Shown here: piece after piece, positions 1 through 64,000 of the stretch | How positions within the stretch are numbered: position 1 is the stretch's first letter | How the letters are laid out: the number at the start of each line of letters is the position of its first letter | Origin: Pseudomonas putida | GTDB taxonomy: Bacteria > Pseudomonadota > Gammaproteobacteria > Pseudomonadales > Pseudomonadaceae | Length of the DNA stretch: 64,000 nt | NCBI RefSeq assembly: GCF_002741075.1 | Contig: NZ_CP016634.1 | Location: 1,194,501-1,258,500 of the forward strand | Direction: 5' to 3' | Position numbers and translations under genes: made by a program | The notes under the pieces: generated by a model | The model's database searches: none | What the model saw: only the letters and a program-made list of their open reading frames with translations | Told to the model about the DNA's origin: nothing

Positions 1-518
1 TCGATGGTGAAACAGGGCTTCACTTCAACACCCTGCGGTATTACGACCCCAAAATCGGACGATTCATCACGCAAGACCCCGTAGGTCTGCTGGGTGGTTT
101 CAATCTCTACACTTTTGCAGCAAACCCAGTAAGCTGGAGCGATCCATGGGGTTTGCTTTGCTGGAATACGGCCAGGAAAAATTACTGGAAGAATGAAGCA
201 AAGAGCTCTGTGGCAGGAAAGTATTCTCAACGAAACATTAATAGAATGTTGGCGGGTAAAGCTTCAGTGATGCGAGTGAAAGTCAAGTATAAGGACACAG
301 CTTGGAATAGAGCGCGAGGGCGTGCAGGGCAAGTAGCTGAGATAAATGCACCAATGGAGCTTCATCATCAATATATTCCTCAGCGGATGGGTTCAGGTAT
401 CGCTAATGAGAGCTGGAATTTAACAAAGGCTACGCCTTGGGGGCATGCCTCTATGGATGCCTATAGAAACTTGGGGTGGGAGCTTCAAAGTGTCACAAAA
501 ACCATTGCGCAATGGTGA
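1..518 (+). CDS. Rhs-family toxin, C-terminal end (partial), HNH/endonuclease VII-like tip
   Basis: The window opens inside an rhs gene; the reading frame is open from base 3. The first ~50 codons carry the Rhs core signature RYYDPKIGRFITQDPVGL, ending in SDPWG, the usual junction between the conserved Rhs shell and the variable toxin tip. The ~120-residue tip has RKNYWKNEA, then MELHHQYIPQR (His pair near 363-368) and a downstream PWGHASMD. This layout fits the HNH/endonuclease VII superfamily with an LHH motif, so the tip is probably a DNase (inference). Base composition is clearly AT-richer than the rest of the window, as is common for exchanged Rhs tips. Such toxins are usually delivered by type VI secretion into competitor cells. 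The start lies outside the window. Confidence 0.85.
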   Translation, partial: DGETGLHFNTLRYYDPKIGRFITQDPVGLLGGFNLYTFAANPVSWSDPWGLLCWNTARKNYWKNEAKSSVAGKYSQRNINRMLAGKASVMRVKVKYKDTAWNRARGRAGQVAEINAPMELHHQYIPQRMGSGIANESWNLTKATPWGHASMDAYRNLGWELQSVTKTIAQW

Positions 519-535
519 TTTTTAAAGAGGAATTT

Positions 536-973
536 ATGGCAATTACTGAGTTTAATTATTTTTGTGCTGACGCCATCGCAGTGGCAGAAAAAATCTCTGC
601 CTCGGTAGATGATGAGCAAGCAAGCAAGTTTCTGGAAAGCCTTTACTATGCCTATGAGCAAGAAGGCTCCCCCAAGAATAGGAAAAAGTGGATAGCGGAG
701 AAGATTAAAGATAAGTTTATTTGTATGGCCAGCCCGCCAGTTTGGGTAGGGGAGCCTAGATGGGCGTACTTGGATGATGTGCCTATGGTTTTTCTAAATC
801 AATTTAAAGTTTCAAATATTGAGGGTCGATTGGCTGATCGGTTTAAGTCTGGCGATACTGTTTTTGTTTTTGGAGGGAAAACGCCATCTGTTCCGAAGGA
901 AGGGGACGCATGGAGTGTCGTTTACAAAATGGTTGTTCAAACAGAGGAAGGTGAGGATTTGTATGTCGGTTAA
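536..973 (+). CDS. Probable immunity protein for the upstream Rhs toxin
   Basis: A 145-residue protein starting at ATG 536, preceded by AAAGAGG at 524-530 with 5-base spacing; this is preferred over an earlier in-frame start at 476 that overlaps the toxin gene. It begins 17 bases after the toxin stop and shares the low GC of the toxin tip. It has no signal peptide or membrane segment and is rich in acidic and aromatic residues (for example PPVWVGEPRWAY). I recognise no named immunity family. The function is inferred only from position, size and composition: a cytoplasmic antidote normally lies directly behind an Rhs toxin tip. Confidence 0.6.
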   Translation: MAITEFNYFCADAIAVAEKISASVDDEQASKFLESLYYAYEQEGSPKNRKKWIAEKIKDKFICMASPPVWVGEPRWAYLDDVPMVFLNQFKVSNIEGRLADRFKSGDTVFVFGGKTPSVPKEGDAWSVVYKMVVQTEEGEDLYVG

Positions 974-1136
974 TTAATACTTTTCTGCTTGAGGTCTATG
1001 AGAGTCTGCCTAAACCAGTCGCTTCTTATGACCTCAGCAATATGCGTGGCCGCAGCTTGGCTTGCCTTGGTCAGGGAATTGCCTAAGGGCGGGAAGGCTT
1101 TTGACGCTCGCTATGAAGTCAAAGTTCAAAGTCTAG

Positions 1137-1526
1137 GATCGGAGCCAGGGCAAACTCACCAGTTGCTTCGGCTACGACGCGATGGGGCGCAAAGCCTGGC
1201 AGTTCGCCTCGACGCTGCCAGCGGAAAAACTCTCGCAGGTGCACAACAGCGGCGTTAACACGTCGCTGCTGGTGGACCACGCTTACAACCCGATTCATCG
1301 GCGTTATCAGTACGACCCGGCGGGTGAACTGGTCCGCACCCTCGACAAGCTACGTGGCGAGATCAAGTACGAATACGAAGCCAACGGCCAGTTACGCAGC
1401 CGCGATACCAGCTCGCTGATTGGGAGCGAAGTATTTCGTTACGACGCGGCGGCCAACCGGCTGGACTTCAACGCGCGGCAGTTCGACTCACTTGGCCGGA
1501 GGGGAGCTGTTTGGGGAAGGTTCTGA
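1137..1526 (+). pseudogene. Decayed rhs (YD-repeat) gene fragment
   Basis: In one frame this reads as typical Rhs repeats: CFGYDAMGRKAWQFAS, YQYDPAGELVRTLDK, YEYEANGQLRSRD, FRYDAAANRLDFNARQFDSL. A TAG stop at 1134-1136 blocks the frame upstream, and after FDSLGR the repeat pattern is lost near 1500, where the frame closes at 1526. It is an internal shell fragment, not a complete displaced tip. It lies behind the intact toxin/immunity pair and is probably the remnant of an older rhs copy. Returning GC content sets it apart from the AT-rich toxin tip. Confidence 0.7.
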
Positions 1527-1791
1527 TGGTCAGAAAATTTCCACTCTTGCAGGTGCGCTTATCGGAGGAGGAATTGCAGCTAGGGGCGGGGTTGGATTTG
1601 AAAGAAATCATGTCTTTACAAGCAAAGGTCGATGGAGCTGACGACCGGTGTCAATCCAAACTGCGACCGCCGCTTTGCCAATGCCGACAAAGGGTTCCCA
1701 GGCGTCGTTGGCAGCTATGAGATGTTCGTCGCCAGGCTGAGCAGGCCTCATGCACCGCCTGATAATCCCGAAATTCATTCAGGAGACGGTC
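1527..1791 (+). other. Non-coding or decayed segment behind rhs remnant
   Basis: No convincing gene is seen. A shifted frame reads a glycine-rich segment (STLAGALIGGGIAARGG) followed by NHVFTSKGRWS and a stop near 1641. This could be the end of a second degraded Rhs tip, but it is too short to assign. The last bases hold the ribosome binding site of the next gene (AGGAG 1781-1785). Confidence 0.35.
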
Positions 1792-3171
1792 GTGAAGCTG
1801 GAAACGCGAAGTATCGAGTTTGTCCCTCACGCTGAACGCTATGGTACACCCAGGCGGTTGTTCACCATCTGGTTCAGCTCCAATTTCCAGGTGACCGCCC
1901 TGATGGTCGGCACGTTGGGTGTCGCCTCGGGCTTGAGCTTTGCCTGGACGCTGCTCGGCCTGCTGATCGGTAATCTCATCGGCACCATCTTCATGGCCGC
2001 GCATTCGGCCCAAGGGCCGCACCTGGGTGTCCCACAGATGATCCAGAGCCGGGCACAGTTCGGTGTCTACGGCGCGGCGATTCCGTTGCTGGTGATGGTG
2101 GTGGCCGCCGTGCTGTTCCTGGCCGCCAGCGGTGTGCTGATGCGCGATGCCCTGAAAGCGCTGCTACCGATCAGCGACGACCAGGCTATCGTCCTGGTCG
2201 GTGTACTGACCTTCGTCATCGGCTTCGTCGGCTATGAGCTGATCCACCGCCTGGGCGCCTGGATGAGTTTGCTGTCCACGCTGGTGTTCGGCGGCGCCCT
2301 GGTAATGATCCTGCTGCACCCAGGCCAGGCGTCGGCGAATGCCTCGACCACGGGGGCGTTTTCGTGGACGGCCTTCAACCTGGTGGTGGCTCAGGCCGCG
2401 TCCTGGACGCTGGGGTATGGCCCCTACGTGGCCGACTACTCGCGCTATCTGCCGGCCAACGTGAACACCCGCACCACGTTCTGGACAACCTACTCGGGCT
2501 GCGCGCTGGGCTCTTTCGCCATGATGGCCCTAGGTGCGTTGCTGGCTGTCGCGATACCGGCAGCCCTTGGCCTGAACCCGGCCACTGCGATTGCCACGTT
2601 GTTCGGGCCCTGGGCACCGGTGGCGCTGGGTGTGATCGCCCTCGGCGTCATCCAGTACAACGTGCTCTGCCTGTACAGCGCCTACATGTCATCGGTGACG
2701 ATCTTCGGCGCCTTTGGGGGGCTGCGATATGTCACCCCCGCCGCCAAGGCATTGGTGATGGCGGTGTTGACCCTCGCCGCAACACTGATCGCCATCGCCA
2801 CCCAGTACCATTTCGATACCTTCTTTGCCGACATCCTGATCGGGCAGCTCTACCTGCTGATCCCTTGGAGCGCGATCAACCTGGCGGACTACTACTGGGT
2901 GTGCCGCGGGCACTACGAGGTCGGTGAGCTGTACGACGCCAAGGGCCGCTATGGACGCTTCAATCGCCGGACCCTGGCGGTGTATGCCGTCTCGATCATC
3001 GGCACCATTCCGTTCATGAAGCTGTCGTTCTACACAGGCTTCGTCGCGAACTGGCTGGACGCGGACATCAGCTGGGTGGTGGGCCTGGTGCTGGCGGGCG
3101 CGCTGTACTGTATGGTCAACAGTCCATCCTCGGCCAGGCAAGGCCAGTTGCAGTCTTCTGTCACTGATTGA
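1792..3171 (+). CDS. NCS1-family purine/cytosine permease
   Basis: A 459-residue integral membrane protein of the nucleobase:cation symporter-1 (CodB-like) family, expected to import a nucleobase or related compound with protons or sodium. The chosen start is GTG 1792, with AGGAG six bases upstream; an upstream in-frame codon at 1750 lacks a good site. The N-terminus has the family pattern ERYGTPRRLFTIWFSSNFQ, followed by about 12 hydrophobic segments and SWTLGYGPYVADYSRYLP, a conserved cytosine-permease region. The length is normal. Substrate cannot be read from sequence. It has no obvious operon partner; the next gene converges on it. Confidence 0.85.
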   Translation: MKLETRSIEFVPHAERYGTPRRLFTIWFSSNFQVTALMVGTLGVASGLSFAWTLLGLLIGNLIGTIFMAAHSAQGPHLGVPQMIQSRAQFGVYGAAIPLLVMVVAAVLFLAASGVLMRDALKALLPISDDQAIVLVGVLTFVIGFVGYELIHRLGAWMSLLSTLVFGGALVMILLHPGQASANASTTGAFSWTAFNLVVAQAASWTLGYGPYVADYSRYLPANVNTRTTFWTTYSGCALGSFAMMALGALLAVAIPAALGLNPATAIATLFGPWAPVALGVIALGVIQYNVLCLYSAYMSSVTIFGAFGGLRYVTPAAKALVMAVLTLAATLIAIATQYHFDTFFADILIGQLYLLIPWSAINLADYYWVCRGHYEVGELYDAKGRYGRFNRRTLAVYAVSIIGTIPFMKLSFYTGFVANWLDADISWVVGLVLAGALYCMVNSPSSARQGQLQSSVTD

Positions 3172-3262
3172 TGATGCCGCAAACCCTAGGCTTTCAATCG
3201 CCATGGACGGCGGACGGTGCTTCAGTTCACCGATGAGCCTCCTGCATCCACTGTCTTCGGCA

Positions 3263-4684
3263 TCAGCGCTGTATGGTGGTTGCCCGCAGCGGATACTTGA
3301 AAACGCGGTACTTCCACACACTCGCCCCGCACGCCAACGCCGCAAAGGCCACGCCAGCCCACAGTGCCAGGGACGCGCCCTGGGCTGAATACACCTGGAA
3401 GAACCCCGCCACCAGCGCCGCCCCCAGCACCTGCCCGAGCATCCGCATCGTGCTCGACAGCCCGCCTGCACCCCCGCTGCGCTCCGGCGCAATCGACGAA
3501 ATCATGTCGCGCATGTTGGGCGACTGGAAGAACCCGAACCCCGCGCCGCACACGGCCATGCGCAAGGCGATGTCCCAGGTGGCGGGCGAAGGTGGCAGGG
3601 TGCAGAGCAGGACCAGGCCGCTCGCAAGGATGCCCATGCCCACAGCGGTGAGAGTGCCGGTCGCGTATCGGTCCGAGAGCCTCCCGGCGATGGGCGCCAT
3701 GAGTGCGGCCATGGCCGGCCAGGGCGTGATCAGAAATCCGGTCTCGACTTGGGAGAGCCCCAGCTGGTGCTGCAGCATGAAGGGCAGGGCGACGAACGCC
3801 AGGCTCTGCGCCGTGAGGGACGCTGCGGCGCTGGCGGCGGACAGCGCGTAGAGCGGCTGGCGCAACAGGTCCAGGGCAAGGATCGGCGCGGGGTGACCGG
3901 CTTGGCGACACAGCAGCAGGCGCAGGCCAAGCCCGGCGAGTATCGCGCTGCCCAGCGTGACGCCCCACGGCGCGCCTTGGGCCAGGCCGTTCACGGCATA
4001 CACCAGGGCAGCAAGAAACACCGCGCAGAGCCCTGCGGCCACCGCATCGAACGCCCGTGCGCTGGTGGGCGTGGGCGGCAGGGAACGCAGGCCGAGGAAC
4101 ACCCCGAGCAGGCCAACGGGGACATTGATCAGGAACAGCCAATGCCAGCTGGCAAGGCTCAGGATCAGCGAGGCCACGCTCGGTCCGGCGGCCAGTGACG
4201 CGCCCACCACCAGTGCATTGACGCCCATGCCACGGCCCAGCATGTGACTGGGGAAGACAAAGCGCGTCATCGCCACCCCCACACCGAGGATCCCGGCGGC
4301 GCTCAAGCCTTGCACCAGGCGACCGAGCAGCAGCCACTCGAACGACGGGGCTAGGCCGCACAGCAGCGACGCCAGGATGAACAGCACCAGGCCCGTCATG
4401 GAGATGCGCCGATAACCGATGATGTCGCCCAGCGAGGCCAACGGCAGCAGGGCGGCGATCATCGCCAGGTGATAGATGCTCACCACCCAGATCGATTGGG
4501 CGTCGGTGGTGCCCAGGTCGGCGGCGATGGTCGGCAGGGCCGTGTTGGCGATCGCCGTTTCCAGGTTGGCCATGGCGATGTTGAGCATGATCGCGATGAC
4601 GGCGATGAGCCGTTGGGTGCTAGGTACCCCTTCGCCGGGCGGCGACAGGGTGGTCTGCTTGAAGGAGAACACGGCGAGACTCAT
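3263..4684 (-). CDS. MFS transporter, DHA2 drug:H+ antiporter type
   Basis: A 473-residue major facilitator protein with a short cytoplasmic N-terminus and about 14 hydrophobic segments, as in the DHA2 group of drug/proton antiporters. Visible motifs are NIALP-like NTALPTIAADLG in TM1, the motif A variant LGDIIGYRR between TM2 and TM3, and the motif C-like stretch in the middle of the N-half (LAAGPSVASLI). It probably exports a toxic compound or metabolite across the inner membrane. It lies upstream, in the same direction, of nothing else and ends tail-to-tail with the NCS1 permease. The GntR gene on the same strand starts behind it, so co-transcription from the GntR promoter is possible but there is a 157-base gap. 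Confidence 0.85.
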   Translation of the reverse strand: MSLAVFSFKQTTLSPPGEGVPSTQRLIAVIAIMLNIAMANLETAIANTALPTIAADLGTTDAQSIWVVSIYHLAMIAALLPLASLGDIIGYRRISMTGLVLFILASLLCGLAPSFEWLLLGRLVQGLSAAGILGVGVAMTRFVFPSHMLGRGMGVNALVVGASLAAGPSVASLILSLASWHWLFLINVPVGLLGVFLGLRSLPPTPTSARAFDAVAAGLCAVFLAALVYAVNGLAQGAPWGVTLGSAILAGLGLRLLLCRQAGHPAPILALDLLRQPLYALSAASAAASLTAQSLAFVALPFMLQHQLGLSQVETGFLITPWPAMAALMAPIAGRLSDRYATGTLTAVGMGILASGLVLLCTLPPSPATWDIALRMAVCGAGFGFFQSPNMRDMISSIAPERSGGAGGLSSTMRMLGQVLGAALVAGFFQVYSAQGASLALWAGVAFAALACGASVWKYRVFKYPLRATTIQR

Positions 4685-4841
4685 GGCAGGAGCGGACGGG
4701 GAGGCGGCAGAGCGCCTGGCAAATACTAGAAAATGTCACCCTGCGCTAGAAATTAAATATCGGCATCCCTGGCAGTTGGAATTCGAATCGGCCAGGCCTG
4801 GAACACGCCTTTGAGCGAGGAGGCACAAGGCTCACCTGGCG

Positions 4842-5570
4842 TCACTCCAGTGAGCTGATGTCCCGCATTACTCGTTTCAAGTGACCCTCCACGTAGAACG
4901 CGGCGGCGTGTTCATCGCCGGTCACGATCGCTTCATAGATCAGCCGATGCTCGGCGGCATACAACTGGATACGTTCGGCGTCGTAGATGCCGTCATCGCG
5001 CAGGCGGTTCCAGAGTGGTTGTGCCATTGCCCGTTCGATCTCGTCGGCCATCTTGGCGATCAACGCATCGCCAGTCATCAGCGCAAGGCGGTGGTGGAAC
5101 TTGCGATCACACTCGCTCCAGAGCGCCTGTTGGCGCGCATCGGTGATGTCCTTCACGCCTGCCATTTGAGCCAGGTGGCGTTCTGCCAGAGGGTCGCGTG
5201 TGGCTTTGCGTGCCGCCAGGCGAGCAATCGCCGGCTCCAGCAAGAGCCTGACCTCGAGGGCGCTAATGGGGCTGTAGTCGGCCTCCAATACTGGCGGGGG
5301 TAACGGGGGTTGCTCGTCGCCCCGATCGATCACGTAGGTCCCCGAGCCCTGTCGGGTCATGACTCTACCTTCATTCTGAAGGGCGCCGATGGCCTCGCGT
5401 ACCGCGGGCCGGCTTACCTTCAGTCGATGGGCCAGGTCCCGTTCGGAAGGCAGTCGTGAGCCCGCCGCATAGGTGCCGTTGGCGATACCTTGGCGGATCT
5501 GATCGGCTACCTGTTCGTAGATCTGCTTTGGGCGAAATGCAGCTTGTGTGAGGTTTTGGTCTGTCGACAT
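4842..5570 (-). CDS. GntR-family (FadR subfamily) transcriptional regulator
   Basis: A 242-residue regulator. Residues ~15-75 form the winged helix (QVADQIRQGI, GSRLPSERDLAHRLKVSRPAVREAI, QGSGTYV) and residues ~95-235 the all-helical FCD ligand domain with FHHRLALMTGD. ATG 5570 is chosen because AAAGG sits nine bases upstream; a GTG at 5576 is too close to it. It faces the hydroxyproline genes across a 339-base gap containing matched half-sites (5653-5664, 5754-5765), so it is probably the repressor of that operon with a pathway intermediate as inducer (inference). Confidence 0.88.
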   Translation of the reverse strand: MSTDQNLTQAAFRPKQIYEQVADQIRQGIANGTYAAGSRLPSERDLAHRLKVSRPAVREAIGALQNEGRVMTRQGSGTYVIDRGDEQPPLPPPVLEADYSPISALEVRLLLEPAIARLAARKATRDPLAERHLAQMAGVKDITDARQQALWSECDRKFHHRLALMTGDALIAKMADEIERAMAQPLWNRLRDDGIYDAERIQLYAAEHRLIYEAIVTGDEHAAAFYVEGHLKRVMRDISSLE

Positions 5571-5652
5571 GACCACTGACCTTTGGAAGAGAACAGGCGG
5601 GCAGTATACGTCTGGCCTGGATCTGAGGTAACCACTCGCAGTGCTGGTATGG

Positions 5653-5765
5653 AAAATTGGTCTTTTTTTTAACCGGGTCTTACATTTTTCCGAAAAATCC
5701 CATTGTAACCGTGCTTTCTGTGGGCATAGGATCGCTCCTGACTGGGCTATTTTAAGACCAGTTTT
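5653..5765. promoter_or_regulatory. Candidate GntR operator pair in divergent promoter region
   Basis: AAAATTGGTCTT at 5653-5664 and AAGACCAGTTTT at 5754-5765 are inverted copies (11 of 12 positions) about 100 bases apart. TTGGTC/GACCA half-sites are common for FadR-subfamily regulators. Between them at 5684-5698 is a perfect 7-base inverted repeat, ATTTTTC-C-GAAAAAT. These lie between the GntR gene and the operon it probably controls. Confidence 0.45.
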
Positions 5766-5909
5766 TCAAGGTGTCGCCAATTTCTCCAGTCTTTAGTTGG
5801 TTGGAGCGTGGCGAGGTGGTCAGTTTCATAACCAAATTTGCCTTGTCCAATGACATCTCAATGCAGAGCCATCCTCTGCGTCACGCCAATGCCCGTGGGA
5901 GTCAGACTC

Positions 5910-6848
5910 GTGAGCGATTCTTCCATCCATCTGCAACCCGTTAGGGTTTGCGATCAAGCCCAAACAGCCGCATTGCTGGATTTCACTGAACTGATCGACG
6001 CCATCGCCCGTGCGGCCAAGGAGCTGGACGAGGGAACGCTGCTGAGTCCAGAGCGCATGGTGGTGCCACTCGGCGAGGGCGGTGCATTGCTCAGCATGCC
6101 AGCCACTGCCCAGGACATCGCTATCCATAAGCTGGTCAATGTGCAGCCGGGCAACGCTAAGCGCAATCTGCCGACCATCAACGGTACCGTTACAGTCTGC
6201 GACGCTGTCACCGGCAAGATCATCTGCCTGCTGGACGGCCCGGAAGTCACCGGACGTCGCACCGCCGCCGTGACACTGCTGGCCATGCGTACCTTTCTCG
6301 AACATGCGCCGCAGGACATCCTGTTGGTGGGAACCGGCGCTCAAGCGCGTTACCACGTTCAGGCTATCCATGCACTGTATCCACGCTCGAGGATCTGGGT
6401 TCGTGGGCGCGACCTGCCATCCGCTGTCGCGTTCTGCGATTGCAACCGCGCGCTGCACGGCCATCTCGAAGCAGTCGGCGATAGCGCTCCAGATGTCGGC
6501 GTTGTCATCACCGTCACCAGCAGTACCGAGCCGGTCTATGACGAGAAGGGCAGGGCCGGCCGTTTGATCATCGGCGTTGGCGCCTTCAAGCCAGAAATGG
6601 CGGAGATCGGCAAGGCCACCCTGGATAGCAGTGTCATCTACGTCGACGAGCCTGCAGGCGCCAGGCATGAGGCAGGTGATCTGATCCGTGCCGGTGTCGA
6701 CGGCTTCAAGGTGAAATCGCTCGCCTGTGCACTCGTGCAGGGTGTCGATACGTCTCGACCTACCGTGTTCAAGAGCGTAGGTACCGCCGCCTGGGATTTG
6801 GCTGCCGCCCGTGTTGCCCTCGCAGCCCTGGCCAACAACCCCGCGTGA
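5910..6848 (+). CDS. Delta1-pyrroline-2-carboxylate reductase (ornithine cyclodeaminase family)
   Basis: A 312-residue member of the ornithine cyclodeaminase/mu-crystallin family. The Rossmann nucleotide site is ILLVGTGAQARYHVQAI (around residue 135), and the conserved N-terminal substrate region includes NVQPGNAKRNLPTINGTV. GTG 5910 is favoured by GGGAG eight bases upstream; ATG 5889 is an alternative. The gene is 24 bases ahead of a trans-3-hydroxy-L-proline dehydratase, whose product tautomerises to delta1-pyrroline-2-carboxylate. The reductase would convert that to L-proline with NAD(P)H. The pairing with that enzyme, not sequence alone, decides reductase over cyclodeaminase. Confidence 0.85.
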   Translation: MSDSSIHLQPVRVCDQAQTAALLDFTELIDAIARAAKELDEGTLLSPERMVVPLGEGGALLSMPATAQDIAIHKLVNVQPGNAKRNLPTINGTVTVCDAVTGKIICLLDGPEVTGRRTAAVTLLAMRTFLEHAPQDILLVGTGAQARYHVQAIHALYPRSRIWVRGRDLPSAVAFCDCNRALHGHLEAVGDSAPDVGVVITVTSSTEPVYDEKGRAGRLIIGVGAFKPEMAEIGKATLDSSVIYVDEPAGARHEAGDLIRAGVDGFKVKSLACALVQGVDTSRPTVFKSVGTAAWDLAAARVALAALANNPA

Positions 6849-6872
6849 TCGCATTTCGAAGGAGACTCATCC

Positions 6873-7880
6873 ATGCAAGTCACCCGCAGCATCAGCACCG
6901 TTGAAGTCCACACTGGTGGCGAGCCGTTCCGTATCGTGACCTCCGGCTTGCCGCGCATGCCGGGCAAAACCATCGTCGAGCGCCGCGCCTGGTTGCTGGA
7001 ACACGCCGATGACATCCGCCAGGCCTTGATGTTCGAGCCTCGCGGTCATGCCGACATGTATGGCGGCTACCTCACCGAGCCGGTTTCGCCGACGGCGGAC
7101 TTCGGCATCATCTTCCTGCACAACGAGGGATATAGCGATCACTGTGGTCACGGCACCATCGCACTGGCCACGGCAGCGGTGGAGCTGGGCTGGGTCGAGC
7201 GTACCGAGCCGGAAACCCGTGTCGGCATCGATGCGCCTTGCGGCTTCATCGAAGCGTTCGTGAAGTGGGATGGCAAGCACGCCAACGGCGTACGCTTCAT
7301 CAACGTGCCGTCGTTCATCTACAAGCGCGACGTGACCGTCACCACCCCGAGCTACGGCGATGTCACCGGCGACATCGCCTACGGGGGCGCTTTCTACTTC
7401 TACACCAGCGGCGCGCCGTATGGCCTGGAGATCCGCGAGTCCTCGGTGGAGGCGTTGAAGCAGTTCGGCGCCGAGGTGAAGCAGGCGGCCAACGCGGCAT
7501 TTGCCGTGGCGCATCCGGACATCCCGGAAATCAACCACATCTACGGCACCATCATCGATGGCGCACCGCGTTTCGCGCAATCCACCCAGGCCAACTGTTG
7601 CGTCTTCGCCGACCGTGAAGTGGACCGCTCGCCGACCGGCTCCGGTACCAGTGGCCGCATCGCGCAGCTCTACCTGCGCGGGCTGCTGGGCAAGGATGAC
7701 GTGTTGATCAACGAGTCGGTGATCGGTTCGGTGTTCACCGCCAAGGTCATCAGAGAAACCCTCGTCGGTGACATCCCGGCCGTCGTTCCCGAAGTGTCGG
7801 GCAACGCTTACATCTGTGGTTTTTGCAATTGGATCATCGACGATCGCGACCCGCAGAAGCAGGGGTTTCTGGTGCGGTAA
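6873..7880 (+). CDS. trans-3-hydroxy-L-proline dehydratase (proline racemase family)
   Basis: A 335-residue proline racemase-family enzyme. True racemases and 4-hydroxyproline epimerases use two catalytic cysteines; here the first is present (Cys91 in HCGHGTIA) but the second is threonine (Thr255 in DRSPTGSGTSGR). The Cys/Thr pair is the established mark of trans-3-hydroxy-L-proline dehydratase, which removes water to give delta1-pyrroline-2-carboxylate. GAAGGAG lies eight bases before ATG 6873. With the upstream reductase it forms a two-step cytoplasmic route from trans-3-hydroxy-L-proline to L-proline. Length is normal for the family. Confidence 0.9.
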   Translation: MQVTRSISTVEVHTGGEPFRIVTSGLPRMPGKTIVERRAWLLEHADDIRQALMFEPRGHADMYGGYLTEPVSPTADFGIIFLHNEGYSDHCGHGTIALATAAVELGWVERTEPETRVGIDAPCGFIEAFVKWDGKHANGVRFINVPSFIYKRDVTVTTPSYGDVTGDIAYGGAFYFYTSGAPYGLEIRESSVEALKQFGAEVKQAANAAFAVAHPDIPEINHIYGTIIDGAPRFAQSTQANCCVFADREVDRSPTGSGTSGRIAQLYLRGLLGKDDVLINESVIGSVFTAKVIRETLVGDIPAVVPEVSGNAYICGFCNWIIDDRDPQKQGFLVR

Positions 7881-7987
7881 CGAAAAGGGCCACATTGGCC
7901 CCGTGGGGCGTCGAGCCGCTGCTTTCATAGGGGCAGTGGGCTTGCAGCGTGGTAATGTCCAACGCGTCAATCAACAAGGAATCGATC

Positions 7988-8773
7988 ATGGATCTAGGCA
8001 TCAAGGGCCGCTGGGCCATCGTCTGCGCGGCCAGCCAAGGGCTGGGCAAGGGCTGCGCCGAGGCCTTGGGCGGCGAGGGCGTCAATCTGGTGATCAACGC
8101 CCGTACCGCCACCACCCTGGAGCAAACCGCCGTCGAACTGCGCAGCCACTTCCCAGGCATCGAGGTACGCACGGTCGCCGGCGATGTGGCCGAGCCTGCG
8201 GTGCGCGAGGCCCTGCTCAGCGCCTGCCCGCAGGTCGATATTCTGGTCAACAACGCCGGCGGCCCGCCGCCGGGTGATTTCCGTAACTGGGGCCGGGAAG
8301 ACTGGCTCAAGGCCCTGGACGCCAACATGCTCACGCCCATCGAGCTGATCAAGGCGGTGGTCGATGGCATGGCCGAGCGCGGTTTTGGTCGGGTGGTGAA
8401 CATCACCTCGGGCGCGGTGAAAGCGCCAATAGATATCCTCGGTCTGTCCAATGGTGCGCGCAGCGGGCTGACCGGTTTCATCGCTGGACTCGCCCGTCAG
8501 CAGCGTCTGGCCGGGCGCAACGTGACCCTGAACAACCTGCTGCCAGGCGCCTTCGACACCGCTCGCCTGCAAAAGACCTTGCAGGCGGCGAGCCAGGCCA
8601 GTGGCGACCTGCAGGCGACCACCCAGGCACGCCGCCAGGCGATTCCCGCGGCTCGGTTCGGCGATGCCAAGGAGTTCGGGGCGTACTGCGCCTTCCTGTG
8701 CAGTGCCCACGGCGGGTACATCACCGGGCAGAACCTGCTGATCGACGGCGGTGCCTACCCGGGTACTTTCTGA
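7988..8773 (+). CDS. Atypical short-chain dehydrogenase/reductase
   Basis: A 261-residue SDR protein. The cofactor motif is ASQGLGKG (residues ~15-22) and NNAG is present (NNAGGPPPG). The catalytic serine region is conserved (NITSGAVKAP) but the usual YxxxK is replaced by SNGAR within GLSNGARSGLTGF; the same SN..R substitution occurs in a recognised group of divergent SDRs. The C-terminus (GGYITGQNLLIDGGAYPG) is standard. ATG 7988 has AAGGA seven bases upstream. It follows the hydroxyproline pair by 107 bases on the same strand, so it may belong to the same transcript, but its substrate is unknown. Confidence 0.8.
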   Translation: MDLGIKGRWAIVCAASQGLGKGCAEALGGEGVNLVINARTATTLEQTAVELRSHFPGIEVRTVAGDVAEPAVREALLSACPQVDILVNNAGGPPPGDFRNWGREDWLKALDANMLTPIELIKAVVDGMAERGFGRVVNITSGAVKAPIDILGLSNGARSGLTGFIAGLARQQRLAGRNVTLNNLLPGAFDTARLQKTLQAASQASGDLQATTQARRQAIPAARFGDAKEFGAYCAFLCSAHGGYITGQNLLIDGGAYPGTF

Positions 8774-8987
8774 CCGTGCCTGGACGAGGCGGCTGGATCA
8801 CCCCAGCCGCGTCGGAAATGGCCTGAGGATCGAATAGCGGTAGCTGCGTCCCATGGGCCTGCCTCCCTGGCGGCGACTTTGCTGCCTCGCCCCAAACACA
8901 GCCTGTCGCCCGCAACCTGCGGGTATTTGACTAAAGAAATACGGGCTTCGGTCGATCCTGTCGGTACAACAGCGATAAGGATTGCAG
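8774..8987 (+). other. Intergenic leader of chemoreceptor gene
   Basis: No gene is seen in this gap. It holds the promoter region and ribosome binding site (AAGG 8977-8980) of the chemoreceptor. Confidence 0.4.
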
Positions 8988-10931
8988 ATGAACATCAAGC
9001 AGAAACTGACCTGGGCCTTCGCCATCATTGCCGGGTTGCCCATCGTTCTGGTGGCCACTTTGGTCGTACTCAACCTGCGCAGTGAGGCCCGTGACGATTT
9101 CCTCGACAACAGCAGCCGGGAAATTCGTCAGGTCGGCAATGCCATGAACATCTTCTTCCAGGGCATCGACCAGAACGTGAACTACCTGGCCGCCCAGCCG
9201 GTCATCGCAGAGACCGGCGATAACCTCAACAAGTACCTTCAGGCCGATCCCAGCAACGTGTTGGGCGAGCAAGACAAGCAGGTCCTTACCTTTCTTACGC
9301 GCCTGGCCGAGACCCATCCGGCCTATGCCTACGTCTCCTACGGCGTAGGCGATGGTGGCTATGTCGGTTGGCCAGCGGGGCAGAAGTTCTCCAACTACGA
9401 CCCTCGCCAGCGCCCCTGGTACCAACTGGCCATGGCCAACCCTGGGAAGACCGTGCGCACCGGCGCCTACTATTGGGCGGCCGACGATGCGGTGCTGGTC
9501 AGTACGGTACGCGCTGTCCCCAACCGTCTGGGCACCACCGGCGGGGTGGTCAACATTGACGTGTCTCTCAATGGCCTCACCGAGATCGTCAAGAAGATCA
9601 AGCTGGGCGAAAGCGGCTACCTGATGCTGGTGGAAAGCAACGGCAACGTGATGGTCGACCCACGCGATGCCAGCCATAACTTCAAGCAGCTTTCGAGCTT
9701 CGGGGATGGCTATGCCGAGTTGGCCAAGGCTGGCAAGGGTCTGGTCGAAGTGGAGCTGAGCGGCGAGCACTACATGGCCAACGTCTATCCTGACGAGCAG
9801 TTGGGCTGGACCTTCATCGGCCTGATCCGCCACGACGAAGTGATGCAAAGCGCCACTCGCCTGAGCTGGCTGATCGGCACCATTGCCTTGGTTCTGGCGG
9901 CCGTGTTCGCGGCTGTCGGCACTGCGTTTGCCAAACTGATCGTGCGGCCGATCAACGGTGTCACCAGCGGCCTGGAAGACATCGCCCAAGGCGAGGGCGA
10001 CCTGACCCGCAGCCTGGAAGTCCGCGGTCGTGATGAAACCGCGCAACTGGCCAACTGGTTCAACCAGTTCCTCGGTGCCATCCGCAGCTTGATCCAGCAC
10101 ATCGGTGCGGCCGCCGGGCAGATCCTGCACACCTCCAGCAGCTCGACCCGTGTCTCCAGCGACATGAGCGAAGCGGCCAGCCGCCAGCGCGAGGCCGTCG
10201 ACATGGTCTCCACCGCCTTCCACGAAATGGTCGCCACCGCCAACGAAGTGGCCCGCTCCTGCAGCCAGGCCGCGCAGTCGGCCGACAGCGGCCAGCAGCA
10301 GGCCCGCGAAGGCCAGCAGCAGATCGATGCGGCGGTGCAGAGCGTGGACCGCCTGAGCCAGGAGATCGAGCAGTCGGCCCAGTCGATCCAGCAGCTGGAG
10401 CGCGACAGCAATGCCATCCAGTCGATCCTCGGCACCATCCGCTCGATCGCTGAGCAGACCAACCTGCTGGCCCTGAACGCCGCCATCGAGGCCGCCCGCG
10501 CGGGCGAGCAAGGCCGTGGGTTCGCCGTGGTCGCCGACGAAGTCCGCGCCTTGGCCAAACGTACCGCCGACTCCACCGCCGAGATCGATGGCCTGCTCGG
10601 CAACCTGGCCTCACGCACCGCTGAGGTCGCCGAGCAGATGCACGCCAGCCTGGAGGTCTCGCAGCAGTCGGTCAGCCGCATCGGCATGGCGCGCGACAGT
10701 TTCGGCCAGATCCGCGAGTCGGTGGACATCATTCGCGACATGAACACCCAGATCGCCACCGCAGCCGAAGAGCAGCATCAGGTGGCCGAGGACATCAACC
10801 GCCACATCAGCCAGATCCACGGCGATGCCCAGTTGGTGGCCGAGCTGGCTCAGGCCGCGCGTCAGGATTCCGAAAGCCTGGCGGGGCTGTCCAATGAACT
10901 GGATGGGCTGGTGCGCAGGTTCCGCACCTGA
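8988..10931 (+). CDS. Methyl-accepting chemotaxis protein with dCache domain, likely amino-acid sensor
   Basis: A 647-residue inner-membrane chemoreceptor. TM1 lies near residues 8-29, a periplasmic dCache domain at ~30-275, TM2 at ~283-305, HAMP at ~306-358, and the signalling hairpin with the conserved tip [20 protein letters not shown]. The dCache carries Tyr137, Arg142, Trp144, Tyr145 (in [13 protein letters not shown]) and Asp191 (VVNIDVS), the spacing of the known amino-acid-binding motif of PctA-type receptors. This predicts chemotaxis toward amino acids. ATG 8988 has AAGG seven bases upstream. It is monocistronic, ending at a hairpin. The adjacent proline and glycine catabolic genes make an amino acid ligand plausible. 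Confidence 0.92.
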
Positions 10932-10942
10932 CCGGGCGGGTT

Positions 10943-10970
10943 GGCTCGCCCGGTTGAGAACGGGCGAGCC
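10943..10970. terminator. Hairpin between convergent genes
   Basis: GGCTCGCCCG (10943-10952), an 8-base loop and CGGGCGAGCC (10961-10970) form a perfect 10-bp stem just past the chemoreceptor stop and before the convergent LuxR remnant. There is no U-tract, so efficiency as an intrinsic terminator is uncertain. Confidence 0.55.
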
Positions 10971-10981
10971 CTCGGTGGCCC

Positions 10982-11479
10982 TCAGAGCTGGGTGCGTACC
11001 AGAAGGCTGACAAGTTCTGCCTGGCGCTCGGTATTGGTCTTGTGGAACAGCGCCCGCAATTGGGTGCGCACGGTATTGATCGAGATGTTGAGAGCGTTCG
11101 CGCAGTGCTCAGGCGCAAGCCCCTGGGCGAGCAACTCGGCAAGCCGTCGCTCTGCAGGGCTCAATTGAAAAAGCTCCGCCAGCAGATGACTCTGCAAGGT
11201 GTTGTCCAGATAGGCGATCAGTACCAGCGGCTTTTGAAACTGATGGTTGAAGGGGGCATCGGCGCTCACCGGTACGATCAAGATCTCTTTGTCCGCGCCT
11301 GAAAGACGCAGCCGGCTGGCGTGCCGAGCCTCTGCCTTGCCTGAGGCTTTGTGCCTGTGGTGAACCAGGCGGGCATCATCCCGATGGGCATGCAGGCGGC
11401 CGGCGCGCTCATAGAGTTCGAAGGCGCTGGTGCGCATCGCGCGTTCGGCAGCCGCATTGCTGTACAGCACTACGGCCAA
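10982..11479 (-). pseudogene. N-terminally truncated LuxR-type regulator
   Basis: The 165 codons read as the C-terminal half of a LuxR/HTH regulator: LTPAERRLAELLAQGL, then ALNISINTVRTQLRALFHKTN, the recognition helix region. It aligns by eye with the intact regulator at 19152-20279, whose residues ~200-375 correspond, so about 200 N-terminal residues are missing. An in-frame TGA at 11483-11485 closes the frame. AGGAGG lies seven bases before a TTG at 11479, so the remnant could still be translated as a bare DNA-binding fragment. Whether this is chance or a functional new start is open. Confidence 0.6.
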
Positions 11480-11489
11480 TTCTCAGCCT

Positions 11490-11861
11490 CCTAGCTTTGA
11501 ACCTTCGACGCAAAGTGGCGAGCAAGATCACGTCCAGGCGAAACAAGATCCCTTTGTCTATGCCGAGTCCGTGAACAGCTGTCTTGTCGTGGAAAACAAT
11601 CCTGCGGGGCCCACACGTCGCAGGGTTCGTAATGCCTGCACCTTCACGATCGATGTGACCTACTGCGATATCACCAACGCGGGGAATGATTGCCAACGGC
11701 GTCTTTGGAAACGGGTGATTTTGCGTTCGGGGGCGACGGACCTTGTCTTCGCCACCAACAAGGAGATGAAGTATGTCGCTTGTAGAGAACCGTTCTCCGC
11801 AGGCGGAACGATGCGCTATGCGTCAGGGCAGGTCAGTGGCGCCTGCAGAGACGTGCGGTGA
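11490..11861 (+). pseudogene. Cysteine-rich hypothetical protein lacking its start
   Basis: The frame reads as a real protein (VYAESVNSCLVVENN, RNACTFTIDVTYCDI, MKYVACREPFSAGG, VSGACRDVR), with cysteines spaced as in small secreted proteins. No ATG or good ribosome site precedes the conserved part; the upstream in-frame codons run antisense into the truncated LuxR gene. It is probably the 3' end of a gene whose start, with any signal peptide, was deleted. The family is not recognised. Confidence 0.4.
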
Positions 11862-12425
11862 GGTGTATGTGCTGTTGACGAACTGGCAGCGTGGGGACGG
11901 GAAGTTTGGTAAGGCCGCAGCTCATCGACGCAATGCCGATGATCGCGGCCATACCGGGGGAGAAGTGAATTATGTATACAAGAAATAAAAGTTCTGTTTA
12001 CATTGCTCCACGCCTACGACATCGGTAATCGCCGGTGCGTATTGCGACGGTCTCAAACCATGCAGCACCCACAACGGCTCGCTCTCCTCGAGCGTCACCC
12101 ACGAATGTCCTTCAATGCTGACAGTGGCTTCAGCGGCCACCTGAGCGACGCATTCGTCTCTGCTCCATTCGCCCTGCACACCCTCCAGAACATGCCCGAC
12201 CCCTTGGTACTGGCAGGGGCGGTGTCGACTTCAATGCCCCTGAACATGCGCCGTTGCGCAGGCAGGTCGAGGCCATCCGCCTGGACCGCCGCTGGACGCG
12301 CGCGCCGATAGCCCTCCAGACAGCCGTTCTGCGCATGTCGTCCCTTATCAGGACTTCACCGGCATTGAAGCCGGGTGCCTATGAAAACCAAGTTGAATGC
12401 AACTCCTAGCGGGAGAGGAACACGT
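11862..12425. other. 560-base gap without a confident gene
   Basis: On the minus strand 11970-12179 an open frame ends with protein-like text (GHSWVTLEESEPLWVLHGL), and the plus strand also shows a short Cys-containing frame in the same bases. Neither has a usable start. GC is lower than in neighbours. It probably contains debris of the same rearrangement that truncated the two genes to the left. The final bases hold the deaminase ribosome site AGAGG (12414-12418). Confidence 0.35.
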
Positions 12426-13784
12426 ATGCCCAAGACATTGTTGGTCAAGAACGCCGAACTTCTGGTGACGATGGATGGTGAGCGCCGGGAGATCAGGCGC
12501 GGCGGCCTTTACATCGAAGACAATGTGATCAAGCAGGTCGGCCCCAGCGAAACGCTGCCGCAGACAGCCGACGAGATTCTGGACATGACCGGAAAAGTGG
12601 TCATCCCGGGTTTGGTCAACACCCATCACCACATGTACCAAAGCCTCACCCGCGTGGTCCCGGCGGCGCAGGATGGCGAGCTGTTCAACTGGTTGACCAA
12701 CCTGTATCCGATCTGGGCGCGGCTGACGCCTGAAATGATCTCGGTGTCCACCCAGACCGCGATGGCGGAGTTGATACTGTCTGGCTGCACCACCTCCAGC
12801 GATCACCTGTATATCTATCCCAACGGCTGCAAGCTCGACGACAGCATTCATGCTGCCAAGGAAATCGGTATGCGTTTCCATGCGGCGCGCGGCAGCATGA
12901 GCGTGGGGCGCAGCCAGGGGGGCTTGCCGCCCGATTCGGTGGTGGAAAAGGAAAGCGACATCCTCAAGGAGTCCCAGCGCCTGATCGAGGACTACCATGA
13001 CGCCAGCCATGGTTCGATGCTGCGTGTCGTCGTTGCGCCATGCTCGCCCTTCTCGGTGAGCCGCGACCTGATGCGCGAGGCTGCGGTCCTTGCGCGGGAG
13101 TACGGTGTCTCGTTGCACACGCATCTGGCCGAAAACGTCAACGACATCGCCTACAGCCGTGAAAAGTTCGGCATGACTCCCGCCGAGTACGCCGAAGACC
13201 TGGGCTGGGTCGGCCACGATGTGTGGCACGCCCACTGCGTCCAGCTCGACCAGCACGGCATAGAGCTGTTCGCCCGTACCGGAACGGGGGTGGCCCATTG
13301 CCCTTGTTCGAACATGCGCCTGGCCTCGGGCATCGCGCCGATCCGCAAGATGCGTGATCACGGTGTACCGGTGGGGTTGGGGGTGGACGGTTCGGCATCC
13401 AACGATGGCGCCAGCATGATTGGCGAGGTCCGTCAGGCGCTGCTGCTGCAGCGTGTCGGTTTCGGCCCCGATGCGATGACCGCTCGCGAGGCATTGGAAA
13501 TCGCCACCCTGGGCGGAGCCAAGGTGCTCAACCGTGACGACATCGGCGCCCTGGCGCTCGGGATGTCGGCCGACTTCGTCGCCTTCGACCTCGGCCATGT
13601 GGCCTACGCCGGCGCCCTGCACGATCCGCTGGCGGCGCTGGTGTTCTGTACCCCAACCCACGTCGACACCAGCGTGATCAATGGCAAGGTGGTGGTCAAA
13701 GATGGCCGTATCACCACCGTCGACCTGCCGCGGGTACTAGAGCGCCACAACCAGCTGGCCCGTCAACTGGTCATTGGTGAATGA
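12426..13784 (+). CDS. 8-oxoguanine deaminase (amidohydrolase superfamily)
   Basis: A 452-residue cytoplasmic zinc amidohydrolase closely matching the pattern of the 8-oxoguanine deaminase described in Pseudomonas aeruginosa (PA0142), which converts 8-oxoguanine to uric acid. Metal-site motifs are VNTHHHMYQSL (HxH region), HTHLAEN, DVWHAHCVQ and GLGVDGSASNDGA (Asp). Residues ~1-60 and ~400-452 form the composite beta-sandwich seen in cytosine deaminase/ATZ-type enzymes. ATG 12426 has AGAGG seven bases upstream; an in-frame ATG at 12381 is less likely. No partner gene follows; an intrinsic terminator comes next. An SAH or cytosine deaminase role is a less likely alternative. Confidence 0.85.
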   Translation: MPKTLLVKNAELLVTMDGERREIRRGGLYIEDNVIKQVGPSETLPQTADEILDMTGKVVIPGLVNTHHHMYQSLTRVVPAAQDGELFNWLTNLYPIWARLTPEMISVSTQTAMAELILSGCTTSSDHLYIYPNGCKLDDSIHAAKEIGMRFHAARGSMSVGRSQGGLPPDSVVEKESDILKESQRLIEDYHDASHGSMLRVVVAPCSPFSVSRDLMREAAVLAREYGVSLHTHLAENVNDIAYSREKFGMTPAEYAEDLGWVGHDVWHAHCVQLDQHGIELFARTGTGVAHCPCSNMRLASGIAPIRKMRDHGVPVGLGVDGSASNDGASMIGEVRQALLLQRVGFGPDAMTAREALEIATLGGAKVLNRDDIGALALGMSADFVAFDLGHVAYAGALHDPLAALVFCTPTHVDTSVINGKVVVKDGRITTVDLPRVLERHNQLARQLVIGE

Positions 13785-13823
13785 GGGTGAGCGATCACCT
13801 TGGCTGTTGAGCCGCATGTCAAG

Positions 13824-13849
13824 AAAAGCCCGCATGATGCGGGCTTTTT
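13824..13849 (+). terminator. Rho-independent terminator
   Basis: GCCCGC, a 5-base loop and GCGGGC are followed by TTTTT and preceded by AAAA, so it can act in both directions. It separates the deaminase gene from the convergent SDR gene. Confidence 0.9.
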
Positions 13850-13860
13850 CATGCCTGTAT

Positions 13861-14616
13861 TCAGCCCCAGAACGCCTGCCCGCCGTCGAGCGGCAGGGTG
13901 GCGCCGGTCAGATACCCCGCCTCGTCGCTGACCAGCCACGCCACGGTTCGACCGATATCGTTTTCGCAATCCCCGACCCGGCGCAGCGGGATGCCCTGCA
14001 AGAAGGCCTGGGCTTCTTCCGGGTTGGCCTGCATCCAGCCCTTGAGGCCTGGGGACAAGGCGTGGGGCGCGATCACGTTGACGCGGATGCCCTCGGGCCC
14101 CCATTCGCACGCGGCGGCGCGGCTCAGGCAGCGGATGGCTTCCTTGGTTGCTGCGTAGGCCCCATAGCCGCAGGCATCCCAGCGCACCGCGGCGGAGGAG
14201 GCCAGGTTGACCACCACGCCACCACCGCGCAGGTACGGGTAGCTGGCACGCATCAGGCGCAGGGTGGCCAGGGGGCCTGAGTCCATGCCTTGTGCGAAGG
14301 CTTCGTCGCTGACCTCCAGCAACCGGCCCAGAGGCACGATCTGGGCATTGTTGATCAGGATGTCGAGCCCGCCGAAGGCCTCCACCACCTGAGCCACGCA
14401 GCGCTCGATGTCCTGCCGCTGGGTGACGTCGCAGACCACTGCCAGCGCCTCGCCACCGCGTGCGCGGATCTGCGCGCAGGTGGCCTCCAGCGGCGCGAGG
14501 GAGCGCCCGGCCACCGCCACGCGGGCGCCTTCGGTGCACAGTGCCAGGGCGATACCTTGGCCTACGCCCTGGCCGCCGCCAGTGACCAAAGCTGTCTTGC
14601 CGGTAAGGCGGTTCAT
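13861..14616 (-). CDS. Short-chain dehydrogenase/reductase
   Basis: A 251-residue classical SDR: TGGGQGVGQG cofactor loop (residues ~10-20), NNAQ in place of NNAG, catalytic Ser in NLASSAAV and Tyr/Lys in YGAYAATK, and a normal DGGQAFWG C-terminus. It should be an NAD(P)-dependent alcohol/ketone oxidoreductase in the cytoplasm. ATG 14616 has GGAG eight bases upstream. It starts 14 bases after the EthD-domain gene and is surely co-transcribed with it, suggesting both act on the same aromatic or polyketide-like substrate (inference). Confidence 0.87.
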   Translation of the reverse strand: MNRLTGKTALVTGGGQGVGQGIALALCTEGARVAVAGRSLAPLEATCAQIRARGGEALAVVCDVTQRQDIERCVAQVVEAFGGLDILINNAQIVPLGRLLEVSDEAFAQGMDSGPLATLRLMRASYPYLRGGGVVVNLASSAAVRWDACGYGAYAATKEAIRCLSRAAACEWGPEGIRVNVIAPHALSPGLKGWMQANPEEAQAFLQGIPLRRVGDCENDIGRTVAWLVSDEAGYLTGATLPLDGGQAFWG

Positions 14617-14630
14617 GCGTTGTTCTCCGT

Positions 14631-15332
14631 TCACAGAGGGTATTGGCTGGTGGGCAGCACGCCCAACTGGTCGAAATCGATGAAGCGCTGGCAGCTGTCC
14701 ATCATCACGGCCAGGTTGTGCTGGAACTTCGCTTCATCGCCCGGTGCATTGAAGAACGCCTGCGGATCGTCCATGGCGGCCGGCGGGAAGCACTCCTCGA
14801 CGATGGCCGCCAGCGCGATGGCACCGGGAGTGAGCACCTGCACCACCAGGTTCTGCACGTACTGGAAGTTGTCCTGGGTATCGATCGCCACCGGTGTATG
14901 GTGGTTCTGCCAGACCTCGAGCCAGGCCTCGTGGGTCAGGCGGGGCGGCCGTTGGAGGAAGGCCAGTTGCGAAAAACCGTAGGTGCGCTGGCCGGGGCGT
15001 GCGGGGAATCGTGTGTTGCGCATGGGCACCGACTCGCAGACCAGGTACCCGGCGATGCGCGCGCAGGCCGATTGCAGGGCCTCATCGAAGGGGCGGCGGA
15101 ACTTGGCGACGGCGCTGTCCAGCCAGAAGCTCAGCACGGCCTGGGGCAGGGGGCCGGCCTGCGCCTGGCGCAAGCCGTTGGCAGCGGCCACATCGGCATC
15201 GGCCAGGTTCAGTTGCAGGTGCTGGGCGCCGAGCGTCTGGAGGCGGTCGGCGAGGGGGCCGCTCAAGTGGTGGGAGAATGAGTCGAACGTGTCTTGCTCG
15301 GGTTGCCAAAGCAGGTAGATGACTTTCTGCAC
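14631..15332 (-). CDS. EthD-domain protein
   Basis: A 233-residue protein with two dimeric alpha/beta-barrel-like halves; the second contains HEAWLEVWQNHHTPVA, the EthD signature (W..HHTP). EthD proteins accompany ether-degrading P450s or act as small decarboxylases or cyclases in aromatic polyketide pathways. GTG 15332 has AAGGAG upstream with good spacing; an in-frame start further upstream at 15413 has no site. It is the first gene of a two-gene operon with the SDR. No P450 is nearby. The exact reaction is unknown. Confidence 0.78.
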   Translation of the reverse strand: MQKVIYLLWQPEQDTFDSFSHHLSGPLADRLQTLGAQHLQLNLADADVAAANGLRQAQAGPLPQAVLSFWLDSAVAKFRRPFDEALQSACARIAGYLVCESVPMRNTRFPARPGQRTYGFSQLAFLQRPPRLTHEAWLEVWQNHHTPVAIDTQDNFQYVQNLVVQVLTPGAIALAAIVEECFPPAAMDDPQAFFNAPGDEAKFQHNLAVMMDSCQRFIDFDQLGVLPTSQYPL

Positions 15333-15517
15333 GGAGCTCTCCTTGACACACGGCGTGGTTGTGGGATGACCTCGGCCATGGTCGATCGCCGCCGCTGCAT
15401 CGGAATCCTCCAAATGGACTATCTCGTGACCCTGAACAGGCCCGCCTACTTGTTGCCGGGCGAACTTTGCCTATGCTGCGTAGCTAAGGAAGCCAACACG
15501 TCACGAGGATCGATACC

Positions 15518-15859
15518 ATGTATTACGTGCAACGCGACGCCGCAGGCCAGTTGTTGCGGGTCGAAGCCGCTCCTTACGCCGACTACACGGAAATACTCCC
15601 CGGTGACCATGCCGAGATTCAGGCCTGGTTCGCGGACGATATCGTGGAAAACAGCCTTCGCCAGCTCAAACAGAGCGACCTGGACATGATCCGTGTGCTC
15701 GAAGACTTGATCGATGTGCTGACCACCAAAGGCGTGATCAGTATCACGGACCTGCCGCCAGACGCTCAGTCCAAGCTGCTCAACCGTTCCTCGGCGCGCA
15801 AGGCGCTCGGCAGCCTGAACAACCTGATCGAGGAAGACGAGGGCGGTGGCCTGATCTGA
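15518..15859 (+). CDS. Small conserved cytoplasmic protein of Pseudomonas
   Basis: A 113-residue acidic, helix-rich protein (ENSLRQLKQSDLDMIRVLEDLIDVLTTKGV; DLPPDAQSKLLNRSSARKAL). Orthologues are common in Pseudomonas and are sometimes labelled tryptophan synthase beta subunit, but it is far too short and lacks the PLP-binding site, so I treat that name as an error. GAGGA precedes ATG 15518. It ends 14 bases from the convergent lapD. The function is unknown. Confidence 0.75.
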   Translation: MYYVQRDAAGQLLRVEAAPYADYTEILPGDHAEIQAWFADDIVENSLRQLKQSDLDMIRVLEDLIDVLTTKGVISITDLPPDAQSKLLNRSSARKALGSLNNLIEEDEGGGLI

Positions 15860-15873
15860 CCCCGTGCGGCATG

Positions 15874-17820
15874 TCAGCGCCAGGGCGCGGGCTCGCCTAC
15901 CAGCCGCCCTTGTACGCCCTGCACGCCCATCTCGCGCAATACGTTCAATTCCCCTTCGGACTCGACCCGCTCGGCAATCAGCGGCAGGTCGATGCTGTGT
16001 GCCGCCTGCTGGATGGCCTCGATGAACAGGCGTTTGTGCTGCTCCTGGTCGATATGGCGAATGTAGCTACCGTCGATCTTCAGGTAGGCAAGCCCCAGGT
16101 TCTCCAGGTTGCCGATCATGCTGAAGCGGCCACCGAAGCGCTGCAGCGCCAGGCCAACGCCCAATGCGCGCAGGCGTCGAGTCAAGTGCTCGAGGGAGGC
16201 CTGCCGGGGCAGTTGTTCCTCGCCGATTTCCAGGGTCAGGCGCGCTGCCAGTGCGCTGTGGTGGCCGAGCTGTTCGTAGACTTGGCGCATCGCCCCGTCA
16301 TCGGCCAGGGTGGCGGCCGAGAGGTTCAGTGCCAGGGAACCATCATGGCGCTCCAGGTGCCCGAGGACCTTCTCCAGCACCAACAGGTCCAGCCGCGGCA
16401 TCCAGCCAAAACGCTCGAGCCACGGCAGGAAGCGGCCCGCCGCCAGCGGCTCGTCCTGGTCATCGTGCAGGCGCGAAATGACCTTGTAATGCAGGATCCG
16501 GCCGGGCGCCTGGCAATCGACCACCGGCTGGAAGAATAGCTCGAACCGCCCTTTGTCCAGGGCCCGATCGAGCCGCGAGTGCCAAGCGTTCTGGCTATCG
16601 GGAGCTTGTGTCGCGGCGCCGCGTTGCAGGCACACCCAACCCGGTGAGCCCTGGTGTTCGGCGCGTGCCAGGGCTTCGTCGGCCAGCGTGAGCAGGGTGT
16701 CGGGCGCATCGCCTGGTATATAGGGAGCAAGGCCTATGCAGGCCACCGGGGTGACATCGCTGGCCTCGGTCTGGTGCAGGCTGTGCAAGGCGCTCTCCAG
16801 GGTGTGCGCCAGATGCTTGGCTTCCTCGAAGTCCAGGCCTGGCGCCAGCACGGCGAACTCACCGCCACGGCTGCGCGCGATCAAGTCGTGGGTCTCGGGA
16901 TGGCGGTCACAGGCGCGGCGCAGCTGTTCGCCCACGGCCTGGATCAACTGGTCGGTGCGTTGCCCACCCAGGCGCGCGTTGAGGCCGGCAAGGTCCTGGA
17001 TGCGCAGTAGCAGCAGGTAGCCGGCCCGGCCTTCCTCGATGTTGCTGACCTCGGTGTTGAGCTGCATCTCGAAGTAACGCCGGTTGGCCAACCCCGTGAG
17101 GCTGTCCTGATAGGACTCGGCGCGCAACTGCTCGCTGCGCTCGGCCTGTTCGTGAAACAGCGCCTTGAGTTTCTCGACCATCTGGTTCATGGCCTGTACC
17201 ACGCGGCGCAGCTCAGGCGTGCGCGGTAGATCAGGCAGGCTGAGAAACTCTCGGCGAGCGATGGCATGGGATTGCGCGACCATGTAGTCGAGCGGGCGCA
17301 ATTGGCGGCGCAGCAGCAGGGCGCCCAACACGGCGCTCAAGGCCCCGCACAGCAGCAGCCAGCCCAGGCTGCCCAAGGCGCCTTGCCATAGCTTGGCCAA
17401 GGCGAACATCGGGTGGCTGACCACCTCGACCCGAGCCGCCTGCTGCCAGCCGCGGCTGACGATGGCGTCCCCGCCGGCGGCCTGCAACCCAGCCAGGCGG
17501 ATGAACCAGGCGGGCACGCCATTGCTGTCGGGTTCGGCGTGGCGCTCCACGAGCACGGCGTTGGACGCCACGTCGATGACCTTGATGCTGGCGTAGTACC
17601 CGCTGTCGAACAGCGAACTCACCATCAGCTCGACCATGGCCGGGTCGTCGATGTTTGGCGTCAGCGACAGGGCCAGCGCGGTGGCACCGTCCTGGGCATG
17701 GGAGCGCAACTGGTTGACGTACTGGCTACGCGAGCTTTCCAGGCTGACCATGAAGCTGCCGGTGAAGGCCACCACCAGGAACAGGCAAATGGCGAACAGC
17801 AATTGTTTGAACAGTGACAT
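15874..17820 (-). CDS. lapD: LapD, inner-membrane cyclic-di-GMP receptor
   Basis: A 648-residue protein in the order TM helix (~5-25), periplasmic LapD/MoxY N-terminal domain (~26-150), TM helix (~152-172), HAMP (~173-225), degenerate GGDEF (RGGEF within ARSRGGEFAVLAP) and degenerate EAL (KVISRL in place of ExLxR). Loss of both catalytic motifs is the hallmark of LapD, which binds cyclic-di-GMP and then sequesters the protease LapG so that the adhesin LapA stays on the cell surface. It is nine bases behind lapG, in one operon. The adhesin and its secretion genes are not in this window. Confidence 0.95.
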   Translation of the reverse strand: MSLFKQLLFAICLFLVVAFTGSFMVSLESSRSQYVNQLRSHAQDGATALALSLTPNIDDPAMVELMVSSLFDSGYYASIKVIDVASNAVLVERHAEPDSNGVPAWFIRLAGLQAAGGDAIVSRGWQQAARVEVVSHPMFALAKLWQGALGSLGWLLLCGALSAVLGALLLRRQLRPLDYMVAQSHAIARREFLSLPDLPRTPELRRVVQAMNQMVEKLKALFHEQAERSEQLRAESYQDSLTGLANRRYFEMQLNTEVSNIEEGRAGYLLLLRIQDLAGLNARLGGQRTDQLIQAVGEQLRRACDRHPETHDLIARSRGGEFAVLAPGLDFEEAKHLAHTLESALHSLHQTEASDVTPVACIGLAPYIPGDAPDTLLTLADEALARAEHQGSPGWVCLQRGAATQAPDSQNAWHSRLDRALDKGRFELFFQPVVDCQAPGRILHYKVISRLHDDQDEPLAAGRFLPWLERFGWMPRLDLLVLEKVLGHLERHDGSLALNLSAATLADDGAMRQVYEQLGHHSALAARLTLEIGEEQLPRQASLEHLTRRLRALGVGLALQRFGGRFSMIGNLENLGLAYLKIDGSYIRHIDQEQHKRLFIEAIQQAAHSIDLPLIAERVESEGELNVLREMGVQGVQGRLVGEPAPWR

Positions 17821-17829
17821 CTGCGCTCC

Positions 17830-18522
17830 TTAGTAGACCGGTTCGGCCGGGAAGCCTTCGGCCTGCATCTTTTTCAGCACGTCCTGCCAGCGCGACAGAC
17901 GCTTGGTATCGCCGACTTTCTTGTTGCCCGAAGCGCCGGTGAGCCACAGGCCTTCGCCGTTGAAGGCGTAGACCGGCAGCAGGTCGGTGCGCTCGCCCGC
18001 CGGCTTGATCGCGTCCATCAGGCTGTCGAGTACCAGCGGCTGAGCCTGCGGGGTCGAATAATAGGTCAGGACCATGTGCGCCCGGTTCTGGCGCAGGGCC
18101 TTGACGTAGGTGATGCGCAGTTTTTCGCTGGGAATGCCCATGCGCCGCAGGCTGAAGTACTTGGCGATAGCGTAGTCCTCGCAATCGCCCGCGCCTTTGA
18201 TCAGTGACTGTATCGGGGTGGCCCAGTAATCGACATCGTGCCACAGGTCGATGTCCTCGACATAGCGCAACTGTTGGTTGAAGAAGAGGTTGACCCGCCG
18301 CAGGCGCTCCAGCTCGCTGCCTTGTTTCTGGGTGGCAAGCAGATGCTGCCAGGCATCGATGCGCGCCTGGCCTGGGCCCAGAGGGCCATAGAGCGCCTGG
18401 GCACGTCGGCTGATCTGCGAGAAGTCCCAATCGGCCTGCAGGCTGCCCAGCAGCAGAAGTGCCAGCAAAACGGCAAGGCCGAGACGCCACACGACGGTTT
18501 CGAGCATCCTGGGTATCGCCAC
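17830..18522 (-). CDS. lapG: LapG, periplasmic cysteine protease
   Basis: A 230-residue transglutaminase-like cysteine protease. A hydrophobic N-terminus (VVWRLGLAVLLALLLLGSL) directs export. The catalytic Cys114 is in KGAGDCEDYAIAKY, His149 in NRAHMVLTYY and the probable Asp166 in PLVLDSLMDAI. LapG cleaves the N-terminus of the LapA adhesin, releasing biofilm when cyclic-di-GMP is low; LapD, encoded next, controls it. The start could be GTG 18522 or ATG 18507; neither has a strong ribosome site. Confidence 0.95.
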   Translation of the reverse strand: MAIPRMLETVVWRLGLAVLLALLLLGSLQADWDFSQISRRAQALYGPLGPGQARIDAWQHLLATQKQGSELERLRRVNLFFNQQLRYVEDIDLWHDVDYWATPIQSLIKGAGDCEDYAIAKYFSLRRMGIPSEKLRITYVKALRQNRAHMVLTYYSTPQAQPLVLDSLMDAIKPAGERTDLLPVYAFNGEGLWLTGASGNKKVGDTKRLSRWQDVLKKMQAEGFPAEPVY

Positions 18523-18664
18523 TGCTAAGGCCTATTCAGAACCGATCCATAACAACCGTGGTGCTGTCGTCGGGTGAAAGCGCAGGGCAGGTCACTGCCC
18601 GGCGACAACGAGCAGTGTAGATGATCGGCGCCCAGGTATGGCAACGCGCCAGCCAGGGTCTGTA

Positions 18665-18835
18665 TCAGGCCATGAAGTCCGATTCGGCGGGCGGCTCCGC
18701 CCGGGCATCCTGTTGCACGGTGTTATGGATAGCAATGCCACACACACCGCACAGGCCAACGCTTGCAAGCATGATGTCGCCCAGGATCATGCCGACGATC
18801 AAGAGCAGCAGGCTGGCGCGAAAGAGAGTGGTCAT
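18665..18835 (-). CDS. Small two-helix membrane protein
   Basis: A 56-residue peptide with GGAGG five bases before ATG 18835, a strong site for such a short gene. Two hydrophobic segments (ASLLLLIVGMILGDIML and ASVGLCGVCGIAI) are joined by a short turn, followed by an acidic tail. It contains a CGVC pair. It lies between lapG and the LuxR gene on the lapG strand, 143 bases upstream of lapG. No family is recognised. Confidence 0.55.
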   Translation of the reverse strand: MTTLFRASLLLLIVGMILGDIMLASVGLCGVCGIAIHNTVQQDARAEPPAESDFMA

Positions 18836-19151
18836 GATTGCCTCCATGGCAATAGACGTGGAGAGAGGGCTAGGGTCTGTACCATAACGTCTTTGGAACC
18901 CAGGATGCAGCCAGGTTTTTGGCAGACGGCAGGCTTTGCATCGAAATTGGCAGTTTGGACCTGTCCGGGTGGGCATAGTCCTAACGGCCGATGTCCGTCC
19001 AACGCCTGCTGCTGACAATTATTTTCCGGTCGGCCGCACAGGAAACAGCCCCGGAAAGGGCAGTCGTGAACGTCAGATGCAGGGGAGGTACACTGCCAGA
19101 CAGTTCACGCCCACACCGTGCCAATGCCAACAAGAAAACAGCGGTCATTCC

Positions 19152-20279
19152 ATGCACAACCTCAGTCTCGAGTTGTTCAGTGAGCTCGTCGGCAAGCTTT
19201 ATCAGGGGCCGCGCGAGCATATTCCCTGGGCCAGTTTCCTCAATCACCTCAATGTGCAGATCAACAGCAAGTACGTCACCTTCATGCTGCGTCCGCCCAG
19301 CCATCTGGACCCTGGGCTGATGATCAACACCACAGGCTCCACCGCCGAGATCACCCGTTCCTACAACGAGTACTTCTTTGCCCTGGACCCGTTCGTGGAT
19401 TTGCCCAACCGCCAGGTGTTCACCAACGGCGAGTTCATCACCGACAACAACTGGCTGAATTCGGAGTTCTACAAGAGCTTTCTGGAGCCCTTGGATGTGT
19501 TCCACATCCTGGGGGCGGACATCACCACCTGCGATGGCGTCAAATGCCGGATCCGCATCAGCCGCAGCCGGAACGCGCCGGCTTTCAGCGCGGATGAAAA
19601 GGCCCTGCTGGCGCAGTTCATTCCGCACCTTGAGCGTTCGGTGGAGATCCATACGCAGCTCAACCGGATCGCCACCGAGCGCAATCTGTATGCCGATGCG
19701 GTCGATCAGATGGAGGTGGGGACCATCATTCTCGATGAGTCCGGCAATGTGCTGCAGACCAACGAGGTCGCCAACCGCCTGATCCAGGAGAAAGACGGCC
19801 TCAGGCTGGTCAATGACGTCCTGATGGTGGGCAGCAACAGCGAAACCCAGGCGTTTCGCCGCTTGGTCAAGCGCGCCTTGCTTTCCCAGAAAAGCAACGT
19901 GCCCTCGGTGGTCGAGGCCTTGCGGGTGAAGCGCCCGTCCGGGCGGGCGGACTTGGGCATCATCGTGCGCACGGTACCGATGCTGGACTGGAGCGAAGGC
20001 AAACAGTGCCCGGCCCTGGTGATTTTCATCAGCGACCCCGAGCAGCAATCCAGTGCGCCGAAAGAAATCGTCAGCACACTGTTCAATCTCACCCCGGCCG
20101 AGGCCAGCCTTGCCATGCTCCTGGCCAACGGCCTGACCAAGGACGAGGCCTCCAAGGAACTCGGCATCAGCACCAACACGGCCCGTGCCCACCTGCGCTC
20201 GATCTTTTCCAAGACCGGGGTGACGCGCCAGACCATGCTGGTGCGGTTGATCCTGCGCAGTGTGGCCACCTTGGGGTGA
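19152..20279 (+). CDS. LuxR-type helix-turn-helix regulator
   Basis: A 375-residue regulator. Residues ~1-190 form an unassigned sensory region (FFALDPFVDLPNRQVF), ~195-300 a PAS-like segment (MEVGTIILDESGNVLQTNEVANRL), and ~310-370 the LuxR DNA-binding domain (LTPAEASLAMLLANGLTKDEASKELGIS, then NTARAHLRSIFSKTG). ATG 19152 is chosen because it begins the conserved part; the upstream extension is not protein-like. The truncated gene at 10982-11479 is a paralogue. No autoinducer-binding domain is evident. Targets are unknown. Confidence 0.82.
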   Translation: MHNLSLELFSELVGKLYQGPREHIPWASFLNHLNVQINSKYVTFMLRPPSHLDPGLMINTTGSTAEITRSYNEYFFALDPFVDLPNRQVFTNGEFITDNNWLNSEFYKSFLEPLDVFHILGADITTCDGVKCRIRISRSRNAPAFSADEKALLAQFIPHLERSVEIHTQLNRIATERNLYADAVDQMEVGTIILDESGNVLQTNEVANRLIQEKDGLRLVNDVLMVGSNSETQAFRRLVKRALLSQKSNVPSVVEALRVKRPSGRADLGIIVRTVPMLDWSEGKQCPALVIFISDPEQQSSAPKEIVSTLFNLTPAEASLAMLLANGLTKDEASKELGISTNTARAHLRSIFSKTGVTRQTMLVRLILRSVATLG

Positions 20280-20434
20280 GGCGGGGCGGCGGATCATGCA
20301 GGGCGACGCGGAACTTAAGGAAGTGGGCCCGGTCGATAGCAGCCCTTGCCTGTCGCGCAAGGGCCCAGCCAGCTTGGACGGCTGCAGACCTGCCCACCGC
20401 GCGGCAGCCCCCGGTCCTGTCGAGTTCATTCCTG

Positions 20435-20908
20435 ATGCCAAGCACGCCTGTATGGTCGGCTTTATGCCTGTGTCTGACGGTGGTCGTATCGCAGTACGCG
20501 ATGGCCGGCGGCCGTACCCCTCAAGCCCGAAGCAACAATGCCTCTACCGCGCTGATCGAAACCGCCTCGCAGCAATATGCCGAAGGTCATCTGGACCAGG
20601 CCGCGGCGACATTGGAACGCGCGCTGCACATACAGCCGAACAATCCCGCCACCTTGCATTACTTGGGGGTGTTGCGCCTCCAGCAGGGGCAATACCAGCA
20701 AGCCGAGACGTTGGCGGCCCGCTCCAACCTGCGTGTCGGCGCCAACCATGCGTTGCACGCTCGCAATCTGCAGCTGATAACGGCTGCCCGCAACGCTCGG
20801 CGTTCGGGGGCACTGCCAGCAGCGGTCAAGGCTTCGGGTGTGGCGAAGGACAGGGTCGGGCGTGATGCTGGCGGCCCTGTCACCGCCGAGCAACTTATCC
20901 GCTACTGA
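20435..20908 (+). CDS. Secreted TPR-repeat protein
   Basis: A 157-residue protein with an N-terminal signal-like segment (VWSALCLCLTVVVSQYAMA) and about two tetratricopeptide repeats (YAEGHLDQAAATLERALHIQ, NPATLHYLGVLRLQQG). It is probably a periplasmic scaffold. It has no clear ribosome site and nothing in its surroundings indicates partners. It ends nine bases from the convergent MaoC gene. Confidence 0.65.
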   Translation: MPSTPVWSALCLCLTVVVSQYAMAGGRTPQARSNNASTALIETASQQYAEGHLDQAAATLERALHIQPNNPATLHYLGVLRLQQGQYQQAETLAARSNLRVGANHALHARNLQLITAARNARRSGALPAAVKASGVAKDRVGRDAGGPVTAEQLIRY

Positions 20909-20916
20909 TTCCGATG

Positions 20917-21363
20917 CTAGGCCTCTCGCGCAAAGCACAGCACCTTGCTCGTCATGCGCTGCAAGGTCTCTCCCCGCTGGTTGGATGTGATGCATTCGAC
21001 GATCACCATGCCGCGATCGCGCCGGGTCCGCGAAGGGGTGATGCTCACGATCGTGCTCTGCACGCGCAGCCTGTCGCCCGGCCGGGTGGGCTGCGGCCAG
21101 GAAACCTCGGCGGTGGCCCCGATTACCCCACGGGCCAGGGGCAGGCTGCTCACCAACAGCTTCATGGTCAACGCACTGGTCTGCCAACCGCTGGCGGCCA
21201 GCCCTTCGAAGAACGTGTCCTTGGCGAGGCTGTCGTCAAGGTGGAACGGCTGCGGATCGTACTCACGCGCGAAGCGGATGATCTGCTCGGCATCCAGGCA
21301 GTGCTCGCCGCTGGTGAAGGTATCACCTACGCTCAGGTCTTCAAGATAGATCGGGTCGGTCAT
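20917..21363 (-). CDS. MaoC-like hot-dog fold dehydratase
   Basis: A 148-residue MaoC-family protein (DPIYLEDLSVGDTF; FAREYDPQPFHLDD; GLAASGWQTSALTM; TRPGDRLRV). The DPQPFH and GLAASGW segments match the hydratase-2/dehydratase motif, with Asp and His as catalytic candidates. It probably hydrates an enoyl-CoA or similar thioester. ATG 21363 has GAGGAG seven bases upstream. It is transcribed alone. Confidence 0.85.
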   Translation of the reverse strand: MTDPIYLEDLSVGDTFTSGEHCLDAEQIIRFAREYDPQPFHLDDSLAKDTFFEGLAASGWQTSALTMKLLVSSLPLARGVIGATAEVSWPQPTRPGDRLRVQSTIVSITPSRTRRDRGMVIVECITSNQRGETLQRMTSKVLCFAREA

Positions 21364-21622
21364 GGTGGGCTCCTCTGGAGGCATGGGCTGCAGCGGCGTT
21401 CTGCGCTGATCAAAATAGAGCATGGTGGCTTTTCAGGTTCAAGTAGGGCAGCCCATGGATGCAGTAATGCATTGTTACGTTTGCGCTGAGCTGCCAAACT
21501 GACGCCGGAGAGGACAAGCACGGATGCTGAGCCTGGACATTGGCGCAGGTCCGTCTTTCGCTCTCGGGACAACGGCAGGTCTCACCCTGTCCCGACTGTT
21601 CATGGACTACAAGGAGTTACGA

Positions 21623-22048
21623 ATGAGCGTCACCGAAGGAACTCAGGATATTGCGAACTACAGAGCGAAATGGCAGGAGCGATTTGCGTTTTTCGATGCT
21701 CACGGCGCGCCAAACGCACCGGCCTACAAGCCTGCATTGAAGCAACTGCCGTTCAAGAAGAAGATCTTGGTCAACGCCAACATCATTGCCTTCTTCTTCG
21801 GCCCCATCTACCTCTTTGTTCTTGGACTTTGGAAAAAGAACCTGGCCTTGCTCGGGATCATGGTGGTCGCCTCCCTCCTGATCGACGTGCTGTTTGGCCT
21901 GGCCGGCATGGAATCGCCGAAGCAAGTCGATTTTGCGTTCGGTTTGGCGTTCAACCTGCTCTATGCGCTGACCACCAACTACGCCTACTACCTCAAGGAG
22001 CGTAAAGGCGAGCAGGGTTGGAACCCGTTCAAAGGTATGCGCTGGTAA
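21623..22048 (+). CDS. DUF2628-type membrane protein
   Basis: A 141-residue protein: a hydrophilic N-terminus (YRAKWQERFAFFDAHG), then FKKKILVNANIIAFFFGPIYLF and two further hydrophobic segments, and a YYLKERKGEQGWNPF tail. This is the DUF2628 pattern of small inner-membrane proteins of unknown function. AAGGAG lies six bases before ATG 21623. It may be transcribed with the following gene, 71 bases away. Confidence 0.78.
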   Translation: MSVTEGTQDIANYRAKWQERFAFFDAHGAPNAPAYKPALKQLPFKKKILVNANIIAFFFGPIYLFVLGLWKKNLALLGIMVVASLLIDVLFGLAGMESPKQVDFAFGLAFNLLYALTTNYAYYLKERKGEQGWNPFKGMRW

Positions 22049-22119
22049 GTGCGTGAGGCAGGCTGTTCGCGAGGTGCTTGCGCATCGGCGGCAGCCTCGC
22101 CTGCCTCAGGAGTATCGGG

Positions 22120-23091
22120 ATGTTCAATTTCATCCAACGCTTGAAGGCGCGCTTGGGCAATAAGGCTTCTGTGGACGTGGCGACAGAACCTGATCGGGCA
22201 ACATCGCAAACCGACCATCGAACACCGTCCCAGGTGCAGCGCAACCTGGCGTGGATACCCGTCTTCGAAGCCCCCAAACCCCTGAACCTTCCTCCGCCCG
22301 CCTGCCCGCTATTGGGACCTTCGACGGGGCAGCTGGGCAGTCGCTATACGGCCTACATCGCGCAAGTGGAGCACCTGGATGCGCCCGTGGCCAACGACGC
22401 ATTGCGCGAAGCGGGGCAGGCATTGGCCCAGGATCTGCTCACCAAAGCCATCGACCTTGGCAGCTCCAAAGCCCACGAGTACTCGGAAGAGATCTACTGG
22501 CTGGTGCAGAGTGCGGCGCTCGCTGCATTGTTCGCCCATGGTCCGTGCTCCGACGAGTTCGCGACCTATGTGCAGCACGTTCATGCGTTCAAGGACGGTC
22601 CGCGGACCACTGCCCAGGTCTGGGCGTTCGATGTGTATGTCGCAGCACATAGCCCTGACGCCAGAAAGACGATCGATCCGTCTTCGTCACGTTTTCGCGA
22701 TGAGGTGTGTGACTACCCCGAGCCCGAGCGTGCCGATGTCGAGCAATTGCTGCGTTTTCGTGCGCTGTTGTACCCGGGCGGCATCGCCATCAAGACCTAT
22801 GAGGTTCGCGAAGGTACGTACTGGCCTGACTATCACGCCGTGGTCATGCAGTTCTACGAGCAGGCGGGAAAGGACTGCTGGACCGATGTCCACTACCTCC
22901 GACACGAGGGCGACGCCATGCTGAAGAACCCGTCCTGCATTGCCCAGGCTGACCTGGCGCAGCTCAAGAGCCTGTTGACCTATTGTGTGCGGGGAGAGCG
23001 CTTCTGTGATGGCCACTGGGGGGAGATGATCGAACAGGGCCACGTACTGGGCCTGTTGGACCGGTTGGCTGTCTTGCATGGCCAGGCATAG
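22120..23091 (+). CDS. DUF6508-type protein
   Basis: A 323-residue soluble protein. The C-terminal part (LLTYCVRGERFCDGHWGEMIEQGHVLGLLDRL) matches the DUF6508 pattern, in which a conserved RGERFCDGHW block is central. The N-terminal two-thirds has acidic and aromatic text (AHEYSEEIYWLVQSAALAAL) without a named domain. AGGAG lies seven bases before ATG 22120. DUF6508 has no known role; conserved Cys, Asp and His could bind a metal. Its only partner on this strand is the DUF2628 gene upstream. Confidence 0.7.
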   Translation: MFNFIQRLKARLGNKASVDVATEPDRATSQTDHRTPSQVQRNLAWIPVFEAPKPLNLPPPACPLLGPSTGQLGSRYTAYIAQVEHLDAPVANDALREAGQALAQDLLTKAIDLGSSKAHEYSEEIYWLVQSAALAALFAHGPCSDEFATYVQHVHAFKDGPRTTAQVWAFDVYVAAHSPDARKTIDPSSSRFRDEVCDYPEPERADVEQLLRFRALLYPGGIAIKTYEVREGTYWPDYHAVVMQFYEQAGKDCWTDVHYLRHEGDAMLKNPSCIAQADLAQLKSLLTYCVRGERFCDGHWGEMIEQGHVLGLLDRLAVLHGQA

Positions 23092-23356
23092 CCAGGCCAG
23101 AAGCAGCCACCCAGGCCATCAATAGCAGATGGGGCAGTTGCAGGCCCTCCTGGCGAATCCAATAGCCAAACCACATCCCGCCCAGCGGAACCCAAAAACC
23201 GCACTCAACGCCAGGTACTCGAGGTCATCGACATTCTCTGAGGATGGGCGGGGGCGGCCTTGCGTCGTGAAAGCACTGCGAGATCTTCGCTAGGGCTAAT
23301 ACTTCTGTGTATCGGCGGGCGCCTGGCGGGTGGCGCGAGCCGCGAGGAGGTGTGAG
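23092..23356. other. Gap with possible frameshifted membrane-protein remnant
   Basis: On the minus strand two abutting frames read as one membrane-like peptide: ENVDDLEYLALSAVFGF, then PLGGMWFGYWIRQEGLQLPH and LLLMAWVAASGLAM, with a frame change at a T/G-rich run near 23190. No start codon or ribosome site is seen. The right side contains the malate dehydrogenase ribosome site GAGGAGG at 23344-23350. Confidence 0.3.
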
Positions 23357-24286
23357 GTGAACAAACTATCCATAGTGGGTGCCGGTATGGTGGGCGAGGC
23401 GGCGGCGCAGATCATCGCCCGGGAGGAGTCCTGCCGTGAATTGACGTTAATCGATGTTCAGGGGGACCTGGCGCAGGGCAAGGCACTGGATGTCTGGCAG
23501 GCAGCCGTCGAGTCAGGCTCCGATACCCGGGTTCAGGGTGGGGGCGACGCCCACTTGCTACAGGATTCCGATTTGGTGGTGATCACCGCAGGCGTGCCAC
23601 GCAAGCCCGGTCAGTCGCGTCAGGATGTACTGAGCATCAACCTGCCGATACTCGACGGCATCATGCGGGACATCAATCGGTATGCCCCGGCAGCGACGGT
23701 ATTGGTGGTGTCGAACCCGGTCGATGTGCTGACCTACCGGGCCTGGAGCCTTAGTGAGCTGGGCCGCGACAAGGTGTTCGGGCAGGCGGGGGTGCTGGAT
23801 ACCGCGCGGATGAAGTGTTTCATTGCCGAGCAGACGGGCTTTTCTGCCCGGGATATTTCAGCGCTGGTGCTGGGTGGCCATGGCGACAGCATGGTGCCGC
23901 TGATGCGCTACTGCACGGTCGGTTCGGTGCCGCTGTCGCACTTTTTGTCCAGCGAGCAGATCGAGCGGATTGTGCAGCGCACACGTCAGGGGGGCGGCGA
24001 GATTCTGGGCTTGAAGAAGCTGGGAAGCGCCTGCGACGCCCCCGGTGTGGCTATCGCGCAGATGGTCGATGCGATCGCCAAGGGTCGTAACCGCATTTTG
24101 CCGGCGGTCGCGATCCTTGAGGGCGAGTACGGGCGAACAGACATTGCCATGGGGGTGCCCTGCGTGCTGGCGGAAAATGGCCTGGCGAGTGTGGTCGAAC
24201 TGCCCCTGGATGCGCAGGAGCAGGCCATGTTCGACCACTCTGCCGATCAGGTGGCGCGTGACATCGCCGAAATGAAAGCGATGTGA
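23357..24286 (+). CDS. mdh: Malate dehydrogenase (NAD-dependent, LDH-like)
   Basis: A 309-residue enzyme of the lactate/malate dehydrogenase family interconverting malate and oxaloacetate. GAGMVGEAAA is the NAD loop; GVPRKPGQSR has arginine at the specificity position, favouring malate over lactate; SNPVDVLTY and catalytic His in LGGHGDSMVPL follow. GTG 23357 has GAGGAGG six bases upstream. Pseudomonads mainly use the quinone-linked enzyme, so this soluble form is an accessory. It stands alone. Confidence 0.9.
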   Translation: MNKLSIVGAGMVGEAAAQIIAREESCRELTLIDVQGDLAQGKALDVWQAAVESGSDTRVQGGGDAHLLQDSDLVVITAGVPRKPGQSRQDVLSINLPILDGIMRDINRYAPAATVLVVSNPVDVLTYRAWSLSELGRDKVFGQAGVLDTARMKCFIAEQTGFSARDISALVLGGHGDSMVPLMRYCTVGSVPLSHFLSSEQIERIVQRTRQGGGEILGLKKLGSACDAPGVAIAQMVDAIAKGRNRILPAVAILEGEYGRTDIAMGVPCVLAENGLASVVELPLDAQEQAMFDHSADQVARDIAEMKAM

Positions 24287-24294
24287 GCCCGCGG

Positions 24295-24390
24295 CCACCG
24301 GGATTGCACCGCTCACAAGAGCTGCGCAACCCCGGTGGGCGGGTTTACCCGCGAAGAAGACACCACGTAGCAAGACCGTTGCTCCCACAG
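24295..24390. repeat. REP-type repeat, degenerate
   Basis: CGGGTTTACCCGCGAAGAA at 24340-24358 is the putida REP core, and GCTCCCACAG at 24381-24390 is its flank, displaced by an insert. The segment also holds an 8-bp stem, CCACCGGG (24295-24302) with CCCGGTGG (24331-24338). Confidence 0.7.
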
Positions 24391-24554
24391 AGGCGCATCT
24401 GGTCGTCGACGTAGCCGGGCTTGGCCGACCAGAGAGGCGAGCGAAGCGAGGGTTCATGGTGAGGCTCCAGCGTGTCCGATGAGGCGAGGTAAGGGGTTCT
24501 CGACGACCAGGTACTGCCCAGAGGGGGCGGCTCGACCCTCCTGGGCTTTACGTG

Positions 24555-25925
24555 CTAAAGCAACGGCAGGGTGTAGCTGAGGATCAGGCGGTTCTCGTCC
24601 TGGTCCCGCTGGCTGGCAGAGCCTGGCGTGCTGGCGGCGGGCAGACCGCTGCGCATGCTGGCGTTCTTCCACGCAAGGCCCAGCCCCTTGAAGGTGCCTT
24701 GCGGCACGACATAGCCCAGGGACACATCACGTTCCCACTCGCCTTGGTCGCCTTGGCGGGTGTCGATGTTGTCGGCGTTGAGGTAGAGCACGCTGAAGGT
24801 AAGGCCTGGAACACCGACGGCGGCGAAGTCGTAGGCGTAGCGGCCGATCCAGGTGCGTTCACCGGCGCGGTTGAACTTCAACAACTGGGCATCGGAGATC
24901 AGGTAGGTACTGGTGCCTTCGCCGTCACCGCGGTTGAGGTAGGGGAAATCGCTGTCGCCTGTCAGGACCTGATAACCGGCGCCGATGCTGTGGCCGCCCA
25001 AGGCGTAGGTGAACATCCCGCTGTAGACGTTGTTGTCCACTTCGCCTTTGACGCTGTTACCGCCGTAGTAGCCGCTGCTGACGAAACCGTCGGCGCGGCC
25101 GGAGGCGCTGGCGTTCTTGCCGTCGGAGTCGCTGATGAACACGCGGATATCCGATTTCAGGGTGCCTGGGCCAATGCCCCAGTTGTGCACCAGGCCGAGG
25201 TAGTGCTGCTGGTAGAAGTTGTCCAGCTCGCCGTAGTAGTACGAGAGGATCAGGTCTTTGGTGGCCTTGTAGTCGCCGCCGGCAAAGTAGAACTTGTTGC
25301 TGTCACGGGATTTCGGGCCACTGCCGTTGGCGCCGGCAATGGACATGCTGCGCCAATCGGTGGAGTTACGCCCTTTGGTGTGGGTCAGTTGGCCACCGGT
25401 GAGGGTCAGGCCGTCGATATCGGTGGAGGTGAACTGGCCACCTTCGTAGGTCATCGGTAGCAGGCGAGCGTCATTGTTGACCACCACCGGCAGCTTGGGC
25501 TGCAGGGTGCCGTATCGGAATTCGGTCTTCGCCACCTTGGCCTTAGCCGTCAGGCCCAGGCTACTGAACTCATCGACCGCGCTGCCGTCGCTCTCCAGGG
25601 GGAAAATGGTCCCCGGTTGACGCTCGATGCCGGGCTTGCCGGCCTTGCCGCCACCGTCCAGACGTACCCCCAACAGCCCCAGTGCATCGACGCCGAAGCC
25701 CACGCTGCCCTCGGTGAAGCCGGAGGCATAGTTGAGCATGAAACCCTGCCCCCACTCGTTCTGCTTGCTGACCCCAGCGCCGTTGCGGTAGTCGGTGTCG
25801 ATGTAGAAGTTACGCAAGGTGAGGCTGGCTTTGCTGTCTTCGATGAAGCCCCCAGCATGAGCCGATGAGGTGAGAAGGCCGAGCGAGCTGGCTGCAATGG
25901 CGAGCGCCAGGGTGTTTCTGGTCAT
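24555..25925 (-). CDS. OprD-family outer-membrane porin
   Basis: A 456-residue porin with a signal peptide (ALAIAASSLGLLTSSAHA) and the OprD start GGFIEDSKASLTLRNFYID, followed by WGQGFMLNYASGFTEG and alternating beta-strand text (SMSIAGAN, YFAGGDYKATKDLILSYYYG). It ends in SYTLPLL, as expected for barrel insertion. It allows specific uptake of small acidic or amino compounds through the outer membrane; the substrate cannot be read. ATG 25925 has GGAG eight bases upstream. It lies downstream of the UvrA-like gene on the same strand but has its own 255-base leader. Confidence 0.92.
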   Translation of the reverse strand: MTRNTLALAIAASSLGLLTSSAHAGGFIEDSKASLTLRNFYIDTDYRNGAGVSKQNEWGQGFMLNYASGFTEGSVGFGVDALGLLGVRLDGGGKAGKPGIERQPGTIFPLESDGSAVDEFSSLGLTAKAKVAKTEFRYGTLQPKLPVVVNNDARLLPMTYEGGQFTSTDIDGLTLTGGQLTHTKGRNSTDWRSMSIAGANGSGPKSRDSNKFYFAGGDYKATKDLILSYYYGELDNFYQQHYLGLVHNWGIGPGTLKSDIRVFISDSDGKNASASGRADGFVSSGYYGGNSVKGEVDNNVYSGMFTYALGGHSIGAGYQVLTGDSDFPYLNRGDGEGTSTYLISDAQLLKFNRAGERTWIGRYAYDFAAVGVPGLTFSVLYLNADNIDTRQGDQGEWERDVSLGYVVPQGTFKGLGLAWKNASMRSGLPAASTPGSASQRDQDENRLILSYTLPLL

Positions 25926-26180
25926 TCCGTTTGCTCCGATGTGCATTTCTTCTTTTGGTGATTCCAACAGGCCTGTCAGTCAACATGGCTGTATAAAATT
26001 ATATATAACGGTAGGCCTGATGACATTCCCCCAACGACATTGCGAGGATCGATTGAGACATGGGAATCGTCTTAGGCGGCGTGCATGACGCCAAAATCTG
26101 ACTAGAAAGTCAAGTTGGCCCTCGCGCGCCGCCCATGAGTCCAGGTAGCGTTATGTTGTTTTTTTAATAACGAATCTTGC

Positions 26181-28730
26181 TCAGGCCGTGCCGCGGGCCA
26201 GCTCCTGGGCAAGATACGGCGCCGTGCGGCTGCCCTGGGCTTGGGCGACCTGGGCGGCGGTGCCGGTCGCCACTACTTGGCCACCGGCCTGGCCTGCACC
26301 CGGTCCGATGTCGATCACCCAGTCGGCCTGGGCCACCATGCGCATGTCGTGTTCGATCATCACTACGCTGTTGCCGGCATCGACCAGGCGCTGCAACTGC
26401 GCCATCAACCGGTCGGCATCGGCCACGTGCAGGCCGGTGGTCGGCTCGTCGAGCACGTACAGGGTTCGGCCACGCTGGCTGCGCTGCAGCTCGGTGGCCA
26501 GCTTGATGCGCTGCGCTTCGCCGCCAGACAGCTCGGTGGCCGGCTGGCCTAGGCGCAGGTAACCCAAGCCGATCTCGCGCAACACCTGCAGCGAGCGTGA
26601 CACGGCCTGCTCGTCGGCGAAGAAGTCGCAGGCTTCTTCCACCGTCATGCGAAGAACATCGGCGATGTTGCGGCCATTCCAATGCACCGCGAGGGTGTCT
26701 TCGTTGTAGCGGGCGCCGTGACAGGCAGGGCAGGGGGCGTAGACGCTGGGCATGAACAGCAGCTCGACACTGACGAAGCCCTCGCCCTCGCAGGTGTCGC
26801 AGCGCCCCTTGGCCACGTTGAACGAGAAACGCCCGGCGTCGTAGCGGCGCTTGCGGGCTTCGGTGGTGGCGGCGAACAGCTTGCGCACCGGGTCGAACAG
26901 CCCGGTATAGGTCGCCAGGTTGGACCGTGGTGTACGGCCGATCGGCTTTTGATCCACTTGCACGACCCGGTGCACGGCCTGCACGTCGCCGCCCAGGTGG
27001 CCGCCTGTGCGTTCGATGATCGTCGGGCCTTCGGTGCTGGTTTCGCTGTCTTCCTCTTCGGGTTCATGCCCCAGGTGCAGCAGCATCAGCTCGGGCAGGG
27101 CCTGGGCGATCAGGCTCGACTTGCCGGAGCCGGAAATCCCGGTGACCGCCGTGAGCACCCCCAGCGGCACGCGCACGTCAACGCCGTGCAGGTTATGGCG
27201 GCGGATGGCGTTCAGCTCCAGCCAGCCGGCAGGTGTGCGGGCGCGGCTCCCTGGGGCGGGCAGTTGGTCGAACAGGTAGCGGGCGGTGTGCGACTCGGCT
27301 ACCTGGCGCAGGCCCGCCGGGGCGCCGCTATAGAGTACGCGGCCGCCGCGCTCGCCAGCATCAGGGCCGACGTCCACCAGCCATTGGGCGCGGCGCATGA
27401 GCTGCAGGTCGTGCTCGACTACGAACACCGAATTGCCAGCGTCGCGCAGTCGGTCGAGGGCATCGTAGAGCGCCTGGCTGTCGGAAGGGTGCAGCCCGGC
27501 CGAAGGCTCGTCGAGCACATAGACCACACCGAACAGCAGGGCGCTCAGTTGTGTGGCCAGGCGCAGTCGCTGAAGCTCGCCGGTCGACAGCGTCGGTGTG
27601 GCGCGCTCCAGGGTGAGGTAGCCAAGGCCTAGCTGTTGCAAGGTGCGCAGGCGCGTGAGCACCCCTTCGGCCAGGCGTTGCGCGGCCAGTTGCTTTTCCG
27701 TCGAGCGGGTGTCCTGGTCATCGACCTGACCTCGGCTGACCGGTTCGAGCAAGGCCACCACCTGGTCCAGCGGCATCTGGGCGAGGGTACCGATGTCCAC
27801 CCCGCAGAAGGTCACCGACAACGCCTCGGGCTTGAGGCGCTTGCCATCACACGCCGGGCAGGGGCGGCCTTCCATGAAGCGCGACACACGCTTGCGCATC
27901 AGCGCGCTCTGGGTGTTGGCGAAGGTGTGCAGCACGTAGCGCCGGGCCCCGGTGAACGTGCCCATGTAGCTGGGCTCGAGCTTGCGCTTGAGCGCGGTGC
28001 GGGTTTCGGCGGGCGTAAGGCCGGCATAGACCGGTACCGTGGGCGCCTCCTCGGTGAACAGGATCCAGTCGCGGTCCTCTTGCGGCAGGTCCTTCCAGGG
28101 CCTGTCGACGTCGTAGCCGAGGGTGACCAGGATGTCGCGCAGGTTCTGCCCATGCCAGGCCGGAGGCCAGGCGGCGATGGCCCGGTCGCGGATGCTCAAG
28201 GTCGGGTCGGGAACCAGGCTCGCCTCGCTGACCTCATAGACATGCCCCAGGCCATGGCAGGCCGGGCAGGCACCTTGCGGCGTGTTGGCCGAGAAGTCCT
28301 CGGCATACAGCATGGGCTGGCCGCTCGGGTAGGTGCCGGCGCGCGAGTACAGCATGCGCACCAGGCTGGAGAGGTTGGTGACGCTGCCGACCGAGGAGCG
28401 GGCATTGCTCGCGCCGCGTTGCTGTTGCAGCGCCACCGCCGGGGGCAATCCGTCGATTGCATCGACATCCGGCACACCCACCTGATCGATCAGTCGCCGG
28501 GCGTAAGGGGCCACGGATTCGAAGTAGCGGCGCTGCGCCTCGGCATACAGGGTGCCGAAGGCCAGCGATGATTTGCCCGAGCCGGACACCCCGGAAAACA
28601 CCACCAGCGCATCGCGCGGGATGGCGACATCCACGTCCTTGAGGTTATGTTCGCGTGCGCCACGCACCACCACGTAGCCGTCTTCGGTCTTGAGGTGGAC
28701 GTGGTCGGTTGGGGCAGGGGTGCGTGTCAT
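26181..28730 (-). CDS. UvrA paralogue (excinuclease ABC subunit A-like ATPase)
   Basis: An 849-residue tandem ABC ATPase, about 90 residues shorter than housekeeping UvrA. Each half has a Walker A ([24 protein letters not shown]) and an ABC signature ([30 protein letters not shown]) with [10 protein letters not shown] and [10 protein letters not shown]. Zinc-finger pairs are visible ([36 protein letters not shown]). This is the UvrA2-like group found outside uvrABC, thought to act in tolerance of DNA-binding drugs or damage, possibly independent of UvrB. No antibiotic cluster is nearby. No strong ribosome site precedes ATG 28730. Confidence 0.9.
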
Positions 28731-28876
28731 GGAGGGGCGGCTCGGCGGTTGGCAAAAGGCTTACGGTAGCCAATGTCTGGCATCAACGCCTACCCCTGGG
28801 CGTCAACGAGCGGATGATGCGTGCCTTGCCAGGCGCCAAGGCGGGCCGGCGGCCTGCCTCGACGCCAGGGCGCAGG

Positions 28877-29455
28877 TCAGGCTTCGCGGTAGGTGCCTTT
28901 TTGCTTGGCAGCATGGATGGCCAGGGCGTCCATGAGCACCGGGGACAGGCAGTCGTAGGGCTCCAGGCCCAGTTCGCGCAGGCGTGCGCGGATCGCATCC
29001 ATCTGCGCTGGCGGGGTCCCGCTTTCGATCACCGAAGACACGAACGCGGCAAAGCCCGGCGCCGACCAGCCGCTCTGCGGAGAGAGCTCGGTATGCACGA
29101 AATCCAGGCCGTAGAAGGGGTGGCCGGTGTTCTCGATGCGGCCGAACAGATGCGCGCCACAGTCGCGGCAGGCATGGCGCTGGATCACGGCGTTCGGGTC
29201 CACCACCTGCAGTTTCTCGCCATGGGCCTGCACGCTGACCTTGTCGCGTGGCGCCACGGCCACCACCGAGAAGATCGCGCCGGCAGGCTTCCAGCACTTG
29301 GTGCAGCCACAGGCATGGTTGTGCAGCGTTTGTGCATTGATGGCGACTTGCACCTTGTCGGTCGGACACAGGCATTGCAGGGTGCCACCGGCGAAACCGG
29401 CCTGTTCTGGCCGGATTCCCTGGTCGATCGATGGGTGTAGGTGTAGGGCGTTCAT
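28877..29455 (-). CDS. gfa: S-(hydroxymethyl)glutathione synthase / GFA-family protein
   Basis: A 192-residue GFA-domain protein. Cysteine motifs [13 protein letters not shown] and [12 protein letters not shown] are the zinc sites of glutathione-dependent formaldehyde-activating enzyme, said to speed the joining of formaldehyde to glutathione. It is encoded 60 bases behind frmA, whose product oxidises the adduct, so the two make one formaldehyde-clearing operon. Length and motif order are normal. Confidence 0.92.
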
Positions 29456-29485
29456 GGTACTGGTCCCTCCTGGCGCGGGTGTGAT

Positions 29486-29510
29486 GGGGCGCGGCCACAG
29501 GCCGCGCCCC
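29486..29510 (-). other. Perfect 11-bp intercistronic hairpin between frmA and gfa
   Basis: GGGGCGCGGCC (29486-29496) and GGCCGCGCCCC (29500-29510) pair perfectly over a 3-base loop. It begins six bases past the frmA stop on the transcribed strand. No U-tract follows, so it is likelier an mRNA-stabilising or partial attenuation element than a full terminator. Confidence 0.6.
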
Positions 29511-29515
29511 GGATG

Positions 29516-30804
<1,289 letters not shown>

Positions 30805-30838
30805 TATAGTCGCGCATCCCTACCTCTGGTCTGACCTC

Positions 30839-31744
30839 ATGAACAACGAACTGGAACTGCTGCGCATCTTCCGTACCGCCGCCGAGCACGCCAGCTTCCG
30901 GGAGGCGGCCGTGCGCCTTGGCACTTCTCCCCAGGGGGTCACGCGCGCCGTTCAACGTCTGGAGCGGCACTTTGGCGAACTGCTGTTTCATCGCAATACA
31001 CGCCAGGTGCGTATCACCGCATTCGGTGAAGACCTCCTGGAGCGCGTGCGACCGGCGCTTGAGCAGTTCGATGAAGTGTGGCGCCCGCCTGGCATGGGGG
31101 AAACGGTATGCACGGGCGGCACCGTGCGGGTCAGCGCGCCGCACAGCCTGGGCAACCGAGCGGTGCTGCCGGCGCTGGAGCGTGTTACTGCGCAGCACTT
31201 GGGCATCACGCTGGACGTGCGGCTGTCGGATCGCCTGAGCGCCGTGGTCGATGAGCAGATCGATGTCGGCATCCGGGTGGGGTTCCTGCACGACAGCCGC
31301 TTCGTGGTGCGCCAGGCTGGTCGCATGCGCCTTCCCATCGTCGCGGCGCCGAGCCTGGTCGCGCGGGTGAAAGCGCCTGAGTGTGTGGAGGACTTGGCCG
31401 GTCTGCCGGTCTGCGCATCACTGGACATCAACACCGGTCGGCCATGGCCGTGGTACGTCAAGGCGGGACGACAGTGGACGCCCACGTCGGCGGCATTCGT
31501 CGCCGATGACGCCGACATGGAGATGGGCGCGGTACTGGCCGGGGTCGGGTTTGCCCAGTTGGCGGACTACATGGTTGCCCCCCACATCGCCAGCGGCAAG
31601 CTCGTGCAGGTCGTGCCGGAGGCCGAGCCGACACCTTGGGGGCTGTATGTCTACCGCCCCCAGCGCGGGCCCGTGCCTGCGCGGGTCAGGGTAGTGTTCG
31701 ACGCGCTTCACGAGGCCGTGGGCGCGTTGCCACGGCTGGCGTGA
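30839..31744 (+). CDS. LysR-family regulator, probably of frmA-gfa
   Basis: A 301-residue LysR regulator. The HTH is LELLRIFRTAAEHASFREAAVRLGTSPQGVTRAVQRLE, and the substrate domain follows from residue ~90 (GGTVRVSAPHSLG). It begins at ATG 30839 and is divergent from frmA. Linked operators at 30756-30804 suggest it controls frmA-gfa, probably in response to formaldehyde or an adduct (inference). Confidence 0.9.
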   Translation: MNNELELLRIFRTAAEHASFREAAVRLGTSPQGVTRAVQRLERHFGELLFHRNTRQVRITAFGEDLLERVRPALEQFDEVWRPPGMGETVCTGGTVRVSAPHSLGNRAVLPALERVTAQHLGITLDVRLSDRLSAVVDEQIDVGIRVGFLHDSRFVVRQAGRMRLPIVAAPSLVARVKAPECVEDLAGLPVCASLDINTGRPWPWYVKAGRQWTPTSAAFVADDADMEMGAVLAGVGFAQLADYMVAPHIASGKLVQVVPEAEPTPWGLYVYRPQRGPVPARVRVVFDALHEAVGALPRLA

Positions 31745-31745
31745 G

Positions 31746-32252
31746 CTACTCGGTGGCTTCAAACGCTTCGTGGTACTTCACAACCCCCGTCGGCAGTGCC
31801 CCCTCAAAGGCCAATGCCTGGAAGTACTCAGGTGGAACACCCGGAAGTTCAAGTTCGGGGTGGGCCGCAAACCCGAAGCGGCCATAGTAGCCAGGTTCGC
31901 CGAGTACCACGCAGCCGGCGGCGCCCAGGTCTTGCAGTCGGGCAAGCGCGGCCTTGATCAAGGCTGAGCCGATGCCTTGCCCCTGGCGATCCGGCCACAC
32001 GGACACAGGCCCAAGCCCGTACCAACGTGTTGCGCCCGACGAAAGCGTGACGGGCGAAATGGCAACGTGACCAACGATGGCGTCATCGTCCACCGCGACC
32101 AGGGAAACCGTCAGTTGCTCACTGCGGCGCAATGCATCGACGATGAATTGCTCGGTGTGGCTTGAATGCACTTCATTCTTGAACGCCGCGACGGTCAGGC
32201 GCGCGATGGCGTCGATGTCGTGGGGACGTTCGGTGCGGATTGTCGTGTTCAT
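31746..32252 (-). CDS. GNAT-family N-acetyltransferase
   Basis: A 168-residue GNAT enzyme with the acetyl-CoA loop RQGQGIGSALIKAAL and the downstream VVLGEPGYYGRFGF pattern of the small YhbS-like group. It probably acetylates a small amine or protein amino group; the substrate is unknown. ATG 32252 starts the conserved part and the ribosome site is weak. It ends one base past the convergent LysR gene. Confidence 0.85.
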   Translation of the reverse strand: MNTTIRTERPHDIDAIARLTVAAFKNEVHSSHTEQFIVDALRRSEQLTVSLVAVDDDAIVGHVAISPVTLSSGATRWYGLGPVSVWPDRQGQGIGSALIKAALARLQDLGAAGCVVLGEPGYYGRFGFAAHPELELPGVPPEYFQALAFEGALPTGVVKYHEAFEATE

Positions 32253-32452
32253 GGTGATGTTTTCTCGTGTGCCCTCATCGAGCAGGCGCGAACAGAGGGG
32301 CGGCACCCGTGCACCGTTTGCCATACTTCAGGCTGAAGGCGTAATCGAAGCCGGGTGGGTTCTTGCCCTGATTGTGCTGGAGAAATCAGTCAGATTGCAC
32401 CGCGAAGCAGGCAGGGCGGTGGATGGCACGGGCTTCGCCCGGAGGAGATCAA

Positions 32453-32839
32453 ATGAACCTGCACAAGATCTACACGTCCTTGCTCACCAACGACCTCGCG
32501 GCAGCCGAATGTTGGTATACGAAGGTGCTAGGACGTGGACCGGATAACCGGCCCATGGACACGCTGGTGCAGTGGGAGCTTTTCGACCACTGTGGATTGG
32601 CGCTTTCAACTGACGATGAAATCGCGGGCGCAGGCGTGCTCTTTCTTTACGTTGAAGATGTTGCGGCCGAGCGCCGCAGACTGCACGACCTGGGGATTGT
32701 GCTCGGGGAAGATATTAAAGGCGACTATTCGACACTGGCTCAGGTCCGTGATCCTGACGGCAACTTGCTTACGCTGGCGACGCCACCCTCGCGGCCTTTT
32801 CCGCCGGTAGCCGTGCGTCGGAATGCCCCAGGTACCTGA
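32453..32839 (+). CDS. VOC-family (glyoxalase/bleomycin resistance fold) protein
   Basis: A 128-residue vicinal-oxygen-chelate protein (IYTSLLTNDLAAAECWYTKVLG; VQVRDPDGN-like QVRDPDGNLLTLA). GGAGGAG lies five bases before ATG 32453. The fold serves dioxygenases, glyoxalases and drug-binding proteins; conserved metal ligands are not obvious, so it may simply bind a ligand. It stands alone, with a REP element behind it. Confidence 0.82.
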   Translation: MNLHKIYTSLLTNDLAAAECWYTKVLGRGPDNRPMDTLVQWELFDHCGLALSTDDEIAGAGVLFLYVEDVAAERRRLHDLGIVLGEDIKGDYSTLAQVRDPDGNLLTLATPPSRPFPPVAVRRNAPGT

Positions 32840-32874
32840 TGCGGGCAGCGGTGCTCTCAACAGCGCCGCTGTAC

Positions 32875-32915
32875 CTGTGGGAGCGGGTTCACCCGCGAAC
32901 ACGGGCGAAGCCCGT
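32875..32915. repeat. REP element
   Basis: CCTGTGGGAGCGGGTTCACC followed by CGCGAACACGGGCG is the reverse orientation of the putida REP consensus, with an extra small GGGCG/CGCCC-like arm (CGGGCGAAGCCCG). Confidence 0.8.
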
Positions 32916-33014
32916 GCCATCCAGGACGCTGGTGTGCGCGATCGACATTCAGGTTTAATGCCCAATGTTGCGCCACGGTAGGGTGGGCGCAACGTGACCC
33001 CGCCAGAGTGAACC

Positions 33015-33188
33015 ATGAACCGTCAGAAAAAGATCAAGCAGCTGCTTAAGGCCCACGCCAAGAAAGCCAGTGCCAAACTCGCGCCGCGCAGCAACAAGCC
33101 CAAGTACATCAGCAAGGCCGAGCGGGAAAAACTCGCCGCACAGGCAGCGAGTGAATCCAGCGCAGAGATCGAGCAAATTTCGCACTGA
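33015..33188 (+). CDS. DUF2986-type small basic protein
   Basis: A 57-residue lysine-rich protein starting MNRQKKIKQLLKAHAKKASA and containing KPKYISKAEREKL, the pattern of DUF2986. It may bind nucleic acid or ribosomes, but its role is unknown. The ribosome site is weak (AGAGTGAACC). It is shorter than most gene finders' usual floor. The downstream chemoreceptor remnant converges on it. Confidence 0.7.
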   Translation: MNRQKKIKQLLKAHAKKASAKLAPRSNKPKYISKAEREKLAAQAASESSAEIEQISH

Positions 33189-33204
33189 GTACAGGTGGCG
33201 TGTC

Positions 33205-33742
33205 CTACGTTCGGAACTGCGCCATCAATCCGTGCTGATGGCTGGCCAGGTGATTCAGGGCCTGGCTGATCCGAGCAGACTCCTCTGCCTGACCGGATAA
33301 CGACTCGGTCAGATCGCGGATCGCCGCCACGTCACGGGTGCCGTGCTGCAGGCCGTCGATCACCTGACGGACTTGCTCCACCGAGTCCCGGGTCCACCTG
33401 GCCAGGTTGCGCACCTCGTCAGCCACCACGGCGAAACCACGCCCAGCCTCGCCGGCACGTGCCGCCTCGATGGCGGCGTTGAGCGCGAGCAGGTTGGTCT
33501 GCTCGGCGATGGCGCGAATCACCTCCAGCACCGAGCCGATTTGCTCGCTGCTGCTCGGCCTGGGCATGCAGGTGCGAGCGGGCTGCCTGGTCGAGCATCT
33601 GGCTACTGTCATCCTTCACCAGCGTGGCACTGCGCTGGGATTGGTACTCAGAGGCGCCCACCAGAAGGGTGACGATAGTGAGCAGACATAGGCCAGCCAG
33701 CAGGGTGATCTTCCACTGGATGGACAGGCGATTGAACAGCAT
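33205..33742 (-). pseudogene. Methyl-accepting chemotaxis protein pseudogene
   Basis: The 5' part (from ATG 33742) encodes a chemoreceptor N-terminus ([24 protein letters not shown]) and ends in [13 protein letters not shown]; the 3' part, in another frame, encodes the signalling tip ([33 protein letters not shown]) and the C-terminus. Sensor, second TM and HAMP, some 300-400 residues, are missing. One deletion joining the ends out of frame near 33560 explains this. It should make no working receptor. Confidence 0.85.
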
Positions 33743-33856
33743 GAGTGCTTGCTTGGGTCTGGACCTGTTCAAGAGGCGAGAGGCCGCGTGCCGAAGGGGC
33801 GGGCCCTGCAAGACAAAGGGGCATTCATTGCCCCGTTGTCTCGATGTCTGGTGGGG

Positions 33857-35239
33857 TCAATCAACCGCGATATGCAGTTCCGGCAGCTTTACACGGAACG
33901 CGCGGGTGACTCCCAGCAGGCAGATGAACCCAAGCCCCATCCAGCCCAGGCCAATCATGAACGACATGCTCGACAGGCTGGTCCACAGCCAGATCGTGCT
34001 CAGGAACCCCAGCCCCGGCAGCAGGCCGTACAACAGGTAGTTGCGCATGCCGCGCAGTTTCTGCCCGACCAGATAGTGCTTGACCACCGCCAGGTTCACC
34101 GCCGAGAAGGCGAACAGCGCACCGAAGCTGATCATGTTGGCGACGGTATCGAGGGTGATGAACAACGCAATCAGCGACAGGAGGCTGACCACCATGATGG
34201 CCGTGGCCGGCACCCGTTTCTTTGACACCAGTTGACCGAACGCGCGCGGCAGCACGCCGTCCCGGCCCATGGCGAACAGCACCCGTGACACGCTCGCCTG
34301 GGACACCATCGCCGAGGCGAAGCAACCTGCCACATAGGTGGCGGTGAAGGCGCTCACCAGCAGTTCTCCGCCGACGCGACGCATGACGTCCACCGACGCC
34401 GAGTCCGGGTCATGGAAGGTGCTCCATTCCGGAAACACCATCTGGGCGCACCAGGACACCACCAGAAACAGCAAGCCACCGATCATCGTCACGGCCATGA
34501 TCGCCTGTGGGATCCGACGTTGTGGGTTGGCGGTTTCCTCGGCCATGGTCGATACCGCGTCGAAGCCCAGGAACGACAGGCAAAGCACGGCTGCGCCGGT
34601 CATGATCAGGGGCACGCTGAAACCTTCGTGGTGGAAGGGGGCCAGCAGCGAAACGGGCGCCGATTGCTGGTCCAGGTGACTGATCGAAAGCGCGATGAAG
34701 ACAACGATGAACACCAGTTGGGCAACGACCAGCACCCAGTTGACGCGGGTGATGGACTCGATGCCGATCAGGTTGAGGAAGGTCACCAGCGCGATGGAAC
34801 CGAGTGCCCAGACCCAAGCATGGACTGCTGGGAAGTATTCGGACATGTAGATGCCGATCAACAGGTAGCTCAGCAGCGGCAGGAAAATATAGTCAAGCAG
34901 TAGGGTCCATCCAGCCATGAAGCCGAAGTAGGTGCCGAAGGCCTTGCGGGTGTAGGTGTATACCGAGCCGGAATAGGGGTGGGCCTGGACCATGCGACCA
35001 TAGCTGTAGGCCGTGAACAGCATGGCGACGAGCGTCAGTATGTAGGCGGTGGGCAGGTGCCCCTGGGTCATCTGGGTGACCAGTCCGTAGGTGGTGAACA
35101 CCGCCAGCGGGACCATGTAGGCCAGACCGAACAGCACCAGGGAGGTCAGGCTCATGGACTGGCGGAAGCGACTCGAAGAGGCGCTTTGCGACGTTGAATG
35201 GTGGGAGGGGGTATCGGCCGTATTTGTTGTTATATTCAT
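33857..35239 (-). CDS. APC-superfamily amino acid/polyamine permease
   Basis: A 460-residue, 12-helix inner-membrane transporter. SLTSLVLFGLAYMVPLAVF, YSYGRMVQAHPYSGSVYTY and FLGFDAVSTMAEETANPQRR are typical of the PuuP/PlaP putrescine importer branch of the APC superfamily. ATG 35239 has AGGAG six bases upstream. It is transcribed alone. Putrescine is the best guess, but other amino acids cannot be excluded. Confidence 0.87.
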   Translation of the reverse strand: MNITTNTADTPSHHSTSQSASSSRFRQSMSLTSLVLFGLAYMVPLAVFTTYGLVTQMTQGHLPTAYILTLVAMLFTAYSYGRMVQAHPYSGSVYTYTRKAFGTYFGFMAGWTLLLDYIFLPLLSYLLIGIYMSEYFPAVHAWVWALGSIALVTFLNLIGIESITRVNWVLVVAQLVFIVVFIALSISHLDQQSAPVSLLAPFHHEGFSVPLIMTGAAVLCLSFLGFDAVSTMAEETANPQRRIPQAIMAVTMIGGLLFLVVSWCAQMVFPEWSTFHDPDSASVDVMRRVGGELLVSAFTATYVAGCFASAMVSQASVSRVLFAMGRDGVLPRAFGQLVSKKRVPATAIMVVSLLSLIALFITLDTVANMISFGALFAFSAVNLAVVKHYLVGQKLRGMRNYLLYGLLPGLGFLSTIWLWTSLSSMSFMIGLGWMGLGFICLLGVTRAFRVKLPELHIAVD

Positions 35240-35951
35240 TACTGACTCCTGAAAGTTCAGATGCAAGGCACTGGCAATATTTGAGTCGATCTTGACGGGG
35301 GTACGTTCGTATCTGCGAGAACACCTCGGCGCGGGCACGTGATGACGTGCGTTGCAATAACGCATTCAGTGGCGACGGCCAGGGCATGACACGTCAAGGG
35401 TTGCTACGTCGAAAACTTGCAACTTCACAAGCGATTTACGGCATGAGCGGGGCGGCCTGCGGGCTCGGGTGGCGCCAGGCGATAGCAACAATTTAAAGCC
35501 GATCCTTCAGCGGGCTAGAGGGGCCGTCATACTGCGGGCCAACTCCTGTAGTTCATCAAGTCGCTATAACCGTTTAATGTTTTCAAGGCATTTGTATTGC
35601 CTTCGAACAATCATCCGATGTCGAATGACAAAGGCGGCGCTCTTTCTCAATGAGATATAAACGCCATGATGAAAAGGCACGAAAAGAGTGCATTGAACGA
35701 GTCCATTGTCCAACGTGGTCTCACGGTCTTTGATTCCACCTCTCATGGCATGTCACTCCACCCCAGGAGTGTCCATTCTCTACATCGTCCGTGCTGGGCT
35801 ATTTTTCCATGGCTGCGCGGGGGCCACCATCACCCTTTTGTGTGAGCTGGCACCGGGCAAGTGCGCCGAACTTGATGTAGACCGCCACAATCCCACCCGA
35901 GGCCAGGATAATCCTCGCGTAGGTAATTCAGGACGCTAAGTCTCAGCCTAA
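35240..35951. other. Long gap with no confident gene
   Basis: About 700 bases of mixed composition containing an AT-richer stretch near 35550-35720. Only short unconvincing frames exist on either strand. It holds the permease leader next to 35239. Confidence 0.4.
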
Positions 35952-36065
35952 CTGGCTGATCCTTGGGAAGCCCTGGGCGTTGTGCAGTGGATCGGCATCG
36001 TGGCGATCGCCACGGCCTGTGGGGGCGCTGCGTTGGTTGGGCGTGGGGCAGAGAAGGGCGCTTGA
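35952..36065 (+). pseudogene. Remnant of an EamA-type transporter
   Basis: The frame, closed by TAA at 35949-35951, reads EALGVVQWIGIVAIATACGG and then AALVGRGAEKGA before a stop, the last helix and tail pattern of EamA/DMT exporters. Nothing upstream completes it. Confidence 0.35.
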
Positions 36066-36164
36066 GCGCGATGAAATGCAGGGGGGGACTGTCACCGGGG
36101 TACCTGGATCGGGCGATGTCCAGGTACCTGGCCGGGTCAGGCGCTCGTTGACGAGCGAGGCCGA

Positions 36165-36605
36165 TCAGCGATCGTTCTTGGTGGACGAGTCAAGCGCGTT
36201 GTCCAAGCCCTTGGTGTTATGGGTGCCCGGTGTCGTGTCGGAGATCGCCCGGGACTTGGCCAGACCCCGGGTATCATGCGATTGCGCGACACCGGAGGTT
36301 ACCGAGCCGTGCCCTTCGCTGTCGTTTCGATCTTGGCCGTAGTGCTTACCGCTCACGCCGTGGTCACGGGTCGCTTTGCCGGCATGCACACCACCATCGT
36401 TGGCGCCATTGCTGTTGCTGCCATGGTTGCCACCCAGTCCGCCCTTGCCACCACCGTGACCACCGCCGTTGCCGCCACCGCCACCATGGCCGCCGCCGCC
36501 ACCCTTGGCATAAACCGAACCAATCGGGGAGAGGTCGGCGGGCAGTAATGCTGTAGCACCAAGCGCGAACGCGCACACTGCTGCAACTACCAGGGTTTTC
36601 TTCAT
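36165..36605 (-). CDS. Secreted glycine/histidine-rich protein
   Basis: A 146-residue protein with a signal peptide (MKKTLVVAAVCAFALGATAL) and a long Gly/His/Asn-rich tract (GGGGGHGGGGGNGGGHGGG), then polar text with many Asp, Ser and Thr. GGAGG lies ten bases before ATG. The composition suggests an unstructured exported protein, possibly metal binding via His. It is divergent from the CigR-like gene at 36780. Confidence 0.65.
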   Translation of the reverse strand: MKKTLVVAAVCAFALGATALLPADLSPIGSVYAKGGGGGHGGGGGNGGGHGGGKGGLGGNHGSNSNGANDGGVHAGKATRDHGVSGKHYGQDRNDSEGHGSVTSGVAQSHDTRGLAKSRAISDTTPGTHNTKGLDNALDSSTKNDR

Positions 36606-36779
36606 GATCGAGTCGCCTCCAGGGGCGGGGGCTGAGATGCTGATACGACATCGCCGAAGTCACGGAGTTCGCGGCCTGCCGACGAAATGCCGGAACGCCG
36701 GTGCCACTTTTTTACTGTCAGACCCCGGGCGGTGCGCGCTACGCTCAGTAGCGGCATTCGATGCAAGGAGACAGGTGCA

Positions 36780-37220
36780 ATGTCCAAACTCAACACACTG
36801 CTCGCCGCCACGCTGAGTCTCTGCTTGCTGGGCGCAGGCCCGGCACTGGCCGACCCAGGTAACGGCAAGGGCAATGGCCATGGCAAGAACATGCAGCATG
36901 GCAATCAAGGCCATCAGAACCCGGGTGGCGGCAACGACTGGCACGGCGGCCCGCAGATCGACCTTGGGGGTGTCCGGGTCATTCTCGATGACAACCGGGG
37001 CTACTGGAGCCCGGGGGCTGCGCTGCCCCCGGGCGTGCGGAAAAACCTCGCGCGCGGCAAACCGCTTCCACCGGGCATTGCCAAGAAGCTCGATGGGCGT
37101 CTGATTGGCCGGCTGCCTCACTACGACGGCTATGAATGGCGCCAGGCCGGCACGGACTTGCTGCTGGTCACGATTGCCACGGGGCTTATCTATGAAGTGC
37201 TGACCAACGTGCTGGATTGA
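36780..37220 (+). CDS. CigR/RcnB-like exported protein
   Basis: A 146-residue protein with a signal peptide (LLAATLSLCLLGAGPALA), a Gly/His/Asn-rich linker, and a C-terminal domain with PPGVRKNLARGKPLPPGIAKKL and a final hydrophobic helix (LLLVTIATGLIYEVL). This matches the family labelled anti-virulence regulator CigR, which includes RcnB-like proteins. The label comes from Salmonella; in this organism only an envelope location is supported. AAGGAGA lies before ATG 36780. Confidence 0.75.
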   Translation: MSKLNTLLAATLSLCLLGAGPALADPGNGKGNGHGKNMQHGNQGHQNPGGGNDWHGGPQIDLGGVRVILDDNRGYWSPGAALPPGVRKNLARGKPLPPGIAKKLDGRLIGRLPHYDGYEWRQAGTDLLLVTIATGLIYEVLTNVLD

Positions 37221-37416
37221 GCCCGTAATTGGACGGCATCACCCGGCACCCCTGATGGGGGTTGACCATCAACATGTCCGGTCCGGCGACAATACGGGGT
37301 CGCTATCGGGGTCTTGTTGTCCATTACTCGACGATTAGTGTCCATCAGTCGTTAGACGGGAGCGCGCCAGCTTAGCATCATAGTGGCTCGTCCCCTCGAC
37401 CTGATGTGCTATCCGT

Positions 37417-38328
37417 ATGAACAGTCCTTCGTCTGATCCGGCTTATTTCTCCCAGGAGGTCGTTGCGCAGTTGAAGCGCATTGCCGACGCTCTGGAACGC
37501 GCATTCGCGCCCCCGCCCGTACCTGTCCTCGACCCCGATGCCATCGCCTACCAATGGCAGTACCGAGCCGGTCAAGGTGGCCATCGCGCCACCCTGGTGC
37601 CGGTGAGGCGGCCCATGCTCATCGGCTTCGATCAATTGCAGAACATCGACCGGCAAAAGGCGCTGATCCGCCAGAACACCCAGCAGTTCCTCGACGGCAA
37701 GCCTGCCAACAATGTGCTATTGACGGGCTCCAGGGGGACAGGCAAGTCCTCCCTGGTCAAGGCGTGCCTCAACGAGTTCCATTCCCGCGGGCTCAAGCTG
37801 GTGGAGATCGACAAGGAAAACATCGGCGACCTGCCCGAAGTCATCGACATCGTCAGCCATCAACCTGGGTATTTCATCCTGTTCTGCGATGACTTGTCGT
37901 TCGAGGAAGGAGATATCGGTTACAAGCGCCTGAAAACCGCCTTGGACGGTTCGGTGGCCGAGCATTCATCGAATGTGCTGATCTACGCCACATCCAACCG
38001 CCGGCACCTGATTGCCGAACGCGCCTCGGACAACCTGTCCATGACCCGTGGCGAGAACGGTGCGCTGCACCCTGGGGAAGAGATAGAGGAGAAAGTGTCG
38101 CTGTCCGAGCGCTTCGGGCTGTGGATTTCGTTCTACGGCTTCTCGCCGGACGAATACCTGAATGCGGTGAACCAGTGGCTGGATGTCTACGGAGTGCCGG
38201 CACATGCCATCGAGCAGGCCCATGTGCATGCGGTTCGCTGGGCCACCCAGCGCGGCTCGCGTTCCGGACGCATCGCCGCGCAGTTCGCCCGGGACTATGC
38301 CGGGCGCTGGAGCCAGGACACGCCCTGA
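37417..38328 (+). CDS. DUF815 AAA-type ATPase
   Basis: A 303-residue soluble ATPase. Walker A is LLTGSRGTGKSSLVKA (residues ~105-120), Walker B is FILFCDDLSFE, and YATSNRRHL follows. The arginine-rich C-terminus (QRGSRSGRIAAQFARDY) matches DUF815. The family is a widespread P-loop group of unknown client. There is no strong ribosome site before ATG 37417 and no operon partner. Confidence 0.9.
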   Translation: MNSPSSDPAYFSQEVVAQLKRIADALERAFAPPPVPVLDPDAIAYQWQYRAGQGGHRATLVPVRRPMLIGFDQLQNIDRQKALIRQNTQQFLDGKPANNVLLTGSRGTGKSSLVKACLNEFHSRGLKLVEIDKENIGDLPEVIDIVSHQPGYFILFCDDLSFEEGDIGYKRLKTALDGSVAEHSSNVLIYATSNRRHLIAERASDNLSMTRGENGALHPGEEIEEKVSLSERFGLWISFYGFSPDEYLNAVNQWLDVYGVPAHAIEQAHVHAVRWATQRGSRSGRIAAQFARDYAGRWSQDTP

Positions 38329-38339
38329 TACCAGGGCGT
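38320..38339. terminator. Hairpin overlapping the DUF815 stop codon
   Basis: ACGCCCTG, loop ATAC and CAGGGCGT form a perfect 8-bp stem that contains the stop codon at 38326-38328. It lies between convergent genes. No U-tract follows. Confidence 0.45.
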
Positions 38340-38349
38340 GACGCAGCGC

Positions 38350-38757
38350 TTAACGGCGGTAATAGCGCTGATCATGCCCGTAGTAGCGCCGATCATGATC
38401 GTAGTAGCGACGGTCGTGTTCGTAGCGGGCGCGATAGTGACGGCGTTCCCATTCATGACGACGCTCCGCTTCCCGGCGGGCCTGCTCCCGGCGCCATTGG
38501 GCACGGCGCCAGTCGTCCCGGCGGTCGTGCCAGCGGCCGTCTCGCCAATAGCGGTCGTCATCATGGGCAAGCATTGGCGCTTGTTGCTCGCCGGCCATGC
38601 TGGCCAGGCTCGGCCAAGGGTTTTCCGCCGCCCGAGGGGCGGTGATCGGGGCGGCAGGCGCTGGGCTTTGCGCCTTCATCGGTGAAGCAGATGCCGAGCC
38701 CATCGACGCGAACGCGAACAGGCCAAGGAGCACCATTCGTGGGACGTTGATTTTCAT
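38350..38757 (-). CDS. Exported arginine/tyrosine/histidine-rich protein
   Basis: A 135-residue protein with a signal peptide (MVLLGLFAFASMGSASA), a proline/alanine linker and a highly charged tail of repeats such as HDRRYYDHDRRYYGHDQRYY. AGAGG is 12 bases before ATG 38757, longer than ideal. The tail suggests binding to a polyanion or metal at the envelope. No family is recognised. Codon use follows the neighbours. Confidence 0.6.
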   Translation of the reverse strand: MKINVPRMVLLGLFAFASMGSASASPMKAQSPAPAAPITAPRAAENPWPSLASMAGEQQAPMLAHDDDRYWRDGRWHDRRDDWRRAQWRREQARREAERRHEWERRHYRARYEHDRRYYDHDRRYYGHDQRYYRR

Positions 38758-38998
38758 GAGCAAAGACAACCTCTGAAAGACAATGGGATCGCGGGCCATG
38801 GGGTTTAAAAGCGGTGGTCCGCGTTTATCGAACTACGCTCCCTCACATAGACCAATAAATAGCGAAAAGTTCTAGGGAACTGACGTTTAAACACCCCATC
38901 ACCTCAAAGCCCCATGGCAGGAGCAGGCGCGGTGATCCTGCTGAAGCAGCTACGCTCAGTGGGCATAGCGCATGCAGCGTCCAGTGGAGGGTAGGCGA

Positions 38999-40567
38999 AT
39001 GATGTTGCCCATGGTTAAACCTCTGTCGTCTTTCATCGGTCTGCAGGGGCTCATCCCGATCATCGTTTTGCTCGCTGTTCTGGCCACGCGCTGCAACGGC
39101 GTGATCGTCGCCTATGACGTGCAGCGCGATCAGCTGATTCACTCGTCGCTCGAGGCCAATCGCGCCTACGCGCTCAAGGTGGCGGCGAGCATCGATGAGT
39201 TCTTGCTCTCGTTGAATCAGCGCTTGAGCTATAGCAGCCGGTTGCTCGGCAGTGATTTTTCCAACCCACAGCTGCTCAAGACCGAAGCGGTCCGACTGCA
39301 GGCCCAGGACTCGGAGCTCAGTGCCGTGCTGATCATGGATGCCCAGGGCTCGATTCTCGAAGCGTTTCCGCGCATGCCGGGCCTTGTCGGCTCGACGATC
39401 ACTTCTACTGAGTTGAAACAAGCCTTGGTCGAGCGCCGCCCACTGATCAGCGACGCCTACACCGATGCCGATGGGCAACTCGTGGTGTTTGTTTCGCAGC
39501 CGATCTTCAATGCAGAGGGGGCATTTCTCGGCATGGTGGGCGGTTCGGTTCACCTGGCGCAGTCGGGCTTGATGTATTTGTTGATCGGCGCTCAGCAGGT
39601 CGGTGGTGGGCTGGCATTCGTGGTCGACGACAGCCGTCGTCTGCTGTACCACCCCGATCCCCAGCGCATCGGCATGGTCGAAGACCCAAGCGCGCCCATG
39701 GAGGCTGCCTTGCGTGGAGAGTAAGGTCAGCTACAGGCCAAGGATCAAGGCATTCCGATTTTGACCGGTTTCGCCACAGTCGCTGACGCCCATTGGGCCG
39801 TGATCGTGCAGCAACCCCGTGCAGAGGCGTTGGCGCCGCTTGGCGACCTCACGCAGGAAATGTTCGTCGAGGTCTTCCCGGTCGCGATGATTGGGCTGGC
39901 GCTCATGCTCCTGGGCGGCATGTTGATCGCTCGACCATTGCATCAGTTGGCCAGGCATGCAATGGACCTTTCCGCACCGGACACGACCTTCCATTTGCAC
40001 CGTATCAATACCTGGTACGCCGAGTCGGCCATCATCCGACAGGCGTTGATCCTGGGCGTGCAGCAGTTGCAGCAGCGGTTGGGTAGCCTGAGCCAGGCTG
40101 CGGACAGCGATCCGTTGACGGGCCTGGCCAATCGCCGTGCGATGAATACCGCGTTGAGCGCGCTGGACGAGACGGGCTGTCCCTACTCGGCGTTGGCGCT
40201 GGACATCGACCGGTTCAAGTCGGTCAACGACACCTTTGGCCACGATGTCGGTGACGAAGCGCTCAGGCACATTGCTCGATTGATCGTTAGCGGTTCCCGT
40301 GCCGGGGACCTGGCTTGTCGAGCCGGGGGTGAAGAGTTCTGGATGTTGTTGCCCAATACCGATTTGCAAACTGCACAAGAGATCGCCGAGCGCATACGGG
40401 TAAGCATTTGCTCAACGCCGGTTGATCCGGTCGGTGCGTTGACGATCTCCATCGGCGTAGCGTGCCGCGGGAGCGAAACACCTAACTCGCGAAGCATCCT
40501 TAAACAGGCCGATGAGCGCCTGTACAAGGCCAAGGACACGGGGCGCAATCGGGTGGTGGCGAGCTGA
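38999..40567 (+). pseudogene. Diguanylate cyclase with Cache domain, split by in-frame stop
   Basis: Read through one TAA at 39722-39724, the frame gives a ~522-residue protein: TM (LIPIIVLLAVLATRC), periplasmic Cache (VSQPIFNAEGAFLGMVGGSV), second TM (VFPVAMIGLALMLLGGML) and a GGDEF domain with RAGDLACRAGGEEF, an intact inhibitory RxxD site and active-site GGEEF. The stop falls in RGE-stop-GQLQ, in the same frame both sides, so a single CAA-to-TAA change would explain it. ATG 38999 has GGAGG eight bases upstream. As read, the N-terminal half makes a truncated sensor, and the cyclase half would need internal initiation (TTG 39761). Confidence 0.82.
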
Positions 40568-40661
40568 TGTGTCTCCCTGTCGCCACCTGGGCAAAGCGCC
40601 GCGCCGGGGCCTTGGGCGAACTATGCTTTGAGGTTGGGACTTTCTTGCGAGGAGGTGTGCC

Positions 40662-41132
40662 ATGCGTACGTTCACAGGGTGCTGTCTGGGCGTGTTGCTG
40701 CTCGCAGGGCCCGTCAGCGCCCAGAGTGTCGTGCCGCTCAACGGTCAGAGCAGCCAACAGATGCAAACCGACATGGACTATTGCAACGGTGTGGCCAGTA
40801 ACGCGGCCAGCAGTGCCGGCACCTCGTCCAAGGCCCATGTCGGCGGCCGGGTGCGCGGCGCGGCGGCCGGGGCGGCAGCAGGAGCGGTGGGTGCCGAAGT
40901 GCGTGGCCGGCAGCACGAAGAACTCTATGACCGGGCCGGCGACAATGCCAAGGAGCAATACCGGCAGAACCGTGCCGGCGAAGTGGCGGCAGCGGGCGCG
41001 GCCGTGGGTGGAATGCGCCAGCGTCAGGACCGTCGCCAGGACCGCCGCAGCCAGAATGAAGCCCAGGACTCCGCCCATGCCAACGCCTACAGCAGTTGCC
41101 TGCAAGGGCGGGGCTACCAGGTCAGCCCTTGA
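40662..41132 (+). CDS. Glycine-zipper exported protein
   Basis: A 156-residue protein with a signal peptide (TGCCLGVLLLAGPVSA) and an Ala/Gly-rich central stretch (VGGRVRGAAAGAAAGAVGAE) like YMGG-type glycine zippers, then charged QRQDRRQDRRSQ. Two Cys flank the mature part (DYCNG and SSCLQ). GGAGG lies six bases upstream. Probably an outer-membrane-associated or periplasmic protein; function unknown. Confidence 0.7.
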   Translation: MRTFTGCCLGVLLLAGPVSAQSVVPLNGQSSQQMQTDMDYCNGVASNAASSAGTSSKAHVGGRVRGAAAGAAAGAVGAEVRGRQHEELYDRAGDNAKEQYRQNRAGEVAAAGAAVGGMRQRQDRRQDRRSQNEAQDSAHANAYSSCLQGRGYQVSP

Positions 41133-41351
41133 GGTCAATGGCCGGACGCGGTGAGGCGGTAGGTTTCCGGCTGCCCCGACCAGACGGTCGCCGTGGTCGA
41201 TGCACGTCTGTAAAACCCTGCGCGGAAAATAAAAACCAGCGGCAAGCAAACGGCCATTAATCACCCATACTCAGTTCCAGCATGGCCGGCGGGACTCAGG
41301 CAATCGACTTCGCGCGAGCAGTTGCCTGGCATTCGAGCAAGGGGGAGGGAA

Positions 41352-43112
41352 ATGCCTCATGACGGCAGCCTGTTGCAGGCGACGGTAGTCTTTCTGTTGG
41401 CAGTGGTGCTTCTGGTTCCTCTGGTCCAGCGCCTGAAGCTGGGCGCGGTGCCGGGTTATTTGCTCGCCGGCATCGTGATCGGCCCCTCGGTGCTGGGGCT
41501 GATCGACAATCCTCACAACGTCGCACGGCTCTCGGAGATGGGGGTCGTGATGCTCTTGTTCATCATCGGCCTCGAGCTGTCGCCGCGTAAATTGTGGACG
41601 ATGCGCAAGTCGCTGTTCGGCGTTGGCTCGTTGCAGGTGGGCCTGACGGCGCTGGTGCTGGGGGTGATGGCCTTTGTGCTGTTCGGCCAGTCGCCCGCTG
41701 CGGCGGTAGTGCTCGGCGTGGGCCTGGCGCTGTCGTCCACCGCGTTTGGCCTGCAGGTATTGGCCGAGCGCAAGGACCTGAACAAGCCCCACGGGCGCCT
41801 GGCGGTGGGCATTCTGCTGTTCCAGGACATCGCTGCCATTCCGCTGATTGCCGTGGTGCCGTTGCTGGCCGGTGGCGCCACGCCCACGGCCGAAGGCACA
41901 CGACCGTTGCTGGCGGTGGCGATCGGTATCGGCATCGTGATCATCGGCGGGCGTTATCTACTGCAGCCGGTGTTTCTCTGGGTAGCCAAGTCGGGGCTGC
42001 ATGAGCTTTCCACCGCCACCGCGCTGCTGGTGGTGCTGGGGACGGCCTGGGTGATGGAGCAAGTGGGTGTGTCCATGGCGCTGGGGGCCTTCCTGGCCGG
42101 GGTGCTGATGGCCGAATCGCCGTTTCGCCATGAACTCGAATCCCAGATCGAACCGCTCAAGGGCCTGCTGCTGGGGCTGTTCTTTGTCGGCGTGGGCATG
42201 ACCGCCGACCTGCGGCTGTTGCTGGGCATGCCTCTGCAAGTGTTGGCGCTGACCCTGTTGCTGGTGGGCATCAAGCTGCCGGTGCTGTTTGGGCTGGGCC
42301 GCTGGACCGGGGGGCTGAGCCGTGCCCAGGCGCTGTGCCTGGCGGTGGTGCTGGCGTCGGGGGGCGAATTCGCCTTTGTGGTGTTCAAGCTGGCGCTGGA
42401 TCACCAGTTGCTGGCGCAGCAGGTGCACGACCTCTTGGTGTTGGCCATCACCTTGTCGATGGCGGTGGTGCCGCTGGTGATGATGGTGCTGGCGCGTCAA
42501 CTGCGTGAAGCGCGACCTGTGGCCCCCACGTCGCTGCCGCCGGTAGAGGTGGATCAGGCACCGCAGGTCGTGGTGGCAGGCATGGGCCGCATGGGCCGCG
42601 CCATCGCCCGGATGCTGCACGCCGAAGGTGTGCGCTTGGTGGCATTGGATACCTCTATCGAAACCTTCGGGCGCTATGCCGACAAGCAGGGGCCGCCAGT
42701 GTTCTATGGCGACCCGTCGCGCTCGCAGATTCTGCGTGCCGCCAAGGTCGGTGAGGCTGAATTGGTGATCGTGGCCGCCGACGATCCGCAGGTCAATCTC
42801 AAGACCGTGGACCTGCTGGCCCAGCAGTACCCGCACACCCCGGTCATCGCCTCGGTGCGCGACCATAAAGATGTCCTGCGCCTGCTCGAGCTTGGGGCCA
42901 GCCCGGTTCGCGAAACCTTCCATTCCAGCCTTGAAATGGCCCGTCGCGCGTTCATCGCCCTGGGCCAGGACGAAGCCCAGGCCGCCGCCTGGGTGCGGCG
43001 TTACCAACGCCAGGAGGCGGATTGGTTGCTGGCGCTGTACCGGCAGGAAACGCCCGGCGAAGGGCGCGAGGACGAAGACGGCTCGGCTGGCGACCACCGA
43101 CCGCAGGTTTGA
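41352..43112 (+). CDS. CPA2-family cation:proton antiporter with TrkA-N domain
   Basis: A 586-residue protein. Residues ~1-390 are a Na/H exchanger domain of ~12-13 helices (GYLLAGIVIGPSVLGLI, MLLFIIGLELSP, HGRLAVGILLFQDIAAIPL). Residues ~405-530 form a TrkA-N Rossmann domain (VVAGMGRMGRAIARML). This is the KefB/KefC/YbaL plan for potassium or sodium efflux in exchange for protons. ATG 41352 has GGAGG nearby. It is 66 bases ahead of the AI-2E gene. Confidence 0.9.
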   Translation: MPHDGSLLQATVVFLLAVVLLVPLVQRLKLGAVPGYLLAGIVIGPSVLGLIDNPHNVARLSEMGVVMLLFIIGLELSPRKLWTMRKSLFGVGSLQVGLTALVLGVMAFVLFGQSPAAAVVLGVGLALSSTAFGLQVLAERKDLNKPHGRLAVGILLFQDIAAIPLIAVVPLLAGGATPTAEGTRPLLAVAIGIGIVIIGGRYLLQPVFLWVAKSGLHELSTATALLVVLGTAWVMEQVGVSMALGAFLAGVLMAESPFRHELESQIEPLKGLLLGLFFVGVGMTADLRLLLGMPLQVLALTLLLVGIKLPVLFGLGRWTGGLSRAQALCLAVVLASGGEFAFVVFKLALDHQLLAQQVHDLLVLAITLSMAVVPLVMMVLARQLREARPVAPTSLPPVEVDQAPQVVVAGMGRMGRAIARMLHAEGVRLVALDTSIETFGRYADKQGPPVFYGDPSRSQILRAAKVGEAELVIVAADDPQVNLKTVDLLAQQYPHTPVIASVRDHKDVLRLLELGASPVRETFHSSLEMARRAFIALGQDEAQAAAWVRRYQRQEADWLLALYRQETPGEGREDEDGSAGDHRPQV

Positions 43113-43178
43113 CGACTTGAATCGCGCCAACCGGCGCGCCGACTGTTCGACCCGCCCAAGGCGGCCCGGAGGTGACTC

Positions 43179-44276
43179 ATGCAGCCGAGTTTCAAGCTGG
43201 ACAGCGCCCTGTCGCGGGGCTTGCTCGATGTGCTCATCAAGGCAGGGCTGGTGGCGGGGCTGGTGATTTTCGCCTTCCAGGTCTTCCAGCCCTTTCTCGA
43301 GCTGATGCTCTGGGCCGTGATCCTCGCGGTCACCCTGTACCCGTTGCAGCAACGGGTCAAGCGTGCCAGCGGCCTGAAGGACGGCCATGCCGCGACGCTG
43401 GTGGTGCTGTTGGTCCTGCTGGTGCTTCTGGTGCCGATCTACCTGGTGGTGATGTCCCTCGGCCAGTCGGTCGAGAGCCTGGTGGCGCTGCTCAAGAGCG
43501 GTGCGTGGAGCGTCCCGGCACCGCCGGAGTCGGTCGCCACCTGGCCGCTGATAGGGCCACGGGTGTATGCCCTTTGGCTGTCGGCCTCCGAAAGCCTGAG
43601 CGGTGTGCTGAACAACCTGATGCCGTACCTCAAGGATGCCGGTCGGATCATGCTCGGAGCCATCGCCAGTGCCGGCGGCGCGTTCTTGCTGTTCATCGCG
43701 GCGATCATCATCTCGGGGGTGATCATGGCCTTCGGCGAGCGCGGTGAGTGGGCCGCGCAGCGCATCGCTATGCGGGTTTCCGGGGAAACCCAGGGCAAGC
43801 CCATCGCCAGGCTGTGCACCGCCACCATCCGCGCGGTGGCTCAGGGCGTGATCGGCATCGCTTTCATCCAGATGCTGCTGATCGGCGTAGGCTTCGTGAT
43901 CAAGGGCGTGCCGGGCGCGGGCATCCTGGCCATCGCCATCCTGATGCTGGGCATTGCTCAAGCACCTGCGACGCTGATCACGCTGCCGGTGATCGCCTAC
44001 ATCTTCAGCACCGAAGGCTTCACGGTCGGCACCATCGTTTTTGCCATCTACACCTTCGTCGCCGGGCTGGCCGACAACGTGCTCAAGCCCTTGCTGCTGG
44101 GGCGCGGCGTGGATGTGCCGATGCCGGTGGTGCTGATCGGAGCCTTGGGCGGCATGGTGGTCAAGGGCATCATCGGCCTGTTCATCGGCCCGGTGATCCT
44201 GGCGGTGACCTACAACCTGTTCTGGCAGTGGGTGGCGCAGCAAGTGCCCGAAACGCGTGCCGACAAGACGTACTGA
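43179..44276 (+). CDS. AI-2E family transporter
   Basis: A 365-residue membrane protein of the AI-2E/YdiK family, with seven to eight hydrophobic segments and the conserved end GVDVPMPVVLIGALGGMVV plus GLFIGPVILAVTYNLFWQW. Some members are cation:proton antiporters, so the family name should not be read as proof of autoinducer export. GGAGG precedes ATG 43179. It lies 13 bases before the efflux OMF gene and is likely in one transcript with it. Confidence 0.88.
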   Translation: MQPSFKLDSALSRGLLDVLIKAGLVAGLVIFAFQVFQPFLELMLWAVILAVTLYPLQQRVKRASGLKDGHAATLVVLLVLLVLLVPIYLVVMSLGQSVESLVALLKSGAWSVPAPPESVATWPLIGPRVYALWLSASESLSGVLNNLMPYLKDAGRIMLGAIASAGGAFLLFIAAIIISGVIMAFGERGEWAAQRIAMRVSGETQGKPIARLCTATIRAVAQGVIGIAFIQMLLIGVGFVIKGVPGAGILAIAILMLGIAQAPATLITLPVIAYIFSTEGFTVGTIVFAIYTFVAGLADNVLKPLLLGRGVDVPMPVVLIGALGGMVVKGIIGLFIGPVILAVTYNLFWQWVAQQVPETRADKTY

Positions 44277-44289
44277 ACCAGGGCGCGCC

Positions 44290-45807
44290 ATGGTCAAACG
44301 TGTCTTTTGTTGCGCGCTGAGCCTGGTCGCCTTGGGCGGTTGCACCCAGGTCGGCCCGGACTTCAAACCCGTGCCCACGCCCTGGCTGGATACCTGGAGC
44401 ACCCCTTCGCTGGGGCAGGCAACCCGGCCGGCGGCGACGCCAGACCTGCGCCAGTGGTGGGCGGTGTTCGCCGACCCGACGCTCGATGCACTGATCGCCG
44501 AAGCCGATGCGCACAACACCGACCTGCGCGTGGCTGGGCTGCGCATCGCCGAGGCGCGTGCGCAACTAGCCATCGCCCAGACCGGGCGCTACCCCCAGGT
44601 GCAGCAGTTGCGCGGGGAAAGCCTCTATCTGAAGCAGGACCAGTCCGGCACTCCCACCGCCCGGGACTCGGTGTTCTGGCAATCCAGCCTGGGCTTCGAC
44701 ATTGCCTGGGAGGTCGACTTCTGGGGGCGCTTCAGCCGCGCCATCGAATCGGCCGATGCGCTGTACTTCGCCTCCGAGGCCAACTACGCCGATGCCATGG
44801 TGCTGTTGCGCGCGCAGGTGGCGGACAGCTATTTCAGCCTGCGCACCGTCGAGGCCCGCCTGGACATCGCCCACGAGAACGCCCTGCGCCAGGCGCGCAG
44901 CCTGCAGATCACCGAACGGCTGTTCCGTCATGGCGAGAACGACGAGCTCGACTGGCAGCAGGCCCGCACCCAGTACCTGGCCACCCAGGCCAGCATCCCG
45001 GAACTTGAGAACCAGCTCAACGCCCTGCGCAACGTGCTGTGCGCACTACTGGGCCGGCCGCCCGGGCCATTGCCTGAACTGGCGAGCGGTCGCGGGCAGT
45101 TGCCGGTGCCCGACCGGGCGATCCTGCAGGAGGTGCCGGCGAGCCTGTTGCAGCGTCGTCCGGACATCCGCGCCGCCGAGCAGGCGGTGGCGGCGCAGTC
45201 GGCCCTGGTGGGCGTGGCCGAGGCCGACCTGTATCCGTCGTTGAGCCTGTTGGGCAGCATCGGCTGGACGTTCGTCTCGGCCAGCCACCTGCCTGACAGC
45301 TTCCAGCTCGCCGCCGGCCCCAGCCTGATCTGGAGCCCGTTCGACTACGGCCGGCGCAAGAATGCCGTGCGCGTGGAGGATGCGCGCCTTCAGCAGTTGA
45401 TCGAGTTGTACCAGCGGGATGTACGCGAGGCCGCCCGGGAGGCCGATGACGCAGCCAGCGGGCTGGTGCGCTCGTTGCAAAGTGCCGAGGTTCGCCAGCA
45501 AGCCTCCCAGGCCGCGCAACGCTCGTTGGACCTGGCCTCCTCGCAGTACCGCGAAGGCTTCGCCGATTTTCAGCGGGTGCTCGATGCCCAGCAACTGTTG
45601 CTGCAACAGCAGGACAGCTATCTGGTCAGCCGCGGCAATGCGGTCGGCAGCCTGGTGACCCTGTACAAAGCCCTCGGCGGTGGCTGGGACCCGCGCCGCG
45701 CTCCCATCGACGCTGACACCCGCCAACACATGCAACAACGCACCGACTGGGGGGATCTGCTCGACAACCCCGTCCCAGCCAGCCACGACACAGGTGAGCC
45801 GAAATGA
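44290..45807 (+). CDS. Outer-membrane efflux lipoprotein, NodT family
   Basis: A 505-residue TolC-like outer-membrane factor. The N-terminus ends in a lipobox (LVALGGCTQVGPDF), so Cys is lipidated. The repeated helical hairpin halves include AEARAQLAIAQTGRYPQ and QSALVGVAEADLYPSL. It forms the channel of a tripartite pump with the two genes that follow, overlapping the next by four bases. Confidence 0.93.
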   Translation: MVKRVFCCALSLVALGGCTQVGPDFKPVPTPWLDTWSTPSLGQATRPAATPDLRQWWAVFADPTLDALIAEADAHNTDLRVAGLRIAEARAQLAIAQTGRYPQVQQLRGESLYLKQDQSGTPTARDSVFWQSSLGFDIAWEVDFWGRFSRAIESADALYFASEANYADAMVLLRAQVADSYFSLRTVEARLDIAHENALRQARSLQITERLFRHGENDELDWQQARTQYLATQASIPELENQLNALRNVLCALLGRPPGPLPELASGRGQLPVPDRAILQEVPASLLQRRPDIRAAEQAVAAQSALVGVAEADLYPSLSLLGSIGWTFVSASHLPDSFQLAAGPSLIWSPFDYGRRKNAVRVEDARLQQLIELYQRDVREAAREADDAASGLVRSLQSAEVRQQASQAAQRSLDLASSQYREGFADFQRVLDAQQLLLQQQDSYLVSRGNAVGSLVTLYKALGGGWDPRRAPIDADTRQHMQQRTDWGDLLDNPVPASHDTGEPK

Positions 45808-46904
45808 GCGATGCCCCAGCCCCTTCGCCCACACCCGCCAAGCCCGACCGGGGCATGCGTTGGATACTGCTGTTGATCGCCGTGAGTCTGCTCTGGTACC
45901 TGCTCGCCGACCGTTTCACCCCTTACACCCAGCAGGCCCGGCTGCAGGCCTATGTAGTGCCGGTCAGTGCCGAGGTGGCCGGGCAGGTGAAGCGGGTGGC
46001 GGTGGGCAACAACCAGGAGGTGCGCAAGGGCGAGGTGCTGTTCGAGCTGGACCAGGCGCAATACCGCATCGCCCTGGCCCGGGCCGAGGCCGAACTCGAC
46101 ACGGTGCGCCGTCAGATCGGTGCCCATACCGCCGGTATCGATGCCGCCCAGGCTTCGCTGGCCGCCGCCCAGGCCAATGAACGCAAGGCGCGCCAGGACG
46201 CCGAGCGCCTGACGCGCCTGTACCAGGAGGACCCTGGCACGGTGTCCGTGCGGCGCCTGGAAGGGGCTCAGGCCAGCCGGGAGCAGGCCAGCAGCCAAGT
46301 GGCCGCAGCCCGCGCCGAAGTCGAGCGCGCGCGCGAACAGCAGGGCGGGCAGGAGGCGGACAACGCCCAGGTGCGCAGCGCACTGGCCAACGTCGAGAAG
46401 GCCCGGTTGGACCTGGCCCGCACCGAAGTGCGCGCCGATGCCAATGGCTTGATCACCGACCTGCGCACCGATGTCGGCCACTATGTCGGCGCCGGCAGCC
46501 CGGTGATGACCCTGATCCCCATCCACGACCTGTGGATCAGCGCCGACATGACCGAAAACAACCTGGGCCACCTGCGCCCAGGCACGCCGGTGCTGGTGGT
46601 GCTCGATGCCTTGCCCGGCGAGTTGTTGCGCGGGCGGGTGCGCAGCATCGGCTATGGCGTAAGCGTTGGCCAGAGCCCGCCGCCAGGCTCGCTGCCCCAG
46701 ATACAGAACAGCCGCGAGTGGCTGCGTTCAGCGCAACGTTTTCCGGTGATCGTCGAGCTGGAGCGCGATGATCGGCTGAGCGTGAGCAACCTGCGGGTTG
46801 GCGGCCAGGCCGAGATCATGGCGCTGCCGGGGGAGGGCAACCCGCTGAACCTGCTGGGCCGGGTATTCATGTGGGTGATGAGCTGGTTGTCCTATGCCTA
46901 TTGA
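45804..46904 (+). CDS. HlyD/EmrA-type periplasmic adaptor
   Basis: A 366-residue adaptor: one N-terminal TM helix (WILLLIAVSLLWYLLADRF), lipoyl-like half motifs (VSAEVAGQVKRVAVGNNQEV; LDLARTEVRADANGLI) and a long coiled-coil hairpin between (residues ~95-200). It joins the inner-membrane protein to the channel. It overlaps the OMF gene by ATGA and the following gene by 11 bases, so translation is coupled. Confidence 0.93.
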   Translation: MSDAPAPSPTPAKPDRGMRWILLLIAVSLLWYLLADRFTPYTQQARLQAYVVPVSAEVAGQVKRVAVGNNQEVRKGEVLFELDQAQYRIALARAEAELDTVRRQIGAHTAGIDAAQASLAAAQANERKARQDAERLTRLYQEDPGTVSVRRLEGAQASREQASSQVAAARAEVERAREQQGGQEADNAQVRSALANVEKARLDLARTEVRADANGLITDLRTDVGHYVGAGSPVMTLIPIHDLWISADMTENNLGHLRPGTPVLVVLDALPGELLRGRVRSIGYGVSVGQSPPPGSLPQIQNSREWLRSAQRFPVIVELERDDRLSVSNLRVGGQAEIMALPGEGNPLNLLGRVFMWVMSWLSYAY

Positions 46905-47928
46905 ACTGCGTCGCCTGCGGGCGCTGCGCCTGGCCTGGGGCACCGCGCTGTGCCTGGCGGCGAGCTTCGGCCTGGGCATGCCGGTGCCGATCCTGGCGCC
47001 GGTGTTCGCCGTGCTGTTGCTGGCCATGCGCAGCCAGGCCCTGGGGCTGCGTGCGGCGCCGGTGCTGGCGCTGTTGGTGCTGCTCAGTTGTGGCAGCGGC
47101 CTGTTGCTGATTCCGCTGCTGCGCCATGCGCCGGTGAGCGGGGTCCTGCTGGTGGGCGTTGGCCTGTTCGCGGTGTTCCGCTATGCCTTGCGCGGCGGCA
47201 ATGGGTTGTTGGCGAACTTGCTGGTGGTTGGCCTGACCATGATCGCCGCGGCAGGTACCAGCGACTTCACATTGGCCTTGTCAGTGGTCGAAGCCTTGGC
47301 CAAGGGCATGCTGCTGGCCGTTGTCGGCTGCGCCGTGGTCCATGTGTTGTTCCCTGAACCTGCGGATGCGGCCAGTGCGCAGGCCAAGGCGCCTGAAAGT
47401 CCCGAGGCAGTCAACTGGATCGCTCTGCGCGCGACGTTGATCGTCATGCCGGCGTTTCTGCTGGCATTGATCGCACCGGATCGCTTCATGCCGCTGATCA
47501 TGAAGGCGGTCAGCCTCGGCCAACAGGCCGACCAGACCGATGCCCGCCAGGCTGCGCGTGAACTGATCGGCTCGACGTTGCTGGCCGGTGTGCTGGCGAT
47601 CTTGCTGTGGAGTGCGCTCAGCCTGTTCGTCCACCTGTGGATGTTCTTCTTGTGGGGGCTGTTGTTCGCCCTGTGGCAGGCCCGGCGGCTCTATGCAGTG
47701 GTGGCCAGCCGGCATGGCCCGGCGTTCTGGGTCAGTTGCCTGACGACGATGCTGATCCTGCTGGGGCAATCGGTGCAGGACAGCGTGGCGGGCCAGGACG
47801 TGTACCGCGCGTTCGCAGTGCGCATGGCGCTGTTCCTGGCAGTTTCGCTGTATGCCAGTGCCATGCTGGTGTGGATCGACGGTCGGCGTGCGCGACGTGG
47901 TAAATCGCAGGTGCAGCGCTACCCTTGA
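46894..47928 (+). CDS. DUF2955 inner-membrane efflux component
   Basis: A 344-residue, ~10-helix protein of the DUF2955 group, related to the FUSC/AaeB aromatic acid exporters. Two repeats are visible (LGMPVPILAPVFAVLLLAMR; LLALIAPDRFMPLIMKAV). It probably supplies the transport step of a pump of AaeAB/EmrAB type for aromatic or acidic compounds, with OMF and HlyD upstream. No drug is predicted by sequence. Confidence 0.87.
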   Translation: MPIELRRLRALRLAWGTALCLAASFGLGMPVPILAPVFAVLLLAMRSQALGLRAAPVLALLVLLSCGSGLLLIPLLRHAPVSGVLLVGVGLFAVFRYALRGGNGLLANLLVVGLTMIAAAGTSDFTLALSVVEALAKGMLLAVVGCAVVHVLFPEPADAASAQAKAPESPEAVNWIALRATLIVMPAFLLALIAPDRFMPLIMKAVSLGQQADQTDARQAARELIGSTLLAGVLAILLWSALSLFVHLWMFFLWGLLFALWQARRLYAVVASRHGPAFWVSCLTTMLILLGQSVQDSVAGQDVYRAFAVRMALFLAVSLYASAMLVWIDGRRARRGKSQVQRYP

Positions 47929-48042
47929 TGCACACCGATTTCATGCGGTAGACCGCGTACACGCGCAGCGCAGTCGCAGGCACTGTCGTATTCGGCTAGC
48001 CTGCCCGGTGCCAATCGGGCGGGTGAAACCGGGAGTACACTG

Positions 48043-48984
48043 ATGCGCGTGCAGGATGCGGACCTCAAGTCCCTGAGGATCTTCGAGACAGTGGTCAAGT
48101 GTGGCGGGTTCTCCGCCGCGCAGCCGGCGCTGAACATCAGCGTGTCGGCGATCAGCGAGCAGATGAGCCTGCTGGAGACCCGCCTGGGCGTGAGGCTCTG
48201 CGAGCGCGGTCGCTCGGGGTTTCGCCTGACCGATGAGGGCCAGGTGCTGTACGAGGCGGCGCAGCGCATGCTGACGGCGGTCGAGACGTTCTCCATGGAA
48301 GCCGCCACCCTGCGCCGGCAGTTGAGCGGGGCACTGCGGGTGGGGGTGATCGATGCCACCCTGACCGACCCGAGCAGCCCACTGACCTTGGCCATTCGCC
48401 GGTTTGGCCAGATGGCGCCGCAGGTCCACCTGCAGATCCACATCGACACCCCCAATGCGCTGGAACAGCGGGTCATGGACGGTCGCCTGCACCTGGCGGT
48501 CGGCCCGTTCCCCAGCCGCTTGCCGGGGCTGGACTACACGCCGTTGTACACCGAAGCCCACGGGCTGTTCTGTTCGCGCACCGACCCGCTGTTCGAGCAG
48601 GACGACGCCAGCATCACGCCGTTGTTGCTGAGCCAGGCGCGGCTGGCTGCGCGCACCTTCCTTGGCCGCTTCGACCTGGATCAACTCCAGGTGGAGCGGG
48701 CCGCTGGCAGCGTGGACAACGTCGAGGCGCGGGCGATGATGATCATCTCTGGCCAATACATCGGTTTCCTGCCGCTGCACTACGCCCAGCCCTGGGTCGA
48801 CAAGGGCGAAATACGCAGGCTGTGTCCTGGGCAGTTCGCCTCTGATCTGTGCGTTGACGTCATCCTGCGCCATGGCATCAGCCCGCCGCGCACCGTCGAG
48901 GCCTTCCAACAGCAATTGCTCGAATGCGCGGGGTTGAACCCATCGGGGGCGATGCTTCGGGAATTGCCGAAGTCAACTTCTTGA
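48043..48984 (+). CDS. LysR-family regulator
   Basis: A 313-residue LysR protein. HTH LKSLRIFETVVKCGGFSAAQPALNIS is followed by AISEQMSLLETRLG; the ligand domain begins near residue 90 (GALRVGVIDATLTDP). It lies between the efflux genes and the RidA/M20/BCCT genes, on the same strand. It could control either side; the 117-base gap ahead of ridA, and the way this regulator class sits beside catabolic genes, favour the right-hand set. Confidence 0.88.
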   Translation: MRVQDADLKSLRIFETVVKCGGFSAAQPALNISVSAISEQMSLLETRLGVRLCERGRSGFRLTDEGQVLYEAAQRMLTAVETFSMEAATLRRQLSGALRVGVIDATLTDPSSPLTLAIRRFGQMAPQVHLQIHIDTPNALEQRVMDGRLHLAVGPFPSRLPGLDYTPLYTEAHGLFCSRTDPLFEQDDASITPLLLSQARLAARTFLGRFDLDQLQVERAAGSVDNVEARAMMIISGQYIGFLPLHYAQPWVDKGEIRRLCPGQFASDLCVDVILRHGISPPRTVEAFQQQLLECAGLNPSGAMLRELPKSTS

Positions 48985-49101
48985 ACTGGCTATTTTTCCG
49001 AAGTATTGGCTTCTCTAGAGTCAGGGGCGAGACAACACAGCCAACCTGATGATTGCCTGACGGCCCGGCACTGGGGCCAGACTGGCAAAGGGAGCAATGC
49101 C

Positions 49102-50304
49102 ATGTCCGACCTCAATACCCCGATTTCCCTTGGCTCGCACCTGTCGGTGCAGCCGTTTCGCCAGCGCCGCCTGGGCCACCAGGTGTTCGTCGGTGGCGTC
49201 CTGCCGGTGGACGTCACCGGCAGACTTATGGGCGCAGGCGACATCGAAGCCCAGACCCACGCGGTGTTTCGCAATCTCAAGGCCGCCCTGCACGCCGCTG
49301 GCCTGGAAATGGCCGACCTGGTGCGCCTGAATACCTACTACGTCTTTGAGGGCGACGAGGCCCAGGCCACGGTCTACTGGGAGAAGATGACCCGCGTGCG
49401 CCTGCAGTACTTCCCGGATCCAGGCCCGGCAGCCACGGCCGTGCGTGTGCGTGGCATGGCCTGCTCTGGCGCGCTGATCCAGCTCGAAGCCGAGGCGCTG
49501 GCCGTGCCGGCCACGCAACGCCAGCGGATCATGCCGGCCAAGAGCTGGGACTGGAGCATTCCGGTGCCGTTGTCCCAGGGCTGGAAGGCGGGTCGCCAGG
49601 TGTGGGTCGGTGGCCAGGTTTCGGCGGACATGAGCGGTAAGGCGGTGGCCCTGGGGGACTTGGCGGGGCAAACCCACAACGTGCTTGAGCACATCCGCCA
49701 TGTGCTGCTCGATGCCGGCTCAAGCTTTGCCGACCTGACCCAGCTCAAGGTCTGCTACCTGCACGACGGCGACCAGGCCGCCGCCCAGGCAAGGCTCGAG
49801 CAGATCCTGGAGGATGTGCGCACGGCCTGTGGTGAACCGCTGCCGCCCGTCACTGCCTTTGGCGTCAACCTGCTCTATGAAGGCCTGTTGCTGGAAATCG
49901 ACGCCACCGCCCAGGTGGGCGTAGCCCATGACGACGGCGGTGACGGCGGCACGCAAGTGCGTCGTTGTGGCCCGAGCATCCAGGTTGCCGGTCAGAGTGC
50001 CGGGCAGGCCGGGATCGAGCAGGCAGCCGATGAGGCGCTGTCGCGCGTGGCCGATCAGTTGCGCAAGGTGGGCAGCTCGCCTCAAGCGATGGGTCATCTG
50101 CATGTGCTGGTGGCCGGCGATGAGGCCGACCGCCAACCCGACCGCGTCCTGTCGCTGTTCACCGAGGCCCTGGGCAGACTGTGTGGTGAGTCCGTGCCGC
50201 CGTTTACCGTGGTCAGGGTCAACGGGCTGCCCGATGGCGCCTCGATCCAGGTGGATGCGGTCGCTGTCGAGCTGGGTAACCCTGACGCGTCGAGGCAGCC
50301 ATGA
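49102..50304 (+). CDS. Triple-domain RidA-family protein
   Basis: A 400-residue protein built from three RidA (YjgF) modules at about 1-130, 140-270 and 278-398. Matching texts are FVGGVLPVDVTGRLMGAGD, WVGGQVSADMSGKAVALGD and QVAGQSAGQAGIEQ, and the C-terminal strands GALIQLEAEAL, GLLLEIDATAQ and GASIQVDAVAV. Normal RidA is ~130 residues and forms trimers; this chain supplies three in one. The active-site Arg of RidA is seen in domains 1 (TAVRVRG) and 3 (FTVVRVNG) but not 2 (VTAFGVN). AGGGAG precedes ATG 49102. It overlaps the M20 gene by four bases, so they act together; an enamine/imine hydrolysis role is inferred. Confidence 0.88.
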   Translation: MSDLNTPISLGSHLSVQPFRQRRLGHQVFVGGVLPVDVTGRLMGAGDIEAQTHAVFRNLKAALHAAGLEMADLVRLNTYYVFEGDEAQATVYWEKMTRVRLQYFPDPGPAATAVRVRGMACSGALIQLEAEALAVPATQRQRIMPAKSWDWSIPVPLSQGWKAGRQVWVGGQVSADMSGKAVALGDLAGQTHNVLEHIRHVLLDAGSSFADLTQLKVCYLHDGDQAAAQARLEQILEDVRTACGEPLPPVTAFGVNLLYEGLLLEIDATAQVGVAHDDGGDGGTQVRRCGPSIQVAGQSAGQAGIEQAADEALSRVADQLRKVGSSPQAMGHLHVLVAGDEADRQPDRVLSLFTEALGRLCGESVPPFTVVRVNGLPDGASIQVDAVAVELGNPDASRQP

Positions 50305-51437
50305 ACGCCTGCGAACAGGCGATCGAGCTGACCCGCAAGCTCGTGGCCTTCGACACGACCAATCCGCCGGGCAATGAGCAACCTTGTGCCGCGTTCCTGG
50401 CCCAGTTGCTGATCGAGGCGGGCTTTGCCGTCACTCTGCACGAGCTGTCGCCGGGGCGCGCCAGCCTGGTGGCCTACCTGGGGAACGGCCAGGGGCGGCC
50501 GCTGTGCTTTACCGGGCATCTGGATACCGTGCCGCTGGGCAAGGCGCCCTGGTCGGTCGACCCGTTCGCCGGGGAAATCCGCGAGGGCCGGTTGTACGGG
50601 CGCGGCAGCAGCGACATGAAGGCAGGGGTCGCGGCGTTCATCAGTGCGGCCTTGCAGGAGCGTGCGCTGATCGCTCAACGCGCAGGTGTCGTGCTGGTGC
50701 TGACCGCGAGCGAAGAGACCGGCTGCCAAGGCGCGGCGGCGTTGGTACGCGATGGCGTGGATCAGCACCGCGCCGGGGCGATCATCGTGGGTGAGATGAC
50801 AGCGAACTATCCCTTGATCGGTCACAAGGGCGCGCTTTGGCTCAAGCTGACGGCCCGGGGCAAGAGCGCCCATGGCTCGATGCCCGAGCAAGGCGATAAC
50901 GCCCTGTACAAAGTGGGCCGTGCCCTGGGCAAGATCGAGCAGTACCAGGTCGCCTCGCCACCCCACCCTGTGCTGGGCGCGACCAGCATCAGCGCCGGGA
51001 CGTTGCACGCGGGCAGCAGCATCAACGTGGTGCCGGACCTGGCAGAGCTGTGCGTCGACATTCGCAGCTTGCCCGGCACTTCCCATGCCGATGCCCGTGC
51101 CGCGTTGCTGGACACCTTGCAGCCGGATATCACCCAGGTCGACGCGGTGCTGGATCTGCCGGCTGTCTTCACCGACCTCGGCGATCCCTGGATCGCGACG
51201 GTCTACCGCCTCACCGAACAGGAGACCGGCGTACGCCCCGAACCGCGGGGCGCGAGCTACTTCACCGACGCCTGCGCGTTGCAGCACGCCCACCCGGGTG
51301 TGCCCATCGTGATCCTCGGCCCAGGCACGCCGCACATGGCGCACCAGACCGACGAGTATTGCGAAGTCGCCCGCATCGAGGAGGCCGTGCGCCTGTATCG
51401 GCGCTTGATCGTCGATTGGTGTGAGGAGGGCACCTGA
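50301..51437 (+). CDS. M20-family metallohydrolase (ArgE/DapE-like)
   Basis: A 378-residue zinc amidohydrolase. Metal ligands are visible in FTGHLDTVPLG (His), GRGSSDMKAG (Asp), ASEETGCQG (Glu pair, catalytic base and ligand), MTANYP region, and a C-terminal HMAHQTDEY (His). The dimerisation insert is in place. It should cut an N-acyl or related amide. The ATG overlaps the RidA stop. With the BCCT transporter downstream it suggests uptake and hydrolysis of an N-substituted compound (inference). Confidence 0.9.
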   Translation: MNACEQAIELTRKLVAFDTTNPPGNEQPCAAFLAQLLIEAGFAVTLHELSPGRASLVAYLGNGQGRPLCFTGHLDTVPLGKAPWSVDPFAGEIREGRLYGRGSSDMKAGVAAFISAALQERALIAQRAGVVLVLTASEETGCQGAAALVRDGVDQHRAGAIIVGEMTANYPLIGHKGALWLKLTARGKSAHGSMPEQGDNALYKVGRALGKIEQYQVASPPHPVLGATSISAGTLHAGSSINVVPDLAELCVDIRSLPGTSHADARAALLDTLQPDITQVDAVLDLPAVFTDLGDPWIATVYRLTEQETGVRPEPRGASYFTDACALQHAHPGVPIVILGPGTPHMAHQTDEYCEVARIEEAVRLYRRLIVDWCEEGT

Positions 51438-51538
51438 GGCCGCACCACCCACGCACTTCTATGACCGGCTGCGGACGCTGTTCATCCGCAGCCAAAGGCA
51501 CACAACAAGATCAATACAGCCGAATAGAAAGGTAACCC

Positions 51539-53185
51539 ATGAAAATTTCCTCAAACGCGAACCCGGCCCTCCCGGATGGCCAGGTTCGCACCCGCAAGGA
51601 CACCCTGCTGATCGTGGTCAGCGTGGTGTCGATCTTCCTCACAGTGTTTGCCCTGGCCGCTTTCCCCGCGCGCTCCGAGCAGGTCGCCAGCCAGTTGTTC
51701 CAGGGCGCCACGGACTTGCTGGCGGCGCCGGTGCTGCTGGTGTTCCTGGCGTTCGTCGTAGGGTCGCTGTTCATCATCTTCAGCAAGTACGGCAACGTTC
51801 GCCTGGGCAGTGGCAAGCCGCAGTTCAAGACCCTGCCGTGGGTGTTCATGTTCATCTGTGCAGGGCTCAGTTCAGCGACCCTGTATTGGGGGCTGGTGGA
51901 GTGGGCGTTCTACTACAACACGCCGGGGCTGAACATTGCCGCGCGCAGCCCCGAGGCGTTGGACATGAGCATTGCCTACGCCTTCTTCCACTGGGGCTTC
52001 GGCACCTGGGCGTGCTATGCCGTCGGGGGCATGGCCATGGCCTATTACTACCACGTGCGCAAGCATGACAAGCTGAGCCTGGCCGGCATCATCGAGGTGG
52101 TGACCGGGTTCAGGGCCAGCGGGCCGATCGGTCGCCTGATCGACATCATCTTCTTGATTGGCACGTTCGGCGGGCTGACGGTGACCATGGTGGTGACCAC
52201 CCAGACCTTCTCCAACAGCTTGTCCAACCTCACCGGCCTGCCCAATACCTTTGCGATGCAGGCGGGCATCGTGCTGGTGATCACCAGTATCTTCTCCCTG
52301 AGTTCCTACATCGGCCTGGAAGGCGGTATGCAGCGCCTGGCCAGCATGGTCTGCTGGGGCGCGCTGTTCTGCGCCCTGGCGGTGCTGGTGGTGGGGCCGA
52401 CGGGGTTCATCGTCAAGAACACGGTCAACGGCGTCGGCCTGATGTTCTCCAACTTCCTGCACATGAGTTTGTTCACCGACCCGGCCGGCGACGGGGAGTT
52501 CACCCGCAACTGGACGGTGTTCTACTGGTTCTGGGCGATTTCCTATACCCCGGCCGTGTCGATCTTCGTGGCGCGCGTGTCCCGCGGGCGGACCTTGAAG
52601 GAAGTGGCTGCGGCCCTGTTGCTCGGCGGCAGTGTGAGTTGCTGGGCGATCTTCGGCAGCCTCAGTGGCTATGGCATCGACCAGTTGCTCAAGGGCGTGC
52701 TGGATGTGCCAGCCGTGGTCGCCAACCAGGGCGGTGAGGTGGCCATCACCCAGTTGCTCAATGGCTTTCCGATGTCGGGCCTGGCCACGGCGTTCTACTT
52801 GTTCGTGATGGTGATCTTCCTGGCCTCGCACATCGATGCCTCGGCTTATACCGTCGCGGCGGCCACCACCCGCAATCTGCCGGAAGGCCGCGACCCTTCG
52901 CCGTTCCTGCGCCTGTTCTGGTGCGTGATGCTGGCGCTGGTGCCGCTGACCATGATCGCCAATCACCTGTCCCTGAAAACGGTGAAGACCTCGGTCATCC
53001 TCACCTCCATTCCGTTCTTCTTCCTGCTGCTGGTGATGGCCTACGGGTTCGTCCGCTGGCTGTACCGGGACTACCGCCATCGCAGTGTCGAGGACATCGA
53101 AGCCGAGGCTCGGCAGTTGGGGGGCGAGGGTGCGGATGTAGCGGGGGAGGTGGGTGTGAAGTGGAAGGATGAAGCGATCGTCTGA
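51539..53185 (+). CDS. BCCT-family transporter
   Basis: A 548-residue, 12-helix betaine/carnitine/choline transporter. AFFHWGFGTWACYAVGGMAM contains the conserved BCCT aromatic box; the tail is charged (EDIEAEARQLGGEGA). AAAGG lies six bases before ATG 51539. It follows the M20 gene by 101 bases on the same strand. Substrates are usually quaternary ammonium compounds; this member's is unknown. Downstream lie the regulatory sites of cycA. Confidence 0.9.
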   Translation: MKISSNANPALPDGQVRTRKDTLLIVVSVVSIFLTVFALAAFPARSEQVASQLFQGATDLLAAPVLLVFLAFVVGSLFIIFSKYGNVRLGSGKPQFKTLPWVFMFICAGLSSATLYWGLVEWAFYYNTPGLNIAARSPEALDMSIAYAFFHWGFGTWACYAVGGMAMAYYYHVRKHDKLSLAGIIEVVTGFRASGPIGRLIDIIFLIGTFGGLTVTMVVTTQTFSNSLSNLTGLPNTFAMQAGIVLVITSIFSLSSYIGLEGGMQRLASMVCWGALFCALAVLVVGPTGFIVKNTVNGVGLMFSNFLHMSLFTDPAGDGEFTRNWTVFYWFWAISYTPAVSIFVARVSRGRTLKEVAAALLLGGSVSCWAIFGSLSGYGIDQLLKGVLDVPAVVANQGGEVAITQLLNGFPMSGLATAFYLFVMVIFLASHIDASAYTVAAATTRNLPEGRDPSPFLRLFWCVMLALVPLTMIANHLSLKTVKTSVILTSIPFFFLLLVMAYGFVRWLYRDYRHRSVEDIEAEARQLGGEGADVAGEVGVKWKDEAIV

Positions 53186-53231
53186 TGTTGCACCCACGGG
53201 CCGCTGCGCGGCCCGTAAGGGCAGGGTCAGG

Positions 53232-53351
53232 CGGATTGATAGCGTTCCAATGTAGCGAAATCGTTCCGTCAGACGTGAGCGTACGGTTCATGACGCCTGC
53301 GCACGATTGCTCCGCGCGCAAACGCGCTTTTCCTGGAGCGACTTCATTACA
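53232..53351 (+). promoter_or_regulatory. Cluster of GcsR-type enhancer boxes upstream of cycA
   Basis: Three 18-bp elements stand in tandem: CGGATTG-ATAG-CGTTCCA (53232-53249), TGTAGCG-AAAT-CGTTCCG (53251-53268) and a weaker TCAGACG-TGAG-CGTACGG (53269-53286). A fourth, in reverse, is TGGAGCGACTTCATTACA at 53334-53351. The second differs from the GcsR box reported in P. aeruginosa, TGTAACG-N4-CGTTCCG, at one position. Assignment by eye. Confidence 0.7.
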
Positions 53352-53369
53352 TGCCGAACGCGACGGATC

Positions 53370-53401
53370 CCCCTGGAATGGGCGTTCCAGGGGCTTTTTT
53401 T
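53370..53401 (+). terminator. Rho-independent terminator behind the BCCT gene
   Basis: CCCCTGGAA, a six-base loop and TTCCAGGGG make a perfect 9-bp stem, followed by C and seven T. It lies between the enhancer boxes and the sigma-54 promoter and insulates cycA from upstream transcription. Confidence 0.92.
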
Positions 53402-53404
53402 GTC

Positions 53405-53420
53405 TGGCACAGACCTTGCT
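53405..53420 (+). promoter_or_regulatory. Sigma-54 promoter of cycA
   Basis: TGGCAC-AGACC-TTGCT is a perfect match to the sigma-54 -24/-12 consensus with GG-N10-GC spacing. It lies about 55-190 bases downstream of four enhancer boxes and 98 bases before the cycA start. Confidence 0.85.
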
Positions 53421-53518
53421 CCGGGGGTTGTGTCCAGCCGGGCAAGGCAATGGGTACCTGGCTGAGGCGTTTGAACTTGTGACGTTATAAAAATAATTCG
53501 ACTTACAAGGTGAAAACG

Positions 53519-54943
53519 ATGAACAACTCGCCGCTGGGTGTCAGCCCGCCTGACCAACAAGCGCACGAACTGCAACGCAACCTCTCCAACCGTCATATCC
53601 AATTGATCGCCATTGGCGGCGCCATCGGCACGGGCCTGTTCATGGGTTCGGGCAAGACCATCAGCCTGGCCGGGCCGTCGATCATCTTCGTCTACATGAT
53701 CATCGGCTTCATGCTGTTCTTCGTCATGCGGGCGATGGGCGAGCTGCTGTTATCGAACTTGAAATACAAGTCCTTCATTGATTTCGCCCACGACCTGCTC
53801 GGGCCCTGGGCCGGGTACTTCACCGGCTGGACGTACTGGTTCTGCTGGATCGTGACCGGTATCGCCGACGTCATTGCCATCTCCGCCTATTCGCAGTTCT
53901 GGTTCCCGGATATCCCGCAATGGGCGCCGGCGCTGGGCTGCGTGGGGCTGTTGCTGTCGCTCAACCTGATGACCGTGAAGATGTTCGGCGAGCTGGAGTT
54001 CTGGTTTGCCATGATCAAGATCGTGGCGATCTGCGCCTTGGTCTGCACCGGCTTCTACATGGTGGCCACGGCCTATCAGTCCTCCACCGGTAGCGTGGCG
54101 TCGCTGGCCAACCTGTGGAATGACCAGGGGATGTTCCCTCACGGTGTAATGGGCTTCTTCGCCGGCTTCCAGATCGCTGTGTTCGCCTTTGTCGGTATCG
54201 AGCTGGTCGGCACCACTGCGGCGGAAACCAAGAACCCGGAGCGCAACCTGCCACGGGCGATCAACTCGATCCCGCTGCGCATCATCGTCTTCTATGTGCT
54301 GGCCCTGATCGCCATCATGGCTGTCACGCCCTGGCGTGATGTGGTGCCGAGCAAGAGCCCATTCGTCGAGCTGTTCGTCCTGGCCGGCCTGCCGGCGGCG
54401 GCGGGGATCATCAACTTCGTGGTGCTGACCTCGGCGGCCTCGTCGGCCAACAGTGGTGTGTTCTCCACCAGCCGCATGCTCTACGGCCTGGCGGTGGACG
54501 GCGATGCACCGAGCAAGTTCAGTGCACTGTCCAAACGGGCGGTGCCGTCCAACGGCTTGATCTTCTCCTGCACCTGCCTGCTGGGCGGGGCGCTGCTGAT
54601 CTACCTGGTGCCGAACATGCTTGAGGCGTTCACCTTGATCACCACGGTGTCGGCAATCCTGTTCATGTGCGTGTGGTCGGTGATCCTGCTGTCCTACCTG
54701 GCCTACCGCAAGAAGCGCGACGACCTGCACCGCGCCTCGATCTACAAGATGCCCGGCGGCACCACCATGGCCTGGGCGTGCCTGGTGTTCTTCGCCTTCA
54801 TCACCGCTTTGCTGGCCCTGGAGGATGATACCCGCCAGGCGCTGTACTTCGTGCCGGTGTGGTTCGTGGTGATGGGGCTGTCCTATCGCTCGATCCGCCG
54901 CAAGAAGGCTCAGGCTGTGCAGCTTTCCTACGAAGTGGACTGA
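53519..54943 (+). CDS. cycA: D-serine/D-alanine/glycine transporter
   Basis: A 474-residue APC-family amino acid permease with 12 helices. NRHIQLIAIGGAIGTGLFMG is the family start, and the text throughout matches CycA. It imports glycine, D-alanine and D-serine by proton symport. ATG 53519 has AAGG eight bases upstream; GTG 53510 is less likely. It is preceded by its own sigma-54 promoter and followed by the gene for a TyrR-like sigma-54 activator (82-base gap). Glycine would be the substrate that feeds the cleavage system encoded to the right. Confidence 0.9.
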   Translation: MNNSPLGVSPPDQQAHELQRNLSNRHIQLIAIGGAIGTGLFMGSGKTISLAGPSIIFVYMIIGFMLFFVMRAMGELLLSNLKYKSFIDFAHDLLGPWAGYFTGWTYWFCWIVTGIADVIAISAYSQFWFPDIPQWAPALGCVGLLLSLNLMTVKMFGELEFWFAMIKIVAICALVCTGFYMVATAYQSSTGSVASLANLWNDQGMFPHGVMGFFAGFQIAVFAFVGIELVGTTAAETKNPERNLPRAINSIPLRIIVFYVLALIAIMAVTPWRDVVPSKSPFVELFVLAGLPAAAGIINFVVLTSAASSANSGVFSTSRMLYGLAVDGDAPSKFSALSKRAVPSNGLIFSCTCLLGGALLIYLVPNMLEAFTLITTVSAILFMCVWSVILLSYLAYRKKRDDLHRASIYKMPGGTTMAWACLVFFAFITALLALEDDTRQALYFVPVWFVVMGLSYRSIRRKKAQAVQLSYEVD

Positions 54944-55025
54944 ACCTCGGCGCCACTTCGGTTACCCCAGGGGGGCTGCATTTGCGTGCGGTCCCCTTTT
55001 GTCTTTTCAAGAAAAGGGACCCGCG

Positions 55026-56558
<1,533 letters not shown>

Positions 56559-56564
56559 AGCGGG

Positions 56565-56682
56565 CGGTTCGATTTCGCTCCACTGGAGCGGATTTGCTCC
56601 GCGTGTCCGTACGCCGTGCTTTACAAGGGATGGACCCAGCCGCGCTACTGCAAGCCTTGCGACCTGGAGCGATTACGCTCCA
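56565..56682 (+). promoter_or_regulatory. GcsR-type enhancer boxes upstream of gcvH
   Basis: CGGTTCG-ATTT-CGCTCCA (56565-56582) and TGGAGCG-GATT-TGCTCCG (56584-56601) stand one base apart, the same spacing as the first two cycA boxes. A third, TGGAGCG-ATTA-CGCTCCA (56665-56682), is a perfect palindrome. All have the 7-N4-7 plan of the reported GcsR site. Confidence 0.75.
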
Positions 56683-56748
56683 GGGTGAATACCGCAGAAA
56701 ACGCCTGAAAATTCCGTAATCCATTGAAAATAAAGAAATTTATAGAGT

Positions 56749-56764
56749 TGGCATCACCCTTGCT
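56749..56764 (+). promoter_or_regulatory. Sigma-54 promoter of gcvH operon
   Basis: TGGCAT-CACCC-TTGCT keeps the invariant GG-N10-GC and matches the -24/-12 consensus at all but one position. It is 67 bases past the third enhancer box, and an AT-rich stretch between them (56718-56747) could bind IHF. Confidence 0.85.
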
Positions 56765-56819
56765 CTTGTAGAAATCAGGTCCTGCAACCAGGGCCCATCC
56801 AATAACAAGAGGAAGATCC

Positions 56820-57197
56820 ATGAGCACGTTGCGTTTTACCCCCGAACACGAATGGCTGCGCCTGGAAGCGACCGGCGAACTGACTGTCGGCATCACCGCC
56901 TACGCCCAGCAGGCCTTGGGCGATGTGGTGTTCGTGCAGTTGCCGGAGCCGGGCCAGTACGGCGAGGGGAATGAAGTCGCGGTGCTGGAGTCGGTCAAGG
57001 CCGCCAGCAACATCACCATGCCGCTCAACGGCCAGGTGGTGGCGGTCAACCAGGCACTGGCCGACGACCCTGAGCTGGTCAACGCCTCGCCCATGGAAGA
57101 CGGCTGGTTCTTCCGCATCCAGGCGGACAACCTGGCGGACCTCGACACCTTGATGGACCAGGACGGCTACGACCGCTTCCTGGCCGACAACGGCTGA
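56820..57197 (+). CDS. gcvH: Glycine cleavage system H protein
   Basis: A 125-residue carrier: [17 protein letters not shown] and the lipoylation site [14 protein letters not shown] with Lys60. It shuttles the methylamine group from P to T. AAGAGGAAG precedes ATG 56820. It is the first gene of the operon, 13 bases before gcvP. Confidence 0.95.
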
Positions 57198-57210
57198 GCC
57201 AGGGGGCGCC

Positions 57211-60081
57211 ATGAGTACAGCACCGATTGCCCTGGGCACGGACAACAGCTTCATCGCCCGTCACATCGGCCCAAGCGAGGTCGACATCGAGGCCATGCTG
57301 GCGCTGACCGGCCATGGCTCGATCGAGGCCCTGATCGACAGCGTCATCCCCAACAGCATCAAGGGCACCAGTGTGCTCGCGCTGACCCGGGGGCAGGGCG
57401 AAAGCGAGGCCTTGGCTGCGATCAAGGCCATCGCCGCGAAAAACCAGCTGTTTCGCAACCACATCGGCCAGGGCTATTACCCGTGCCATACCCCGGCGCC
57501 CATCCTGCGCAACCTGCTGGAGAATCCGGCCTGGTACACCGCCTACACACCGTACCAGCCGGAAATCTCCCAAGGCCGCCTGGAAGCGCTGCTGAACTTC
57601 CAGACCCTGATCGTCGATCTGACCGGCATGGAGATCGCCAACGCCTCCCTGCTCGATGAGGCCACCGCCGCAGCCGAGGCCATGACCTTCTGCAAGCGTC
57701 TGGCCAAGAACAAGGCCCCGGCGTTCTTCGTCTCCAATGCCTGCCACCCACAGACCCTCGATGTGGTGCGCACCCGCGCCGAGCCATTGGGTATCGAAGT
57801 GGTGGTGGGTGATGAAGCACAACTGCAAGGGCAAAGCCTGGAGGCTTACTTCGGCCTGCTGCTGCAATACCCGGCCAGCACCGGCGCCATCGGCGATCAC
57901 CGGGCCCTGGTGGAGCGCGCCCATGACGCGGGCGCCTTGGTGGCGGTGGCGGCCGACCTGCTGGCGCTGACCCTGCTCACCCCGCCGGGTGAATTCGGTG
58001 CCGACGTGGTGTTCGGCAGTGCCCAACGCTTCGGCGTACCCCTGGGCTTCGGTGGGCCGCACGCGGCGTTCTTCGCCACCCGCGATGCCTTCAAGCGCGA
58101 CATGCCGGGCCGTCTGGTGGGGCTGTCCATCGACCGCTTCGGCAAGCCGGCCCTGCGCCTGGCCATGCAGACCCGCGAGCAACACATCCGCCGCGAGAAG
58201 GCCACCAGCAACATCTGTACGGCGCAGGTCCTGTTGGCCAACATCGCCAGCATGTATGCGGTCTACCACGGCCCGGAAGGCCTGACGCAGATCGCCCGGC
58301 GTGTGCACCGCCTGACCTCGATCCTGGTGCAGGGCTTGCGCCAGCTGGGGCATTCGGTGGAGCAGTCGCACTTCTTCGACACCGTCAGCGTGGTGACCGC
58401 GCGCCCCGTGGGTGAGGTCTTGGCCGCTGCCAATGCCCAGCGCCTGAACCTGCGTCCGATCGATTCGGTGCGTGTGGGGCTGTCGCTGGATGAAACCTGC
58501 GAGCAGCAGAGCGTCGAGGCCCTGTGGCAGGTGTTCGCGGCGCCGGGCCAGGCCCTGCCGGACTTCGCCGCGCTGGCGGCCTGCGGCATGGATTGCCTGC
58601 CGGCACCGTTGCTGCGCGAGAGTGCATTCCTGCAGCACGAGGTGTTCAACCGCTACCACTGCGAAACCGAGCTGATGCGTTACCTGCGTCGCCTGGCCGA
58701 CAAGGACCTGGCCCTGGACCGCAGCATGATCGCGCTGGGCTCGTGCACCATGAAGCTCAACGCCGCCAGCGAGATGATGCCGATCACCTGGCCGGAGTTC
58801 GGCGCCCTGCATCCGTTCGCCCCGGCTGAGCAGGCCCAGGGCTACCGGCAACTGACCGACGAGCTGGAGGCCATGCTCTGCGCGGCGACCGGTTATGACG
58901 CCATGTCGTTGCAGCCCAACGCTGGCTCCCAGGGCGAGTACGCAGGCTTGTTGGCGATCCGCGCCTACCATGCCAGCCGTGGCGAATCCGGCCGCGACGT
59001 GTGCCTGATCCCATCGTCGGCCCATGGCACCAACCCGGCCACGGCGCAGATGGCTGGCATGCGCGTGGTGGTGGTCAACTGTGACGCGCGTGGCAACGTC
59101 GATGTGGCCGACCTGCAGAGCAAGGCTGAGCAGCACAAGGACCGCCTGGCTGCGTTGATGATCACCTACCCCTCGACCCATGGCGTGTTCGAGGACGGCA
59201 TCACCCGCATCTGCGACATCATCCATGAGCACGGTGGCCAGGTGTACCTGGACGGCGCCAACATGAACGCCATGGTCGGGCTGTGCGCGCCCGGCAAGTT
59301 CGGCGGCGACGTCTCGCACCTGAACCTGCACAAGACCTTCTGCATTCCCCACGGTGGTGGCGGCCCAGGTGTCGGCCCGATCGGCGTCAAGGCGCACCTG
59401 GCGCCGTTCCTGCCGGGACATGGGCACATGGCGCGCAAGGACGGCGCAGTCAGCGCCGCGCCTTATGGCAGCGCCAGCATCTTGCCAATCACCTGGATGT
59501 ACATCCGCATGATGGGCGGGGAAGGGCTCAAGCGCGCCTCGCAGGTGGCGATCCTCAGCGCCAACTACATCGCCCGGCGCCTGGAGGAGCACTACCCGGT
59601 GCTCTACACCGGCGAGAACGGCCTGGTGGCGCACGAGTGCATCCTCGACCTGCGCCCGCTCAAGGACAGCAGCGGTATCAGCGTCGAGGACGTGGCCAAG
59701 CGCCTGATCGACTTCGGCTTCCATGCCCCGACCATGTCCTTCCCGGTGGCCGGGACCTTGATGGTCGAGCCGACCGAGAGCGAGTCCAAGGATGAACTGG
59801 ACCGCTTCTGCGAGGCGATGATCCGCATTCGCGAAGAGATCCGCGCGGTCGAGAACGGCACCCTGGACAAGCACGACAACCCGCTCAAGAACGCCCCGCA
59901 CACGGCGGCGGAGCTGGTCGGCGAGTGGGCCCACGGCTATAGCCGGGAGTTGGCGGTGTACCCGCAGGATTCGCTGCGCGACAACAAATACTGGCCGCCG
60001 GTGGGACGCGTGGACAACGTCTATGGCGACCGCAACCTGGCCTGCGCCTGTCCACCGATGTCGATCTACCAGGACGCCTGA
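57211..60081 (+). CDS. gcvP: Glycine dehydrogenase (decarboxylating), P protein
   Basis: A 956-residue PLP enzyme, normal full length, decarboxylating glycine and loading its methylamine on H-protein lipoate. [17 protein letters not shown] is the family start; the PLP lysine is in [18 protein letters not shown]. It is fused as two homologous halves, as in Proteobacteria. The frame opposite it is also open over 950 codons because of high GC, but that strand has no coding character. Confidence 0.96.
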
Positions 60082-60142
60082 TCGTCAGGGCTGCGCGCGC
60101 CCGGTGTGAGCGGATGCACCTGCGAATGCGAGGTTGGCCTGT

Positions 60143-60177
60143 CGGCCGCCTTCGCGGGTAAACCCGCTCCCACAGGG
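60143..60177. repeat. REP element inside the gcv operon
   Basis: CGGCCGCCTTCGCGGGTAAA followed by CCCGCTCCCACAGG is a full putida-type REP. It is in the 173-base gap between gcvP and glyA and can fold, so it may alter relative expression. Confidence 0.85.
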
Positions 60178-60254
60178 CCTGCGCCGCCAGAAAGTACACG
60201 AGCCTTTGCCTTTGCAGGATGTGTCTTCAACCATAACAACAAGGAAACACACAC

Positions 60255-61508
<1,254 letters not shown>

Positions 61509-61586
61509 GCCACCGTACTCGCCGCCGTGTGCCTGGAGGCGCGCGGCGGCTTGATCGACAACTTCATCGAATGCCAGGAGTCATCC

Positions 61587-62708
61587 GTGTCCAACGAACT
61601 ACTACAAAAAACGCCGCTGCATGCCCTGCATCTGCAACTGGGCGCCCGCATGGTGCCGTTCGCCGGCTACGACATGCCGGTGCAGTACCCGCTGGGGGTG
61701 CTCAAGGAGCACCTGCACACCCGTGCACAGGCCGGCCTGTTCGACGTCTCGCACATGGGGCAGATCCGTCTGCATGGTGCCAACGCCGCCAAGGCCCTGG
61801 ATACCTTGGTGCCGGTCGATATTGTCGACCTTCCGGTGGGCATGCAGCGCTATGCGCTGTTCACCGACGCCCAAGGCGGCATCCTCGATGACCTGATGGT
61901 GGCCAACGCCGGGGACTACCTGTTCCTGGTGGTCAACGCCGCGTGCAAGGCGCAGGATTTGCAGCACCTCAAGCAGCATCTGGAAGGGCTGTGCGAGGTC
62001 GAGTCGTTGTTCGACAGCCGCGCCTTGCTCGCCCTGCAGGGCCCGGCGGCCGCCACGGTGCTGGCGCGCCTGGCCCCTGAAGTCAAAACCATGACTTTCA
62101 TGCAGTTCGCTCGCGTGCGGCTGTTAGGTGTCGACTGTTATGTCAGCCGCTCGGGCTACACCGGTGAGGACGGCTACGAGATCTCCGTGCCGACCCAGGA
62201 CGCCCTGATGCTGGCCCGTTCGTTGCTCGCCGAGCCCGAAGTCGAGGCCATCGGCCTGGGCGCGCGTGACTCGCTGCGTCTGGAGGCCGGGCTGTGCCTG
62301 TATGGCCACGACATGGCCCAGCACACCACGCCGGTCGAGGCGAGTCTGAGCTGGGCGATTTCCAAGGCCCGCCGTGCCGACGGCGCGCGCCCGGGTGGCT
62401 TCCCCGGTGCTGAACGGATCCTCGCCCAGTTGCGCGATGGCGTGCCGAGCAAGCGGGTCGGGCTGCTGACCCAGGAGCGGGTGCCGGTGCGCGAAGGTGC
62501 GCCATTGCTCGATGCCCAAGGTCAGGTGATCGGCCAGGTCACCAGCGGTGGTTTCGGCCCGAGCCTGGGCGGCCCATTGGCGATGGGCTACGTGCAGACC
62601 GCATTCGCGGCCCTGGGCACCGAGGTCTTCGCCCAGGTGCGGGGCAAGCGGGTGCCGATGAGCGTGACCCGCACGCCGTTCGTGGCGCACCGTTACTACC
62701 GAGGCTGA
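61587..62708 (+). CDS. gcvT: Glycine cleavage system T protein (aminomethyltransferase)
   Basis: A 373-residue enzyme releasing ammonia and passing the one-carbon unit to tetrahydrofolate. MVPFAGYDMPVQYP, FDVSHMGQI and GYTGEDGYEI are family motifs, and the tail KRVPMSVTRTPFV is normal. GTG 61587 has AGGAG six bases upstream. In P. aeruginosa sdaA lies between glyA and gcvT; here that position has only 78 bases. Confidence 0.95.
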   Translation: MSNELLQKTPLHALHLQLGARMVPFAGYDMPVQYPLGVLKEHLHTRAQAGLFDVSHMGQIRLHGANAAKALDTLVPVDIVDLPVGMQRYALFTDAQGGILDDLMVANAGDYLFLVVNAACKAQDLQHLKQHLEGLCEVESLFDSRALLALQGPAAATVLARLAPEVKTMTFMQFARVRLLGVDCYVSRSGYTGEDGYEISVPTQDALMLARSLLAEPEVEAIGLGARDSLRLEAGLCLYGHDMAQHTTPVEASLSWAISKARRADGARPGGFPGAERILAQLRDGVPSKRVGLLTQERVPVREGAPLLDAQGQVIGQVTSGGFGPSLGGPLAMGYVQTAFAALGTEVFAQVRGKRVPMSVTRTPFVAHRYYRG

Positions 62709-62726
62709 AGGCCTTCTTGCCGGAGC

Positions 62727-63716
62727 ATGAACATGAACGAAATCCTGCCTGTCGCCCCACGGCCAGCCCCCCTGGAGCCCGGAATCAAGTTGCGCGGCGC
62801 CGAGAAGGTGGCGCGGATCCCGGTGAAGATCCTGCCCACCGAGGAGGTGCCGCGCAAACCGGAGTGGATCCGCGTGCAGATCCCGACCACGCCGGAGGTG
62901 GCGCGCATCAAAGCCTTGCTGCGCAAACACAAGCTGCACAGCGTGTGTGAGGAGGCCTCCTGCCCGAACCTTGGAGAGTGTTTCTCAGGCGGCACGGCGA
63001 CGTTCATGATCATGGGCGACATCTGCACGCGCCGTTGCCCGTTCTGCGACGTCGGCCATGGCCGGCCCAAACCGCTGGATGTCGATGAGCCCCGGAACCT
63101 GGCGATCGCCATCGCCGAGTTGCGCTTGAAATACGTGGTCATCACCTCGGTCGACCGGGACGATCTGCGCGACGGCGGGGCGCAGCACTTCGTCGATTGC
63201 CTGCGCGAGATCCGCCAGCGTTCGCCGGGTATCCAACTGGAAACCCTGGTACCGGATTATCGTGGACGCATGGACGTGGCGCTGGCGATCACCGAGCAGG
63301 AGCCGCCGGATGTGTTCAACCACAACCTGGAAACCGTGCCGCGCCTGTACAAGGCGGCACGGCCGGGTTCGGACTTCGAGTGGTCGCTGGATCTCTTGGA
63401 AGGTTTCAAACAGCGTATCCCCGGCGTGCCGACCAAGTCAGGGCTGATGCTGGGGCTGGGCGAGACCGACGAAGAGGTGCTTGAAGTGATGCAGCGCATG
63501 CGCGAGCATCAGGTCGACATGCTGACCCTGGGGCAGTATCTGCAGCCCTCGCGCAGCCATTTGCCGGTGCAGCGCTTCGTGCACCCGGACACCTTTGCCT
63601 GGTTCGCCGAGCAGGCGTTGGCCATGGGCTTCAGCAACGTGGCCTCGGGGCCATTGGTGCGCTCTTCGTACCATGCCGATCAGCAGGTGGCGGCGGTGGC
63701 GGCGAGCGTCGGGTAG
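62727..63716 (+). CDS. lipA: Lipoyl synthase (operon-borne paralogue)
   Basis: A 329-residue radical-SAM enzyme inserting sulfur into octanoyl groups. The radical-SAM cluster is in [14 protein letters not shown]; the auxiliary cluster is [12 protein letters not shown]; the C-terminal RSSYHADQ serine ligand is present. It is 18 bases behind gcvT and so under the same control, probably to meet the lipoate demand of newly made GcvH. A housekeeping lipA next to lipB is expected elsewhere (knowledge of the genus). Confidence 0.94.
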
Positions 63717-63770
63717 CAAGACTGGATGCGCAGGCGGTCGAAAGCGTCCGCCCGCGTGTCCAGCGACGCC

Positions 63771-64000
63771 CTATGTCGAGGCCAGCCCTTGCGCTGGGCT
63801 GACGTCCGGGGCGGCCAGCGCCTTGGTGTCGATGCGACGGAACAGGAACTTGCTTTTGTTCTGGTCGAACACATAGATCGCTGCCAGCGGAATGGCCGTG
63901 ATCAGCACCCCGGTGAGCACATCGGCGACCGCATGATTGAAGAGGTTGAGCAGCGGTACAGGCATGAGTGCCTTGGACAAGGTATTGGCGACATACAGGC
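63771..64000 (-). CDS. Membrane protein, C-terminal part (partial)
   Basis: The frame enters from the right edge and ends at 63771. It contains one hydrophobic segment (VADVLTGVLITAIPLAAIYVF) followed by a basic tail NKSKFLFRRIDTKALAA. An internal start at 63980 (TTG) is possible, but the frame is open to the window end, so this is probably the C-terminal end of a longer membrane protein. The family is not recognisable from this piece. Confidence 0.5.
   Translation of the reverse strand, partial: LYVANTLSKALMPVPLLNLFNHAVADVLTGVLITAIPLAAIYVFDQNKSKFLFRRIDTKALAAPDVSPAQGLAST

Follow-up and report, generated by a model that had tools for sequence, protein, structure and literature searches.

A predicted GcsR-type enhancer and sigma-54 promoter upstream of a cycA-type transporter gene, next to a paralogue of GcsR, in Pseudomonas putida

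Does GcsR-type control extend from glycine cleavage to glycine uptake in Pseudomonas, and if so, which regulator would read the operators? In P. aeruginosa, GcsR activates gcs2 and has three binding boxes at gcvH2; the PAO1 consensus, TGTAACG-N4-CGTTCCG, has mixed arms (T and G), and the CG core of the boxes has been called invariable (PMC4894688). Fifteen other genes changed in the P. aeruginosa gcsR mutant, including the transporter genes dctA, narK1 and narK2, were judged not to be direct targets and no amino acid uptake gene figures among the changes; the words cycA, permease and transporter are absent from the accessible part of that paper (PMC4894688). Mapping by 3D-seq gave one main GcsR peak in P. 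aeruginosa, at gcvH2, and the poorly supported others may be false positives (PMC9159945). In P. fluorescens the activity of GcsR depends on glycine, and cycA is mentioned neither in the accessible text of that study (PMC10482368) nor, as a target, in the accessible text of two others (PMC5343134; PMC8657755). The initial annotation of the DNA studied here had considered cycA a target not described before, and we agree: among open-licence PMC papers we found no description linking cycA with GcsR or RpoN in Pseudomonas, an absence that such a search leaves unproven.

We analyzed a stretch of 64,000 nucleotides from P. putida, hereafter the window. Scanning it with a GcsR box matrix returned six strong sites, three at gcvH and three at cycA. 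Those at cycA, which precedes a GcsR-like regulator gene that we call gcsR2, lie in the following setting (loci counted are the 16 in which cycA is linked to gcsR2).

51539-53185: BCCT transporter gene, upstream neighbour of the cycA intergenic region
53232-53249, + strand: predicted GcsR-family box 1, CGGATTG-ATAG-CGTTCCA, 18.3 bits, in 16/16 loci and weakest in L058 at 8.0 bits
53251-53268, + strand: predicted GcsR-family box 2, TGTAGCG-AAAT-CGTTCCG, 23.8 bits, one T arm and one G arm
53334-53351, + strand: predicted GcsR-family box 3, TGGAGCG-ACTT-CATTACA, 18.7 bits, one G and one T arm, in 16/16 loci
53370-53403, + strand: intrinsic terminator between box 3 and the promoter, 10-bp stem and T7 tail, from a scan of the window only
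53405-53420, + strand: sigma-54 promoter of cycA, TGGCACAGACCTTGCT, a perfect -24/-12 site TGGCAC-N5-TTGCT
53489-53496, + strand: A-rich motif AAAAATAA in the conserved cycA leader
53519-54943, + strand: cycA, amino acid permease of the D-serine/D-alanine/glycine transporter family (NF008272, 875.5 bits, cut-off 732; PF00324)

CycA scores above the cut-off of the NCBIfam equivalog model NF008272; its name comes from homology, and its substrate would by the same token be glycine. The genes upstream (48043-53185) encode a LysR protein, a double RidA-type protein, an M20 peptidase and the BCCT transporter, a set found in one of 13 fetched loci (G015/L038). The terminator at 53370-53403 probably belongs to the BCCT gene; terminator-like sites number seven in 53100-57300, compared with 3.3 +/- 2.0 in shuffled sequence. 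No known RNA family matched at the Rfam gathering score within 48000-64000.

The box matrix was seeded with the published PAO1 consensus and trained on sequence upstream of gcvH in 30 other loci, with three boxes each. Neither cycA nor window sequence entered the training, and one training locus (L007) comes from the same genome; scores of cycA boxes are out-of-sample and those of gcvH boxes in-sample except in the window. Outside cycA and gcvH the best site in the 64 kb reached 7.5 bits. Taken singly or as sums of the two to four highest, scores in 5,000 first-order shuffles of 53186-53404 never reached those of the real sequence. The perfect TGGCAC-N5-TTGCT reported earlier upstream of cycA is indeed there. 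TGGCAYN5TTGCW matches the genome (5.85 Mb) 13 times, the cycA and gcvH promoters included, and the backwards pattern five times. The cycA start codon lies 114 bp past this site, which reads TGGCAY-N5-TTGCT in 14 of the 16 loci and TGGCACAGAACGTGCT in the other two (L049 and L050). An exact box pattern matched 19 genomic sites: cycA and a second gcvH have three each, the window gcvH has one and the other 12 are single. Since the same pattern read backwards matched 52, the number alone is uninformative and clustering is the notable feature. Multi-box clusters were confined to cycA and the second gcvH (L007; boxes at C2:4021164/4021183/4021264, promoter TGGCCG-N5-TTGCT) in this exact scan, which misses mismatched clusters, among them two of the window's own gcvH boxes.

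The locus had first been described as carrying four 18-bp elements with a 7-N4-7 plan, three in tandem and the last inverted. Three boxes of 18-24 bits bear this out, with 19 bp from box 1 to box 2 and 83 bp from box 2 to box 3, but the third tandem element does not. It came without coordinates and we took it to lie at about 53274-53291, where the best score at offsets of +20 to +28 from box 2 was -17.9 bits; at this position 15 of the 16 cycA loci stay at or below the 99th background percentile and only L040 exceeds it, at 4.4 bits. The rejected position overlaps a partly conserved GTTTACGACG-like stretch (53285-53295 and aligned positions) between boxes 2 and 3, which is not a box. The inverted element corresponds to the box at 53334-53351 (18.7 bits), but its orientation means little because the site is near-palindromic.

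Which protein would act here? The adjacent regulator had been taken for GcsR itself; we find a distinct paralogue instead.

55026-56558, + strand: gcsR2, TyrR/GcsR-like enhancer-binding protein with Gly-497 in its recognition helix

The genome encodes two GcsR-like proteins, GcsR2 and a canonical-type GcsR1 (C2:4014618), which are 73% identical. The gene for GcsR1 adjoins what we take to be arcC- and gltS-like genes, and its region (L007, G000:C2:4008000-4027500) has its own gcvH-gcvP-gcvT cluster. A canonical GcsR would belong to the clade of the copy near gltS/arcC, with more than 80% identity to the PAO1 protein (PMC4894688); GcsR2 falls in a separate clade (100/100) from the canonical-type copy of the same genome. 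The tree of Pseudomonas proteins divides into canonical GcsR1, GcsR2 (100/100) and a LysR-linked GcsR3, the last represented by L051, L055, L067, L068, L070, L071 and L086 and having a different operator (TGTATTG-N4-CAATACA, with 69-70 bp between boxes 2 and 3). In a genus sample of 298 genomes, 283 encode a GcsR-like protein at E<=1e-180; a GcsR2 of the window type (at least 82% identity) occurs in only 14, each of which has a second match at E<=1e-180. GcsR2 carries the sigma-54 AAA+ domain (PF00158, 221.6 bits) and the TyrR-type HTH (PF18024, 44.8 bits; TIGR04381, 80.4 bits, cut-off 30), and scores 441.4 against the TyrR equivalog model, below its cut-off of 576. Its N-terminus gives PAS matches below the Pfam cut-off and no ACT match. 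Residues 1-115 match the TyrR chain 2jhe (1.6e-13) and residues 455-506 the DNA-binding domain of a TyrR homologue, 1g2h.

Apart from GcsR1, a single protein of the genome matches the query along its full length, a PhhR-like one (C2:3584453, 42% identical), and such a TyrR-family activator might use the cycA boxes instead. Box 3 contains a half-site, TTACA, that resembles TyrR sites, and of the three cycA boxes box 2 alone has the complete CG core by which GcsR sites differ from TyrR sites in PAO1 (CG at 6-7, CG or GG at 12-13); box 1 (TG/CG) and box 3 (CG/CA) have it in one arm, and the window's gcvH box 2 departs from it as well (CG/TG). Yet every cycA box keeps the core in at least one arm, and the layout equals that of gcvH. 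Control by the PhhR-like protein is most unlikely.

Downstream of gcsR2 lies a glycine cleavage cluster with an enhancer and promoter of its own.

56565-56582, + strand: predicted gcvH box 1, 21.1 bits
56584-56601, + strand: predicted gcvH box 2, 19.2 bits
56665-56682, + strand: predicted gcvH box 3, TGGAGCG-ATTA-CGCTCCA, 25.4 bits
56717-56729, - strand: IHF-like site between gcvH box 3 and the promoter, one mismatch to the IHF consensus
56749-56764, + strand: sigma-54 promoter of gcvH, TGGCATCACCCTTGCT, a genome pattern match
56820-57197, + strand: gcvH (TIGR00527, 134.8 bits)
57211-60081, + strand: gcvP (TIGR00461)
60255-61508, + strand: glyA (NF000586)
61527-62708, + strand: gcvT (TIGR00528); the true start may be about 61596
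62727-63716, + strand: open reading frame and conserved neighbour in the same cluster, presumably a lipA-type gene

The cycA-gcsR2-gcvH order recurs in 12 of the 13 other gcsR2 genomes of the genus sample and at L056, L058 and L059. Two gcsR2-linked clusters, L049 and L050, showed no gcvP between gcvH and glyA. In the cycA leader, AAAAATAA fits what we take to be the Hfq/Crc motif AANAANAA, which lies within 60 nt of the cycA start in 15 of 16 loci. The same motif is present in 7/20 gcvH leaders of the GcsR2 type, 0/11 of the GcsR1 type and 1/7 of the GcsR3 type, and the window's gcvH leader near 56801 is also A-rich with AANAANAA. Such leaders at cycA and at some gcvH genes suggest catabolite control.

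The layout of the cycA enhancer is conserved: box 1, box 2 at 19 bp, box 3 82/83 bp further on and then the promoter are found at 16/16 gcsR2-linked cycA genes, with the duplicate records L057 (= L040), L175 (= L058) and L180 (= L060) counted once, and at 0/20 cycA homologues unlinked to gcsR2. The latter, hand-picked from a search with matches in 120/296 genomes, comprise five at 82-85% identity and fifteen at 74-81%; they have neither the three boxes nor a promoter match within 150 bp. Among them, one site of 7.1 bits occurs at L155, a looser promoter pattern run over 420 bp finds one match at L142, at -392, and L149, L151 and L152 are without boxes though gcsR2 is present elsewhere in the genome. 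This rules out boxes common to all Pseudomonas cycA genes. The difference between linked and unlinked genes, together with boxes and a promoter that are real, argues that cycA is very likely a target of sigma-54 and a GcsR-type activator.

Our layout scan imposed no spacing constraint, and the 19-bp distance between boxes 1 and 2 came out in 16/16 cycA regions as well as in 20/20 GcsR2, 11/11 GcsR1 and 7/7 GcsR3 gcvH regions. Over these 16 cycA and 38 gcvH regions, covering three regulator types, a pair 19 bp apart start to start is followed by a third box 69-85 bp on; a 19-bp pair and a distant single box are thus the usual layout of GcsR-type enhancers. Three boxes ahead of a -24/-12 site, the architecture of a GcsR-activated promoter, are found at cycA. 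The distance from box 3 to the promoter is 59-73 bp at cycA (69-73 and 59) against 81-84 bp at gcvH. The differences amount to roughly one and two turns, and an analysis of helical phasing found no periodicity near 10.5, concentration rising to the longest period tried, 12. A search for IHF-like sites (at most one mismatch to the IHF consensus) found one between box 3 and promoter in 36/38 gcvH regions, where shuffling predicts 4.5. At cycA the same interval gave 0/16, which for an expectation of 0.3 means merely no enrichment, and the interval between boxes 2 and 3 gave 2/16 (expectation 0.2).

One might ask whether the cycA boxes are a relic of the event that placed cycA before gcsR2 and no longer matter, given that cycA box 3 fits worse than its gcvH counterpart. 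The alignment of the 16 cycA regions speaks against it. Conserved blocks appear there at the boxes, at the promoter and in the leader next to the start codon, while much of the flank has diverged. Few upstream blocks are kept as well as the boxes and the promoter out to the L049/L050 branch, and 16/16 loci have a consensus or near-consensus promoter. A relic is hardly credible. In L046 (G217), cycA has an in-frame stop at codon 308, with boxes and promoter intact.

As for its origin, cycA precedes gcsR2 in 13/14 genomes, the exception (L048) having a LysR gene there. One GcsR2 subgroup of the tree (support 95/92) carries cycA in each of its 17 rows, two of which are the same genome; cycA is absent at the GcsR2 rows L048, L060, L061 and L062 and at the Gly-type loci of other genera that were examined, save L175 (= L058). 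The stretches examined of GcsR2 or Gly-type loci without cycA have no box of at least 9 bits before the regulator gene. With cycA confined in this way to one subgroup, a single lineage seems to have gained the enhancer.

When each group must have at least 85% of one residue, a single column of the DNA-binding domain tells GcsR2 from the rest. It is residue 497 of the recognition helix: Gly in 20/20 GcsR2, Ala in 11/11 GcsR1 and in 9/10 GcsR3 proteins. We compared it with arm position 3 of the gcvH operators at 55 loci, one row per distinct GcsR protein, leaving that position unscored; other matrix positions came from the same training loci, and the triple-box search imposed the 19-bp pair with 60-95 bp to the third box. 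At the 32 Gly-type loci the base is G in 191/192 arms, and at the 23 Ala-type loci it is T in 120/138. The 55 loci include 17 (12 Gly, 5 Ala) that were added once the pattern had been noticed, and L053, L054, L087 and L192, which gave no gcvH, stand outside the count. L191, from another genus, has gcvH 3 kb from gcsR, mixed boxes resembling the PAO1 consensus, Ala in the helix and a box spacing of 20; the search misplaced its boxes, whose six arms (five not T) are within the 138. Gly for Ala in the GcsR2 recognition helix goes with G for T in the operator arms. Because the Gly type is one clade, its 32 loci probably reflect a single evolutionary event over and over and not 32 independent ones.

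The cycA operators look like hybrids. T occupies arm position 3 in 30/96 cycA arms as against 0/96 gcvH arms of the same 16 genomes. Boxes 2 and 3 combine one T and one G arm in 28/32 cases, and the T arm of box 2 is on the changed side in the window and in L039. Mostly mixed arms in these two boxes may mean that the canonical paralogue reads cycA too. With a matrix for GcsR2, cycA boxes 1-3 average 17.7, 17.7 and 10.3 bits, compared with 20.9, 22.2 and 25.8 for its own gcvH boxes (in-sample except the window); with one for GcsR1, they average 14.4, 22.7 and 17.0 bits. Box 1 thus scores higher with the GcsR2 matrix and the other two with that of GcsR1; the three window boxes sum to 48.2 (GcsR2) and 59.5 (GcsR1). 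The proposal that glycine uptake belongs to the GcsR regulon therefore needs qualifying: GcsR-type boxes and a sigma-54 promoter in 16/16 loci speak for it, but the gene next to cycA encodes a paralogue, and GcsR1 suits boxes 2 and 3 better. Either GcsR2 would tolerate the mixed cycA sites at lower affinity, or GcsR1 would take part.

GcsR2 could well control cycA alone, a prospect that we put a little short of even, with the T arms lowering affinity, so that uptake would switch on only at more glycine than catabolism needs. The boxes are linked with gcsR2 in the loci examined, and the GcsR2 matrix still ranks the three window boxes (18.1, 17.4 and 12.7 bits) as its best sites outside gcvH, yet an arm position that is G in all but one of the Gly-type gcvH arms suggests that T is disfavoured. 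Joint action of GcsR1 and GcsR2 at cycA is also conceivable, if on balance doubtful: GcsR2 would sit on box 1 and the G arms and GcsR1 on the T arms, as separate homodimers or as heterodimers, one importer thereby serving both cleavage systems. This would account for the excess of T arms over gcvH and for the mixed boxes with their switched T arm; a candidate partner, the second match at E<=1e-180, is present in 14/14 gcsR2 genomes of the genus sample, and precedent exists in VnfA1 and VnfA3 of Azotobacter, paralogous sigma-54 activators on the same promoters (PMC9542535). Against it, the boxes were seen only where gcsR2 adjoins cycA, and mixed arms also occur at box 2 of GcsR1's own gcvH (9/11 loci) and in the PAO1 consensus, so that a heterodimer is not required at cycA and one homodimer probably suffices. 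A fuller history is more speculative and, taken whole, rather unlikely: duplication would have yielded two glycine-sensing activators, split by the Ala-to-Gly change and the T-to-G change in the operators, with cycA keeping a hybrid enhancer read by both or by a heterodimer and coupling uptake to two insulated cleavage systems.

A positive loop, with the regulator gene next in line in the same regulon, had also been proposed; it would have transcription of cycA run on into gcsR2. The arrangement allows it, gcsR2 being downstream of cycA on the same strand after a gap of 77-94 nt, but that gap holds a further element.

54969-54998, + strand: terminator-like hairpin with a T-rich tail, between cycA and gcsR2

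A GC-rich hairpin of 12-17 pairs (-20 to -33 kcal/mol) is present in the gap at 16/16 loci, followed by 4 to 8 T in 12 nt, hence a poor tail in some loci. Over 15 sequences (L038 left out), 5/13 pairs show compensatory changes and four are lost in one to three of the sequences. For the window, folding of the gap is predicted instead to pair bases near the gcsR2 start. If a terminator, the hairpin should reduce read-through into gcsR2. Its conservation weakens the case for the proposed loop from cycA to gcsR2, which may still operate.

Taken together, the region is most probably the enhancer and promoter of a glycine-inducible cycA under the control of sigma-54 and a GcsR-type activator, the local one being GcsR2. 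Its boxes, spacing, promoter and conservation, the paralogy of the regulators and the residue-to-base correlation are computational results. Glycine-activated AAA+ activators of the GcsR type would bind the three palindromic boxes, a 19-bp pair and a single box 82-83 bp on, and loop to RNA polymerase-sigma54 at 53405-53420 to start transcription of cycA, so that glycine import would increase in step with the glycine cleavage operon, which lies some 2 kb downstream of cycA. GcsR2 would act as the local activator; this paralogue has Gly instead of Ala at residue 497, and its gcvH operators carry G in place of T at the third arm position. Binding, the response to glycine, the transported substrate and the paralogue acting at cycA are what we infer from these results. 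Points that count against this reading are the weaker fit to the GcsR2 matrix, the incomplete CG core in boxes 1 and 3, the missing IHF-like site, the shorter distance from box 3 to the promoter, the lack of an uptake gene among the changes in the P. aeruginosa gcsR mutant, and the in-frame stop in cycA of L046. On this reading, glycine uptake in another Pseudomonas lineage would join a regulon that seems limited to one promoter in P. aeruginosa. The 55 gcvH loci with distinct regulators offer a clean natural example of an enhancer-binding protein that changed its specificity after duplication, and the apparently hybrid enhancer a testable one for paralogous sigma-54 activators sharing or mixing on one enhancer.

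Several known systems invite comparison. TyrR of E. coli and PhhR of Pseudomonas, which serve aromatic amino acids, share domain order and HTH type with GcsR2; unlike their sites, the boxes here mostly keep the GcsR CG core. In E. coli, cycA is under GcvB/GcvA control, and we know of no sigma-54 enhancer there. The transporter is homologous, E. coli CycA taking up glycine (PMC9769978), and the GcsR operator is a variant of TGTAAA-N6-TTTACA, the TyrR/PhhR type (PMC4894688). VnfA1 and VnfA3 of Azotobacter vinelandii likewise are paralogous sigma-54 activators that share promoters, but they serve nitrogenase in response to a metal signal, and their sharing is experimental whereas ours is a reading (PMC9542535). 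The closest likeness is to GcsR and gcs2 of PAO1 (Sarwar et al., 2016, PMC4894688), with a TyrR-like activator, three 18-bp boxes of the 7-N4-7 plan, a sigma-54 promoter and a glycine cleavage operon adjoining the regulator gene. Here, by contrast, a predicted second target, cycA, has an enhancer of its own, with box 3 closer to the promoter than at the gcvH promoters compared and no IHF-like site, and the regulator encoded alongside is a distinct paralogue, marked by Gly-497 and by gcvH operators of the G type.
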